From: Anodontia alba
Taxonomy: Eukaryota; Mollusca; Bivalvia; Lucinida; Lucinidae
Reading direction: 5' to 3'
Length of the DNA stretch: 64,000 nt
Assembly (NCBI GenBank): GCA_964016985.1
Contig: OZ024837.1
Location: 34,937,622-35,001,621 of the forward strand
Shown here: in pieces, positions 1 through 64,000 of the stretch
How the letters are laid out: each line of letters opens with the position of its first letter
Numbering within the stretch: the first letter of the stretch is position 1
Notes under the pieces: generated by a model
What the model was told of the DNA's origin: nothing
The model's database searches: none
The model's input: the letters and a program-made list of their open reading frames with translations, nothing else
Program-made: the position numbers and the translations under genes

Positions 1-560
1 TTTGTAATTAATCCAAAATTTGAAATATCGTCAGTCGATTCACATCATATTTATCCATTTGCACGGAAGTAGAAATCCTTTCTTTCCCGAACAGAAACAC
101 ATTTTGAAGCCATTTCATATACTTAAGTATTCGTCACTTGGTTTTCCACATAAGACAATTTTTTTATTTTGTAATTTATTTATTTGGTTTTCCTTTCGTT
201 TGTTTTTCACCGTACCGACATCTTCATTAGAATTTAATTACGTTTCTATTTAATGGTTTAAAATGCGAGTAGTCTGAGAGTTCCTATTCACTGCTCTATA
301 AAATAAGATGAAAAACATCAATCAAAACAAGAGATTTCCGCATATGTGAACAATAAAGGCATCTGAACAACTTTGTTCTGGGTTTTTACCATGTGAAATT
401 GACAGCGTTCAAAAGTCTTATCTATGACATGAGTTTTCATTGGCTACACACGCCTTACTTATGTATCCTAAATATTTGAACAAACAGCTCCCTACCCATT
501 CTGGTCCTTAAATCAGAAAGTTCCTTTTTTCTACATGTTGATGTGTCTAAGAACTGTTTG
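1..560. other. Unassigned AT-rich stretch
   Basis: I see no gene, hairpin or repeat family here. Short open frames are phenylalanine/leucine-rich products of T-rich DNA and have no recognisable domain. Confidence 0.5.
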
Positions 561-570
561 TTGTGCAGCA

Positions 571-633
571 AAACAGTGTAGACCATGATCAGACGCCGCT
601 TATGCGTCGTCTGATCTGGGTCTACACTGTTTG
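571..633. repeat. Hairpin core of TTAA-type element (family PB), solo
   Basis: The arms AACAGTGTAGACC and GGTCTACACTGTT flank an inner palindrome GATCAGACGCCGC / GCGTCGTCTGATC. The same core recurs at 12448, 22501, 58745 and 63341 inside elements that have TTAA-CCC ends. Here I cannot see the ends, so this is a fragment. Confidence 0.7.
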
Positions 634-976
634 TACAGGCCTGTCTGTCTCAATACTTAGGGAAAATACGGTATTTACATTTTTACGTGACGCGACACGC
701 TATAAATATCTAATCATAGTTGCTGAAAAAAAAAATAGCACTCGGAAGATAACATCTTTTTTGTTATTTTTTGTACCAAAATTTATCTATGAGTACTCTG
801 TGGAAAAGACTTCATTGAGTAACATCAAGATATGTTTTGGTCCAAACATTAATACCATTTTTACCTTATTATAACCCCTTTTATCCCCTTACCTTGAGCT
901 GGGCTCTTTACTGCTTCTAAGTCACTGATTAACCTGTTTTAAACTTTTAGCATGCTGCGTAATAATTTCAGTATAC

Positions 977-1365
<389 letters not shown>

Positions 1366-1557
1366 AATATAATAATCGTGTATTTTTTTTTTTCTTATTT
1401 TTACCAGAAAACTGGCTATGAAATATCAGGTAAACTAAGTTTGAAGACAATGTTCGTGAAAAAATAACGCCTATTTTCTGTGAAAAATAAAAGAATAAAA
1501 ATATTTAAAAAAACATAGTCTTCTGAAATGTGTATCCAGCATGCTAAGCGAAAATTA

Positions 1558-1836
1558 CATTACGAAAACACGCCTATTCAAATATATAGAAAAATTCACC
1601 TCCAAAAACTGAAAATTTTCAGATAAAAAAAAACTGATATTTTTCATAATTCTGCTCAAAACATAGATTGTGAGTAGTCGTTAGAACCGCCTCGCTGAGG
1701 CGGTTCTAACAAGTACCCACAATCTCTGTTTTTAAGCAGAAATAAGAAAAATAATGTATACCCCTGTAAACCCCAATTTCACTATATTAAAGTGGGGTTT
1801 AAGGGGGTCAAAATTATATAGGCATGTTTTTGTGAT
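1558..1836 (+). mobile_element. Family A foldback MITE
   Basis: Begins CATTACGAAAACACGCC and has a full central hairpin with apex CGCTGAG. The last base pairs are slightly altered (GATATG for GATG). No target duplication is visible. Confidence 0.85.
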
Positions 1837-2471
1837 ATGTTGCATACGTAAAAACCGAAATCAGCACGAAGGAATAGATGTATAAGAGATCAGAACAAAC
1901 GTGTTTCCACTATTATGCTGTGTGTAAAAACCTTCCTCCAATGCGTTAAAAAAAGTAAAAAAAAACAAAACAAAAAAAAACAAAAAAAACAACAACATAT
2001 TCCTTGCCTATCTAAACACAATCCATTGAAACATACTTTTCTATCATCCGATTCAAATAAATCACCCATCAATGCCTACATGTAAAATATGATCGTACAG
2101 ATTATACGAATCAAAAATTCAAATCTCCAATAATTTACCTAACACTAACCGGGCTAAATTCTTCCTCAGGACAATATTATTGAAAACTAGATGTCGTGTA
2201 CAATGTAACTAAAATCGATGCACATATAGTCAATTAACAATTCTCATTTCCAATATAAATTAGTGAAACATAAACATATAGATACTATTTAATGCTTGGA
2301 GTCCCTGCTGAATCCAAATCTCACGCTTGGCGTTGTACAAGATCGATCGCTAATCGCGGACCGTAATTTCATATAAATGGTCGAATACTGGGCGAATTCT
2401 AGGCAAAGACAATAATGTTAATCTAAATGCATTGATATCGCAGTGTTCTACAAATGACGTTAATGACTCTT

Positions 2472-2693
2472 TTAACCCTGAAAGCGCCAAGCAAAATTTG
2501 CAGCAGACGACATTCTAACTTTTTCTATTTATTTTTTCAGAGAAAATAAGTCTTGACATCTCATGTGAATCGTCTGCAGGGCAGACGATTCGCATAAGAT
2601 GTCAAGACGTTTTTGCTTTGAAAACTGATAAAATATGTACATGTAGTACAAGATGTCGTCTGCTGCAATTGTGATTGGCGCTTTAAGGGTTGA
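2472..2693. mobile_element. TTAA-flanked MITE with AAAGCGCCAA ends
   Basis: The left end TTAACCCTGAAAGCGCCAA mirrors the right end TTGGCGCTTTAAGGGTTGA. A second palindrome, TCTTGACATC...GATGTCAAGA around GTCTGCAGGGCAGAC, occupies the middle. TTAA next to a CCC/GGG end is the usual piggyBac arrangement. There is no coding capacity. The right TTAA reads TTGA. Confidence 0.7.
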
Positions 2694-2769
2694 TATATTG
2701 TAGTTCCACAGCAGCGAAGGTTATGTGCAGTTCAGGGACCTCACAAGGATAAATGGGCCATGCCATGTG

Positions 2770-3000
2770 AAAAAGTACTTTTGCGCATGTGCAAACTGTG
2801 AGGATTCAGATCATCCTGCGCATGCGGAAGGTCTCATCCGGGCCTTTGCCCTACATTCATACATTTTGTAGTATCCAATGATTCTGGCTGCGGTCGGCGA
2901 ATGCCCTGATCAGACTGTGCGGATGCGCAGGCTGATCCGGGGTATGCCCGGAGACACGTTTACACATTGCACGGTCCAAGTGAATTTTTCCGGAGACTCC
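2770..3000. repeat. Family Q palindromic repeat, degenerate
   Basis: Contains CAGATCATCCTGCGCATGCGG and GATCAGACTGTGCGGATGCGC, decayed versions of the palindrome seen cleanly at 38644-38693. Arms no longer pair over their full length. Confidence 0.55.
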
Positions 3001-3663
3001 AATGTCACATGTTTATAATGCTGTATAGAATATTCGTTTAGAACACTACTTTGAAAATTGCCCAAACGCCAAAGGGATTATAGCTCCGAATTCCGAATTG
3101 GTCCTTGATTATTTTACAAAAGAATGATTTGTAACAAATATTCATAATTAGCAACGTGCGTTTGTTTATCCTGGATTTTTAACTTTTTTGACTAGTCGAT
3201 GAGAGATTATTGAGAGACGAGATCTGGTCAATATATTTGCTGTATTTTAGTTTGGGTTTTAATTTATTTTTCTTCTTATTCTACTTTAGTATTATTTATT
3301 TTTTCCTTCACAAAAAGTCAAATTCATTGTTTACGTTTCAATGCTTTCTCTTTTTCTTTGTTTCTTTGTATATTTCTTTCTTTCTTTGTTTCTTTCTTTG
3401 TCTTCCTATTGTGGGATCAAAATTGACGTCTTTCACAAAGTGTTCGAAAATCTTTATTACTGATCTTATTTATGTTAAGTGTTGAACAAGTCAACCTCGT
3501 GATATACCTAAAACGTGTTGGCTAGCTGAATAAAACAAATCTAGTTTTTCAATTCAAGTCACTTGTCTTTTTTTCTGGATCCCGTTTACATAGACGTCAT
3601 ACATACTACCTGTATGTTCTGTTCTGTGTTTCTCTGTAAGAATTTATAGTTAGACTACCCAGC
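3001..3663. other. Unassigned stretch, T-rich
   Basis: I see no repeat family or gene. Between 3250 and 3410 there is a TTTCTTTC-rich pyrimidine tract that creates a spurious phenylalanine-rich frame. Confidence 0.5.
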
Positions 3664-3944
3664 CATTACGAAAATACACGCCTATTCAAGTATATAGAAA
3701 ATTTCACGTCCAAAAAAACTGAAAAGTTTCAGATAAAAAACTCTGATATTTTCATGTTTCTGCTCAAAACATAGATTGTGGTACCCGTTAGAACCGCCTA
3801 GTCGAGGCGGCTCTAACGAGTATCCACAATCTATGTTTTTGAGCAGAAATAAGAAAAATAATGTATACCCCTGTAAACCACGGTTTGACTATATAAAAGT
3901 GGGGTTTAATGGGGTCAAAATTATATAGGTATGTTTTCATGATG
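3664..3944 (+). mobile_element. Family A foldback MITE
   Basis: Ends CATTACGAAAATACACGCC and GTATGTTTTCATGATG. The hairpin apex is CGCCTAGTCGAGGCG. The left arm has lost a few bases next to GGTACCCG, so the arms mismatch there. Confidence 0.85.
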
Positions 3945-4340
3945 AATGGTCATTTTTTTAGCCGAGAGGGAGGCGGCATAGTACAATTATATGCCTCTCG
4001 GTATCCCAAAATGTTCCAAAATGTTCCCATGCCACTAAAATAATTGACTCAGAGGGAGGGGTGAGGATTTGACTGATCCCCATGGCGAACCTTCCCATAA
4101 CCTGCTTCTTCTGTTTAGCATGACGAAGCACACTTTATTGTGAAATATTGCAAGCATTAAGTATTCATATGCAAGTATTACTGGGCGGTCATGCTTCATT
4201 AAAGCACTTTATAATAATCCGCGCTGATTCGCATATTATTCTAGCTACAACGAACAAACGATTCGCAGGAAAATACCAAGCCAAACTTTCACAGAGAAAT
4301 AAGGCATACTTTTTAAAAGGTGTTATCTGGTACCCTTCTG

Positions 4341-4618
4341 CATCATGAAATCACGCCTCTATAATTTTTACCCCCTCAAACCCCACTTTTATATAGTAAA
4401 ACTGGGGTTTACAGGGGTATACATTATTTTTCTTATTTCTGCTCAAAAACATAGATTGTGGGTACTCGTTTGAACCGCCTCGCCGAGGCGGTTCTAACGA
4501 GTACCACAATCTATGTTTTGAGCAGAAATATGATTAATATCAGAATTTTTTATCTGAAAACTTTCAGTTTTTGGTGGTGAAATTTTCTATATATTTGTAT
4601 AGGCGTGTTTTCATAATG
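4341..4618 (-). mobile_element. Family A foldback MITE
   Basis: Runs from CATCATGAAATCACGCC to GGCGTGTTTTCATAATG, with the CCCCCTCAAACCCC block and a near-perfect central hairpin (apex CTCGCCGAG). Confidence 0.85.
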
Positions 4619-4839
4619 GGATGTCGTTTTAACACTTTAAATATCTTTGGGTAACAATTTCAGCACACGAGATTTTGAAATATGTTTTCTTATTATTCCC
4701 AGAAAACAGATTTTGACATTTCATGCCAATTGTATCCAATGGTAAACCGATTTTGACATTTCATGCAAACTGTCTCCATTCTGGGCAAAATAAGAAAACT
4801 GCCATCAATTTGTTGTCTGCTGAACTAACTCAGCGATTG

Positions 4840-4975
4840 GTAAAGATTAAGCGGTTCAGTGTCTCTATGCAGTCAACGAAAACTCTGATCAGAGTTTGTG
4901 AATGCGCAGGCTAATTTGAGTCTTCGTTGGGCGCACATAGCAGAAGACACGTTTTCTCAGATTGCACCACGTTTG
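4840..4975. repeat. Family Q repeat, degenerate
   Basis: CTGATCAGAGTTTGTGAATGCGCAGGC followed by TCTTCGTTGGGCGCACATA is a decayed relative of the GCGCATGCGCAGGCTGATC family. Confidence 0.5.
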
Positions 4976-5050
4976 TATGTATAAAATGAAAACAAACGTA
5001 TGTACGAGGTCCACACAAGTTGTCGTGACAAAATTGTAAGTCATTATATA

Positions 5051-5332
5051 CATGTACGAAAATACGCCTATTCAAATATGTTGAGAATTTTACCACCAAA
5101 AATGAAAACATTTCAGAAAAATTCTGGTAGTTTTTCATATTTCTGCTCAAAACATAGATTCTGGGTACTTATTAGAACCGCCTCGGAGAGGCGGTTCTAA
5201 CGAGTACCCACACTCTATGTTTTTGAGCAGAAATATGAAAATTAATGTATACCCCTGTAAAGCCAAGTTTTACTGTATAAAGTAGGGTTTAAGGGGGTCA
5301 TATCAAAACTATATAGGCGTGTTTTCGTGATG
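5051..5332 (+). mobile_element. Family A foldback MITE
   Basis: Begins CATGTACGAAAATACGCC and ends GGCGTGTTTTCGTGATG. The hairpin apex is CCTCGGAGAGG, and the left arm reads TACTTATTAGAACC, so two arm pairs are broken. Confidence 0.8.
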
Positions 5333-6061
5333 ATAAAAGTCCTGAAGAAGACAGAAATGACAAGCATTCACAGATAAAACTGGATGGCCAAGTGATCAGA
5401 ATGTCAGATGATCATTTGCCAAAGAAAATTTAGAACGAGGAGATTGCAAACATTCACAAAGGGTAATGTAGCATAACAAAGACAAACGGAATCCTTCCCT
5501 GAAGGGCTATAACATACCGTACGATTGTTTGGCGACAGATGCTATGGAATGTTCAGAATGACATGCTCTCATTAGAAAGGATGTGATTGCATTTGAAGAA
5601 TAGATAACTCATAGAACCTATCTAAAAGAAGAGACGAGCTAATCCAGACCTGCAATAACATCATCTGCCCAGCTATCACCTTCAGATCTATCCTCCACAA
5701 CCTGTGACAGACTTTTTTAAAGTCACGCTTGGAATTCTGAGCCATCTGCGAACAAACACCAACAAACACGCGCACGCACGCATGCAACCCCATAAGTTAA
5801 TGTGACGGTTATGATTAGACATGACTGACAAACTAGAATCTTTAAAGATTTCATAAGAGCATACGGGTAGACTATGGTCACAGCTTATGTTGCATTCAAA
5901 CCCTATAAATGTTCTTTTTATGGAGGTTGTAAAAATGGAATTAAATCGCCAAAGGAAAGAATAAATGCCTTACATGTTACACATTTCCACGTTTTCGGAG
6001 GACAAATCAGCTCCAAGAAGAAAAGTGGTTTGATACGGAGCGTCATGTAGGTATTAAACGA
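5333..6061. other. Unassigned stretch
   Basis: No repeat family or gene recognised. The 73-residue minus-strand frame across 5572-5793 has no domain I know and no splice or promoter context. Confidence 0.45.
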
Positions 6062-6177
6062 ACACACATGCACACAAGCACAAACACACGCAGCACACAC
6101 ACACGCACGTACGTACACCCTCCCCACACCCGCGCGTACACACACACGCAGCACATACACGCACGCACACCCTCTCC

Positions 6178-6229
<52 letters not shown>
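6062..6229. repeat. (CA)n microsatellite, impure then pure
   Basis: An imperfect CA/CGCA region to about 6178 followed by a pure CA run to 6229. The Cys-Val and His-Thr open frames on both strands are repeat artefacts. Confidence 0.9.
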
Positions 6230-6230
<1 letters not shown>

Positions 6231-6298
6231 ATTTAAGTTTATGTGTCACTGCACTGACCAATGAACTTCACCTTTAGTTGTTCTTTTTTAATTATATC

Positions 6299-6341
6299 AA
6301 ATAATAATAATAATAATAATAGCAATAATAATAATAATAAT
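6299..6341. repeat. (AAT)n microsatellite
   Basis: About 14 AAT units with one AGC interruption. Confidence 0.9.
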
Positions 6342-6562
6342 GGATGATTTCGGTTACGAAAGGCATGAGATATGTTAATAGAGTTAATGTGCTACCAGAA
6401 GTAAACAAAAGCGAAAAGCAGGTTTGAAAACTAAAACATCTGAAAATACCCCTAATGACGTAAAACATTATGTATCCCTGTTTACACTATATATTAAGGG
6501 GAAATATGGGAGTATACATTACATGTAATAGACTTGTTGACGCAATGCACAGCATTATTTTA

Positions 6563-6802
6563 CATAACGAAAACATGCCTATTCAAATACACTAAAAATT
6601 TTACCACCAAAAAATGAAAATTTTCAGATAAAAAATTGTGATATTTTTCATATTTCTGCTCGAGGCGGTTCTAACGATTACCAACAATCTATGTTTTTGA
6701 GCAGAAATATGCAAAATAATATATACCCCTGCAAACCCCAGTTTTACTATATAAAAGTCGGGTTTAAGGGGGTCAAAATTATATAGGTATGTTTTCGTGA
6801 TG
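6563..6802 (+). mobile_element. Family A MITE with left hairpin arm deleted
   Basis: Both ends are present, but TTTCTGCTC joins directly to GAGGCGGTTC. About 40 bases of the left arm are missing while the right arm is complete. The element can no longer fold back centrally. Confidence 0.85.
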
Positions 6803-6888
6803 AACTCTTTCGTTGCCATAGGCGATATAAAGAGTCCTTTGCGAACATCGTAGATCCAAATAATTATGATAAAGCATCTATGTAAAAC

Positions 6889-7059
6889 TAGACTGGCTCC
6901 AGTCGTTTTTGTTTTATATCTATTTCTCTCTTTCTCTACATTATTTTTTTTATCATGATCCTCTTTAATCCAACTTCAAGTTACCTATGGCTGAACAACT
7001 TTTTTTTCTAGCCAAAGGACTGAAGTAAACAAAAATACAAGCTATACAAGTGTTGTGTC

Positions 7060-7098
<39 letters not shown>

Positions 7099-7141
7099 AA
7101 GAAAGAAAAGAAAAATAAAGAAAGGGTCTGGGGCCAGACTA
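6889..7141. mobile_element. MITE with TAGACTGG ends and 9-bp target duplication
   Basis: TAGACTGGCTCCAGTC on the left mirrors GTCTGGGGCCAGACTA on the right. ATGTAAAAC flanks it exactly at 6880-6888 and 7142-7150. A long A-run lies inside. A 9-bp duplication suits Mutator-like elements, but hAT with an 8-bp duplication is not excluded. A relative is at 19482-19692. Confidence 0.75.
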
Positions 7142-7150
7142 ATGTAAAAC

Positions 7151-7756
7151 ATGTATACATGTATTTCTTAGTCAAAACTCTAGATAAGCCAACATATTAA
7201 CCAAACAGATTGATATTTTTTCCTGATTCCTCCACATAAACATATGATGTGGTACTCATTAGAAGCGTCTCATAGAGGGTAATCTTGATACCCTTTTATC
7301 TAGAACTATGTAAGTCATCGCATTTTCACCATATAATATGTGAACGGAGAAAGATTTAGGTAATTAAAAATGTTCAGACGGATTTATCCTGTAAAAGTGC
7401 AAAAAATCACCTTTATAATATAGACCACAACCTGCCCGTGTTTTCACTATATATTATGTGCAATCACTGGGCTACATATTGCATAAGCTTTCTAATGTAA
7501 TTTGAGATGACCCATAAGGATCACCAGGATTTACTCTACATGATATTAAGTCTTTGAATTTAGAAAGTAACTTACTTCCAAGGGATAAGCCTATGCTATT
7601 TAAAAAACACAGACAACTGAAATTTGGCGCCAATTTTGAGTTAAAGTAAAGGCATTATCATTTCACATGTAAAACGAACGTTAAATTTTAAAATGATTTA
7701 GTGCCTATCGCAAAAAAAAAAAAAAAAAAAAAAAAAATGTCTTAAATATTCAGATA
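7151..7756. other. Unassigned stretch
   Basis: Contains TACTCATTAGAAGCGTCTC at about 7253, a half of the hairpin core shared by family A, and an A-run at 7711-7737. Nothing else is recognised. Confidence 0.4.
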
Positions 7757-7833
7757 GCGTCAAGTTGGCTGAGTGGTTAGCGCTTCCGTATTCGGACCAC
7801 TAGGTCCCGGGTTCGATTCCCGCTGGAGGCGGA
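7757..7833 (+). tRNA. tRNA-like sequence, probably tRNA pseudogene or SINE head
   Basis: It has a good internal A box (TGGCTGAGTGGTTAGCG) and a consensus B box (GGTTCGATTCC) at tRNA spacing. The acceptor strands GCGTCAA and TGGAGGC pair at only five of seven positions, the T stem has a mismatch, and I cannot place a normal anticodon arm. I therefore read it as a tRNA-derived pseudogene or SINE head. No poly(A) or SINE body follows; a family A MITE begins 17 bases later. Confidence 0.5.
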
Positions 7834-7849
7834 ATTTAACTCAGGACTG

Positions 7850-8012
7850 CATTACGAAAACACGCCTATTCAAATATATTGAACATTTCACCACCAAAAA
7901 CTGAAAGTTTTCAGATAAAAAACTCTGATATGTTTCATATTTCTACTCAAAACATAGATTGTGGGTACTCATTAGAACGCCTCTATAAACCCCAGTTTTA
8001 CTATATAAAAGT
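7850..8012 (+). mobile_element. Family A MITE, truncated, right hairpin arm deleted
   Basis: Starts CATTACGAAAACACGCC. The left arm is intact up to CTCATTAGAACGCCTC, then joins directly to TATAAACCCCAG, so the right arm is missing. The 3' end beyond TATATAAAAGT is lost. Confidence 0.8.
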
Positions 8013-8346
8013 ACGGCACTTCATATCACAATACCTTATATTATCATCCTTTCATCGTCTCGATATGACTTAAATAATTTTAAAGGGACGTAAACACTAA
8101 ACCTAAATATTCGGACAACATCACTAATTACTCATCCTAAAAGTTTAACGAATCACTTTCGCTAGCTGGACAGGGCACGGGCCTAAAATGGGGCACCACA
8201 CTGTAGTCCACGTTATTCGCTCAAGCCTACCTGTTCGAATATTTAGATAACCATCATATATGGTAGATACCTTATTTGAACCAACAAAAATATATACGTT
8301 TTGTTTGGCTTTGATAATAAATAGCTTTAAAAGACGTTAATGTCCA

Positions 8347-8590
8347 GGGCCCAGTTGTTCAAAGCTAACGATGTCGTTAGTTAACGATTCGTTAAAATTT
8401 ACATTGAGTGATACGAAAATATGCTGATTTTTTTTGCTGAAAAAATGTGAGTAGCTTTTGCAGTGCAAAAGCTACTCACATTTTTTCAGCAAAAAATATC
8501 AGAATATTGTATATTGAATCTGCTAAAACAGTTAACGAAATGACCCTTAACGAGCTCGTTAAGCTGACGACGCTTTGAACAACTGGGCCC
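8347..8590. mobile_element. MITE with GGGCCCAGTTGTTCAAAGC inverted ends
   Basis: Nineteen-base perfect inverted ends surround a second inner palindrome (about 8440-8497, arms around GCTACTCACATTTTTTCAGC). No coding potential. The right end runs straight into another GGGCCCAGTTGTACAAAACG end, suggesting a second, related element abuts it. The terminal sequence resembles PIF/Harbinger-type ends, but I cannot settle the superfamily. Confidence 0.8.
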
Positions 8591-9294
8591 AGTTGTACAA
8601 AACGTTACGTTAAGCAGTCAATGCAATGTGTATCCAGATGTTCCCCTATACACATGAGGTATAAATAAAAAACCCTGAGGGTACGTAGGGTCTACAATAT
8701 TAGACAGTTTTTCAAAATTTTGCATTTTAATCAGATTAACATCATCTTACCTTTGGTATCACATGAATCAGGCTTTATGTGTTGAAATCGAATTGTTCTC
8801 AACTTCCTATTTGATATGGAGAAAATACTTTAACTTAGATATTTGTAGTTCTGGTTAAAAGGATATGAATATGATTTTTTTTTCTTCACTCTCCACTAAA
8901 AAACGTATGATGTGGGCATGCATTAGAACTCGGACCTAATAATATATAATATGTATATTGGGTCCAAGATTAGAAGTTCTGTGGAGAAGTGGGACAACTA
9001 TCAAACTATTTTTGTTAAAAAATGGCGGATCCACATATATGGTTAGGAGAAATACATTTACATTGTAATATAGTTATTTTAACATAATGTAAGCCAGTAT
9101 TACACGCTGGAGTACAATATCACAATATATGTACTTGAAATGTTCTGAAACAGTAGTGCAAACAATGAGCCAAGATACGTGTAGATGAAAGTACATGCAA
9201 TCTAAAATATTCAAAAATTTATACGGAACATCAATGTCAAGCTACACATATATTTTTTTAAACTGTCTAGGTTGTCCGTTTAGTACATGTAGGT

Positions 9295-9326
<32 letters not shown>

Positions 9327-10276
9327 TATTACAAAACGTTTCGTAATTGAGTTAAATTGTGTACCACTAATAATAATGCACATGTATATGTAATAATATA
9401 ATAAACATGTTGTAACTGAACTGAAATCGTACGCCTACAGAGATTATTGTACTAATGTAAAATAGTTTAAACATTTATGGTAAGAAAAGTTTGTTTCTTA
9501 ATAAAGCATTCATAAGTAAATTGGAATGAATACACAAATATGACAAAGCATAAATCGGGATAAACAGCAAACGTCCTAAATAATCCTTAGAATCTGAATA
9601 CAATGCACACGAAAAATCCAGTTTTCAATTATCGCAAATATCCTTTTGTTTTCGGAAACACGTGTTTAAATTAAAAACTAAAAATATAAACTCTGTGAAT
9701 GGAGAATACCGCTTGTCGTAAGGCATGTCAAATAATGTTCACATTTCACTAACAATATGACGGAACAGCTGTTTATACAAATGCAACTGACATCATACAA
9801 TTATTTTAAGTAACTGCATGTAAGTTTCCTCAATAATTCCACAATGATATTGCCTTCATGACATCAGCTCGTAAAATGGCCGGCTATAAACGAAGCACAG
9901 AAAGATTTGCCAGTAGCAAGTATCGATCTGTGCGAATCTGCAGTGTCTTTATCGGCGCTGTGTTCAAATGGCAACAGGGAATTCATGGTTCAAATTTCGT
10001 CTTTTCGCGCCAGGGGTGCCATTGTCTTTGGCCTGTTTATGTAAGAATGATATATCAACGTTAAGCATTAAAAAATAAATCGAATGTTTTGGTACCGAAA
10101 TGTCAGCACTAATCCATAACCGGTAGATAAATTAATTCTCATTGGAGCAGGCACACGAAAAAAGGACTACGGTTTTCCGCTTTGTGGTCCTTCAGTTGCG
10201 TAGGCATAGTGTCCTATTTGGGCCTCAGACACGCGACTTCTGTCTAAAGCTTCCTAAAGATCTGTACTACATGTCT
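8591..10276. other. Unassigned stretch with decayed repeats
   Basis: Starts with the partial GGGCCCAGTTGTACAAAACG end. At 8925-8990 there is a weak hairpin around ATTAGAACTC...AAGATTAGAAG. A (TAA)n run lies at 9297-9328. I see no gene. Confidence 0.4.
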
Positions 10277-10345
10277 GCGAACAGCAAAGGCTCTGGCGAG
10301 ACTGCGCTTATGCGCAGGCTCACCTGAGCCTTTGATGATCGCCTA
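10277..10345. repeat. Family Q repeat
   Basis: GGCTCTGGCGAGACTGCGC and GCGCAGGCTCACCTGAGCC form an imperfect hairpin of the family seen at 38644-38693. Confidence 0.6.
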
Positions 10346-10499
10346 TGTACCCTTTTTTTCGTGTTCTGGTATGTTTTTCTTTTCTTTCTAGGTCTTTCTG
10401 ATCGTTCGAAGACGTATTATCTATGGATTATTTTAAAAGCTATCCCCCAGGAGTATTTTCACGTAATACCGGAATTCCTGGCAACAAAGAAATTTTCTA

Positions 10500-11058
10500 C
10501 TGTCCTTTCGACATCTCTTGGAAAGACTTTTTTTGCTTGGCGTTTTATCTTAAATGAAAATATTTTGTTCTGATTGACTATATCTTATCAGAAACCATTT
10601 GTCTTTTCGGTTTCTGTGCTTTGTTCTCAAATATGTACCCTAAAATTAAATTTATCGCCCAAAGTTGGTCTGACCTATGCAATTTCTATAGTATTGTGAT
10701 TTTTTTAAATTTTTGTCTTAGTAAATATTTTTTACTTTTCTTTGCTGAATTTGAATTACTGATGTTTCACAACAATATTGTGAAAATTTCAGAAAAATTG
10801 AACAAGCAGAACTTGTCGAAAATCTGCCTCCAAGTTACCTACCCTACAAATTTCTGCGTAATTTTCATTCATTTTTACTATGGTAAAAAGTGAAAATATT
10901 GTATTTTTTAAAAACCGCTGACTAGAATAAAACTTTTTGTACATAGGTAGTTACGACAAATGGTTTTGCATTAAATCATGACAAAAGTTTGCAAATTGAC
11001 TTCTTCTGTTTAAAGCGCCGAGCAAAAAACGACTTTCTGAAAGATGTCGAAAGCACAG
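10500..11058 (+). mobile_element. ~560-bp MITE (family M), TA-flanked
   Basis: The ends CTGTCCTTTCGACATCTC and GAAAGATGTCGAAAGCACAG are inverted repeats of about 45 bases, with TA on both sides. An inverted-orientation copy of nearly the same length (557 bp) lies at 40235-40791 and a solo end at 13224-13323. No transposase is encoded. The TA target and long ends suit the Tc1/mariner supergroup, by inference. Confidence 0.8.
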
Positions 11059-11068
11059 TAAGTGCTTT

Positions 11069-11175
11069 TGCCTGGGGTCGAACCCACGCCATGCAAGCTC
11101 TGACCAATGCGGCGACGGCGCCTAGCACTGCAGCGTCCGGCGTCTTTACCAATTGCGCTACCGAGACAACCCCAA
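11069..11175 (-). tRNA. tRNA-like sequence with long insert, likely pseudogene or SINE head
   Basis: Read on the minus strand it starts GGGGTTGTC, has an A box (CGGTAGCGCAATTGG) and a B box (GGGTTCGACCCC). About 70 bases separate the boxes, much more than in an ordinary tRNA, and the acceptor stem does not close. It abuts the family M element. Confidence 0.4.
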
Positions 11176-11439
11176 AAAAGGTTGTTCAAATAGCACATAT
11201 AAAGCCAACTAACGCTGCAGTACTTGATATTAAGGAGCTTAGTATTTTGTTATTTATTTGGTGTACTATAATCCATGTAGCGCAAATAAATAACAAAGAA
11301 ATTGGCATTGCAAATATATTTTTCATGATTTTTTTTTCTTTTTGCTTTCTTTCAGGGAAAAAAAACAGAAGCTACATGTAACTGTAAAACGTGCAATGTA
11401 TTACCTACAATATGATCCCTAACGTGGGGAAACTGCGCT

Positions 11440-11625
11440 TTCCGATGTGTGCGCCTAGTGAACACTCAGATCTGCCTGTACGAGATCAGAGTCATCGCTG
11501 GACTTTCTTCGGAGAGCGAAGGATCCACATTTTCTTCAAGCGGATAGTCGGGATGATCAGACTGGATACACGGGCCGATCAGTCTTCGCTGGGCGCACAT
11601 ATCCGAAGGCACATTCTCTGAGGGT
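11440..11625. repeat. Family Q repeat, degenerate pair
   Basis: ATGTGTGCGCCTAGTGAACACTC at the left mirrors CAGTCTTCGCTGGGCGCACAT at the right; intermediate GATCAGAGTCATCGCTGG fits the same family. Confidence 0.5.
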
Positions 11626-11683
11626 GGATTTATATTGATCCTGAACTGGACGTTAGAAATTCGTTCTATCCATTACAGGGATC

Positions 11684-12110
11684 AAACATGGTTTTTCATG
11701 CAATAACATTCGCCAGGTCCCGAGAGAGGTGTTGAAAACCGAGGCCGGAGGCCACGGTTTTCAACACCTCCCTAAGGACCTGGCGAATGTTAATGCATTG
11801 AAAAACCATGTTCATCGCTATTATTGCATAAAAACTGAAAACATTTGCTACATTAAGCGTTATATCTTGCACTATTTTGATTCGCCTTTTCATCGATGTC
11901 TCGCGAACGCAATTTCCACGGACTATACTCGTTCTAGGTCCGGGCAGTACACATCTCGTACGGCCGCAAATCTGTGGCCCAGATACGATCATATTGAAAG
12001 TTGGGTAGCCGTGTATTAACAGTGCGTGAATTGCCTTGTTAATACATGGCTTTTCGCCGGTTAATGCACGGCTGTTAATAACGTGCGACACTGTTTTTTA
12101 TGCAATAATA
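11684..12110 (+). mobile_element. Two-module palindromic repeat (family E)
   Basis: The left module (11684-11812) is a hairpin with ~55-base arms, AAACATGGTTTTTCATGC... pairing with ...GCATTGAAAAACCATGTT, around GAGGCCGGAGGCC. The right module (11817-12110) is bounded by inverted ATTATTGCATAAAAAC and TTTTTTATGCAATAAT. Copies are at 45430-45788 (left arm lost) and 62192-62622. Open frames on both strands across the hairpin are artefacts of the palindrome. Confidence 0.7.
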
Positions 12111-12403
12111 TATGTTTGGTAATCGTTTTGCTTATTAGCGTGTAGCAATCCATTCATAGTTCGACATTATGCATCCTTACAGTTAGGGTCACTGTTGCTT
12201 TGTTTTCTTCGTCTTCTATATCTTCTTATTGTAAGAGCTGTCATTATTTGAAGTAGAAAGAGCCGTGACATGCAATGTTCCTTTTGGATGTGCGCTCAGA
12301 GACAAGTCGTATCAGTCTCCACATTTGTCTTTATGTGTTGTTGCTCAAAACACGGTTGACTCTAACTTCTATTTTCCCCTACGGCAGCAAGCAATGAGGT
12401 AAC

Positions 12404-12640
12404 TTAACCCATTGAAGACTGGAGATCCCTAAACGGGTAACTGGCAAATAGTGTGGACCCAGATCAGACGCCGCAGAACGTGGCGTCTGATCAGGGTCTC
12501 CACTGTTTGCAAATAGTTTAACCATTTTTCTTTAAGGAATATCTACATCATATAGCCTGCCTAGCTTAAATCGAAAATGGATTTTTCCAATATATAGTGT
12601 CGGAGAGTTTATTCAGTCTTTAATAGGGCTACCCTTTGCC
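12404..12640. mobile_element. TTAA-type MITE (family PB)
   Basis: Begins TTAACCCATTGAAGACTGG and carries the AGTGTGGACCCAGATCAGACG hairpin at 12448-12512. The right end is not clear, so the end coordinate is approximate. Confidence 0.6.
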
Positions 12641-12959
12641 TATATGGCAATGACAAAAAAAAAAAAAAAAAAAAAAATAAGAAATGCAGAAAAAAAAAAA
12701 CTATTTGCCGCGGTTAAATTCATTTAACAGACTTTTGTGCAATGCAATACCATAAAAGATGCGCGTTTCTGACAATTTTGACTAAATCCATATACGTTTT
12801 CACAACAGTTTTACATTCCATGTCGGTGTTTCTGTTGTAGCTCCTCTTGGTACGTTCTGTTTTCGAGGAAGCTCTGTTTTGTGTTGTCAATTCATGTAAT
12901 ATGAACCTTATCCGGTGTCTTGTTAGGGTTATGTTGCATGAGTTTGGCCTTTCCTGTAA

Positions 12960-13170
12960 GTCAAACCTCAATGGTTCGAACATATTTGGGGCCATGGTAA
13001 TGTGTTCCAGATAGGTTTTTCGCACGACTAAGAGTTAATCATAGCGCCACGCGAGGAGGCAAATTGGAATAATTTCGGGATGTCTCTTCAATCTTCTATA
13101 CAATAATTATAACATGAGGCGATTCTAATGAGTTCACGTAACATACATTTTAATGATAATAGAAGAAAAT
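12960..13170. mobile_element. Pogo/Tigger-like MITE, partial
   Basis: AGTCAAACCTCAATGGTTCGAACA is close to the ends of the copy at 45989-46399, as is the following GAGTTAATCATAGCGCCA. It includes half of a core hairpin, GAGGCGATTCTAATGAG. The far end is missing. Confidence 0.55.
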
Positions 13171-13223
13171 TTCCCTATAATATCCATACCTATTTGGTTT
13201 CTTGAACTTTCGGAAACATTTCG

Positions 13224-13323
13224 AGTAGTTACGACAAAAAGTTTTGTATTGAATGATAACGAAAGTCTTCAAATTTACTTATTCTGTGTAAAGATGTCTC
13301 TCTGAAAGATGTCGAAAGCACAG
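13224..13323. repeat. Family M solo end
   Basis: GAAAGATGTCGAAAGCACAG and the ~80 bases before it match the right end of the 10500-11058 element; the rest is absent. Confidence 0.65.
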
Positions 13324-13424
13324 TAGTCTTCATTGCCCTTATTATATGGTGAAAAGCCGTAACTTACATTACCCTAGGTAAGAAAGAGTGGTGTAAAGAT
13401 AAATGTTTAATATTTTCTTCAAAA

Positions 13425-13502
13425 ACTATATTATGGGTACTCATTGAAAGCACCTCTGTGAGTCGCTTTCAATGAGTAGTCTATAATATAGTTTCTTACC
13501 CA
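13425..13502. repeat. Hairpin related to family A core
   Basis: GGGTACTCATTGAAAGC and GCTTTCAATGAGTA pair around CACCTCTGTGAGTC, inside outer arms AACTATATTAT / ATAATATAGTT. It is a variant of the shared core in which both arms changed. Confidence 0.6.
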
Positions 13503-13773
13503 TTACGTATTTTTTGTAGAGAAATTAAAAAAAGAAAAAGAAATACATTTGGTTAGAAAACTGGATTTTCGCGGGCTAGCGCTAAGAAGAGAATATTATT
13601 CACCGACTTGTCTGCATAATGAGAAGTATGAAGTCATTGTAGTTTGGTTTCTAATGAGTACCTATAGCATGCATTTGTGGAGAAATTAGACAATATTTTA
13701 CAATATTTTGGTTAAAACAAGCTAGTCCCGAAATATGTCAAAAGAGAGTGCATTTTACTCAGGCTTATAAGTA

Positions 13774-13946
13774 TTTCTTTGTGTTGAGGTTTTACGGCCC
13801 AGTCAACCCGATGGGGTCATATCGAGCGCGGTCAGTTTACCTGGCCAAACGTTTACAGAGCAGGCTTAGTCCTCTAAGCGGTTAACCAGTATTGTGCACA
13901 TTCTTTCGCTAGAAACTGACAACTGCCCTTCTTGAATCAGCGGAAG
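13774..13946 (-). mobile_element. tRNA-derived SINE, 5'-truncated, with target duplication
   Basis: The body matches the full-length copy at 16163-16475, with the 3' tail (minus sense ...AAAACCTCAACAC) at the low-coordinate side. GGCTTATAAGTA flanks it at 13762-13773 and 13947-13958. The tRNA-like head is missing, as expected from incomplete reverse transcription. Confidence 0.85.
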
Positions 13947-14020
13947 GGCTTATAAGTAAAGTAACGGTAGTTTTTGCACTGGCTTTTTTTACGCGTAGTA
14001 GCGCTGTCTGTATCATTGTA

Positions 14021-14327
14021 CAGTCGACTCTCGTTATCTCGAATTCCAAGGGACTCACTGAAATACTTCGAGATATCCGTACCTCGACATATCAGAGTTG
14101 AGAGAGTGAGGAAAACAATAAATTGGACAACCACATTTAACAAATGAAGGTGTAATTTGACTCCTGAAGTTAGAAATACGAGTATATATATATAATAATT
14201 ATATAATAATTTCCACATTGTTTTATTACCTGTTGTCATAATTTCATGTTAAAACAGGGACCAGATTTTCACTTCGAGATAAGCGGTAATTCGAAATAAG
14301 CGAGTTCGAGATAACGAGGTTCGGCTG
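14021..14327 (+). mobile_element. Pogo/Tigger-like MITE (CAGTCGACTCTCGTTATCTCGA ends)
   Basis: Inverted ends CAGTCGACTCTCGTTATC and GATAACGAGGTTCGGCTG are flanked by TA on both sides. The 307-bp length and internal TTCGAGATA motifs match copies at 42239-42559 and 43371-43687. CAGT...TCGTTATCTCGA ends with TA targets are characteristic of pogo/Tigger elements. No transposase remains. Confidence 0.8.
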
Positions 14328-14519
14328 TATTTTGTTGTGAACTTAATGACGCTATCTGTCTTAGAGGTATTGTGTCATTGTATTTTGGCTGTGACTCCAT
14401 CAAATAGCGTATCTCCGACCAGTATTTAATAATACATCACATTCATTGGCACCATAGCGTTATCTCTAATCAATAAGACACAGTAAAATAATGAGTCCCT
14501 ATTACACGCATCATGGGAC

Positions 14520-14692
14520 AAGGGTCCTTTGGTCATATGCGAACAGCAAACGCCCAGATAGCATGCGTATCCCGGTAAGAGTCCGTAGGCTATATACGGA
14601 CAGCGAAGACCCAGACCAGCCTGCGCATCTCGATAAGGGACTCTAGGCCAAATACATACATCGAACGCCGAGATCAGCCTGCGTATCCCGGT
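14520..14692. repeat. Family Q repeats in tandem, degenerate
   Basis: Three successive degraded units of about 60 bases carry GCGTATCCCGGTA or GCGCATCTCGATA with ATACGGACAGCGAAGAC. Confidence 0.55.
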
Positions 14693-14693
14693 A

Positions 14694-14976
14694 CATTACG
14701 AAAACACGCCTATTCAAATACACTGAAAATTTTACCACAAAAAAATGGCAATTTTTCAGATAAAAAATTCTGATATTTTTTTTTATATTTCTGCTCAAAA
14801 CATAGATTGTGGGTACTCGTTAGAACCGCCTCGTCGAGGCGGTTGTAACGAGTACCCACAATCTATGTTTTTGAGCAGAAATAACAAAAATAATGTATAC
14901 CCCTGTAAACCCCAGTTTTACTATATAAAAGTGGGGTTTAAGGGGGTCAAAATTATATAGGCATGTTTTCGTGATG
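14694..14976 (+). mobile_element. Family A foldback MITE
   Basis: Complete copy, CATTACGAAAACACGCC to GGCATGTTTTCGTGATG, hairpin apex CTCGTCGAG with one arm mismatch (GGTTGTAACG). Confidence 0.9.
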
Positions 14977-15006
14977 AAGAGCTTGTAGAACATATCGACG
15001 AATAGT

Positions 15007-15054
15007 GAAGACCCTGATCAGATTGCGCATCCGCGAAATCTGATCAGGGCCTTC
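15007..15054. repeat. Family Q hairpin
   Basis: GAAGACCCTGATCAGATT and AATCTGATCAGGGCCTTC pair around GCGCATCCGCGA, with nearly perfect 18-base arms. Confidence 0.75.
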
Positions 15055-15308
15055 TCTCTTCATAGATATGTTATACATTATCCAATCATCCTGTAAGCGG
15101 GCATTAAAGTTAATAATCAGACTTCGAAAATAAGCAGGTTTTGTGGGCTACTCTATGCCTGTGTTCTCTATATATGCAATAAATCCCCTTTCGCACGTCG
15201 CACTTTATATGTTCAGTTGTCTGGACGAAAAGTGTGCCTACAAACATCAGTTAAAGCAATAAACATTATTGCTATTGTGTTCAGCAGGCTGTGTAGACGA
15301 GCCTGAGC

Positions 15309-15593
15309 CATCACGAAAACACGCCCATATAGTTTTGACCCCCTTATACATGTACCCCACTTTCATACAGTAAAACTGGGGTTTACAGGGGTATACATTA
15401 ATTTTCTTATTTCTGCTCTAAAACGTAGATTGTGGGTACTCGTTAGAACCGCCTCGCCGAGGCGGTCCTAACGAGTACCCACAATCTATGTTTTGTGCAG
15501 AAATATAAAAAAATATCAGAATTTTTATCTGAAGACTTTCAGTTTTATAGTGGTGAATCTTGCAATATATTTGAATAGGCGTGTTTCGTAATG
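15309..15593 (-). mobile_element. Family A foldback MITE
   Basis: CATCACGAAAACACGCC to GGCGTGTTTCGTAATG. The hairpin is complete, with small arm mismatches (AACGTAG, GGTCCTAACG). Confidence 0.9.
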
Positions 15594-15814
15594 CTACATT
15601 GCCTCCATATGCATTTATCCCTTTTTATCTCGCAGTGTTTGATACATGTATGATTTAAAGGATTGCCTACAAGCAACAGTGTGATGACTTATAAACGATC
15701 TACGTAACAGCAGTATAAACATTGTTAATTTAAGTCTTAAATAATAAATATTTTCAGATATCAGTACATGTATACTTAGGATTCATAGAATTCCATGTCC
15801 GAATTCCATGTACA

Positions 15815-16093
15815 CATTACGTAAACACGCCTATTCAAATATACTGAAAATTTCACCACCAAAAATTGAAAATTTTCAGATAAAAAATTCTGATATTTTT
15901 CATATTTCTGCTCAAAACATAGATTGTGGGTACTCGTTAGAACCGCCTCGCCGAGGCGGTTCTAACGAGTACCCACAATCTATGGTTTTGAGCAGAAATA
16001 AGAAAAATAATGTATACCCCTGTAAACCCCAGTTTTACTATATAAAAGTGGGGTTTGAGGGGGTCAAAATTACATAGGTATGTTTTCATGATG
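15815..16093 (+). mobile_element. Family A foldback MITE, reference copy
   Basis: This is the clearest copy. In order it has: inverted end CATTACGTAAACACGCC; an A-rich arm with AAATTTTCAGATAAAAAATT; a 94-bp palindrome at 15905-15998 with ~46-base arms (TTTCTGCTCAAAACATAG...CCGCCTCG / CGAGGCGG...); an asymmetric segment (TATACCCCTGTAAACCCC, then GTGGGGTTTGAGGGGGTC, itself a weak inverted repeat); and end GTATGTTTTCATGATG. It encodes no protein. I call copies '+' when they begin CATTACG and '-' when they begin CATCACG. About 30 copies occur in the window. Confidence 0.9.
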
Positions 16094-16162
16094 ATGTAAT
16101 GGTTGCGCTTGCGCAACGAACCGAACTTTTATTTAGCGAAATCTAGTATTACACTGTTACAT

Positions 16163-16475
16163 GTTTTTGTTTGTTTGTGTTGAGGTTTTACGGCCCAGTC
16201 AACCCAATGGGGTCATGTCGAGCGCGGTCAGTTTACCTAACCACACGTTTACTGGGCAGGCTTAGTCCTCTAAGCGGTTAACCAGTATTGTGCACATTCT
16301 TTCGCCAGAAACTGACAACTGCTCTTCTTGGATCAGCGGAAGGGAGAGAATGACCGTAGAAAATATTTCATGATCAATCTCAACGAAAGAATGTTGCCGA
16401 CCTCGGCGGGGGTTGAACCCGCGACCTCCTGGTCTCCAGTCGGACGGCGCATCCAACTGAGCCACCGAGGCCGGC
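16163..16475 (-). mobile_element. tRNA-derived SINE, full length, with target duplication
   Basis: On the minus strand the head GGCCGGCCTCGGTGGCTCAG contains an A box (TGGCTCAGTTGG) and a B box (GGTTCAACCCC) for RNA polymerase III. The ~230-base body ends in AAAACCTCAACACAAACAAA. CACTGTTACAT flanks it exactly at 16152-16162 and 16476-16486. Two shorter copies (13774, 53587) share the body. It depends on another element's reverse transcriptase to move. Confidence 0.9.
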
Positions 16476-16491
16476 CACTGTTACATTTGAT

Positions 16492-16556
16492 GGCGAGTGT
16501 AGTGGCTCAGTGGTCTAGAGGTTGTGGCCGCAGCAGGCGTTGGTTCGAAACTTAAC
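16492..16556 (+). tRNA. tRNA-like fragment
   Basis: GTAGTGGCTCAGTGGTCTAGAGG resembles an A box and GGTTCGAAAC a B box, but stems do not close. It lies 16 bases from the SINE and is probably another SINE head. Confidence 0.35.
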
Positions 16557-16904
16557 TCTGAACAGTAGTACATTAATTTCTCAATATATGTATTTTTGAA
16601 AAAATGAATACCTCAATTTCTGTCTGACTCGCATCTGTGTCGTTACGTTCATTACCAAATAAGCAAAAAATTACACAATATTGCATTGCACTTGTGAGCA
16701 CTAATGTTGTAATGAAATAGAAACATAAATGAATTAGGGAGGTTCGTGTCAGCATACTGCAATAATCCGCAGATTAATGAACTAATGTTTTTCATAAATT
16801 CCTCTAAAAGTAGCAACTTCCAAATTAAAGTCTTTTAAAATCCAATTAACTAATTTCGTTAACGAGATACATTGTAAATGCATGCTGTCACAGAAACTGA
16901 AGTT
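16557..16904. other. Unassigned stretch
   Basis: No repeat or gene recognised. Confidence 0.4.
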
Positions 16905-17185
16905 CATCACGAAAACATGCCTATATAATTTTGATCCCCCTTAAACCCCAATTTTATATGGTAAAACTGGGGTTTATAGGGTTATACATTATTTTTCTTA
17001 TTTCTGCTCAAAACATAGATTGTAGGTACTCGTTAGAACCGCCTCGACGAGGCGGTTCTAACAAGTACCCACGATCTATGTTTTGAAAAGAAATATGAGA
17101 AATATCAGATTTTTTTTTATCTGAAAATTTTCACTTTTCGGTGGTAAAATTTTCAGTATATTTAAATAGGCATGTTTTCATAATG
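16905..17185 (-). mobile_element. Family A foldback MITE
   Basis: CATCACGAAAACATGCC to GGCATGTTTTCATAATG; hairpin apex CTCGACGAG, right arm with AACAAGTACCCACG mismatches. Confidence 0.9.
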
Positions 17186-17351
17186 CACGCAAGAGAAGAC
17201 ATACTCACGAGGCAGAGCCTGCCCAATGCACCGAAAATATAATTAAAATCTACGTATATTAACATCGTGAGCACAAAACCCCAAACGGTGCATACAAAGC
17301 ACTACATTATGTTTATTTGATGTGCTCGCTTTCCAGCATAATACATGTATA

Positions 17352-17695
17352 CAGTCGAACCTCGATAGCTCGAACATAGATGGCACGTTTACGATGGCTT
17401 ATTCAAACTCGTTTTTGAGTCCCTACGAAATTCTTCCAATAGCTCAAGAGAACAAATATTTTATGGACATTTTCTCATTTTATCATAATTTTGTATGTTG
17501 TGTGTACTCATTAGAATCGTTTGATCGAGGCGATTCTAATGAGTACACACAACATAAAATCATTGCGTAGAAGTTCGAAAAGGCATCCCTATATTAGCTC
17601 ATTTGTCCCCTAACCTTACGAAGTGATTAACCCCAACTATCTCTCGAACAAATTTCGATGGTTCCAAAAATTTTCGAGCCAGTGAGCTTCGACTG
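17352..17695 (+). mobile_element. Pogo/Tigger-like MITE carrying a core hairpin
   Basis: Ends CAGTCGAACCTCGATAGCTC and GAGCCAGTGAGCTTCGACTG with TA on the left. The centre (17495-17560) holds TGTGTACTCATTAGAATCG pairing with CGATTCTAATGAGTACACA. This is the family A hairpin core in a different element, with matching changes in both arms. Confidence 0.75.
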
Positions 17696-17743
17696 AAACC
17701 AGGTGTATATATTATTAGGCGACTTTTCAGAATAATGCCTTTT

Positions 17744-18023
17744 CATCATGAAAACATGCCTATATAATTTTGACCCCCCCTTAAACCCCACTTTTATATA
17801 GTAAAACTGGGGTTTACAGGGGTATACATTGTTTTTCTTATTTCTGCTCAAAAACATAGATTGTGGGTACTCGTTAGAACAGCCTCATCGAGGCGGTTCT
17901 AACGAGTACCCACAATCTATGTTTTGAGCAGAATTATAAAAAATATCATTTTTTTTAACTAAGAATTTTCGTTTTTTAATGGTAAAATTTTCATTATATT
18001 TCAATAGGCATGTTTTTGTAATG
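17744..18023 (-). mobile_element. Family A foldback MITE
   Basis: CATCATGAAAACATGCC to GGCATGTTTTTGTAATG. The left arm has AACAGCCTCATCG against CGAGGCGGTTC. Confidence 0.9.
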
Positions 18024-18153
18024 TCACATCTTTTTTTTTTTTCTTTTTTTTTAATTGTTTCTTAGTTGTATAAATCGTTAATACGGCATACAGGACAGAC
18101 ACTGAAAGACCTATGCGGAACAAGCAATGGCAAACATGACAAGACAAAACAGA

Positions 18154-18435
18154 CATTACGAAAACATACCGATTCAAATATACTGAAAAGTTTACCACAA
18201 AAAAAAATGAAAATTTTCAGATAAAAAAAATCTAATATTTTTCATATTTCTGCTCGAAACATAAATTGTGGATACTCGTTAGAACCGCCTCGACGAGGCG
18301 GTTCTAACGAGTACCCACAATCTATGTTTTTCAGCAGAAATAAAAAAAAATAATGTATACCCCTGTAAACCCCGTTTTACCATATGAAAGTGGGGTTTAA
18401 GGGGGTCAAAATTATATAGGTATGTTTTTGTGATG
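18154..18435 (+). mobile_element. Family A foldback MITE
   Basis: CATTACGAAAACATACC to GTATGTTTTTGTGATG; left arm carries ATAAATTGTGGATAC, the right arm is near consensus. Confidence 0.9.
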
Positions 18436-18503
18436 ACAGTTGCAAAAACCATCATATACAAAGAAGAGCTGCAACAAAGTGGTGGCCGAGAAACGGTGAG
18501 CAG

Positions 18504-18537
<34 letters not shown>

Positions 18538-18768
18538 TTGAGCTTAAACTAGTTTTACTTGATCGAAACATCGTTTTTTATTCTTTTATTCTGATGCATC
18601 TCCAGACAATGAATAGCATGTGTTCGGTCCGCATAGGGCCCTCTGTCTCACAGTAAAACATAATTTTCATTTTATTTTGTTATGCCCCTGCATATTTCAT
18701 CTTCTTTGGGCATACGCCATTTTCTAGACCATAACACGAATACTCTTTGACTCGTATTAAAAACAAAG

Positions 18769-18770
<2 letters not shown>

Positions 18771-18808
<38 letters not shown>

Positions 18809-18852
18809 GCATTGCCATTGCTTTTTTTGGTTGTGAAGCTTGAATTTGAGCG

Positions 18853-18909
<57 letters not shown>

Positions 18910-18955
18910 AATATTGCCATTACTTTTTGGTTTGTGAAGCCTGAATTTCCTTATT
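18771..18955. repeat. Duplicated (CT)n plus flank
   Basis: Two (CT)n runs (18771-18807 and 18854-18906) are each followed by a ~48-base unit, ATTGCCATT...GTGAAGC.TGAATTT. The microsatellite and its flank were duplicated together. The Arg-Glu repeat frame on the minus strand is an artefact. Confidence 0.85.
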
Positions 18956-19119
18956 TTAGTTCTAACCAGACATGCACTGTCAAATGCAGGTTTTGTTTAA
19001 TTATTTCGTTAAATTTGGAAACACTTCTAAACATAACACAGAAATTATTAATAAAACGTGTTTTGTTTTACGCATTAGGCCTCTCCCGGACGACGTATGA
19101 TTCTGTACTATAGGCTGCG

Positions 19120-19470
19120 CCATGCGAAAACGTCTCTAAGGGCATTTGCGGACAGCTGCGCAGTCTTATCCGCGCAGTCTGATCAGGGTCTTCGCTGTCC
19201 GTTAACAGAATCATTGACATTATAGAATACGTCAACGGAGAGCAAACAGGGAATATTTCTTTCTAAACTTAGTGCATTAACATTAACGTGTTCCGATTCA
19301 GATCATCTCGCGCATGCGCAAAGTATCATCCGGGCATTTGCTCTCCATTAACACATTCTATAGTATCCAACGGTTTTGATAATGGACTGCAAATGGCCCG
19401 ATCAGACTGCGCAGGCTGATCATGACCTTCGCTGTCCACATATACCCGAAGACACGTATCCGCATGGCGC
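19120..19470. repeat. Family Q repeat cluster
   Basis: Several decayed units: GCGCAGTCTGATCAGGGTCT, AGATCATCTCGCGCATGCGC and GATCAGACTGCGCAGGCTGA, with CTTCGCTGTCC between. Confidence 0.6.
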
Positions 19471-19481
19471 TGCCCAAATAA

Positions 19482-19692
19482 TAGACTGGCTCCAGTCTGC
19501 AGTGACTAATTATTTTTTCTTATAATCCTATTTGATAATCCACTAAAATAAAACCGAAATAATATCAGACTGTAAAGGCTGGTCACTAGTGGCCAGCCTT
19601 TAAAGTCATGATATTATTTTGGTTTTATTTTGTGTAATATAAAACAGAATTATAAGAACAACATTTAGTCACTGGAAACTGGAGCCAGTCTA
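19482..19692. mobile_element. MITE with TAGACTGG ends
   Basis: TAGACTGGCTCCAGTC mirrors GGAGCCAGTCTA. An inner palindrome pairs ATAAAACCGAAATAATATCA with TGATATTATTTTGGTTTTAT around AAAGGCTGGTCACTAGTGG. CCCAAATAA before it and TCCAAATAA after it are a 9-bp duplication with one mismatch. Confidence 0.8.
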
Positions 19693-20200
19693 TCCAAATA
19701 ATGCATCAACAGTTAACGGTTGGAACTCTCTTGTACTTTGTACTTGCCTTTGGTTTCTGTACCTGTTACAATGAATGAAAAAATAATGCGCAGCATCTTC
19801 AACATCACTGCACCAACTACAGGTTAATGAAGGCTTTTTTTCGTAGGTGATTCATTGAAGGATCATTATTAAATTTATTACACGTTCTCCATAACCGCGC
19901 GTGTAATACTGATATTTATCTATTAGCATTACATAAATTAACCAGATACGAGGAGTTAGAACCAGAGAGGTATTTTACAGGATGACAAAGTTAGCATGTT
20001 CTTAAGTTCATCTTCCAGAGGATTCCATAATGTAATTGATGAAGCAATACAGGCGATATAACAGTGCGAGTAAAGCATAGCGACAAATAATTTCTATTAC
20101 TCAGTGGATAGTTAGCTACATTGTTGTATATATTTGTATTTCGGTCCTTCTGAATGAGTTATTTGTCTTAAGCACTCGGCTTATATGTGTATAAAAGTAC

Positions 20201-20234
<34 letters not shown>

Positions 20235-20756
20235 AAAGATAGGTCACCGCTATCCCAAGGCACCAGATAAGGTAATGAATAACTTGAAATGGCAATACTG
20301 GACCGCACTTCATCGAAATCAAAATGAACATACAAAGAAAATCTGCAACAAGGACGCATTGTAACACTACCTTTTTTTATCATTCTGTTTGTTCAATAAG
20401 CTGTTCAAGCTTTTACAAAGGAAAACATGACAAGGAAACAGCACACGACTGTTAAATAATAACATAAATTGACGCAATAATGTAGTTATTTTTTATAGTG
20501 GTTATTTGAGTTCTAAATGTGAAACCTTTTAGCAGTCATAAATGCATGAATATAGTTATTAACGTGAACAGTAATAATTTGTTTGATTTTCAAAACTAGA
20601 ACTGATTACCATGTTTTTTTTTTTTTTTTTTTTTTTTTTGTTTTTTTTTTTTTTTGTTTATTTTTTATCGTTTTCCTCTTAAACAATTAACGTGCGCATA
20701 GAACAGTTTTGAGTATTTAGTTGTACTGCTGTCAGATAGTAATTCAGATAGTACAA
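19693..20756. other. Unassigned stretch with homopolymer runs
   Basis: Contains an A-run (20207-20233) and a T-run (about 20613-20655). I see no gene or known family. Confidence 0.45.
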
Positions 20757-21032
20757 CAATTACGAAAACAAGCCTATTCAAATATATTGAAAATTTTACA
20801 ACCAAAACAAAAAACCCGAAAATTTTCAGATAAAAAATTCTGATATTTTTTCATAGTTTTGCTCAAAACATAGATTGTGGTACTCGTTAGAACCGCCTCG
20901 ACGAGGCGGTTCTAACGAGTACCCACAATCTATGTTTTAGCAAAACAAGAAAAATAATGTATACCCCTGTAATCCCCAGCTTTAAAGTGGGGTTTAAGGG
21001 GGTCAAAATTATATAGGCGTGTTTTCGTGATG
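20757..21032 (+). mobile_element. Family A foldback MITE with matched arm change
   Basis: Ends CAATTACGAAAACAAGCC and GGCGTGTTTTCGTGATG. At the hairpin base the left arm reads TTTTGCTC instead of TTTCTGCTC, and the right arm reads AGCAAAAC instead of GAGCAGAAA. Both arms changed in step. Confidence 0.9.
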
Positions 21033-21258
21033 AAAATCCAATCCAAGTTTCAACCAGACTTCTAATTCTGGTGACTGTGCTATATGTTGAGAAGGCTATG
21101 CGCGGAATGTATAGATTGATCTGCTTTCACTCAAAGCCTACAAGCCAGCAGGTACCGTCTTTAACATCGCAGTTCAAGTAATTGACTGTCCTACGATACA
21201 ATAAGTTCTGGGCAATAAGGCTTCATAAGTGACCCTCATAGAAACTATCGTAATTTCT

Positions 21259-21552
21259 CATTACGAAAACACGGCTACTCAGATATATTAAATTTCACTA
21301 CAAAAAAAAAAAAAAAAATAAATAAATAAATAAAAAAAATAAAATAAAATAAAATAAAATAAAAAAAAATAAATAAAATAAAAAAAAATAGATAAAAATA
21401 AAAACTGAAAGTTTTAAGATAAAAATTCTGATATATTTCATATTTCTGCGCAAAACATAGATAATGTATATCAAAGCAAACCCCATTTTTTTCTATAAAA
21501 AGTAAAGTGGGGTTTGAGGGGGTCAAAATTACATAGACATGTTTTCGTGATG
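21259..21552 (+). mobile_element. Family A MITE, central hairpin lost, A-rich expansion
   Basis: Ends CATTACGAAAACACGGC and GACATGTTTTCGTGATG remain. AAATAAAAT simple repeats have expanded near the left end, and the hairpin is deleted between CATAGAT and AATGTATA. Confidence 0.75.
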
Positions 21553-21662
21553 TGCTTGGCTATCCAAAATGTATCCAGTGAAGATTGTGATCAGACTGAT
21601 CTGAATCATTGCTGAACTATGTATCCAATGTTACCCTGCTTATTTCTATACGAAAACATATC

Positions 21663-22309
21663 ACCACGAAAACATGTCTATGTAATTTTCACCCCCTCAA
21701 ACCCCACTTTTATATAGAAAAAAATGGGTTTAGGCGGTCCCCCGCAGCCTAGTGGATAAGAGAGCTGACTCTTAATCCATTAGGTTTCTCACTGCTGACT
21801 CTTAATCCATTAGGTTTCTCACTGCTGTGGTTCGAGCCTCGCTCGGGTCACATGTGGGAAAGCTAAGTTCTGCTTACGGATGGTCAGGTGGTTTTTCCTC
21901 GGGATCTCCGGTTTTTGCCCACCTTTGATGAACAATCGGCTCGAAATAAGTGAAATATTATCGAAAGGGCCATACACCACCCCCCGCCCCACTTCCGCCA
22001 CCGCCCCCCACCCCCCCCCCCCCCCTCCTCGTTAAAAAAAAATAGAAAAAAAATAAGAAAATAAAAAAAAAAACAAATAAATAAAATAAAATGGGGTTTG
22101 CAGGGGTATACATTATTTTTCTTATTTCTGCTATTAAACATAGATTGTTGGTACCCATTAGAACCGCCTCGATGAGGCGGTTCTAACGAGTACCACAATC
22201 TCTGTTTCGAGCAAAAATAACAAAAGTTTCATATTTTTTCATCTGAAACTTTTCGGTTTTGCAGCCATAAAAAAGTGCCATTATATTGAATGGGCGTGTT
22301 TTCGTAATT
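21663..22309 (-). mobile_element. Family A MITE split by a SINE
   Basis: The left part (ACCACGAAAACATGTC to about 21732) and the right part (about 22088 to GGCGTGTTTTCGTAATT) make one MITE with a complete hairpin. A ~355-bp tRNA-derived SINE interrupts it. Confidence 0.8.
21733..22087 (+). mobile_element. tRNA-derived SINE with duplicated anticodon region
   Basis: The head GCAGCCTAGTGGATAAGAG resembles an A box, and GGTTCGAGCC is a B box. Between them a 30-base unit (GCTGACTCTTAATCCATTAG...) is present twice in tandem. The body has CTCGGGATCTCCGG, a C-rich run and an A-rich tail. AAAATGGGTTT-like sequence flanks both sides as a target duplication. It is a different SINE family from the copy at 16163. 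Confidence 0.75.
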
Positions 22310-22458
22310 CGGGTGCTCATCAGAAGAACCTCAACTCTAGTTTGTGGATAAATAAGAAAACAATATTTATCTTGATGTCAGTTTTTTTTTCTCGCTATGT
22401 GAGCGCTTTCACCACATAGGCTTTTTAATATTGGATACAGTTTTTATTTTTAAGCATA

Positions 22459-22600
22459 TTAACCCATTTATGCCTAGCGTCCCATAAAAGGGACAATGGC
22501 AAACAGTGTAGACACAGATCAGACGCCACAGAAGACGGCGTCTGATCGATGTCTAAACTGTTTGCATTAAATACAGGAATTTCTATAACACATGGTAATA
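22459..22600. mobile_element. TTAA-type MITE (family PB)
   Basis: Begins TTAACCCATTTATGCCTAGC and has the AACAGTGTAGACACAGATC hairpin (22501-22566). The right end is unclear. Confidence 0.6.
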
Positions 22601-22672
22601 GCTAATGGCCCAAGTGGGCCAGAAATCGCTCACCTGGATTAGGCTGATCATGATATATTACATTGTGCCATG

Positions 22673-22948
22673 CATCACGAAAACATACCTGTATTATTTT
22701 GACCCCCTTAAACCCCACTTTTATACAGTAAAACTGGGGTTTACAGGGGTATATATTATTTTTCTTATTTCTGCTCAAAACATAGATTGTGGGTACTCGT
22801 TAGAACCGCCTCGTCGAGGCGGTTCTAACGAGTACCACAATGTATGTTTTGAGCAGAAATATGAAAAATATCAGCATTTTTCCCTGAAAATTTTCATTTT
22901 TTGGTGGTATAATTTTCAGTATATTTGAATAGGCGTGTTTTCCTAATG
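22673..22948 (-). mobile_element. Family A foldback MITE
   Basis: CATCACGAAAACATACC to GGCGTGTTTTCCTAATG, hairpin apex CTCGTCGAG. It serves here as an unedited comparison for the copy at 27859. Confidence 0.9.
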
Positions 22949-22959
22949 GTGAACATCCC

Positions 22960-24700
22960 GAATATCAGATCCGATTGCCTTTAGCAATTCAGAATCTGAT
23001 GTTCTTTGAAGAGTTTCAAGATTGCCACCCATGGCCACCATCTTGGATATTGCAATTCTGAATCTCCATGTCACCCCAATGCCTCCCATTAAGTTTCGGC
23101 TCAACCTGACTTACTGTTTGGGAGGAGATGTGATTTGAAGAATGTCAAGAGGGCGGCCATCTTGAACATTGGAACAGAAGAATTTTAGCAATTCTGATTT
23201 TCCATAACACCCCAATGCCTCCCATCATGTTTAAGCTCAATCAGACATACCGTTCGGTAGCAGATGTGATTTGAAGATTTTCATGATGGCTGCCATGGTG
23301 GCCATCTCGGATATCAGAATGGAACCATTTTAGCAATTCTAAATCTCCATGCTGCCCCAATGCCTTCCACCGTTTCTGCTCAATCCAACTTACTGTTCGG
23401 GAGCAAATAACAATTGAAGACTTTCGAGATGGCCGGAGGAGATGTTGTTTGAAGATTTTCAAGATGGCTGACAAGGCGGCCATCTTGGATATCGGAACTG
23501 AATGATTTTAGCAAATCTAAATCTCCATGTGGCCCCAATGCCCCCACAAAGTTTGGGCTCAATCTGACTTAGGGTTCGGGAGCAGATGTGGTGTCAATAT
23601 TTTCAAGATGGTAGGCGGCCATCTTGGATAGCCAAACGGAATGATTTAAGCAATTCTGAATCTCTATGTCGCTCCGATGCCTCCCATCAAGTTTTGGCTC
23701 AATCGGACCTACGGTTTGGCTATGGCGGCCATCTTGGATATCGGAATGGAACAATTTTAGCAATTCTGAATCCCTATAATGCTCCAATGCCTCCCATTAA
23801 GTTTGGGCTCAATCTAATTTATGGTTTTGGAGGAGATGTCATTTGAAGAATTTCAAGATTGCCCCCTTGGCGGCCATTTTGGATATCGGAACGGAACGAT
23901 TTTAGCAATTCTGAATCTCTGTGTCACTGTGATGCCTCCCATCAAGTTTCAGCTCAATCCAACTTAAGGTTTGGGAGGAGATGTCGTTTGAAGAATTTCT
24001 AGATGGCTGCTGTGGCGGCCATCTTAGATATTGGAACGGAACGATTTTAGCAATTCTGAATCTCTGCGTCACTGCAATGCCTCCCATAAAGTTTTGGCTC
24101 AAGCCGACTTACGATTTGGGAGGAGATGTTGTTTGAAGAATTTCAAGATGGCCGCCAGGGCGGCCATCTTGGATATCGAAACATAACGATTTTAGTAATT
24201 CTATATCTCTTTGTTACTGTGATGCCTCCCATAAAGTTTTGGCTCAATCCGACTTACGGTTTGGGAGATGTTGTTTGAAGAATTTCAAGATGGCTGCCAT
24301 GGCGGCCATCTTGGATATCGGATGGGAACGATTTTAGCAATCCTGAATCTCTGTGTCACTGTGATGCCTCCCATCAAGTTTCAGCTCAATCCGACACGGT
24401 TTGGGAGGAGATGTTGTTTGAAGAATTTCAACATGACGGCCATCTTAGATATCGGAACGGAACGATTTTAGCAATTTTGAATTTCTGTGTCACTGTGATG
24501 CCTCCGATCAAGTTTCAGCTTAATCGGACTTACAGTTTGGGAGGAGATGTCGTTTGAAGAATTTCTAGATGGCTGCCATAGCGGCCATCTTGGACATAGA
24601 AACGGAATGAATTTAGCAATTCTGAATCTCCATGTTGCCACAATGCCTCCCACTAAGTTTCAGTTCAATCCATCTTATGGTTCTGGAAGAGATGATGAAA
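22960..24700. repeat. ~142-bp minisatellite, 12 units, with YY1-like palindromes
   Basis: The marker ATGCCTCCCATCAAG recurs near 23081, 23214, 23360, 23540, 23679, 23788, 23932, 24077, 24221, 24362, 24498 and 24642, mostly 133-146 bases apart. Each unit has GGGAGGAGATGT, TTTGAAGAATTTCAAGATGG, a CCGCC/GGCGGCCATCTTGG palindrome and ACGATTTTAGCAATTCTGAA. Later units are more alike than the first four. Frames on both strands are repeat artefacts. Confidence 0.9.
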
Positions 24701-24712
24701 AAGTGAAAAATT

Positions 24713-24765
24713 AACGACGGACGGACGAACGACCGACGGACGAACGGGCGGACGACGGACAACAG
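24713..24765. repeat. (ACGG/ACGA)n simple repeat
   Basis: GACGGACGGACGAACGACC-type tract. It is followed by a small hairpin, ACCTGGAGC / GCTCCAGGT. Confidence 0.85.
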
Positions 24766-24828
24766 GCCATAACATAAGCTGACCTGGAGCAAAGCTCCAG
24801 GTAAGCTAATAAAAATCACCAGACACCC

Positions 24829-25103
24829 CAACACAAAAACATCCTTATATAATTTTACCCCCTTAAACCCAACTTTTATATAGTAAAACTGGGGTTTACA
24901 GGGTTATGCATTATTGTTCTTATTTCTGATAAAAAATATATATTGTGGGTACTCGTTAGAACCGCCTCGTCGAGGCGTTTCTATCGAGTACCCACAATCT
25001 ATGTTCTGAGCAGAAATGAAAAATATCAGATTTTTTTATCTGAAAATTTTCATTTTTTGGTGGTAAAGTTATCGATATATTTGAATAGGCGTGTCTACGT
25101 AAT
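24829..25103 (-). mobile_element. Family A foldback MITE (left block)
   Basis: A decayed copy whose peculiarities (GATAAAAAATATATATTG, GGCGTTTCTATCG) are shared exactly with 35800-36074. It was therefore present before the block was duplicated. Confidence 0.85.
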
Positions 25104-25323
25104 ACCTTATGTTAATACTAGGCCGTTCCGAAGAGTGAAGGTAGAAGAACCCATCTGGCATAAATGAGTTAAACATAAAAGTAAAGGTACCAAGGACATG
25201 CAATAATTATGAAGAATTGCCTTCCCGAGGCACCAAACGAAGGAGAGATTAGGAACAATTATGTTATAATGACAAGGCAAACGCCACATATGAAACCACC
25301 GACGCATAAACAAAGAAGAAATA

Positions 25324-25543
25324 CACTTCAACCTCTTTATAACACGGGTCGTTATAACACGGTTTTGGATATAACACGATTCAAAGATGGATCCCATAAA
25401 TGTATAGATTGTATTGAAAAATGACCATAAATGGTCATTTTTCAATATAATTTATACATTTTTGTTTGGATATAACACGGATGTTTAAGTAACACGGTTT
25501 ATGCTATGGACCCCAACAATAGTGTTATAAAGTAGTTGTGGTG
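25324..25543 (+). mobile_element. TA-flanked MITE with CACTTCAACCTCTTTATAAC ends
   Basis: Left CACTTCAACCTCTTTATAAC mirrors right TTATAAAGTAGTTGTGGTG, with TA outside both. A near-perfect hairpin at 25393-25448 pairs TTGAAAAATGACCA with TGGTCATTTTTCAA. This is probably a pogo-group relative. Confidence 0.7.
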
Positions 25544-25893
25544 TACAACAGAGGAGTACTCTTGGAACGGTAGTAGAACACTACTGAGGTTTTAAACCAG
25601 TTTTTTCTCGCCCTAATTCAATCCAAAACATAAAAACAATAGAAACAGAAAGAACACAGAAAGCAAAGTGGTCAGCCATTGAAGATGACACCAATGCTAG
25701 AATTACGACAGACTCAGACAGTAAAACATAGTTGCTAGATGTTCTTTGCAAGTCTTAGTAAGTCTGAATGTTATAACAAATAAAGAAGAAAATTAATAAA
25801 TACAGATAGTATCGTGTCACAACGTTTGCATTACATGTAGCCTAGTAAATTTCAAATTTGCGATTTTATGGCAGCATGTGTGTGCGTGTGTAT

Positions 25894-25925
<32 letters not shown>
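25894..25925. repeat. (GA)n microsatellite
   Basis: Pure GA run, shorter than its counterpart at 36856-36902 in the right block, so the copies have drifted in length. Confidence 0.9.
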
Positions 25926-25930
<5 letters not shown>

Positions 25931-26453
25931 ACAGATTTTATATATGCCTATGTATTATATTTGTGTAAACTACCAGAGTCCACGTATTTTTCTTATCCAG
26001 TTGTGTTATCTATTGATTAGACGCACGCTTTTTTTTATATTAAGCATACTATAGCAAATTATGGCAGTATGATAGCGGACAATTATTAAAGATATATAAG
26101 TGATTTCAATTATTTCTCCCGAGGATATTTCCTCGCATACAGACGTTATGATATTTTTTCTGTATGTTTTAATTAATATTTCTAGACTAATTAATCTTAT
26201 AGTTTCAGGTAGCCCATTTTGTTATTTTTTATCGGGCCTCTGTTAATCTACTGCATAGTCCCTTGGGGCAGTTTTCTACACGAAGGTTTATCCACTGAAC
26301 TCAACTTACCTCGTTACAGTTCTAAACCGGATATTGGTAAAACAATTTACAACGAAGACAAGAAAATGGGTTACTGCTTTTGAACAACCGAGATGAGCAC
26401 AACATACCTTCAAAACAGTCTGAGTATCGAAACGGATTGACAATGGTCTTCAG

Positions 26454-26785
26454 ACACGTGACCGTTACAAGATGGCGGAGACTATCGCTATTTTTCGGAG
26501 AGAAGTGAAATTTGACTTTAAAATGTGATTTTTGGAGAATCAGAAATGGAGGACTTTTGATAAACTGTGACAGATGTAAAACTGTAATGATGTGTCGATA
26601 GTTATTCAGGAAATTTTGTTCGGAATATAAGATTTTCAAACATTTTTGTAAGTCATATTTACATAATACGATCTCTTATGTAATACCACCTATTACTACC
26701 TATTAACCTTCCATGAGTAGCTAACGGGTTGTGTTAAACCAGTCCTCGCCAAAATTTCTCTTTCTACAGTGGATGTCCATAAGTT
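26454..26785 (+). promoter_or_regulatory. Retrotransposon 5' leader with YY1-like initiator box
   Basis: The leader opens ACACGTGACCGTTACAAGATG, and AAGATGGCGG at 26469-26478 matches the YY1 core AANATGGCG. In L1-type elements a YY1 site just inside the 5' end directs accurate initiation. The position 15 bases in from the presumed start fits the same role here. An E-box CACGTG is at 26455-26460. Functional use is inferred. Confidence 0.5.
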
Positions 26786-27774
26786 ATGAGCGGCGAGGGA
26801 ACACCTATATCAGTTGGCAAGAAAAGAGAACTGTCTTCTCCTGAGTTTGACAACGAGTTAAAAAAGAACAAAAGCATACATATACCGTTACCGGCCTCAC
26901 CGGATTCTGATCTGGAACTGGACAAGTCTGAATCTGAGTTTAAAGATACAAGTGAAGTATCGGCGTCAGAAATATCAGACGGTATGGAAGCTACGCCCAC
27001 CCCTGAAATAGAACCTGTATCACATATATCCATCCCGCCATCAGAAATGATGAAAATCGCTGAATTGTTAAGGGACACTTTCAAAGGGGAAATAAACAAT
27101 TTAGTAGATACTGTCGTCTCTGGTGTCTTAAAAGGACTGAACGAGAGAATCGGTTTCTTAGAAAAAGCCAATGAAGATCTTAAACGTGAAAATGAGATTC
27201 TATCTTCACGGGTGGAGGTTCTTGAGCAGCAGGCTGATCAGGCTGAGCAGTACAGCAGAAGGAACTGCCTGCGAATCTCTGGTTATAAGGAGCAACAGAA
27301 TGAAGATACGGACGAAATCGTCATGAAATTGGCATGAGACATTGGTTGTAACTTGCAGCTTACAGATATTGATAGAAGCCACAGAATTGGCAGACCTTCA
27401 GGGAGAGTGACAGACCAAGGGACATTATAGTCAGATTTTCTACTTACAGAAACCGCCAAAAACTCTACAAACAGCGCACAGCTTTAAAAGTCAATGGACA
27501 TCCTGGAGTTTTTGTAAATGAAGATCTGACTAAATTACGGAGTGGTCTATTATATAACGCTCGTAAATTACTGAAAGCCAAACTTATAAAGGGTGCATGG
27601 TCTTCCGACGGAATCATTCTTGTCAAAGACAAAAATGACAGTGTATCTCGTATCTGTAGTGCTTCTGATTTGGTTAAGTTCGAATCCAGTGACCCAGGAC
27701 CTGCTACTGTTATGAAGGACCAACCATTAGCGACCGTCAGGGGCAGTTATTCCAGGATTGCCCAACGACGTTAG
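26786..27774 (+). pseudogene. Retrotransposon ORF1 (coiled coil + RRM-like RNA-binding protein), broken
   Basis: The intact first part is 183 residues. An acidic, Ser/Pro-rich N-terminus (residues 1-80) is followed by a heptad coiled coil (about 85-155, ..LEKANEDLKRENEIL..). Next comes SRRNCLRISGY, the start of the RRM-like domain of L1-type ORF1 proteins. A TGA at 27335-27337 ends it. The same frame continues with ..TDIDRSHRIGR.., then shifts near 27408-27414. The new frame carries RPRDIIVRFSTYRNR and NEDLTKLRSGLLYNARKLLK to a stop at 27774. Proteins of this class coat the element RNA as oligomers. One stop and one frameshift make it non-functional. Confidence 0.85.
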
Positions 27775-27858
27775 TTCATCCAAAACTCACCAGCAATCTA
27801 AATCTGGAATTTAGTTTGGTCAAGTTACTGTACACATAATACTGTTTCCCGGTTTTAG

Positions 27859-28137
27859 CATCACGAAGACATGCCTACAAAATTTTGACCCCCTCGAGCC
27901 CCACTTTTATACAGTAAAACTGGGGTTTACAGGGGTATACATTATTTTTCTTATTTCTGCTCGGAACATGGATTGTGGGTGCTCGTTGGAACCGCCTCGC
28001 CGAGGCGGTTCTAATGAGTGCTCACGGTCTGTGTTTTGGGCGGAAATATGAAGAATATCAGAATTTTTTATCTGAAAATTTTCAATATTTTGGTGGTAAA
28101 ATTTTCAATATATTTGATTAGGCATGTTTTCGTAATG
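27859..28137 (-). mobile_element. Family A MITE inside the retrotransposon, A-to-G hypermutated hairpin
   Basis: Complete copy, CATCACGAAGACATGCC to GGCATGTTTTCGTAATG. Against the other copies the hairpin arms show 12 A-to-G changes on the + strand (27963, 27964, 27970, 27981, 27988, 28020, 28026, 28027, 28031, 28039, 28042, 28053) and only two C-to-T (28015, 28022). The unpaired 3' part is near consensus. + is the sense strand of the retrotransposon, 85 bases downstream of ORF1. Confidence 0.9.
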
Positions 28138-28167
28138 TGTTACCCTGCTTTACTCTGAAAACTTTCT

Positions 28168-28240
28168 AGCAGGCGGTGTGGACTCGAATCGGACTGTTTC
28201 TCTAGAACCAGTCTGATTCGGGTCTGAACTGCTTGGCATG
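28168..28240. repeat. Family PB hairpin inside the retrotransposon, A-to-G changed
   Basis: Aligned with the AACAGTGTAGACCCAGATC hairpin elsewhere, the left arm has A-to-G at 28172, 28173, 28175, 28180, 28186 and 28191, plus one C-to-T and one G-to-A. The right arm has GGTCTGAACTG for GGTCTACACTG. Confidence 0.7.
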
Positions 28241-28739
28241 CAAATATGTGTTGTGCATTTTATACACGAAAAACGAGTGCAAACGATCGGAGGCGTATAG
28301 CATATTCTAAATTGTTTCATCTGGTCTGATTTGCCCTGATTATTTACAAACAGCTGTAAAAGTTCCCATTGTTTTAGCACGTCTACGCTAAATATTGCTG
28401 TGGCCTATGGTTCTAGTTTTTATATGGGACTGTTAACGTGCCGAATAACCGTTTTATTTACTTATTTATGACACTATTATCTTCAGTTTCTGCGGGACGC
28501 GTTTACTTTTGTTCTAAATGTCATCTGTCCGTCTGATCCTATATGCAGAACTGTATTATGTCTCGGAATAAGATTAATTTCAGCAACATAAGAGCCAGTT
28601 GTTCTGAAAGGCATTGGTTCGCCATTGTTGAAAATCTTGACGTTGCTTAGGCGTAATGTAACGTCGGCTTGGTCCTATGCGTTATACCAATCCATTATAT
28701 GTATATATGTAGTAAATATTCTCTTTGGTTGTTCTTTCA
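28241..28739. other. Retrotransposon spacer, unassigned
   Basis: No coding pattern or repeat family recognised between the hairpin and the TA/TATG tract. Confidence 0.4.
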
Positions 28740-29427
<688 letters not shown>

Positions 29428-31444
29428 CGTCGCTATCTTTCAGCTGCTAACGTCATTACGTATAAGTTGTTTAACCGCACATTGTGTAACACTTGGTAGC
29501 TGGTGCGTAATGTTTTGAAAATAGTTGAAATAATGAAAACTTTTATTGAAAGCGCCGTATGACAAACAGAATATTGCATTCGTGATCTTATTATACGAAA
29601 TGACACGAAGCTTGCTGTATATACAGCCGTAGTCTCAATTTGTTCTAATATATATTGTTGTGTAACGTTGCTGCCATAAAATGCTCACTTGTACTCTAAG
29701 TATATTTTTTTCAGCCATAAATAATAGGTGGTTACTTAAGCAGTGGTCGCTGTTTGGAGATCAGTTGTAGGCTAGAGCATGTTTTGAGCGCGAGTTAATT
29801 ATTTGCTTGCAGCTGTCCGGCGGACTGTGATTTCACTGCTCCAGTCAAATTAACGTTTAATACTGAAGGATCGAAACAATAATTAACAAAGTATGTATTT
29901 AAACGTACAATAGTTTAAGACAATGAAGGTCACCCGAAGAATTCGCTAGTGCAAAGTTGTGCATATACCCGAGTGCGGTTACTGTACGGTGCAAGGGAGG
30001 CAATTACGATGTAACTATACTAAGCTTTTGTTGGTTGTCTCCCATAGGGTACTCGGTAGTCTAAGAACTTTTAACAGTTCATTTTACTGCATTGTGAATG
30101 AATGTTCTTTACCATTTTTTCTGTTCTGTTATCTAGCTTGTCAATGTCTCATCTGGTTCATGTTATATTCAACGGCACCCACATGCGTACTTTTGTGGGT
30201 GAGTGTATGGGTCCGAACGTGTGTGCGTGCATTGGAGGGTGAGTGCACGTATGTGTGCGAGTGTGCGTTTTGTATGCGGGAGTGCGCACATGTGCGTGCG
30301 TGCGCGCGCACACATACACACATACACATAAGTACATAATATTTACATAACTGCCTGAATTTACTGTTGAATTAATGTCCGCTTTCTGCTATGGTCATTT
30401 TATCAGTCAGTATATTATTATTCTGTCTTCAACTGGTAGGCTCTCACACGGGTGAACATCCCGACAACCAGTTAGCCATTGCCTATGTTTGTCTAATGTT
30501 CATGATGATCGCTTGTTATTGTTGTCTCTAAATACCGTATAGACATGTAACTATTATAATACCACTCAGCATATTTGCTAAACTGTTAATCAGCAAGTCA
30601 GTCAGTCAGTCAGTCGGTCAGTCAGTTAGACAGTAAGCATGTACCTAGTTAAACATATTCACTCTATAAATAGCTGTCTCCCGACCGACCTCTTTCTCTT
30701 ATATCAAAATATTTGTTTAGTCAATATATTACTTAGTTATATTTTAGCCAGTTGGCCAGTCAAACAGGCCGTCATATATATCTATATTGAATTATACAGC
30801 CTGACTTTATTAATGACGTCTCATAACAGTTTTTTTTCTTATTTTCTTATTATTACTATTTCAAATCATTTAAACTGAATTTGATCTTACAGTTTATCTT
30901 GAAATTATATCCATTGTTCCACGCTAAAGCTTTCAGGCAGATAGTCAATTTAAGCCGAGCTGCCAGTCAGTCGGTCGGTTGGTCAGCCAGTCTTATACAA
31001 TTCAGATATGTTTAAGATGATTGACTGAACTCCTGAGGGGCTGTCTTCAAGAGAGTGTACCAGTCAGGGGTTAGTCTCCATTTCGTTAATAAAATGAGCA
31101 GTCTAACCAAGGTTAACTGCATAAACCTAGATCCAGTGGGTATAATTGCTTACAAATCAGTCTCAGCAAATATTAGAACATAACCTATTACCGACAACAT
31201 CTAGAAAATTTGTCAGTAGTATATTTATTGTTGTGTAATTAGTTTATGTTTCCTCCTGATATTTCTTTCTCTTTTTGCATGTGTTTTACCTTATCATATT
31301 TTTGTTCATCCTGGGGCTATGGATGGGGGGGGGGGGGGGGGGGGGGGCGGGGTCACCCTTGGCATTCTACTTGGTTAGACTCAACAATAATAGAGTTGGT
31401 CTGATGGCACTTACTCTGTTTCTTCTCTTCCTAACGACAATCAC
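29428..31444 (+). other. Spacer before ORF2
   Basis: No protein recognised. It holds a GT/GC-rich patch (30200-30330), (TCAG)n (30598-30632) and a G-run at 31325-31347. It could be a second untranslated leader for ORF2, an older insertion, or a captured flank. Confidence 0.4.
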
Positions 31445-34400
31445 ATGATAAATGTAGTATGCAGAGATAAGCTAGCCATCATGCCGACTTACAATCGCAT
31501 GTTTAGGTTTAATCTTTTCATACACCTTTTGGTATTTATGCCCTTATATCAGAATGATAGTTATGGTTTCTCAGTGCTCATATCCGTCCAGCAAACCGAG
31601 CACTTATATTCTAGTATTACTACACGCAATAACTGTAAGAGGCTACTCCAAGGCAAATCAGGTAAAGCTAATAAAATTTTCACTTTTTGGATGATTTTCT
31701 GCACACTATATCTTGTATCATGTACATGGCTCATCTTTCTCTTGTTACTTGCTGGCGATATACACAGCAATCCCGGTCCATCAACATCGTCTTCCGTAAG
31801 CAGCGTCTCAAGTTCATCAACAAGCATGTCAAACAGTCTCTTTAGCACTCTGAATGTAGCTCACAACTTATCGTTTGTTCATTACAACGTACAAAGCATT
31901 CTTTCTAAACTCGACACTTTGTATGCTGAACTATACGAGTTTGATATTCTAGCCTTCACTGAAACTTGGCTTAATCCGGCCATAGACCCAACTGACCTTT
32001 TACTTGACTCATACTATGAACCTGAACGCAAGGATCGACCGGGGGACAGTCATGGTGGTATCATGATATACATTAAAGAAGGAATTCACTACAAACGCCG
32101 TGAAGATCTCGAACCACGAAATGTTGAGTGCATTTGGCTTGAATTGGCTAACTGCAATAGGAGGTTATTATTTGGTCTTTTTTATCGGCCTCCCAGTTCT
32201 GACGCAGAATATTTAACTAGCATAGAAAATTCAATTGCACTTGCAGTTGACACAGGTATATAAGACATAATAATTACTGGTGATTTTAATTTAGATATAT
32301 TAAATGAACGTACTGCAAGAAAGATCGAAACAATATGCACCCAGTATTCCTTTTTCCAGGCCATATGCCAACCTACCAATTTTACCGAACACTCAGCAAC
32401 ATTAATAGATATATTATTAGTTAACAACAAAAATCACTTAATACTCAGTGGAGTAGGTGATCCTTTTCTTAATCAACAACTTAGATATCATTGCCCAATA
32501 TATGGAATTTTTAAATTTTCTAAAACCAAAACCCATTCTTTTACTAGAAGAATTTGGAGGTACGACCAAGGTAACTATGATCGTCTTCGAGAAAAAGCTG
32601 CTGCCATCGATTGGGACGCTTTGAGAGGTAATGATATTGACTCATATGCAGCGAATCTACATTCTACAATTACAAACTTGGCATCAGAATGTATTCCAAA
32701 TAAAATAATTAGAATTAAACATACTGAGCCTTCTTGGATAAACGCAAAAATAAAACAGTATATACGTAAACGTAAAAGAGCCTATCGAAAAGCTAGGCGA
32801 ACAAATACGGAGTTACACTGGACGCAATTTAAAACTTTAAGGAACAAAACTGTCTTACTTATTCGAGATGCTAAAAAAGCTTTCCATGACAAAACTGCTT
32901 CAAAGCTAACAAGTGGCGAACTTTCAGCTAAAGACTGGTGGACGGTTCTTAAAACTTTCATTTCTCCACAGTCTAAAACATCTATACCACCCCTCGAAAA
33001 TGACGGCTGTATAAGTTCTGACGAAAATGAAAAGGCTAATATCTTAAATAATGTCTTTCAAAGCCAGAGCAGTCTAAACAATCAATATCCAATCCTCCCC
33101 CAAATACTTCCTACTGCTGTCACCAACGAACTAAATAATATTGAATTTACCCGAACCGAAGTCGAGACTATACTCAAATCTCTCCCTATTGGTAAAGCTT
33201 CAGGTCCTAACAACCTGAGTAATCGTATTCTTCGTGAACTTGCTCACGAAATTTCTTCTCCTTTTTGTAACTTGTTTAATCAGTCTATCAACATGGGTTT
33301 TGTACCATCTTCTTATAAAGAAGCTAATGTCTGCCCAATACATAAAAAAGGTGATAGATCTATACCTTCTAATTACCGACCTATATCACTACTTAACTCA
33401 GAAAGTAAACTTTTCGAAAGACTTGTGTTCAAATATTTATACAATCATTTGCGCGACAACAATTTGCTATCTTCTCTTCAGTCTGGTTTTATACCAGGAG
33501 ACTCAACAGTGAATCAATTAACATATCTTTACAATACTTTCTGTCAGGCCCTTGACTCAGGTAAAGAAGTTAGAGCTGTCTTTTGTGACATCAGCAAAGC
33601 CTTTGACCGAGTTTGGCATGAGGGATTGTTACTCAAACTTAAGGCAGCTGGCGTCACTGGGAAAGTTCTTGCATGGTTTAAAAGTTACCTTTCCGATAGG
33701 AAACAAAGAGTTATTCTTCCAGGGGTTACATCTGACTGGGCTTATGTTTGTGCTGGGGTCCCTCAGGGTTCAATTTTAGGGCCGCTGCTGTTTTTACTAT
33801 TTATAAATGACATAGTACTTGATATCGGATCAAATATAAGGCTCTTTGCGGACGACACTAGTCTTTACATTATCGTCGATAACCCTATTACTGCTGCTAA
33901 TTGTCTCAATATTGATCTCGAAAGAATTTCAAAATGGGCTGCAACTTGGCTTGTAACTTTCAATCCGACCAAAACCGAAAGTCTCCTTATTTCGCGCAAA
34001 TTAAACAAACTTAATCATCCACCAATCATAATGCAAAATCTTCAAATATCTGAAGTAGAGTTTCACAAGCATCTCGGGATGTATTTCTCTAACGATTGAC
34101 ATGGCACCACCATATAAAATATATTTCAGAGAAAGCTTGGGGTAGGATTAATGTAATGAGAAAACTCAAATTTAAATTAGACCGCAAATCTTTGGAAACA
34201 ATCTATACAGCATTTATCAGACCTTTACTTGAATACGGGGATGTAATATGGGACAATTGTTCTCAGTACGAAAAACAAGATTTAGAAAAATTCCAACTTG
34301 AAGCAGCGCGCATAGCTACTGGGACAACCAAGCTTATTTCTATTACCGCATTGTACAAAGAAGTTGGATGGGAGTCACTTGAACAGAGAAGACAAACCCA

Positions 34401-34998
34401 CAAATTGACTTTATTTTTCAAAATGTTTTCCCATCTTACTCCTCTGTACTTATCCTCCCTTATACCACCATCAGTCAGTGACATGTCACGATATAATCTT
34501 CGCAACTCCGACCAATTACAGACTATTGATTCACGAACAAATCTTTACTTTAATTCTTTTCTACCCTCTACTGTGAGGGCTTGGAATAGTCTACCGGCCG
34601 AAGTGAAACAATCTCAAACAACACACTCTTTTAGATACTACTTTAACAAAAACAAAACACCTGTCCCCAAATATTATTATTCTAAAAATAGAAAAGCCCA
34701 AATTCTCCATACTAGATTACGAACGAACTGTAGCTCATTGAACCTGGACCTATTTTTAAAAGGTATAACTGACTCGCCTATGTGTAGATGTGGTAGTATT
34801 GAGAGCTCACAACACTTCTTTTTCCACTGTCCTTATTATCAGCAGCAGAGAAACGCGCTTCTAAATGTGGTTTCTACCTATCATAGACCTACTCTTGATC
34901 TTCTTCTGTACGGGGAATCCTCTTTATCATATGATGTAAATATGGTTATTTTTGAAAACATTCACCGGTTTATATTGAATTGTAAACGTTTTTCATGA
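31445..34998 (+). pseudogene. Retrotransposon ORF2: 2A-like, APE endonuclease, reverse transcriptase; broken
   Basis: From the ATG: a hydrophobic segment (residues 79-103), GDIHSNPGP (104-112) and a Ser-rich linker. The APE endonuclease follows (..VHYNVQSILSKLD.., DILAFTETWLN, GGIMIYI, LFGLFYRPP), then a TAA at 32261-32263. The same frame continues with ITGDFNLDIL and DILLVNN. The reverse transcriptase has YRPISLL, CDISKAFDRVWHE, GVPQGSILGPLLF and the catalytic FADD at 33845-33856. At 34097-34099 the frame ends at LGMYFSND and resumes in another frame (TWHHHIKYI...). That frame has a thumb-like region, WNSLPAEVK and a C-terminal CRCG..H....C motif, stopping at 34998. The enzyme nicks target DNA and copies the element RNA onto it. 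One stop and one frameshift kill this copy. Confidence 0.93.
31754..31780 (+). other. 2A-like ribosome-skipping motif in ORF2
   Basis: Codons for GDIHSNPGP directly after a Leu-rich hydrophobic stretch (LIFLLLLA). The canonical motif is D(V/I)ExNPGP; here His replaces Glu, while NPGP is intact. In 2A sequences translation separates between the last G and P. If active, it would release a ~111-residue N-terminal peptide with a membrane-type segment from the endonuclease/reverse transcriptase. Activity of the His variant is uncertain. Confidence 0.75.
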
Positions 34999-35492
34999 GA
35001 TGTTTTAAATACTGATATGGTCATGCGATTGCTTTACTACATTTATCCGTTGCAAACGGTATTATATTCCATGTTGGATGCCGGGTGCCCCGACCCCTCA
35101 ATCCAAATTTCCCACCTACCCCCTTCCCATCTCCCCCCTTTTACCCCTCCACCCCCACCGCCCCTTGTTTTGTCCATTTACATTTTCCTAACCTTTGCTA
35201 ACCTCAAAATGCTTTATATGAAATGATTACTATTTGGTGTAAAACTTTACATTCGATTTTCATCATTTTTATCACCCAAACATGTAAAAACAACACTTAT
35301 TGTTAATTATCACTACATAATGTTACTTGCTCCAATGTATCTTGCTTGAAATTCGCCATTATGTATACATGTCGATTGTTTGTGGGAGAAGAACTATATA
35401 AGTACTTGTGCTTTCGTTCTAATCCCAATTTGTATAATGACTTGCATCATATTGTAATGATAGTTATGCTATAATAAAATATGTTTAAACCA
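34999..35492 (+). terminator. Retrotransposon 3' region with AATAAA signal
   Basis: Non-coding, with a C-rich patch (35095-35165) and AATAAA at 35473-35478. It ends TATGTTTAAACC directly against the right 1.93-kb repeat. There is no long poly(A), as is common for CR1/L2-type elements. Confidence 0.6.
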
Positions 35493-35799
35493 AATCGGAC
35501 TTACAGTTTGGGAGGAGATGTCGTTTGAAGAATTTCTAGATGGCTGCCATAGCGGCCATCTTGGACATAGAAACGGAATGAATTTAGCAATTCTGAATCT
35601 CCATGTTGCCACAATGCCTCCCACTAAGTTTCAGCTCAATCCATCTTATGGTTCTGGAAGAGATGATGAAAAAGTGAAAAATTAACGACGGACGGACGAA
35701 CGACCGACGGACGAACGGACGGACGACGGACAACAGGCCATAACATAAGCTGACCTGGAGCAAAGCTCCAGGTAAGCTAATAAAAATCACCAGACACCC

Positions 35800-36074
35800 C
35801 AACACAAAAACATCCTTATATAATTTTTACCCCCTTAAACCCCACTTTTATATAGTAAAACTGGGGTTTACAGGGTTATGCATTATTGTTCTTATTTCTG
35901 ATAAAAAATATATATTGTGGGTACTCGTTAGAACCGCCTCGTCGAGGCGTTTCTATCGAGTACCCACAATCTATGTTCTGAGCAGAAATGAAAAATATCA
36001 GATTTTTTATCTGAAAATTTTCATTTTTTGGTGGTAAAGTTATCGATATATTTGAATAGGCGTGTCTACGTAAT
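35800..36074 (-). mobile_element. Family A foldback MITE (right block)
   Basis: Partner of 24829-25103, with the same private changes. The arms show no A-to-G excess. Confidence 0.85.
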
Positions 36075-36294
36075 ACCTTATGTTAATACTAGGCCGTTCC
36101 GAAGAGTGAAGGTAGAAGAACCCATCTGGCATTAATGAGTTAAACATAAAAGTAAAGGTACCAAGGACATGCAATAATTATGAAAAATAGCCTTCCCGAG
36201 GCACCAAACGAAGGAGAGATTAGGAACAATTATGTTATAATGACAAGGCAAACGCCACATATGAAACCACCGACGCATAAACAAAGAAACAATA

Positions 36295-36493
36295 CACTTC
36301 AACCTCTTTATAACACGGTTCGTTATAACACGGTTTTGGATATAACACGATTCAAAGACGGATCCCAAAAATGTATAGATTGTATTGAAAAATGACCATA
36401 AATGGTCATTTTTCAATATAATTTATACATTTTTGTTTGGATATAACACGGATGTTTAAGTAACAACAATAGTGTTATAAAGTAGTTGTGGTG
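36295..36493 (+). mobile_element. TA-flanked MITE (right block)
   Basis: Partner of 25324-25543, shortened by a ~20-base internal deletion; hairpin at 36365-36420 intact. Confidence 0.7.
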
Positions 36494-36855
36494 TACAACA
36501 GAGGAGTACCCTTGGAACGGTAGTAGAACACTACTGAGGTTTTAAACCAGTTTTTTCTCGCCCTAATTCAATCCAAAACATAAAAACAATAGAAACAGAA
36601 AGAACACAGAAAGCAAAGTGGTCAGCCATTGAAGATGACACCAATGCTAGAATTACGACAGACTCAGACAGTAAAACATAGTTGCTAGATGTTCTTTGGA
36701 AGTCTTAGTAAGTCTGAATGTTACATGTATAACAAATAAAAAAGAAAATTAATAAATACAGATAGTATCGTGTCACAACGTTTGCATTACATGTAGCCTA
36801 GTAAATTTCAATTTTGAGATTTTATGGCAGCATGTGTGTGCGTGTGCGCGTGTAT

Positions 36856-36902
<47 letters not shown>
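36856..36902. repeat. (GA)n microsatellite
   Basis: Pure run, longer than its partner at 25894. Confidence 0.9.
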
Positions 36903-36907
<5 letters not shown>

Positions 36908-37544
36908 TACAAATTTTATATGCATATATATTATATTTGTATAAACTACCAGCGTCCACGTATTTTTCTAATCCATTTGTGTTATCTATTGATTACACGC
37001 ACGCTGTATTTTTTTTTTATATTAAGCATACTATAGCAAACTATGGCAGTATGATAGCGGACAATTATTAAAGATATATAAGTGATTTCAGTTATTTCTC
37101 CCGAGGATATTTCCTCGCATACAGACGTTATGATATTTTTCTGTATGTTTTAATTAATATTTCTAGACTAATTAATCTTATAGTTTCAGGTAGCCCATTT
37201 TGTTACTTTTTACCAGGCCTCTGTTAATCTACTGTATAGTCTCTTGGGGCAGTTTTCTACACGAAGGTTTATCCACTGAACTCAACTTACCTCGTTACAG
37301 TTCTAAACCGGATATTGGTAAAACAATTTACAACGAAGACAAGAAAATGGTATACTGCTTTTGAACATCCGAGATGAGCACAACATACCTTCAAAACAGT
37401 CTGAGTACCGAAACGGATTGACAATGGTCTTCAGTCATCATCTAGACGATACGTGGTGGTTGTAAAAAGTATATACGGATTAGCAAATTACTTCACCTGT
37501 GTCAATGTTGATCTAATTGAATGTATTTACTGTCCGTAACTGTA

Positions 37545-37790
37545 AACTAAACGGAAAAAATGCCTTCGGAAACAAAGAACACACTACGGATTAGAAAATG
37601 TGAGTCACGGTTTTATTGAGACTCTTCATAAGCAGTAATGAAGTTTGCAACTCCCCTTACGCCCTCTAGCGTATACATGAGCAGAACTCCATTTTTAAAT
37701 ATATCACAATGGGCCCAACGATCTCAAAGGAAATAAAATATAATCTGCACTAGGGTGATGTACAGGGAGACGTTCTACCGCCGCCACACG
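37545..37790. repeat. Dispersed repeat (family R)
   Basis: CCTTCGGAAACAAAGAACAC, AATGAAGTTTGCAACTCCCC and AAAGGAAATAAAATATAATC recur in the same order at 54838-55085 and in part at 63778-63900. No ends recognised. Confidence 0.7.
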
Positions 37791-37944
37791 TATAAGCCCA
37801 GGAGCACCTGTTGTAGTGCATTTACCCTTCCATGGCCCCAGTTACCCACCCACACGCACACCCACACAAAGACACATCTCTACTCCATCCTACCCCGTCA
37901 AAATGGATATTTAGATATTATGGTTTAGCAGATCTATGCGTCAT

Positions 37945-38385
37945 AAAAAAAGTTTCGCCGTCGTGAATTAATAATTCGCAATCTACCCTCTAAAATGTGT
38001 TATTCGACGAAAATTCACAGTAGAGAAGAAATTATTTCTTAATTCTAACATGACGTTAACGTGTTTCCCATTGGCCTGATGGAAGTGTCACCCTGATCAA
38101 ACTTCAATAATTTACGTGCGTGTGATGACGTCTCATATAAACACTTACTGCTGTCGACGTCCGCTGCAACGATGTCGATTTTCCTTTATGTATCATGTTA
38201 GAATCGAAAGATTGTTTTTTTTTTCTGCTGTGAATTATCACGACTAACGCATGATATTGTCGGGCAGATGCGAATACTAAATTACTCGGGCTTCGCCTTC
38301 GTGAATTAATACTTCGCTATCTGCCCTCCAACACCATGCGTTATTCGACGATAATTCACAGTACAGAAAAATTATTTCTTAAATA
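37945..38385. repeat. Duplicated segment with imperfect inverted repeat
   Basis: GTCGTGAATTAATAATTCGC... (37965-38045) recurs diverged at 38300-38385. The second copy also pairs with 38225-38290 (CTGTGAATTATC / GATAATTCACAG; CTAACGCATG / CATGCGTTA) as a loose hairpin. Confidence 0.6.
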
Positions 38386-38643
38386 TAATGTGGCATTTGC
38401 CTCACCTAATGTCAAATTACAGTGATTAATACTGATCTATTCAGTAGTTTGTATTCAAACATATACTTTGATTATTGTACAAGGTGTGTTGCCTAGAATA
38501 ATAATGCACTATGGTAATATGCTTTTCCAGAAGAGTCACTCCTCATAAGAGCCGCAATGGCAGAAAACGTACCTAAGAACATGTGCCACCAGCGTAGAGC
38601 AGCCTGTTGATAGTCAATGAAGTCAAGTGTCTTATGCGGACAA

Positions 38644-38693
38644 CGAAGACTCAGATCAGACTGCGCGCATGCGCAGTCTGATCTGAGTCTTCG
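38644..38693. repeat. Family Q hairpin, cleanest copy
   Basis: CGAAGACTCAGATCAGACTG pairs with CAGTCTGATCTGAGTCTTCG; 23-base perfect arms around a four-base centre. Confidence 0.9.
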
Positions 38694-38699
38694 TCGGAC

Positions 38700-39500
38700 G
38701 TATCTGTCAGAAGAAAAAGTACGAGAAGGTACGTTTTCTCTCGTTGCGGATCAATTTAATCGTCATCGCTTTGAGACTGATTTAATAACTTAGTCTAATA
38801 TGTGAATCTGTATGAGGCGAAGCTTAGGATAATGTACCATCTTACATGTGGCCGGACAATTACTAAATAAGTCTGTGCATCCGTAATGTCTGATCAGAGT
38901 CTATGCTATTCGCTCTATTGATAGTAATCGTTTCAAGGTTACTACATAGAGAGCAAAGATTCTGATCAAATTGCATGAATGCGCAGGCTATATTGCGTAT
39001 TCACTGGGTACATATGTCAAAAGGTACATTTGCACATGTTGTGAATGCAGTAGACTTCGGCACACTTCGGGTGGTTCCGTGTAGCATTTGTGTTCCTCTA
39101 TTCGTATGTTTTAACCCGTTAATTGGGCTTTATACACTTCGTCGGATTTTTCATATTCTCTGCCACGGGAGACAAATTGTGTAACCTTTTGCTTATCTGC
39201 ACACCAAACTCCATTTAAAAATGATTGTAAAATAGACGAGAACCATTTTCAGAAGGGAAGCATAAACGTTTTGAGTTGTCTCCCCCTTAAAGTGTATCAA
39301 TGGTATATCCATAATGTCACAGCATATAGCCAATCCCAAAGAGTGAATTTCCCGATCAGACATTGCAGAAAGCCATCTAACATGCATATAATTTCCAAAA
39401 TGGCAATAAAAATCATCGATCATATAACGAGCAAACACAGAAAGAAGGAAAAAGACGGTTTATCTGTTACATATGCTACAGTACAATTGACTCTGTAAGC
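38700..39500. other. Unassigned stretch with one decayed family Q unit
   Basis: ATTCTGATCAAATTGCATGAATGCGCAGGC at about 38958 is a degraded Q unit. Nothing else is recognised. Confidence 0.4.
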
Positions 39501-39563
39501 GGACAACGAAGACCAAGAACAACCTGCGCATATGCGCAGGCTGATCAGGGCCTGCGTTGTCGC
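39501..39563. repeat. Family Q hairpin
   Basis: GACAACGAAGACC and GGCCTGCGTTGTC pair around AACCTGCGCATATGCGCAGG. Confidence 0.8.
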
Positions 39564-39795
39564 AAAAAACATGAGGACCTCTTTTGTTGGTGCAGCAACA
39601 GCGACAAAACTAAAGGAGGAATTACGGACAAACAACTGTGACGGACGTACAAACGGACGGAATCACGAACCACGGACGGGCCAACGGGCGAGGGCCATTT
39701 GTAAAGTGCCTCGCCATCTACGTCGAGTGGGTATTACTACATGTACATAATTTCATGGATCACTGAGATTCAGGTCAGAAACAAATAAAAACATA

Positions 39796-39865
39796 GTTCG
39801 CAAGAAATAACATCATTTACTCTGTGCGTTATAGTGAGTACCCAAAATGATGTTTCTTTCGAATT
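39796..39865. repeat. Hairpin later found inside a chimeric family A element
   Basis: AAGAAATAACATCATTT and AAATGATGTTTCTTT pair around TAGTGAGTAC. The left arm and CTCTGTGCGTTATAGTG recur at 41037-41081. Confidence 0.75.
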
Positions 39866-40234
39866 TATTAATGTATCACGCACATCCTTAATGTTTTGAT
39901 TTATTTCCGAATGGTCTCACATAATGGATCAATGTCTAATGTTTTCTCAGTATGACGCATTAGTACAAAGGTATTCACAATATCATATTATATTTGATAC
40001 CTGAGAATAATAATGCCAAACAGCAAGGAGCGGAATTCTACATCTTTCCCCTGATGATACCATTACTTATAGTCATCTCTCAATGCTCCCATATAAAATT
40101 TATTTTTCTTGGAGGGCAATCATTTTTGTTTCCTATTGCTCATGCATGATAGTGACCATGAAAACTTACAGTATACCGTTAACAAAGCTATGTAATATTT
40201 AACCCCTTGTCCCCGTAAAATATAGTGAAAACTA
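39866..40234. other. Unassigned stretch
   Basis: No repeat family or gene recognised. Confidence 0.4.
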
Positions 40235-40791
40235 CTGTGCTTTCAACATCTTTCAGAAAGTCGTTTTTTTTGCTTGGTGCTTTACACAGATGAAGTTAAA
40301 TTGCAAACTTTTGTCATGATTTAATGCAAAACCATTTGCCGTAACTACCTAGTCACAAAACGTTTTATTCTAGTCTTTGGTTTTTAAAAAATCAAATATT
40401 TTCCCTTCTTCCCATAATAAAAACGAATGCAAATTATGCAGAAATCTGTAGGGTAGGTAATTTGGAGGCAGATTTTCAACAAGTTCCCCTTGTTCAATTT
40501 TTCTGAAATTTTCACAATATGTTTCTGAAACATCAGTCATTCAAATTCAGCAAAGAAAAGAAAAAAATATTTGTAAGAGAAAAATTCCAAAAAATCTCAC
40601 TATAGTAATTGCAAAGGTCAGACCAATTTTTGGCTGTAAAATTAATTTTAGGGTACATATTTGAGAACAAAACACAGAAACAGAAAAGACAAATGGTTTC
40701 TGATAAAATATGGTCAATCAGAACAAAATATTTTCATTTAAAATGAAGCGCCAAGCAAAAAATGTCTTTCCGAATGATGTCGAAAGGAGAG
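40235..40791 (-). mobile_element. ~560-bp MITE (family M), TA-flanked
   Basis: Inverted copy of 10500-11058 with ends CTGTGCTTTCAACATCTTTC and GATGTCGAAAGGAGAG, TA on both sides. The internal sequence aligns throughout with modest divergence. Confidence 0.8.
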
Positions 40792-40983
40792 TAGGGGGTG
40801 TGGTATGTAGTGTCTACATTATTTCATCTTTTACTTTTGAACATTTAGATGTCTGTACATATGTACGAGGTATATAATTAGAATAGTTATGTATATGTTG
40901 CCTTGCATGTACAGAGGACCAAAGGGTAGACTGGGCGTTGGGTTAAATGTGTTTTTACTCTCTTAAGACATCGTATAAATAAA

Positions 40984-41242
40984 CATTACGAATTCACGCC
41001 TATTCAAATATATAGAAAATTTCACCTCCAAAAAAAGTTCGCAAGAAATAGCGTCATTTACTCTGTGCGTTATAGTGGGTACTCGTTAGAACCGCCTCGG
41101 CAAGGCGGTTCTAACGAGTACCAACAATCTATGTTTTTGAGCAGAAATAAGAAAAATAATGTATACCTCTGTAAACCCCAGTTTTACTATATAAAAGTGG
41201 GGTTTAAGGGGGTCAAAATTACATAGGCATGTTTTAGTGATG
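40984..41242 (+). mobile_element. Chimeric family A MITE
   Basis: The left end (CATTACGAATTCACGCC...CACCTCCAAAAA) and everything from GGGTACTCGTTAGAACC on are family A. The 45 bases between (41037-41081) are instead the arm of the hairpin at 39796. The centre remains a short palindrome. Confidence 0.85.
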
Positions 41243-41610
41243 ATAAACACAATTGCAAAGCTATGAACAGTTCTTAGTCCGTCTGTCGAGATTGTCTTCT
41301 TACACCGCGAGACATTTGCCTGCTTTGTCTTGAATCGTGATAAACTTTCCGTGCTTTTTATGTTAGGCCTTGCATTAATTGATAAACTCTCTTAATCTTG
41401 TTCATACTTAGGTATGTCCTGATAAATTAATACTGCTCTTCTATCCAGTTGTCGCTTGTAGTTTTGTAATTTGTTATTTGAGCTGCTTCACAATTAAGGA
41501 CGAGGTTGTGATCCTGTAAACGCAGTTTAAACTCTCCCCATCCTCCGATTATTTGTTTCTGATGTCATTCCAAGGCGGTTCTTCTGTTGCAGTTCTTCTT
41601 TGTTTGTACA

Positions 41611-42060
41611 GACAACCCTCGTTATACCGTAACTCGATACAACGGGAAAATTTGTTATAATGACAATTTGACTGTCACGAAACCTTCGCTTCAGAGGTAA
41701 ATATTAGTCAAACATTATGCAAGAATAATGTATTTAATACTTTAAAGAAACATATGTTTTGGATATTTGTTAGAATCGCCTCACTGAGGCGATTCTAACA
41801 GATATCCAAAGCATATGTTTTATAAAAAAATAAGAATAAAACAAGACTTTCTTACATATTCATCTGCTCATTAAGTATGCTTTACAACAGCAAATTCATT
41901 TTAATGGCAACGTCTTTGGGAACAAATGCTGTCGTTGTATGTCGGATATTGAAACTGTGCTGTTGTATCATGTTATTGTTTGTTTCTCATCTTCTCTTGT
42001 TTTGTTGCCTCGTGTAGGCCATGAATTAGACATCTGTGACTTCACAACTCGTTTCAGCGG
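41611..42060 (+). mobile_element. Element with ACAGACAACCCTCGTTATACC end and core hairpin (family C)
   Basis: The left end resembles pogo-group ends (CAGACAACCCTCGTTATACC). The hairpin at 41757-41820 pairs GGATATTTGTTAGAATCGCC with GGCGATTCTAACAGATATCC. A right terminal repeat is not seen; the end is approximate. A copy lies at 46816-47960. Confidence 0.6.
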
Positions 42061-42238
42061 CGTTGAGAATTGTATGGGATTTTCTGTGTTGATTCATTGA
42101 TAAGCTAGGGAACACCTAGACCCAACAGCTACATGTATATGTCACTGGAACTGTATCATGATCAAGGGCGAGGTTGACTTCCGTAAAACCAGGTTTAAGT
42201 GCCTCAACAGTATAACGGTTGACCATCCAAAAGCAGTA

Positions 42239-42559
42239 CAGATGATTGTCGTTATCTCGAAGTCCAGGGAACTCTCGGAAATACTTCGGTATATCCGTAC
42301 CTCGACATATCAGATTTGCAGAGTTGAGGATCAAGTAATCACATATCACAAATGAATATATAATTTGACTCCTAAAGTTAGAGGTATATTGAAAATATTG
42401 TCGAAAAGAGGAGAAATTGCTCCATAGGAGCAATTTCTCCTCTTTTACACAATATTTTGTTACCTATTGTTAGATTTCCATGTGAAAACAGGGATCAGAT
42501 TTTCACCGAGATCAGCGGTTATTCGAGATAAGCGAAGTCGAGATGACGCGAGTCGACTG
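42239..42559 (+). mobile_element. Pogo/Tigger-like MITE
   Basis: TA-flanked, left CAGATGATTGTCGTTATCTC, right GATGACGCGAGTCGACTG. The centre has a hairpin GAGGAGAAATTGCTCC / GGAGCAATTTCTCCTC (42406-42441). Confidence 0.75.
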
Positions 42560-42743
42560 TATTTCTGTTGTTGTTCCCCTTCGTTTGTGTGTTCCGTCTT
42601 CGTTTGTTCGTTCTGTTGTGCTGTTTTGTGTACCCATTTCGTTCTGTTGTGCTGTTTTGTGTACCCATTTCGTATTTAATCCCTTATCCCGGTGCCTTGT
42701 GTTCCGTGAGTATCGTATTTTGAGAGTTGCACCCATTCCGATT

Positions 42744-43017
42744 CATCATGAAAACATACCTATATAATTTTGACCCCCTTAAACCCCACTTTTATATAGT
42801 AAAACTGGGGTTTACAGGGGTGTACGTTATTTTTCTTATTTCTGCTCAAAAACATAGAATGTGGGTACTCGTTAGAACCGCCTCGCCGAGGCGGTTCTAA
42901 CGAGTACCACAATCTATGTTTTGAGCAGAAATGTGGAAAATATCAGAGTTTTTTTATCTGAAAAAAAATCAGTTTTTTGAGGTGAAATTTTCTATGAATA
43001 GGCGTGTTTTCGTAATG
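42744..43017 (-). mobile_element. Family A foldback MITE
   Basis: CATCATGAAAACATACC to GGCGTGTTTTCGTAATG; full hairpin, apex CTCGCCGAG. Confidence 0.9.
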
Positions 43018-43370
43018 CATTTGTGAATCCTTGCTCGCATTTATAAACAAAATGATCTGTACCTAAAGTACTTTTATGCGAGGGCTGATAAAAAGGTATC
43101 ATCCCTACCATGTTCTGAACAGTTTAGAGGACATTTGAATTGCTGATTCTAAGTAGCTATTCTACTGACCAATAATCACCAAATTTTGCAGAATTCATCC
43201 TCAGTTTCAATTTGCTTACACTACTTTTTTTAACACCTACCACAACACCCTCAACACCATACTCTATAGTGTACGTTTTTGACCACCCACAATTTTTATA
43301 TAATCAAATGAAATGTTTGCATTAGAATTTTCCCCATAATATATACAAGGGCATCCTTGTAAGTGATATA

Positions 43371-43687
43371 CAGTCGATTCCCGTTATCTCGATTTATCTT
43401 ATCTCGAATAACCGCTTATCTCGAAGTGAAAATCTGGTCCCTGTTTTGAAATCTAACCACAGGTAAAAAAAATATGTAGCAAAAAGGAGAAATTGGGAGC
43501 AATTCTCCTCTTTTCCACAATATTTTCAATGTATCTCTAACTCCAGGAGTCAAATTACATATTCATTTGTGAAATATGGTTGTTCGATTTATTGTTACCT
43601 CAATTCTGCAAATCTGATATGTCGAGATCGGATATCTCGAAGCATTTCAGCGAGTCCTTTGGACTTCGAGATAACGAGAGTCGACTG
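43371..43687 (-). mobile_element. Pogo/Tigger-like MITE
   Basis: TA-flanked, CAGTCGATTCCCGTTATCTC to GATAACGAGAGTCGACTG, in the opposite orientation to 42239-42559, with a decayed form of the same GGAGAAATT / AATTCTCC hairpin. Confidence 0.8.
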
Positions 43688-43813
43688 TATTTGTTTGTAG
43701 TTTTAGGTCATTCAAAAAATTCTATACACAATTTAAATGCTCCGAATGGTATATTTTTTAATCATTTCAACAAAGAGTGCACACTCCGAACCCGTACTGT
43801 GAATGCTCAAAAA

Positions 43814-43845
<32 letters not shown>

Positions 43846-45429
43846 AAAAAAAAAAAAAGAAATAAATAAAAAAACGAACATAAAGATTATGTTGTGTAAT
43901 AGAAATGTAAAAAGTGAATCAAGACACTTAAATTTAGACTTTATTTAGAGATTTTGGAACTTTTTTATTTCATAAGTCTAGTGAAAGACTCCTTATAAAA
44001 TTCATATGTTGGTATGCACTGATCCAACAAAAATGAGTGAGGCCAGGATTTTTGAATGGCCCTCCTATATAGATTTTTGGATAACTGGCGTCACTTGATC
44101 TTTTTAACAATATCATTCTCATTGCATGTCGAAAATGAATAATGTGGTTAACTTCCAAACATGGGAAATCAGAAGATAATGTATACAAAGTTCAGCATAG
44201 CTTATTATCAGTCGATAAACAGACAATTTGGCGATGATACACCATACTTCTGTCATTTTGAGACAAACAGAACATCTCTTGTCAACACGCAGACTATAAT
44301 TAGAAACAGTTACCCAATACAGCAATTGTTTAAGCTCAGGCACAGTTGATAGAAAAAAGTCCTGTTCGCCCATACGGACAGCGATTCCAAATCTAACCTG
44401 TACATCCGATCATCTAAATCAAATCGGTGCCTTCCTTACACACTTACAGAATTACTGGATGTTTTAGAACAAAACAACGAAAACTAAAGCCCTAATCAAG
44501 TTGCGTGAATATGTAAGCTAATCTAGGTATTCACTGTTCGCAGCCAACTTTTCCCTTTTACCATCAATTTTCTCTGACTAGATCTCATCATCGTAAGTGT
44601 TATTGGAACGACTTTTCTTGTTGTGTCAGACTATTGGGTGCTTTATCATTCCTGAGCGATGGATGGATTTCATTAAAGTATCAACAGGAGACTAATCATT
44701 CAGTCCAGCTCTACATAAATATGACGCTACTTGAGCATGTATGAGGCTAATCATAGTTACAGGGATACAGAGTCCTTGTCAGGAAGTAGGAAAATATATA
44801 CATTAATCAGCCTATTCAAATAGAAAAATAGATCCTAAACAGAATGACCCTTGAGAGCAATGACCACACTCATGGAACTGCAAATAGCTGAAGTATCAAG
44901 TTTTCTGGGCCAGACTAGCTAGTTTCTGTCAATTAAGCCTCAGCTGTGACCTTCGTATTATTTTCAAAACATACGTTCCAGAATAGGCGCAGTGACCACA
45001 GAATTCCAGAAAATATCAAACGAGAAAGGAAGACAATGATCAGAATTCAACATCTTCCGTCCAAGATAAGAAAGGGAAAGAAGGACGCACTATAGTGAAA
45101 TACTGGAAGCTGTTTTACGGCCGCCAAGCGACACTATAACAATTGTAATGACGATCAGTTTTGCAGAAACGACCCTTGAGAGCCTTAACACACTCACAAA
45201 ACAGTTGGCATGTCAAGCCTTCTAGGCTAGGCAAGCTTGTTTTTGCCAATATGTTCTCATCAATCTTTAACCTATGCGACCAACCTAGACTAAGATTAGC
45301 TTTTAATGGTTACCTATAACATACGTTTATATGTAGACGAAGATGGATCTAAGAGGTCCGTCACAAATTTGTAATTTGGAAGTGTTAACAGAATTAAGGG
45401 TGCGTCTCCGCTGGAGTAAGACTAGTTCA
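43688..45429. other. Long stretch without a gene
   Basis: A-run at 43809-43858, and a decayed family Q unit about 44370-44540 (CAAGTTGCGTGAATATGTAAGC). The remainder is unassigned. The open frame through the A-run is Lys-rich and spurious. Confidence 0.45.
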
Positions 45430-45788
45430 AGGCCGCGGTTTTCAACACCTCCCAAGGGACCTGGCGAATGTTAATGCATTGAAAAACCATGTTCGATCGC
45501 TATTATTGCATAAAAACTGAAAACATTTGCTACATTTCGCGTTATTTCTTGCACTATTTTGTTTCGCCTTTTCACAGATGTCTCGCGAACGTAATTTCCA
45601 CGGACTCGTTTTAGGGCCGGGCAGTACAAATCTCGTAACGGCAGCAAATCTGTGGCCGCGGTACGATCATATTGAAAGTTGCGTAGCCGTGCATCAACAG
45701 CGTGCGAATTGCCTTGTTAATACACGGGTTTTCGCCGGTTAATGCACGGCTGTTAATAACGTGCGGCACTGCTTTTTATGCAATAATA
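45430..45788 (+). mobile_element. Family E repeat lacking the left hairpin arm
   Basis: Starts in GGCCGCGGTTTTCAACACC, the right arm of the family E hairpin, and continues through the second module to TTTTTATGCAATAAT. The left arm present at 11684 and 62192 is absent. Confidence 0.7.
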
Positions 45789-45988
45789 TTTGTTTCTCGT
45801 CTTTTCATCTTTGATTGGAAGGCTGTTTTTCTTGATTGGGGCCTTTCATGGTAACTGCTGTTATGTTTTTGTGGAGAAGTCATGAATATATCAATATCTA
45901 TAGTTGAAAATAATGGCTTGCCTAGAGCAATGGCTAAACATTTTACATTGGAATGTAAACATAATTTGTCCGTATAAATAACCAAATA

Positions 45989-46125
45989 CAGGCGAACCTC
46001 AATGGCTCGAACGTCTTTGTGACCATGGAAACTTGTTCAAGACACGGGTAGTTCGAGCCACTGAGAGTTAATCATAGCGCCAGGTCAGAAGGCAAACGAA
46101 GATAATTTAGGGATGTCTTTTCAAT

Positions 46126-46192
<67 letters not shown>

Positions 46193-46399
46193 CGGTATAT
46201 TTAATATATTCATAAAAATCGCCTCGGTAAGGCGTTTCTAATGAGTACATACAACATACATTTTCATGATAAAATAAGGAAAATTGCTTAAAATATCCTT
46301 TAATATTTGTATTCTTGAGAATATCCTAGGGACACTAAAGCGAGTTTGAATAAGCCACGGTAACTGAGCCATCGTCATTCGAGTTATAAGGTTTGACTG
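45989..46399 (+). mobile_element. Pogo/Tigger-like MITE with (TA)n and core hairpin
   Basis: Ends CAGGCGAACCTCAATGGCTC and GAGTTATAAGGTTTGACTG with TA outside both. It contains a (TA)n run at 46129-46190 and a partial core hairpin (AAAATCGCCTCGG / AAGGCGTTTCTAATGAG). Confidence 0.75.
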
Positions 46400-46532
46400 T
46401 AACCTCAATCTTGTGCATTATTGTTTCATATAAAATGACAATTTGCTTCTTTGGTTTCGTTTTATTACCAGCAGCAACCGCGTTTCAATTGCAACTGTGG
46501 CAAATGGCATATTCAGGATGTATCAGCAAGCT

Positions 46533-46775
46533 CATTACGAAAACATACCTATTCAAATATACTGGAAATTTTACCACCAAAAAAAAATTTCTGATAAAAA
46601 ATCTTTTATTTTACATAATTTTGCTCAAAACATAGATTGTAGGTACTCGTTAGAACCGCCTCGTCGAGGCGGTTCTAACGAGTACCACAAACTATGTTTT
46701 TGAGCAGAAATAAGTATTACTATATAAAAGTTGGGTTTAAGGGGGTCACAATTATATAGGCATGTTTTCGTGATG
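46533..46775 (+). mobile_element. Family A MITE with internal deletion
   Basis: The hairpin is complete, but GAGCAGAAATAAG joins straight to TATTACTATATAAAAG, deleting the TACCCCTGTAAACCCC segment. Confidence 0.85.
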
Positions 46776-46815
46776 TGTTACAGTTCTTCTTCATTCGCGC
46801 GTGTTCGTTTCATGT

Positions 46816-47960
46816 ACAGACAACCCTCTTTATACCGACACTCGATAAAACGACAAAATTCGTTATAATGACAAGTTGACTATCACAAAACCTTCACTTA
46901 AGAGGTAACAATTAGTCACAAATTACTAGGGCTGACTATCATGCCAAATTATGACTATCACGATACCATCACTATCAGAGATATCACTATCACGATACTA
47001 TCACTATCAGGGGTCTAATATCACGATGCATCATGATACTATCACCATCTCCAAATCACACAGTATTTCAATGAATGTCATTGATTTTATAAAACCAATC
47101 TACCTGTAAAGGTACCTAACATTACTACCCTCTCAAATGTCAGCTTTTCTACCATTTTAACAAATATTTTTGCTAAACAGAAATCTGTTTGTTCTCATAC
47201 TTTGTTAATTTAGACAAGACAGCTTCAGAATGGTATTACAGAAGGAGTAAAGTTAAAGGGACAAAAACTATCAAAACTATCGATAGTAGAAGAGACTATC
47301 AGCGATAGTTATCGATAGTTGAAAACACTATCACGATAGTACTATCATGAAGGTCACTATCACGATGCATCGATATATCGATGCATTGTTACATCCCTAC
47401 AAATTACGCAAGAATATTGTATTTAAAACTTTAAAGAACATATGTTTTGAATATTTGTTAGAATCGCCTCAGTCAGGCGATTCTAACAAATATCCAAAAC
47501 ATATCTTGTATGAGGAAATAAGAACAAAACAAGGTCTTTCTTACATATCATTCTGTCCATTAAGGATTCTTTGCAGCAGCAAATTAATTATAATGGCAAC
47601 ATATTTCGGAACAAATGCTGTCGTTGTAACGAGTGTTCACTGTATGGCGTTTCATGTGCCAAATCTTGTTGCTTTGGTTCTTCGGGTAAGGCTGCGCTTC
47701 GTGGCTGTGCTATTTCCTGGGTATCTTTACTTGTATTATAGAACCTATGCGGACCGAACACATTCATTATGTATTTGCAATTTTGAGCTCCATCGAAATT
47801 AAGGGCGAGGATACGGTCGTGTAGAACTAGTTTACGCACACCCCAACCCACCAGTAGTTGTTTCTGCTATTGTAACTTGTTTTCTTGTATCTTGGTTGTG
47901 AAACTGTGCCATTGTGTTTTGTCATTGTTTGTTTCTTGACCTTTTTTTCTTTTAAAGCCG
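46816..47960 (+). mobile_element. Family C element interrupted by a hAT-like MITE
   Basis: CAGACAACCCTCTTTATACC and the hairpin TATTTGTTAGAATCGCC / GGCGATTCTAACAAATA (47449-47500) align with 41611-42060. A 473-bp insert splits it. The right end is approximate. Confidence 0.6.
46927..47399. mobile_element. hAT-like MITE with 8-bp target duplication
   Basis: TAGGGCTG and ACATCCCTA form the ends, and CAAATTAC lies exactly on each side (46919-46926, 47400-47407). The interior is a degenerate CACTATCACGATA-type repeat ending in ATCGATATATCGATGCATTG. An 8-bp duplication and TAGGG ends are typical of hAT elements. Confidence 0.85.
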
Positions 47961-48012
47961 CAGGAAGGCTAAGTTTCGTAATTGTTATCTTTCCTGGGTA
48001 ACTTCTATTATA

Positions 48013-49116
48013 CAGTAAAATAAAACTTCAATCACTCGGACACCGATGGCGGTGGTCCTATTGTTGCTATTAAGAGCTCTTTCTGTATTTTGTTTTTAAT
48101 GTGTTGTGATGCTAGCATTGAGGTCATCGTCTTCAATAGCTGACCACTTTGCTTTCTGTTTTACTAGTTGTTTTGTGATGCTAGCATTTTGGTCACCTTC
48201 AACAGCTGCCCATTTAGCTTTCTGAAGTTGGCTAACTGTAAAATGGCTTTAAACACCCCCCCCCACACACACACACGGTGGTTTAGTCTACTGACCGTTC
48301 TAAGGCAGTGGTCCCGGTGTTAGTCTTACCTTTTGTTGCTTTGTAGTTTATTCTACGAGGCGATTTGTTTTTATGTCTAACCTTGTGTTATTTTGTTCAG
48401 TACGAAAAACTTCCTTGCTTGGGGAAGAGAGAGCTAATCTTAGTGCTTTTCGTACGTTTGTTCGATTTGCGCTTGTTTGGTTTTGTTTGTTTCCTCTTCC
48501 TCTTGGTGTCTGGGAAGGGTTGCGGTGTGTGATTGTGACACTCCCTGGAACTTTCTCTTACCTTGTTTTTCGTTTACCGTTGCTGATTCGAACTCGCTTT
48601 TGTGTCACTAGGAAATTCTTAAGAAAACAAATATAAACAAATATTTCAGAGATATTTTCTTATTTAATCATGAAAATGGATGCTGTGCGGTACACTTAAC
48701 ATACCGTTATGTCACAGAGGATCGAAAAGACATCCCTAAATTATTTTCATTGCCTTCTGACCTGGTGCTATGATAACCCTCAGTGGCTCGAACAACCATC
48801 AGGAAAACAAGCCTATATAATTTTGACCCCCTTAAACCGCACTTTTATATAGTAAAACTGGGGTTTATAGGGGTATGCATTATTTTTCTTATTTCTGCTC
48901 AAAACATAGATTGTGGGTATTCGTTAGAACCGCCTCGTTGAGCCCATAATCTATGTTTTGAGCAGAAATATGAAAAATATCAGAATTTTTATATGAAAAT
49001 TTTCATTTTTTGGTGGTAAAATTTTCAGTATTTTTGAATAGGCATGTTTTCGTAATGCCATGTTTCGAACAAATTTCCATGGCCCCAAAGATGTTCGAGC
49101 CATTGCGGCTCGGCTG
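48013..49116 (-). mobile_element. Pogo/Tigger-like MITE with nested insertions
   Basis: Right part TTCGAGCC...GGCTCGGCTG with TA outside, and left TACAGTAAAATAAAACTTC, align with the reverse complement of 45989-46399. About 48060-48575 is extra sequence. A family A MITE sits at 48797-49057. Confidence 0.6.
48797..49057 (-). mobile_element. Family A MITE nested in pogo-like element, right arm deleted
   Basis: CATCAGGAAAACAAGCC to GGCATGTTTTCGTAATG. GAACCGCCTCGTTGAG joins to CCCATAATCTATG, so about 16 bases of the right arm are gone. Joining the flanks (CTCGAACAAC + CCATGTTTCG) restores the same length as the uninterrupted relative. Confidence 0.9.
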
Positions 49117-49308
49117 TATTTTATATAAATCTGGTTGTTGCCGCCATCCTATGAAGATGTGTAACAGGACATCCAAATGTTCTTCTGTGATGTGTTTTTT
49201 TGCAAGTGTGCTTCTGTGTCTAGTCATGGCTTGTTCCTCAATTTTTTTTTTCTTTTAAAGCCTCAGAAAGTCTGTGTTTCGTAATTCTGACCCTTTCTGG
49301 GTAACTAT

Positions 49309-49530
49309 TTAACCCATTGTAATCTGGAGATCTCTAAATGGGTACATGTATTTGGCAAATGCGGCGTCTGATCACTGATCAGGGTCTCCCCTGTTTGCAA
49401 AATGTTCAACCATTTTTTCTAGGAATATCTAAATCACATAGTCCGACTGACCTAAAATTGAAATTAGAATCTGCAAATATACAGTGTGGGGGTGGGGTGG
49501 GGTGGGTTCAATCAGTCAAGAATGGGTTAA
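49309..49530. mobile_element. TTAA-flanked MITE (family PB)
   Basis: TTAACCCATTGTAATCTGG to AAGAATGGGTTAA, with TTAA at both ends and a decayed GCGGCGTCTGATC hairpin; a GGGGT-rich patch lies near the right end. Confidence 0.75.
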
Positions 49531-49689
49531 CATGAATATGACTATCGTCGTGATCCTATGTAAACATTTCTAGAACATTTGGATGTCCTGTTACAAAAAA
49601 TGAGTCTCACTGTCATAAGATGTACCTTCGAACATATGCGTCCGGCGTAGCATTCGCGGAGTTTGAGCAGAACCTACACACTGGACGCA

Positions 49690-50730
49690 TTTTGACTAGC
49701 CAAGGATGGTAGTTTTTCATGCAGACAACACAGACTCGAATCTGACTGCGCGGATGCGCTACCTGAGTTGAGTCATCGATGGGAGCACAAGAAAGAAGGT
49801 ACCTTTTCTCACGTTGCGACTCAAGTTTGCAGGAAATGACACCCGACCCAATCTAAGGCACGGGGGACGTTTAACGGCCTCCACTAAGAACTTTAGAAAA
49901 ATCTGCTGCAACCATAAAATAGTCTAAAAATGTTATGTTTTGGATATCCAGAAGTAACATAAAGTCTATAAGGCTTGCCCTTGGAAATAAGGAACGCATA
50001 AAAGAACGAAAGCCTACTTATGATATATTTGACATACAAGGATATATGAGGTGGGCATAACATTTCCTACAAGATTTTATGTGCGCCTATCAAAAACTTA
50101 GATCAACATAAGCACCTAGAACCGCCGGAAACCACTTTGGATCCTTGACTACCCACTGTGAAGACTCGGTTTAGACTGCACGGATGTATCGGATAAACAT
50201 CATCTTTGTTGTCGCCCGAAGACGCTTTGGATCCTTGGCTAACCACAGGGTGCCCTGCGAAGAGGTTGTTCAGACTGCATGGATGCACATGCTGATCAGA
50301 AACTTCCCTTGGTGCACAAGCAATATTATAGGAAATGATGTGCTTGCTCACATTCTTTAATCTGTTAACAGGTACTATTTCTTTACTGTTATCGCCAACA
50401 TATTAGGTATTGTCTGGACGATATATGATATAAATGCAAACATATTGCAGTAATATAGATGTAATATAACAAAAGATGCGCATCGCACAAAACGGGCACT
50501 TATGCAGTTTACAGACAGCGCAGGACCTGATCAGTGTGTGTATTTGCACATACTGATCTTTGCCTTCTTTGTCCGCTTAAAGAATCAATTAATACTGTAG
50601 TATATGTCGACGAACAGAGAATGTCCAGAGAAGACTGCACGGATGCGGACGCTCATCTGAATTTCACTGTTAGCATATGGTATAAAGTATTTTTCTCATA
50701 TTGCGCATCCAAATCAAATTTTACTGCAGA
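49690..50730. repeat. Family Q repeats, scattered and degenerate
   Basis: Decayed units at about 49730-49800 (GACTGCGCGGATGCGC), 50160-50240 and 50265-50330 (CAGACTGCATGGATGCACATG, internally duplicated CTTTGGATCCTTG), and 50515-50660. No gene seen. Confidence 0.5.
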
Positions 50731-50812
50731 ACGACAGACATATAGAATGTCCGTACGAGAACATGCTTAATAATAAATATAACATTCTGCACAAATAGAA
50801 ATAATCACATGA

Positions 50813-51028
50813 TTAACCCTAGTCCTCCTGAACCCGGATATATCATGGTATTGCAAACGGTGTAGATCCAGATCAGTTGGCTTCTGAAAAAAGGTCAACT
50901 GATCTGGATCTGCTCTGTTTATCATTGGGTATGTGAATTTATATTAACAACCTGGATCAAGTAATTTGATTGGCTGAAAATTGGAAGTGGGCGTGGCATC
51001 TTAATTTATTCAGCATGACAAGGGTTAA
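50813..51028. mobile_element. TTAA-flanked MITE (family PB)
   Basis: GATTAACCCTAGTC to GACAAGGGTTAA with TTAA at both ends. The hairpin GTGTAGATCCAGATCAGTTG / CAACTGATCTGGATCTGC lies at 50858-50922, with changes relative to other copies on both arms. Confidence 0.75.
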
Positions 51029-51123
51029 TAGTATTCAGAGCATCATAAAATGATTTTAGTAATTGTTACTGTCCTGAAACATTTCATTCTGCAATGGTTC
51101 TATGCAATAAATGTGAAGACATC

Positions 51124-51239
51124 CCCAGTATGCATTCTTTATAAATCTATAGCGGGCCGTTATCGGCCCGTCAGGGTAGCTAAGGGGCCGATAACGGCCT
51201 TATCGGCCCGCTATAGATTTATAAAGAATGCTAGCTGGG
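51124..51239. mobile_element. Foldback element
   Basis: A 116-base near-perfect palindrome: CATTCTTTATAAATCTATAG and CTATAGATTTATAAAGAATG outside, with GCGGGCC..TTATCGGCC inside. No other copy in the window. Confidence 0.75.
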
Positions 51240-51275
51240 TCGTCTTCGACAGGAGTGCTACATTGTTTAGTTTAA

Positions 51276-51555
51276 CATTACGAAAACACGCCTATTCAAA
51301 TACACTGAAAATTTTACCACCAAAAATAGCAATTATTCAGATAAAAAATTCTGATATTTTTCATATTTCTGCTCAAAAACATAGATTGTGGGTACTCGTT
51401 AGAACCGCCTCATCGAGGCGGTTCTAACAAGTACCCACAATCAATGTTTTTGAGCAGAAGTAACAAAAATAATGTATACCCCTGTAAACCCCAGTTTTAC
51501 TATATAAAAGTGGGGTTTAAGGGGGTCAAAAATATATAGGTATGTTTTCGTGATG
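51276..51555 (+). mobile_element. Family A foldback MITE
   Basis: CATTACGAAAACACGCC to GTATGTTTTCGTGATG; apex CTCATCGAG. Confidence 0.9.
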
Positions 51556-51711
51556 AATAGGCAAAATAGTATAGAAAATGTCCAGGAACCGCCACAATCA
51601 CATATCACAGCCTACCAGTGACGCTAAGATAAAGAGCAAATAAACCTGGGAGACAGAACATAAGCCAAAAAAAAAAAAAAAAAAAAACTAAAGCAACCAG
51701 CTTCCTCTTCA

Positions 51712-52160
51712 CAAACGTAGGAACCAGACTACTATTGACGTCACGCTATTGTAGAACCCTGACAAATAGTCCTATATAAAAAAAAAAAGAGTAGACGCAG
51801 TGTAAGATTAAGAAAAACAAAGACTAAATTGTTCTGTTTATTTCAGACCAAAGGAGGTTCCGAGAAGAGACGAATTCTAGACAGTTAAAAATTCTGCAGG
51901 GAGCTATTTGGCTGTATGGAGTGCTACAAAGAGTCTGTCGGTCATTCCAGTTTGTGACTCTGAATTAGAGGAAATTTTAGAATGTCACATGGCGGGCAAT
52001 GTCATATGTTTTTTGAAGCGGTGAATAAACGATGAAAATCCTAGGATCTATTGCTGACTCAAGTGGCTATCACATTTGGGACATTGGGACTGTAGCAGAT
52101 AAGAAACCTTTGAACTCTTAGCAATGTAGCCAATGGAAATATCAATAGGTGTTTGCCACC
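51712..52160 (+). repeat. Tandem duplication, unit 1
   Basis: Aligns along its length with 52161-52613 (shared TCTGCAGGG, CGGTC.TTCCAGTTTGT, GCTGACTCAAGTGG, GTAGCCAATGGA). It includes TGACGTCA at 51736-51743. Divergence is high, so the duplication is old. No conserved frame found. Confidence 0.7.
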
Positions 52161-52613
52161 GATATAGAAACCCGACTTCTACTGACGTCACACTGTTTTG
52201 GTACCCAAATTGGCCTGTCTAAAACTACAATGTACGGCGTAGACGTTGATACAGTGTGAAGTAAAGACGAGTGCATTGTTCTGTTTATTTTATGCCACAG
52301 GCGGTTCCTGGAAGAGACGAATTTCAGACAGTAAAAGATTCTGCAGGGTTGAGTGCTACAAACAGTCCGTCGGTCTTTCCAGTTTGTAACCCTCAACAGG
52401 AGGAGTTTTTGGAATGTTATATAGCGGGAAATGTCATGTGTTTTTGAAGTGATGGAGAGGACAGGAAACTCACAGGATCTGTTGCTGACTCAAGTGGTTA
52501 TCACATTCCACCAAAACCTGGATCTGCTTTGGGACCATGGAACTGTAGCAGGTGAGAAGCTTTATAGCCCTTTTCGTTGTAGCCAATGGAGAAATTAATA
52601 GGGGTATGCCACC
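52161..52613 (+). repeat. Tandem duplication, unit 2
   Basis: Partner of the preceding unit, with TGACGTCA at 52183-52190 in the same place. TGACGTCA is the CREB/ATF site; its retention in both units is noted without further support. Confidence 0.7.
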
Positions 52614-53586
52614 ATATACGAGATCACAATGCTAGACATGATCCAATAAAGATAACAATAAGGCAACGAATCATGAAAAAGCTCCGCAGCCGGCAGCTAC
52701 AAGGTCATACAAAGCAAAACCAATACCAGAACCATTGTCTTGCTGTTGAGGAGAGGTGGGGATCCGGGAGTAGGGGTAGTGTAGGGTTAAATCGATTTAA
52801 CCGGTACCAAATCTTCACCCTAGTTTAAGCGTTGTAAAATGAAAACTGATTGTTTAAGGATGAGGGTTCGTGCCAGCCAAGACATTGGAAGCCAGAGCTA
52901 AAGAAAATCACTGGTTGAACCATGGAGGACCCGAACAAAGACACTACATCAGTCATCAACCTTTCAATCGTTTAGGTCGGCACGTTCATACAGTCTAGAC
53001 CCGACCCACTGTTATTCAGTTAAAAAGAAAAATAGCAAAGCCACCAAACATAATTGGGTCAGAAACTAAGCAGGCAGTCTGTCTCATAATATTCAAGTTG
53101 TATCTCATCCTTTTATTACGTGTAATATCTTTTTGAATTCTTATAAAAATTTATTACCATCAATTTTCCTAAATTTATAAATTTATAAATTAGGTTCCCG
53201 TACAACTCTGGTTCCGATACTCCTTGTTGTAGAAGTGTTTTACGCTAACTGTATATCTATCGATCAATTCGGAGTGTCGAAGGTAATTTTTAAAAAAAAT
53301 CTTTACGGAGTTTATGATACCGACAGTCTTGTGTAAGGAGTTTAGCAGTCAGGGTTTTATTCCGAATATTTGAATCATTTACACGAGAAGATAGCCTTGC
53401 AAAAACAATATGCTGAAACAATATATATCACGTTGTGAGGTAAGGTAATATAAAGATGGGCTCGAAAACCCCCGATTGCTATTTATTAAGAATTTTTGTA
53501 GACCAAAAGAGTATTATTCCTTTCATAAACTTTTTCACAATATTTTTATATGATTTTAAGTGCAGTGCGATTTATACAGTTCAGTA
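52614..53586. other. Unassigned stretch
   Basis: No gene or repeat family recognised. The last 11 bases are the SINE target duplication. Confidence 0.45.
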
Positions 53587-53865
53587 AGTTGTTTGTTTGT
53601 GTTGAGGTTTTACGGCCCAGTCAACCCAGTGGGGTCATGTCGAGCGCGGTCAGTTTAACTAACCACACGTTTACTGGGCAGGCTTAGTCCTCTAAGCGGT
53701 TAACCAGTATTGTGCACATTCTTTCGCCAGAAACTGACAACTGCCCTTCTTGAATCAGCGGAAGGGAAAGAATGACCGTAGAAAATATTTCATGATCAAT
53801 CTCCACGAAAGAATGTTGCCGACCTCGGCGGGGGTTGAACCCGCGACCTCCTGGTCTCCAGTCAG
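53587..53865 (-). mobile_element. tRNA-derived SINE, head truncated, with target duplication
   Basis: Same family as 16163-16475. ACAGTTCAGTA flanks it at 53576-53586 and 53866-53876. The B box (minus strand GGTTCAACCCC) is kept, but the A-box part of the head is missing, so it lacks a full pol III promoter. Confidence 0.9.
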
Positions 53866-53989
53866 ACAGTTCAGTAGTAGTGCAAGAACTAGAACTAGCA
53901 ATACAATGTGTTTTGTATGTTTTGTTTGTGAAGCCTAGGTAACCAGTAAAGTCGGAGAAAGTTTGTTTTGAGTTTCTTTGATAGATGCT

Positions 53990-54216
53990 GCAAACTTATG
54001 CCTTTTTGTTTGCCGAGCATCCTATAAAAGAGTCTATGGCAATACCTAGAAACCCAGATCGCGGTGTCTGATCTGGTTATACATTATTTGCTTTAAATCT
54101 AGGAATTTCCTTAAATTTCCCTTACTGATAATAAAAATGACCAGATTCCCTGCGATTGGAAATAGACCAGTCCAAACAGTTATTGTAAAAGAGTCCATTC
54201 AGCATAAATGGGTTAA
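53990..54216. mobile_element. TTAA-type MITE (family PB), decayed
   Basis: The right end AGCATAAATGGGTTAA is clear. The hairpin is reduced to CCTAGAAACCCAGATCGCGG / TCTGATCTGGTTATAC. The left end is approximate. Confidence 0.55.
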
Positions 54217-54837
54217 CAACAATACGGAAACAGTGCTTATCAACAATATAATTGTCATCATTTACACCTCCTTTAAGCATTCGATCAATGCCTTATTTAG
54301 AAGACTTGGAATAGAGCCATTGAATGTTTGACTTTCAGTGTGTCCGAGCTTCTCTTATGCTAGTTTGTTTGATATGGTTCTGGCTTTCCAAGAGCCCATC
54401 ATTTCAGACTCTTATTCAGTGAAGTGGGGCAACGTACGTTCTATTTTCTGGTCCTCTGGAATCACTGTGCACGTAAATTTATTTACGAATGAGCCCGCGC
54501 ACGACAAAACCTACAATAAAACCTGTTTGACCAGCAAAGACTCTAATCAGCCTGTACACCCATCCAGTATGGCACGGGTTCTCGATTAACCCACTTTAAA
54601 TAGCCCAGATCTGTCCTCGATGGTCGCACAAGTCTTATTGAAGCTTGTGTCGTTCGCTAGCTCAAATATAATACGGTTCAACCTTGGTCAGGAGGTGACA
54701 GCATTGTACCATGTTACATTACTGTTCACGAGTTGGAATCCTTTTGAAACACAGAGCACATCATAAACAGGTAATAGTAGTCTCGGTTTGCATGAAGCTG
54801 TTCATAAGGAATAATGGGTTAAGATAAAAGATCTAAA
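54217..54837. other. Unassigned stretch
   Basis: AAAGACTCTAATCAGCCTGT at 54536 is a possible trace of family Q; nothing else is recognised. Confidence 0.4.
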
Positions 54838-55085
54838 ATTGTTGCCTTCGGAAACAAACACCACAGAAAAGATCGATAATCGCAGATTCGGTTTTACTAA
54901 GTCTCTAAAGCTATGAAGTTTGCGAGGCTGTATTCGCACGCCCCCTCCCCGCCCACCTAGCACAGGCTTAGCGGTACTCGATTTTCAAAGCAACCAGAAT
55001 GGGCTTAATAATCCCAAAGGAAATACAAATATAATCTGTACTATGGTGAAGTACGAAAAGACATAGCTTACGGCCGCTAGCAACT
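54838..55085. repeat. Dispersed repeat (family R)
   Basis: GCCTTCGGAAACAAACACC, ATGAAGTTTGCGAGG and CCAAAGGAAATACAAATATA align in order with 37545-37790. Confidence 0.7.
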
Positions 55086-55098
55086 CTGTACAGAATTA

Positions 55099-56369
<1,271 letters not shown>

Positions 56370-56526
56370 TTCATGTGGCCCACCTGTCTGATAGCTAGCT
56401 TGAAGCTGTCAAGGATGGTCAATGTGGCATTGGGAGCAGGAAGGTCATTCCACTGAAAACTGCGAGTGGGTAAGGTAAAATGCATAGTAATATTCATAAT
56501 AGTCAGTCCGGGCAGGGAGCTGTGTG

Positions 56527-56807
56527 TACATTACGAAAACACGCCTATTCAAATATATTGAAAATTTCACTTCCAAAAAAACAAAGTTTGTAGATATAAA
56601 TTCTGATATTTTTCACATTTCTGCACAAAACATAGATTGTGGGTATTCGTTAGAACCGCCTCGACGAGGCGGTTCTAACGAGTACCCATGATCTATGTTT
56701 TTTGAACAGAAATAAGAATAATAATGTATACCACTGTAAACCCCAGTTTTACTATATAGAAGTGGGGTTTAAGGGGGTCAAAATTATAAAGGTATGTTTT
56801 CGTGATG
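56527..56807 (+). mobile_element. Family A MITE inserted in the RT fragment
   Basis: CATTACGAAAACACGCC to GTATGTTTTCGTGATG, complete hairpin (apex CTCGACGAG). It separates coding remnants of one reverse transcriptase, so it is younger than that element. Confidence 0.9.
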
Positions 56808-57486
56808 AAGCCAATGGTTGGGAAATTCTAGAGGTACGAGTTTGGAGTATTACAGCAACATATCCATAGACAATCTAATAGAAAAGAACTAGTCTTGAAT
56901 CAGCACGCCTCTGCTGAAAGGTTCGCCAGCCAAGTTGAAAAAGCATGTCTGTGACACTGGAACATCGAGCAGCCCTCCTCTGCACCATTTCAATCTTATT
57001 AACGTCATCCTGGGGCAAACTGGGGCAGCATATTCCGACTGGGGCGGACAATGACCTTGCTTGCTCTTTCTCTCAGTTGAGGGTTTTAGCAATATAAGTT
57101 TCTTCTAAGAAATTTGAGGACCTTATTGGCTGTGTTTGTCATTCTCGTGACATGGGGCTTCCATGATAGGTCGCTAGGTATATCCACGTCCAGTTATCTT
57201 GCACATGATACCACTTCAAGCGTTTTGCCATGAAAAGTAAAAGATTTTGGGAGGGGTGATCTTGACCAGATTACACGGATTACCTGATATTTGGACGGAT
57301 TAATTTCCATATCTCATTCATGTTCCCAGACTTTGAAAATATCGAGGTCAGCTTGGAGCTGCTGAGAATCAGCCGGTTTTGTTATTGCCAGATTTGCGGT
57401 CGTGTCATCGGCAAATAGTCTCAATTGTGACTTTATCTTTATCACATTGAATTTTCGCGATGTTTTTTCAAGTATTTATCTACAGG

Positions 57487-57632
57487 TCGAGGTCAGCTTG
57501 ATGCTGCTGAGAATCAGCGAGTTATGTTATTGCCAGATTTGCGGCCGTCTCATCGGCTAATCGTCTCACTTGTGTCTTTGTTTTCATCAAATTGAATTTT
57601 CGAGATAATTTTTCAAATATTTATCTTCACAG
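57487..57632 (-). repeat. Tandem duplicate of part of the RT fragment
   Basis: TCGAGGTCAGCTTGATGCTG... repeats 57342-57486 with about 10-15% changes, giving a second, mutated copy of the FADD region (AGACGAGTTAGC-type changes). Confidence 0.8.
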
Positions 57633-58624
57633 AAAATTATTCCAACCAAAAAGTTGCTGAGGAGGCCATAAAAGAAGTTGCAGAGGAAGGGAGGCGTCGC
57701 CGTCATCTCAAAAACGTTCAATGGACGTAGCATTGAGCAGTTTCGCTGTACAGTGATGGAAACTTTCAAAACTATGGAAGTCAGCAGATGTTGTAAGTCC
57801 ATGACTGACATCCACGGGCACTTTTCAGGTAATACACACTATCGAAAGCCAATCATCGCTTTATATTTGATATTTCATAGCTGTTTATAAGCATTCATTC
57901 AACCTTGGCTTTACTATTATAAAACACTCAGGGCTCTAGATGAGCAGAACATTTAGCTGTGTTTCCCCTTTTATTCTTCAAGAAAATTTGCTCACTGAGA
58001 TCCTTTTCGATGCATCTCGCTCAGGCAACTTAGTGTCAATACGTGAGTTTTTATGAAGACAATAGTAAAAAGAAAGCAACATGAATTGTTCATGCCCAAA
58101 TCATAAATTCTATCTTTGTTTCAGACAACCATTGAGATGTATAGGGGAGGTCCTGTTAAACGTTAAAATTCTACGGAACTTCGGAAAGTCGTAAAATCTT
58201 TATCTGATTACAGTGAAACCTATGGATTTTTCTACCTAGAGACCTCTCTGAGACTGATGTCGGCGCGTATCTCACTCTATAACTTTTATCCAAGGAAGCT
58301 TTTACAAAAACGTATATTTAAAAAGTTATTGCGAAAACTCAATTTGAAAAAAAAAAGAGAAAAAAAAAAAAAGTTTATATCAGTTGTTTTTATGTGTTTC
58401 TTCCTGCCAAAGACCTATCGTTGTAGAATCTGTTTTCCTCATCTGACTGAAACGTAATAACAGGTGTCGCCAATTTAAACAATTTCAGACTTCAGACTAA
58501 AGTTATCTAAATTTATACCGTGGCAATTTAACGATTCAATTAAATTTTAAATTTTAACTGAGTTGTGCTGAAGGAAAATGTATCACCGGGTTACCTTTAT
58601 ATGAGCTGATGTAGAAATTTCTAT
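57633..58624. other. Unassigned stretch
   Basis: No repeat or gene I can support. A short + frame at 57678-57828 is followed by CAG/GTAATA, but no homology supports an exon. Confidence 0.35.
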
Positions 58625-58852
58625 TTAACCCATTTATGCTGAGTGGATTCTTCTACTTTAACTCTATGGACAGGTCCATTTCCTATATAAGGGATGTCTG
58701 GTTGTTTTATTAATACCATGTTTTGTAGAAATTGCTGAAGTTAATGCAAACAGTATAGACCTTGATCAGACGCCGCGTTCTGCGGCGTCTGGTCTGGGTC
58801 TATACTGTTTGCCAATGCCCCTTTTATGGGACGCTAGACTTAAATGGGTTAA
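58625..58852. mobile_element. TTAA-flanked MITE (family PB), reference copy
   Basis: TTAACCCATTTATGC at the left and TAAATGGGTTAA at the right, 228 bp in all. The hairpin AACAGTATAGACCTTGATC / GGTCTGGGTCTATACTGTT is at 58747-58810. TTAA plus CCC/GGG ends indicate piggyBac-type mobilisation; no transposase is present. Confidence 0.85.
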
Positions 58853-59088
58853 CAAATGATCTCTGTTCTTGCATTCCTTGCATTTTCACTCCCGCAATTG
58901 AGCCATAACATGACGGAAGTTTCCTCAGCTCATATAGGGACAACAAAAGTCATACCAGTCGTGTCTTTTACAGTATAGTTAACATACAAAGTAACTAGGT
59001 ATCAAGGTACTGACAACACTGGTGGGTCGGTTGTCTCTGAGTGTAGGCTGGGAATATTGTCCTGAAAGGGGACTTAAGATTGTCTCAT

Positions 59089-59215
59089 TTAACCCTTAAC
59101 TTCCTGTAATGAAGTCAATTAGTGCAGACCCTGATCTTATGCCGCGTTCTGTGGAGTCCGATCTGGGTCTGTACTGTTTGCCAATGTCCCAAATGTTCCA
59201 GTCCAGGTTTACACA
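59089..59215. mobile_element. TTAA-type MITE (family PB), partial
   Basis: TTAACCCTTAACTTCC and the AGTGCAGACCCTGATCTTATG hairpin (59122-59185). The right end is not visible. Confidence 0.6.
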
Positions 59216-59404
59216 TGGATAACACTCTATCTTCAGCACTCCAACGTCACAGCGATGCATAAATGGCGTCATGTTATGGCATTATATGACTTCACGTTAC
59301 ATATGTTTGAAGCAAAATATGACGTCATTTAATGAAGTAGAATGACTAAAAGTCATTTTTCTATGGTATATTAATATAAAATTTAGTCCACAGTTGTTTT
59401 AAAA

Positions 59405-59505
59405 TACTGGAAATAATTGTCACGAGCACTGAAAGTCCTGATAAAATTCTCTTGCTAAAGCACCAGGTTTTAATCGGACTTTCAATGCCCTAGGGAATTA
59501 TTACT
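59405..59505. repeat. Isolated inverted repeat
   Basis: GGAAATAATTGTC..CACTGAAAGTCCTGATAAAA pairs loosely with TTTTAATCGGACTTTCAATG..GGAATTATT. Confidence 0.55.
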
Positions 59506-59693
59506 CGTATATTTAAAAAAAAAAACACAAAAAACAAAACAAAAAAACTATGCACTTATCTCCATATACAACATATGTTTTGGTGGAAAAATAAGAAAGT
59601 ATCCAGATGTATGTAGTTCATGCCAATTTCACCATATGATAAGCGAAACGAGGAGAATTTTGTTATTAAGGCTATTAAGATTTATGCAGCAAC

Positions 59694-59977
59694 CAATCAC
59701 AAAATCATGCCTTTACAATTTTGGTCCTTTTAAACCCTACTTTTATATAGTAAAACTGGGGTATACAAGTGTATACATGATTTTTCTAATTTTGCGAAAA
59801 AAAAAACACAGATTGTGGGTACTCGTTAGAACCACCTCACTGAGGCGGTTCTAACGAGTACCCACTGTCTGTCTTGAGCAGAAATATGAAAAATATTAGA
59901 ATTTTTTTACTTGAAAGTTTTCATTTTTTTGGTGGTAAAATTTTCAGTATATTTGAATAGGGCATGATTTTGTAATG
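59694..59977 (-). mobile_element. Family A foldback MITE
   Basis: CAATCACAAAATCATGCC to GGCATGATTTTGTAATG; hairpin with ACCACCTCACTGAGGCGG apex; several private changes, so an older copy. Confidence 0.85.
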
Positions 59978-60154
59978 TGTGTTGCAGGAAATGTAGACAC
60001 AGAACAGCTGGTTTAAAGGCTGCAACATTGTGAAATTACGCACATTAATATAACGCCTACATACCCATGATTTCACTAAATGTTATAGCGGAACGTTGGG
60101 ATATTACACACATAACATAGACACGGTAACGTAATCTACGAAATTGTTGGATAT

Positions 60155-60433
60155 CATTACGAAAACACGCCTATTCAAATATATAGAAAATTTTATCTCC
60201 AAAAACTGAAAATTTTCAGATAAAAAAACTCAGATATTTTTCATATTTCTGCACAAAACATAGATCGTGGGTACTCGTTAGAACCGCCTCGCCGAGGCGG
60301 TTCTAACGAGTACCCACAATCTATGGTTTGAGCAGAAATAAGAAAAATAATGTATACCCCTGTAAACCCCAGTTTTACTATATAAAGGTGGGGTTTCAGG
60401 GGGTCAAAATTATATAGGCATGTTTTCGTGATG
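60155..60433 (+). mobile_element. Family A foldback MITE
   Basis: CATTACGAAAACACGCC to GGCATGTTTTCGTGATG, near-consensus throughout, apex CTCGCCGAG. Confidence 0.9.
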
Positions 60434-61074
60434 TGGGGTATTACACACATATAGACACGTTAACGTACGGAATTGTTGAATATTGTGAGACATATCTGCA
60501 AAAGTAAGACCTTTATCAAACTGCTCGGCCTCTGAAGCTGATTTGAGCCATTTCTGCTTTTTTACGATAAAATAAAACAAAGCTGGGTCCTTTTCCTATA
60601 GCATGTCTCAATTATGTAAGGTCTGTTTTGTGTGGGGTAATCTAATTCATTCCAACTAATATCTTTACTTGAATAATTTATAATGTCTGCGCTATGTTTT
60701 ACAACTATCTAATTGTACGTTTCATTCTTAATTCCACTTAAATCGTCGAATACGTTTACTATGGGGAGATAAAACACATCAGCAAATGTTTAGATAATGC
60801 AATCAACTGAGTTATCGTCAAAAAGCGCACGATTGGGTGTGAAATAATGCCATTATTCATTTGGTTTGTTTTCGTTTTTGTATTTTCTTTCTGTGTGTAG
60901 AAACCTGATAGTCATCAGGCAGACCTGACTCTCAAGGGGTTATTGATGACTTCTGCTCAGGTCTCATGCGAATGGTAACGTTATTCTCATTTTGTACGGC
61001 AGAATTTGTCGCTCCCAACAAAGCTATATAAACAGCATACGATAATACGCCGGTGCACAGCACGGCACTTTCTA
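60434..61074. other. Unassigned stretch
   Basis: No gene or repeat family recognised. Confidence 0.4.
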
Positions 61075-61255
61075 AACATTGCATCTGTGCCCAGCGAAGA
61101 CGCAGATCAGCCTGCGCGTTAGCGCAAAAAGATGTTTTGGATCCTTATTTACCCTTATAGTGCGCAGGAAAGACTGATCTGACTGCGCGGGTGTACAGGC
61201 TGATTCGAGTTTTCGCTTGGCGCACATGAATTATTCTAGGAAACGTTGTGCACGG
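61075..61255. repeat. Family Q repeat pair
   Basis: CAGCGAAGACGCAGATCAGC with CTGCGCGTTAGCGC, then GATCTGACTGCGCGGGTGTA with GAGTTTTCGCTTGGCGCACA. Confidence 0.55.
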
Positions 61256-61510
61256 CCTCATATTATTTATTTTGAAATAACCTACTTTCTCAAATGGTTA
61301 GAGCGTTGCGTTTGAATATAGGATGCCGTAGGAGAGTGATTAGATTGTTTGATTGTGGTGCTTAAGTGCGGGTTTAAGTCCAGCTCAGATCATGGACTGC
61401 GAAAACTATGTCTATCCACTGAGCAATGAGTAGATAATCTTCATGGGGAAGGTTGAAGGCAGTGAAAAGAGAAGACTGAGTTTAAGACACGGTCAGCTCT
61501 CACCGCCACA

Positions 61511-61788
61511 CACCACGAAAACATACCTATATAACTTTGACCCCCTTAAACCCTACTTTTATATAGTAAAACTAGGGTTTACAGGGTATACATTATTTCT
61601 TATTTCTGCTCAAAAACATGGATTGTGGGTACCCGTTAGAACCGCCTTAGCGAGGCGGTTCTAACGAGTACCCACAATCTATGTTTTGAGCAGATATATG
61701 AAAAATATCAGGGTTTTTTTTATCTGAAAATTTTCAGTTTTTTGCATGTGAAATTTTCTATATATTTGAATAGGCATGTTTTCGTAAC
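61511..61788 (-). mobile_element. Family A foldback MITE
   Basis: CACCACGAAAACATACC to GGCATGTTTTCGTAAC; hairpin apex CCTTAGCGAGG. Confidence 0.9.
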
Positions 61789-62191
61789 AAGGCAACAGGC
61801 TAATCGACACCTACTTCTACTTTTCTCGATGTAAAATCCCTTTCTATAAATCAGCTTCATTTTATTCACTTCAAGTTCTCGATATCTAGATGACTTGTCA
61901 AATACCTCGTCGTAGCGGGGAAGGGAGATAGGAGGGGCTATTCCAAATACTTATGGACTTTGCAAAAGTAACAGACATAAAAAAAAGAAATTAATGGACA
62001 GGCTTAGGGAAGTCTATAAAAATAACCAAAATGCGAAAATACACACCCTCCTCCCCAAACACCACCACTACAAGCGTTTACCCACGAATAACAAAATTAT
62101 TGGTGAAAATACCAAAGAATTACGATAATAATGAAGCACAGGTTTCCCGAAATACCAAAAGGAGAGCTTAGGATCAAATAATATAGGGATG

Positions 62192-62622
62192 AAACATGAT
62201 TTTTCATGCATTAACATTCGCAAGGTCCCGTGGGAGGTGTTGAAAACCGAGGCCGGAGGCCGCGGTTTTCAACACCTCCGAAGGGACTTGGCGAATGTTA
62301 ATGCTTTGAAAAAACATGTTCGATCGCTATTTATTGCATAAAAACTGAAAACATTTACTACATTTCGCGTTCTTTCTTGCACTATTTTGTTTCGCCTTTT
62401 CACCGATGTCTCGCGAACGCAATTTCCACGGACTATGCTCGTTCTAGGGCCGGACAGTAAACATCTCGTAACGGCAGCAAATATGTGGCCCCGGTACGAT
62501 CATATTATAAGTTGCGTAGCCGTGCATTAACAGCGCGTGAAATTGCCTTGTTTATACACAGCCTTTCGCCGGTTAATGCACAGCTGTTAATAACGTGCGG
62601 CATTGCTTTTTATGCAATAACA
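62192..62622 (+). mobile_element. Family E repeat, complete
   Basis: Left hairpin around GAGGCCGGAGGCCGCGG, then the second module bounded by ATTGCATAAAAAC and TTTTTATGCAATAA; aligns throughout with 11684-12110. Confidence 0.75.
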
Positions 62623-62939
62623 TAATAGACCATCAACGCACGAACTAAGAAAAACTGCAACAGGAGAACTACCTTGGAACAGTCAATGAAACAACTGCTT
62701 GTGCGCGAATCCCCGTCCTTAATTCTGGTGCAGATCCAAATTATACAAAATATATAATTCAGTCCGAATGGGGATCTTTTACTTCGTCTGAGAAGCATCA
62801 CGGTTGAACACTTATAACCAAAAGCACTGTGATGACACAACGTAAAGGGCTCAATGGCAATCTGAAGCGAGAATACAAGAAAACCACAAACATGACGCAA
62901 TGGGTCCGATGATGGGTCACAGTTTTTGTTGTATTAACA

Positions 62940-63225
62940 CATCACGAAAACATACCTAAATAGTATATAATTTTGACCCCCTTAAACCCCATTTTATATA
63001 GAAAAAACTGGGGTTTACAGGGGTATACATTATTTCTCTAATTTCTGCTCAAAAACATAGATTGTGGGTACTCGTTAGAACAGCCTCGACGAGGCGGTTC
63101 TAACGAGTACCCACAATCTATGTTTTGAGCAGAAATATGAAATATATCAAAGTTTTTTATCTGAAAATTTTCAGTTTTTTGAGATGAAATTTTCTATATA
63201 TTTGAATAGGTGTGTTTTCGTAATG
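62940..63225 (-). mobile_element. Family A foldback MITE
   Basis: CATCACGAAAACATACC to GGTGTGTTTTCGTAATG, with an extra ~9-base repeat (CTAAATAGTATATAA) near the left end and apex CTCGACGAG. Confidence 0.9.
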
Positions 63226-63297
63226 AAAGCATTCTGAAAGAGTAAATCTGAAACTTTTTGTCATTGGCTGTCCAAAAAGCGTCCAGAGAATATTACG

Positions 63298-63440
63298 TTA
63301 ACCCGTTTTAGTGTAGAGACCGCAAAAAGGGGTAACTGGCAAACAGTGAATATCCTGATCAGACGATGGTGAACGCAGAGTCTGATCAGGGTCTACACTG
63401 TTTGCATTAACTACAGAAATTTGTACAAAAACATAGTAAT
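63298..63440. mobile_element. TTAA-type MITE (family PB), partial
   Basis: TTAACCCGTTTTAGTG and the hairpin AACAGTGAATATCCTGATC / GATCAGGGTCTACACTGTT (63341-63405). Its right side runs into an A-rich tract. Confidence 0.65.
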
Positions 63441-63477
63441 AATAATAAAAAAAAACAAAAAAAAAAAAAAAAAAAAA

Positions 63478-63720
63478 AACAAGAGACCTACGGGCTACGA
63501 CTCGCTCACCTGAGTGACATAGTCACTGCAGATATGCAGATGTTATACAATCCTATCATTGCAACTAATGAAATGATCATCATTTAAGCAATTCTTAGTT
63601 TTGAAAAAAAGAAATGGGCATGACAGTCAATGGAGCGTGATCATTTGAACAAACTCTCAATCACATTTCAACAGTAGGATCAATGTGGAATTTAAGGAAA
63701 ATTGGCTAAGTGGTTTCTGA
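63478..63720. repeat. Dispersed repeat fragment (CGCTCACCTGAG type)
   Basis: AACAAGAGACC..GCTCACCTGAGTGAC then CAATGGAGCGTGATCATTTG and GGAAAATTGGCTAAGTGGTT. I recall this arrangement as common in bivalve intergenic DNA; no ends visible. Confidence 0.5.
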
Positions 63721-63777
63721 AGAGTTGTTTAACAATGTCATGATTTTATACATGTAAACAGCACAGGGGCAGGGAAA

Positions 63778-63900
63778 CATAATAAACGTCAAAGATTGCC
63801 TTTGGAAACAAAGAATTTAATACCGGTTAGAAAATGGGAGCCTCGGTATTATTGAGACTCTTCATAAGCAGTAATGAAGTTTGCAACACTGCTTACTGTG
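63778..63900. repeat. Dispersed repeat (family R), partial
   Basis: GCCTTTGGAAACAAAGAAT and GAGACTCTTCATAAGCAGTA match 37545-37670 closely. Confidence 0.7.
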
Positions 63901-64000
63901 GTTTTGGAGAAAAAACAATCATTTTTTTTTTAAATTTAATGTTGTCATGGCAACCAAACAAAATGGTCACTGGTCATAAAACATATAAACTGGGCAGACA

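What the first reader, a model, noticed from the sequence alone, without database searches (positions are those of the whole stretch)
27949..28055. Clustered A-to-G changes in a hairpin inside a retrotransposon: candidate fossil of ADAR editing fixed by reverse transcription
Seen: in the family A MITE lying in the retrotransposon spacer, 12 A-to-G differences from the other ~29 copies fall in the two arms of the central hairpin on the retrotransposon's sense strand, against two C-to-T. The single-stranded 3' part of the MITE is near consensus. The MITE copies outside the element, including those at 24829 and 35800 in the flanking repeats, show no such bias. Known: ADAR deaminates adenosines in long RNA duplexes, read as G by polymerases, with a preference for 5' U or A; about eight of the twelve sites fit. 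Inference: a progenitor element already carried the MITE, its RNA folded, was edited, and was copied by target-primed reverse transcription into this locus. This would also show that the ORF1-ORF2 spacer was transcribed as part of one RNA.
Basis: partly seen in the sequence, partly recalled or inferred. Interest (0 to 1): 0.92.

Follow-up and report, generated by a model that had tools for sequence, protein, structure and literature searches.

The report
RNA-editing scars copied into jumping genes
A hairpin carried inside several families of jumping genes in this genome has one-sided A-to-G changes that look like RNA editing marks copied back into DNA when the jumping genes reproduced through RNA.

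Summary
A sister LINE (L003) carries the MITE at the same place with the same G bases; two further LINE copies show the empty site. The nearest plain MITE copy, L004, already has both C>T and one G, leaving 11 A>G as the only stem substitutions. The pattern recurs: of 95 aligned copies, 13 have 11-17 stem A>G and 82 have 0-3. All 13 lie in LINE sequence in sense orientation, at four insertion sites. Fixed stem changes total 44 A>G, 1 C>T, 0 T>C, 0 G>A, 5 transversions. Changes favour paired A and avoid a 5' G, though other neighbour preferences do not match ADAR well. ADAR-type editing of LINE RNA fixed by reverse transcription is the best explanation. Not done, because the genome server stopped answering: antisense insertions and an ADAR gene search.

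The parts
27859..28137 (+). Family A MITE inserted in the LINE spacer, sense orientation, no target duplication against the empty site
   Evidence: empty sites L052 and L053
27943..27999 (+). Left arm of central hairpin; 5 A>G sites (27963, 27964, 27970, 27981, 27988; the last also in plain copy L004)
28001..28057 (+). Right arm of central hairpin; 7 A>G sites (28020, 28026, 28027, 28031, 28039, 28042, 28053) and 2 C>T (28015, 28022) that plain copy L004 also has
27859..27877 (+). Terminal inverted repeat of the MITE, left
   Evidence: I2, 89% complementary
28119..28137 (+). Terminal inverted repeat of the MITE, right
26457..35492 (+). Non-LTR retrotransposon (LINE, here called family F1) holding the MITE; sister copy L032 aligns over 26461-35495 at 97%
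26786..27337 (+). ORF1 piece, interrupted
   Evidence: no Pfam match; 96-97% aa matches in sister L032
31445..32263 (+). ORF2 piece with Exo_endo_phos endonuclease domain
32621..34099 (+). ORF2 piece with RVT_1 reverse transcriptase domain
34096..34998 (+). ORF2 C-terminal piece, no Pfam match
28742..29425 (+). (TA)n tract in the spacer with 111 A>G against 3 T>C; candidate second edited duplex, but slippage of a compound microsatellite is not excluded
24522..26456 (.). 1.9-kb direct repeat abutting the LINE 5' end (target-site-duplication-like)
   Evidence: 41 mismatches in 1910 aligned bases
35493..37437 (.). Second copy of the direct repeat abutting the LINE 3' end

Best explanation
A MITE with a long, nearly perfect hairpin inserted into the ORF1-ORF2 spacer of a LINE. 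When that LINE was transcribed the hairpin folded into double-stranded RNA, an ADAR-type enzyme changed about a third of its adenosines to inosine, and the LINE's own reverse transcriptase read inosine as guanosine, so new genomic copies carry G. The edited copy stayed mobile: this locus and its sister L003 inherited the same G bases, and L003 gained two more. The same happened to MITE copies at three further insertion sites in LINEs of this genome. Shown: sense-strand A>G confined to the duplex, association with LINE residence among the copies examined, MITE present before retrotransposition, recurrence at four insertion sites. Inferred: that the enzyme is an ADAR and that the RNA was the edited molecule.
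For: 12 A>G and 0 T>C in the stem, P about 5e-10, six orders below the lowest test of any other window copy. Sister LINE L003 with the MITE at the same site; empty sites in two further LINE copies. Against L004, the nearest plain copy (no LINE protein in the fetched 9.9 kb), stem substitutions are 11 A>G and nothing else; with A>G columns removed, target, L003 and L004 group with support 100/96.9 in the careful tree. 13 of 95 aligned copies have 11-17 stem A>G and 0-1 T>C; the other 82 have 0-3 A>G. All 13 are in LINE sequence, sense orientation, four insertion sites: F1 by DNA, F2 and F3 by LINE proteins, F4 by a zf-RVT ORF upstream in L037, 98% alike in L045, and by a shared 3' end alone in L043. 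Fixed changes 44 A>G: 1 C>T: 0 T>C: 0 G>A: 5 transversions. 42 MITE copies that merely lay in the fetched loci: mean A>G 0.40, T>C 0.81. Paired A changed 69 of 273, unpaired 4 of 64, p = 0.0003; 5' G 5 of 28 against 56 of 109, p = 0.001 (sites repeat across families, so not independent). 5' G depletion is published for metazoan hyper-editing (PMC5625713, passages). LINE bodies: F1 15 A/G and 25 C/T outside stem and TA tract, F3 63 and 81, F2 36 and 27. ORF2 piece: 9 private amino-acid changes, 1 assigned to A>G, 5 ambiguous.
Against: No RNA data; ADAR gene not looked up (server unreachable). Only 40 of 4283 candidates were scored, ranked by likeness to the G-rich target, which favours G-rich copies in this MITE orientation; antisense insertions were not surveyed and ten of the 40 were not read. 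Neighbour preferences beyond 5' G do not fit well: pooled 5' C 16 of 20, U 20 of 40, A 20 of 49 (ADARs are usually said to prefer U or A, recalled), and 3' G 17 of 24 against A 20 of 49, whereas PMC5625713 reports a 3' A preference for invertebrates. The same adenosines recur in all four families, which fits enzyme site preference but also shared ancestry; AU tests on A>G-free columns do not reject one clade of all 13 (p = 0.10; 0.24 on the quick tree), nor F1+F3 (0.36). For F2 and F3 the nearest plain copy is the same (L024), so their independence rests on different insertion sites and LINE families. Within families the stem also varies by 5 G>A, 4 C>T, 2 T>C and 5 transversions beside 16 A>G; in sister comparisons stem A/G against C/T differs from the LINE body only in F3 (p = 0.008; F1 0.55, F2 0.46). 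One plain copy (L046) has a weak 44-residue LINE hit 3.5 kb away.
Confidence: 0.85

Rival explanations
1. A G-rich MITE subfamily exists, and this LINE (and others) simply received a member of it.
For: The same sites carry G in four LINE families, and AU tests do not reject one clade for all 13 (p = 0.10).
Against: No G-rich copy was found outside LINE sequence among the copies examined, although the query itself was G-rich. With A>G masked, F1 goes with L004, F4 with the plain window copy 14694, F2 and F3 with L024; F1+L004 support 100/96.9. Sisters differ by further A>G (16 A>G, 2 T>C polarised).
Confidence: 0.06
2. Selection on the LINE RNA keeps the hairpin paired, so only A>G and C>T (both giving G-U pairs) survive.
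For: All 14 stem changes of the target keep a standard pair.
Against: A>G to C>T in other copies is 17:22, giving P = 0.0015 for 12 of 14; both C>T are already in plain copy L004, leaving 11 A>G to 0; over four insertions 44 A>G to 1 C>T. Selection would not raise the rate above that of the rest of the MITE.
Confidence: 0.03
3. Reverse-transcriptase misreading of A in structured RNA, without any editing enzyme.
For: Also strand-specific, duplex-specific and tied to LINE residence; the neighbour pattern is not a clean ADAR match.
Against: Would have to be specific for A in LINE families whose proteins are only about 40-80% alike in matched stretches (F1 against F2 and F3) and in F4, whose reverse transcriptase was not seen; and avoid A after G.
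Confidence: 0.04
4. Ordinary DNA mutation bias (GC-biased conversion, transcription-linked asymmetry, cruciform repair) or assembly error.
For: Small A>G over T>C asymmetries in transcribed DNA are known (recalled).
Against: T>C is 0, G.T to A.C is 14:0, LINE bodies show no comparable bias, and equally good hairpins in other copies are clean. The same bases are seen in a separate locus, L003.
Confidence: 0.02

Closest known systems
A-to-G hypermutation in an inverted repeat of Rous-associated virus / avian leukosis virus (review PMC12925331, passages seen)
   Same: A-to-G in an inverted repeat of a retroelement, nearly half of the adenosines, attributed to ADAR-type hyperediting
   Different: Those are infectious LTR retroviruses; here it is LINEs in a genome, with a DNA transposon supplying the hairpin, at four insertion sites
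Metazoan ADAR hyper-editing of repeat dsRNA (PMC5625713, abstract start and passages)
   Same: Clusters of A-to-G in duplexes of inverted repeats, 5' G depleted
   Different: There the change is in RNA; here it is fixed in the genome. The 3' A preference reported for invertebrates is not seen here
Deaminase-driven reverse transcription mutagenesis model (PMC11817618, title and abstract start in a search listing)
   Same: Idea that deaminase-edited RNA is reverse-transcribed into DNA
   Different: Proposed there for cancer genomes; here for LINE copies
APOBEC DNA editing of retroelements (PMC2873906, abstract and one section)
   Same: Deaminase footprint on retroelements in genomic DNA
   Different: That footprint is G-to-A after reverse transcription; here G>A is absent from the fixed changes
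ADAR1 and LINE-1 (through PMC12925331, passages)
   Same: ADAR1 binds the LINE-1 ribonucleoprotein
   Different: [quoted passage not shown] here edited RNA seems to have given rise to new copies

Membership tests
ADAR A-to-I hyper-editing footprint | Cluster of A>G on one strand with little T>C | tested here: met
   12:0 in target; 44:0 fixed over four insertions
ADAR A-to-I hyper-editing footprint | Edited adenosines lie in double-stranded RNA | tested here: met
   predicted fold: 15 of 67 paired, 0 of 16 unpaired in target; 69 of 273 and 4 of 64 pooled
ADAR A-to-I hyper-editing footprint | G depleted 5' of edited sites | tested here: met
   pooled 5 of 28 against 56 of 109, p = 0.001, sites not independent; target alone 1 of 7 against 11 of 26, p = 0.18
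ADAR A-to-I hyper-editing footprint | 5' U or A preferred (recalled); 3' A preferred in invertebrates (PMC5625713) | tested here: inconclusive
   5' C 16 of 20 is highest, U 20 of 40, A 20 of 49; 3' G 17 of 24 is highest, C 14 of 24, A 20 of 49, U 10 of 40; only 35 distinct stem sites
ADAR A-to-I hyper-editing footprint | A-to-G seen in RNA against unedited DNA | not testable with these tools
   no RNA-seq
ADAR A-to-I hyper-editing footprint | Organism encodes an ADAR | not tested
   search for PF02137 in G000 did not complete
Fixation by LINE reverse transcription | Substrate already in the element before it was copied | tested here: met
   MITE at the same site in 2 (F1), 3 (F2), 5 (F3) and 3 (F4) copies
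Fixation by LINE reverse transcription | A>G strand is the LINE sense strand | tested here: met
   13 of 13 G-rich copies, one of them (L043) by shared 3' end only; antisense insertions not surveyed
Non-LTR retrotransposon (LINE) | Endonuclease and reverse transcriptase domains | tested here: met
   PF03372 and PF00078
Non-LTR retrotransposon (LINE) | Target-site duplication | tested here: inconclusive
   1.9-kb direct repeats abut both ends; far longer than usual (recalled), segmental duplication not excluded
MITE | Short, high copy, terminal inverted repeats, target duplication | tested here: inconclusive
   279 bp, 19-bp inverted ends, 4283 first-look candidates, but no target duplication at the empty site

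The most novel reading that the evidence does not exclude
LINEs in this genome act as long-term recorders of germline RNA editing: retrotransposition cycles add A>G to any long duplex they carry (MITE hairpins and perhaps the (TA)n spacer tract), so G content orders copies by number of cycles, and editing may help the element by weakening its own double-stranded RNA.
Probability: 0.35. Interest if true: 0.92.

Novelty: new variant of a known kind. Interest (0 to 1): 0.82.

Why it matters
It would turn transient germline RNA editing into a DNA record that can be read from an assembled genome. It suggests that edited LINE RNA remains a working template, says which strand and how much of the element was transcribed, and offers an internal control (the same MITE outside LINEs). 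It also means that A>G in nested repeats must be allowed for when transposons are dated or sorted into subfamilies.

Tried and rejected
Viral contig scans with two MITE patterns gave 0 hits, and with the RT piece no confirmed relative. The one genome-contig hit is a 20-base match in a bacterial contig with no further MITE similarity. The (TA)n tract was weighed as a second line: 111 A>G to 3 T>C, while the three other TA arrays listed in the window are pure, nearly pure, or one-sided the other way (55097-55241: 9 T>C, 0 A>G, as TACA units). Weak periodicity (lag 3, p = 0.004) points to slippage, so it is kept only as suggestive; target and L003 differ there by 39 A/G and 3 C/T (61 A/G and 4 C/T in the wider alignment), and the C7 tract could not be aligned reliably. 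GC-biased conversion, APOBEC, R-loop dA deamination (would give T>C on the sense strand) and sequencing error were considered and set aside. The pairing-keeping selection rival looked serious until L004 showed that both C>T predate the burst. The 13-of-13 against 0-of-8 Fisher test is not relied on, since copies within a family are not independent. The first tree was a short search that missed better trees, so it was redone.

Full report
OBSERVATION. The window holds a family A MITE at 27859-28137 inside a LINE on the + strand. 28 other copies were found; two partial ones were dropped (22031, and 7850, which shows 5 A>G in the stem amid about 20 misaligned transversions) and 26 used. In the 115-nt hairpin stem 27943-28057 the target has 12 A>G, 2 C>T and, at columns with 60% agreement, nothing else (one T>C at the polymorphic loop base otherwise); the other 26 copies have at most 3 A>G, 2 T>C, 3 G>A and 3 C>T each. 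With a background A>G share of 17 in 144 changes the probability is 5e-10; among 508 tests over copies, regions and substitution types the lowest for any other copy is 9.7e-4. An outgroup-free count of arm mismatches gives 14 G.T and 0 A.C in the target against 36 and 29 summed over the other 26. The unedited consensus RNA folds into a near-perfect stem (-152.9 kcal/mol, z -24). Outside the stem the target has 3 A>G and 3 T>C, against a mean of 1.7 and 1.6 in the other 26 (44 and 41 in all).

THE ELEMENT. The LINE runs from about 26457 to 35492, between two direct repeats (24522-26456 and 35493-37437; 41 mismatches in 1910 aligned bases). It has endonuclease and reverse transcriptase domains in interrupted frames. 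If the repeats are a target duplication, about 1.1% change per lineage has occurred since insertion, 1.2 expected in the stem against 14 seen, so the changes came earlier.

SISTERS AND EMPTY SITES. The genome search answered (1.86 Gb, 317 contigs; 40 scored of 4283 candidates; 30 loci cut, one of them the target itself). L003 is a sister LINE aligning over 26461-35495 at 97%, with the MITE at the same base, G at all 15 A>G sites and T at both C>T sites. Against the target it has two more A>G and one A for G in the stem. Two further LINE copies have the empty site, reading straight across with no MITE and no duplication: L053 on C7 (left flank 519 bases at 97%) and L052 on C4, where only 32 bases of LINE remain to the left. 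So the MITE entered one LINE lineage and was then copied with it.

WHAT THE MITE LOOKED LIKE BEFORE. L004, the closest copy after L003 (93%), shows no LINE protein in 9.9 kb. It already has both C>T and the G at 27988. From L004 to the target the stem shows 11 A>G substitutions and no other (one base missing in L004 aside). With A>G columns removed, target, L003 and L004 group with support 100/96.9.

REPLICATES. 95 copies were aligned: 26 window copies, the target, 29 from the search and 39 more that lay in the fetched loci. 13 have 11 to 17 stem A>G and 0 or 1 T>C; 82 have 0 to 3 A>G (mean 0.63) and up to 5 T>C (mean 0.48). The 13 fall into four insertion sites with unlike flanks. F1: target and L003. 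F2: L005, L006, L017, upstream of a LINE ORF2. F3: L012, L014, L016, L020, L027, between ORF1 and ORF2 of a third LINE. F4: L008, L026, L031, in the 3' end of a LINE whose ORF matches zf-RVT (PF13966). For L026 (L043) the ORF is missing: it shares 494 bp of the 3' end with L031 and has an inverted 5' piece, as truncated LINE copies often do (recalled). All 13 are in sense orientation. Of the 8 plain copies given 9.9-kb context, 7 have no LINE protein hit and L046 a weak 44-residue one; of 17 plain copies searched in 3.3 kb, 16 have none and L021 a 24-residue one at E = 0.002; in the window outside the element one 54-residue hit at E = 2e-4 lies near the plain MITE 56529. The other plain copies were not tested for LINE context. 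Taking changes fixed within each insertion against its nearest plain copy (L004, L024, L024, window copy 14694), the stems hold 44 A>G, 1 C>T, 0 T>C, 0 G>A and 5 transversions.

FIT TO ADAR. Pooled over the four insertions, changed A are 69 of 273 paired and 4 of 64 unpaired (p = 0.0003); after a 5' G 5 of 28, otherwise 56 of 109 (p = 0.001). The same sites recur across families, so these counts are not independent. Depletion of 5' G is common to metazoan hyper-editing (PMC5625713, passages). Against the reading: 5' C (16 of 20) is changed more often than U (20 of 40) or A (20 of 49), and 3' G (17 of 24) more often than A (20 of 49), whereas that paper reports 3' A for invertebrates. For the target alone the 5' tests are not significant. 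LINE bodies show no strong A/G excess: F1 15 A/G and 25 C/T outside stem and TA tract, F3 63 and 81, F2 36 and 27. Within families the stem varies by 16 A>G, 2 T>C, 4 C>T, 5 G>A and 5 transversions.

LIMITS. The candidates were ranked by likeness to a G-rich target in one MITE orientation, so this is not an unbiased census; ten listed hits were not read. AU tests on A>G-free columns do not reject a single clade of all 13 (p = 0.10), although masked distances put F1 and F4 next to different plain copies. Antisense insertions, ADAR genes and RNA-seq were not examined.

PRECEDENT. ADAR-like A-to-G hypermutation of an inverted repeat, nearly 50% of A, is reported for avian retroviruses (PMC12925331, passages). 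My ten literature searches (open-licence PMC only, 3 to 20 papers listed each) showed no paper whose title or abstract start describes such fossils in LINEs; other papers may exist.

Noticed in passing
24522-26456 and 35493-37437: Direct repeats of about 1.9 kb abut both ends of the LINE, as a very long target-site duplication would; 41 mismatches in 1910 aligned bases.
   Followed up: partly
28742-29425 and L032:2507-3151: A 684-bp (TA)n tract in the LINE spacer has 111 A>G and 3 T>C, and differs from the sister LINE by 39 A/G and 3 C/T; possible second edited duplex, or a compound microsatellite.
   Followed up: partly
27858/28138, with L052 and L053: The MITE insertion made no target-site duplication: the empty site reads straight through at TTTTAG/TGTTACC.
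   Followed up: partly
L043:926-1795 (reverse-complemented coordinates): Copy of the F4 LINE 3' end with an inverted 5' segment and A-rich tail, as in twin-primed LINE insertions.
   Followed up: no
L038, L039, L040, L042, L044 and L034, L035, L041: Family A MITEs sit between ORF1 and ORF2 or upstream of ORF2 in further LINE families, so LINE spacers seem to tolerate MITE insertion.
   Followed up: no
protein hits: Several records named as Candidatus Thiodiazotropha hold LINE reverse transcriptases 55-70% like this one, perhaps host DNA in bacterial assemblies.
   Followed up: no
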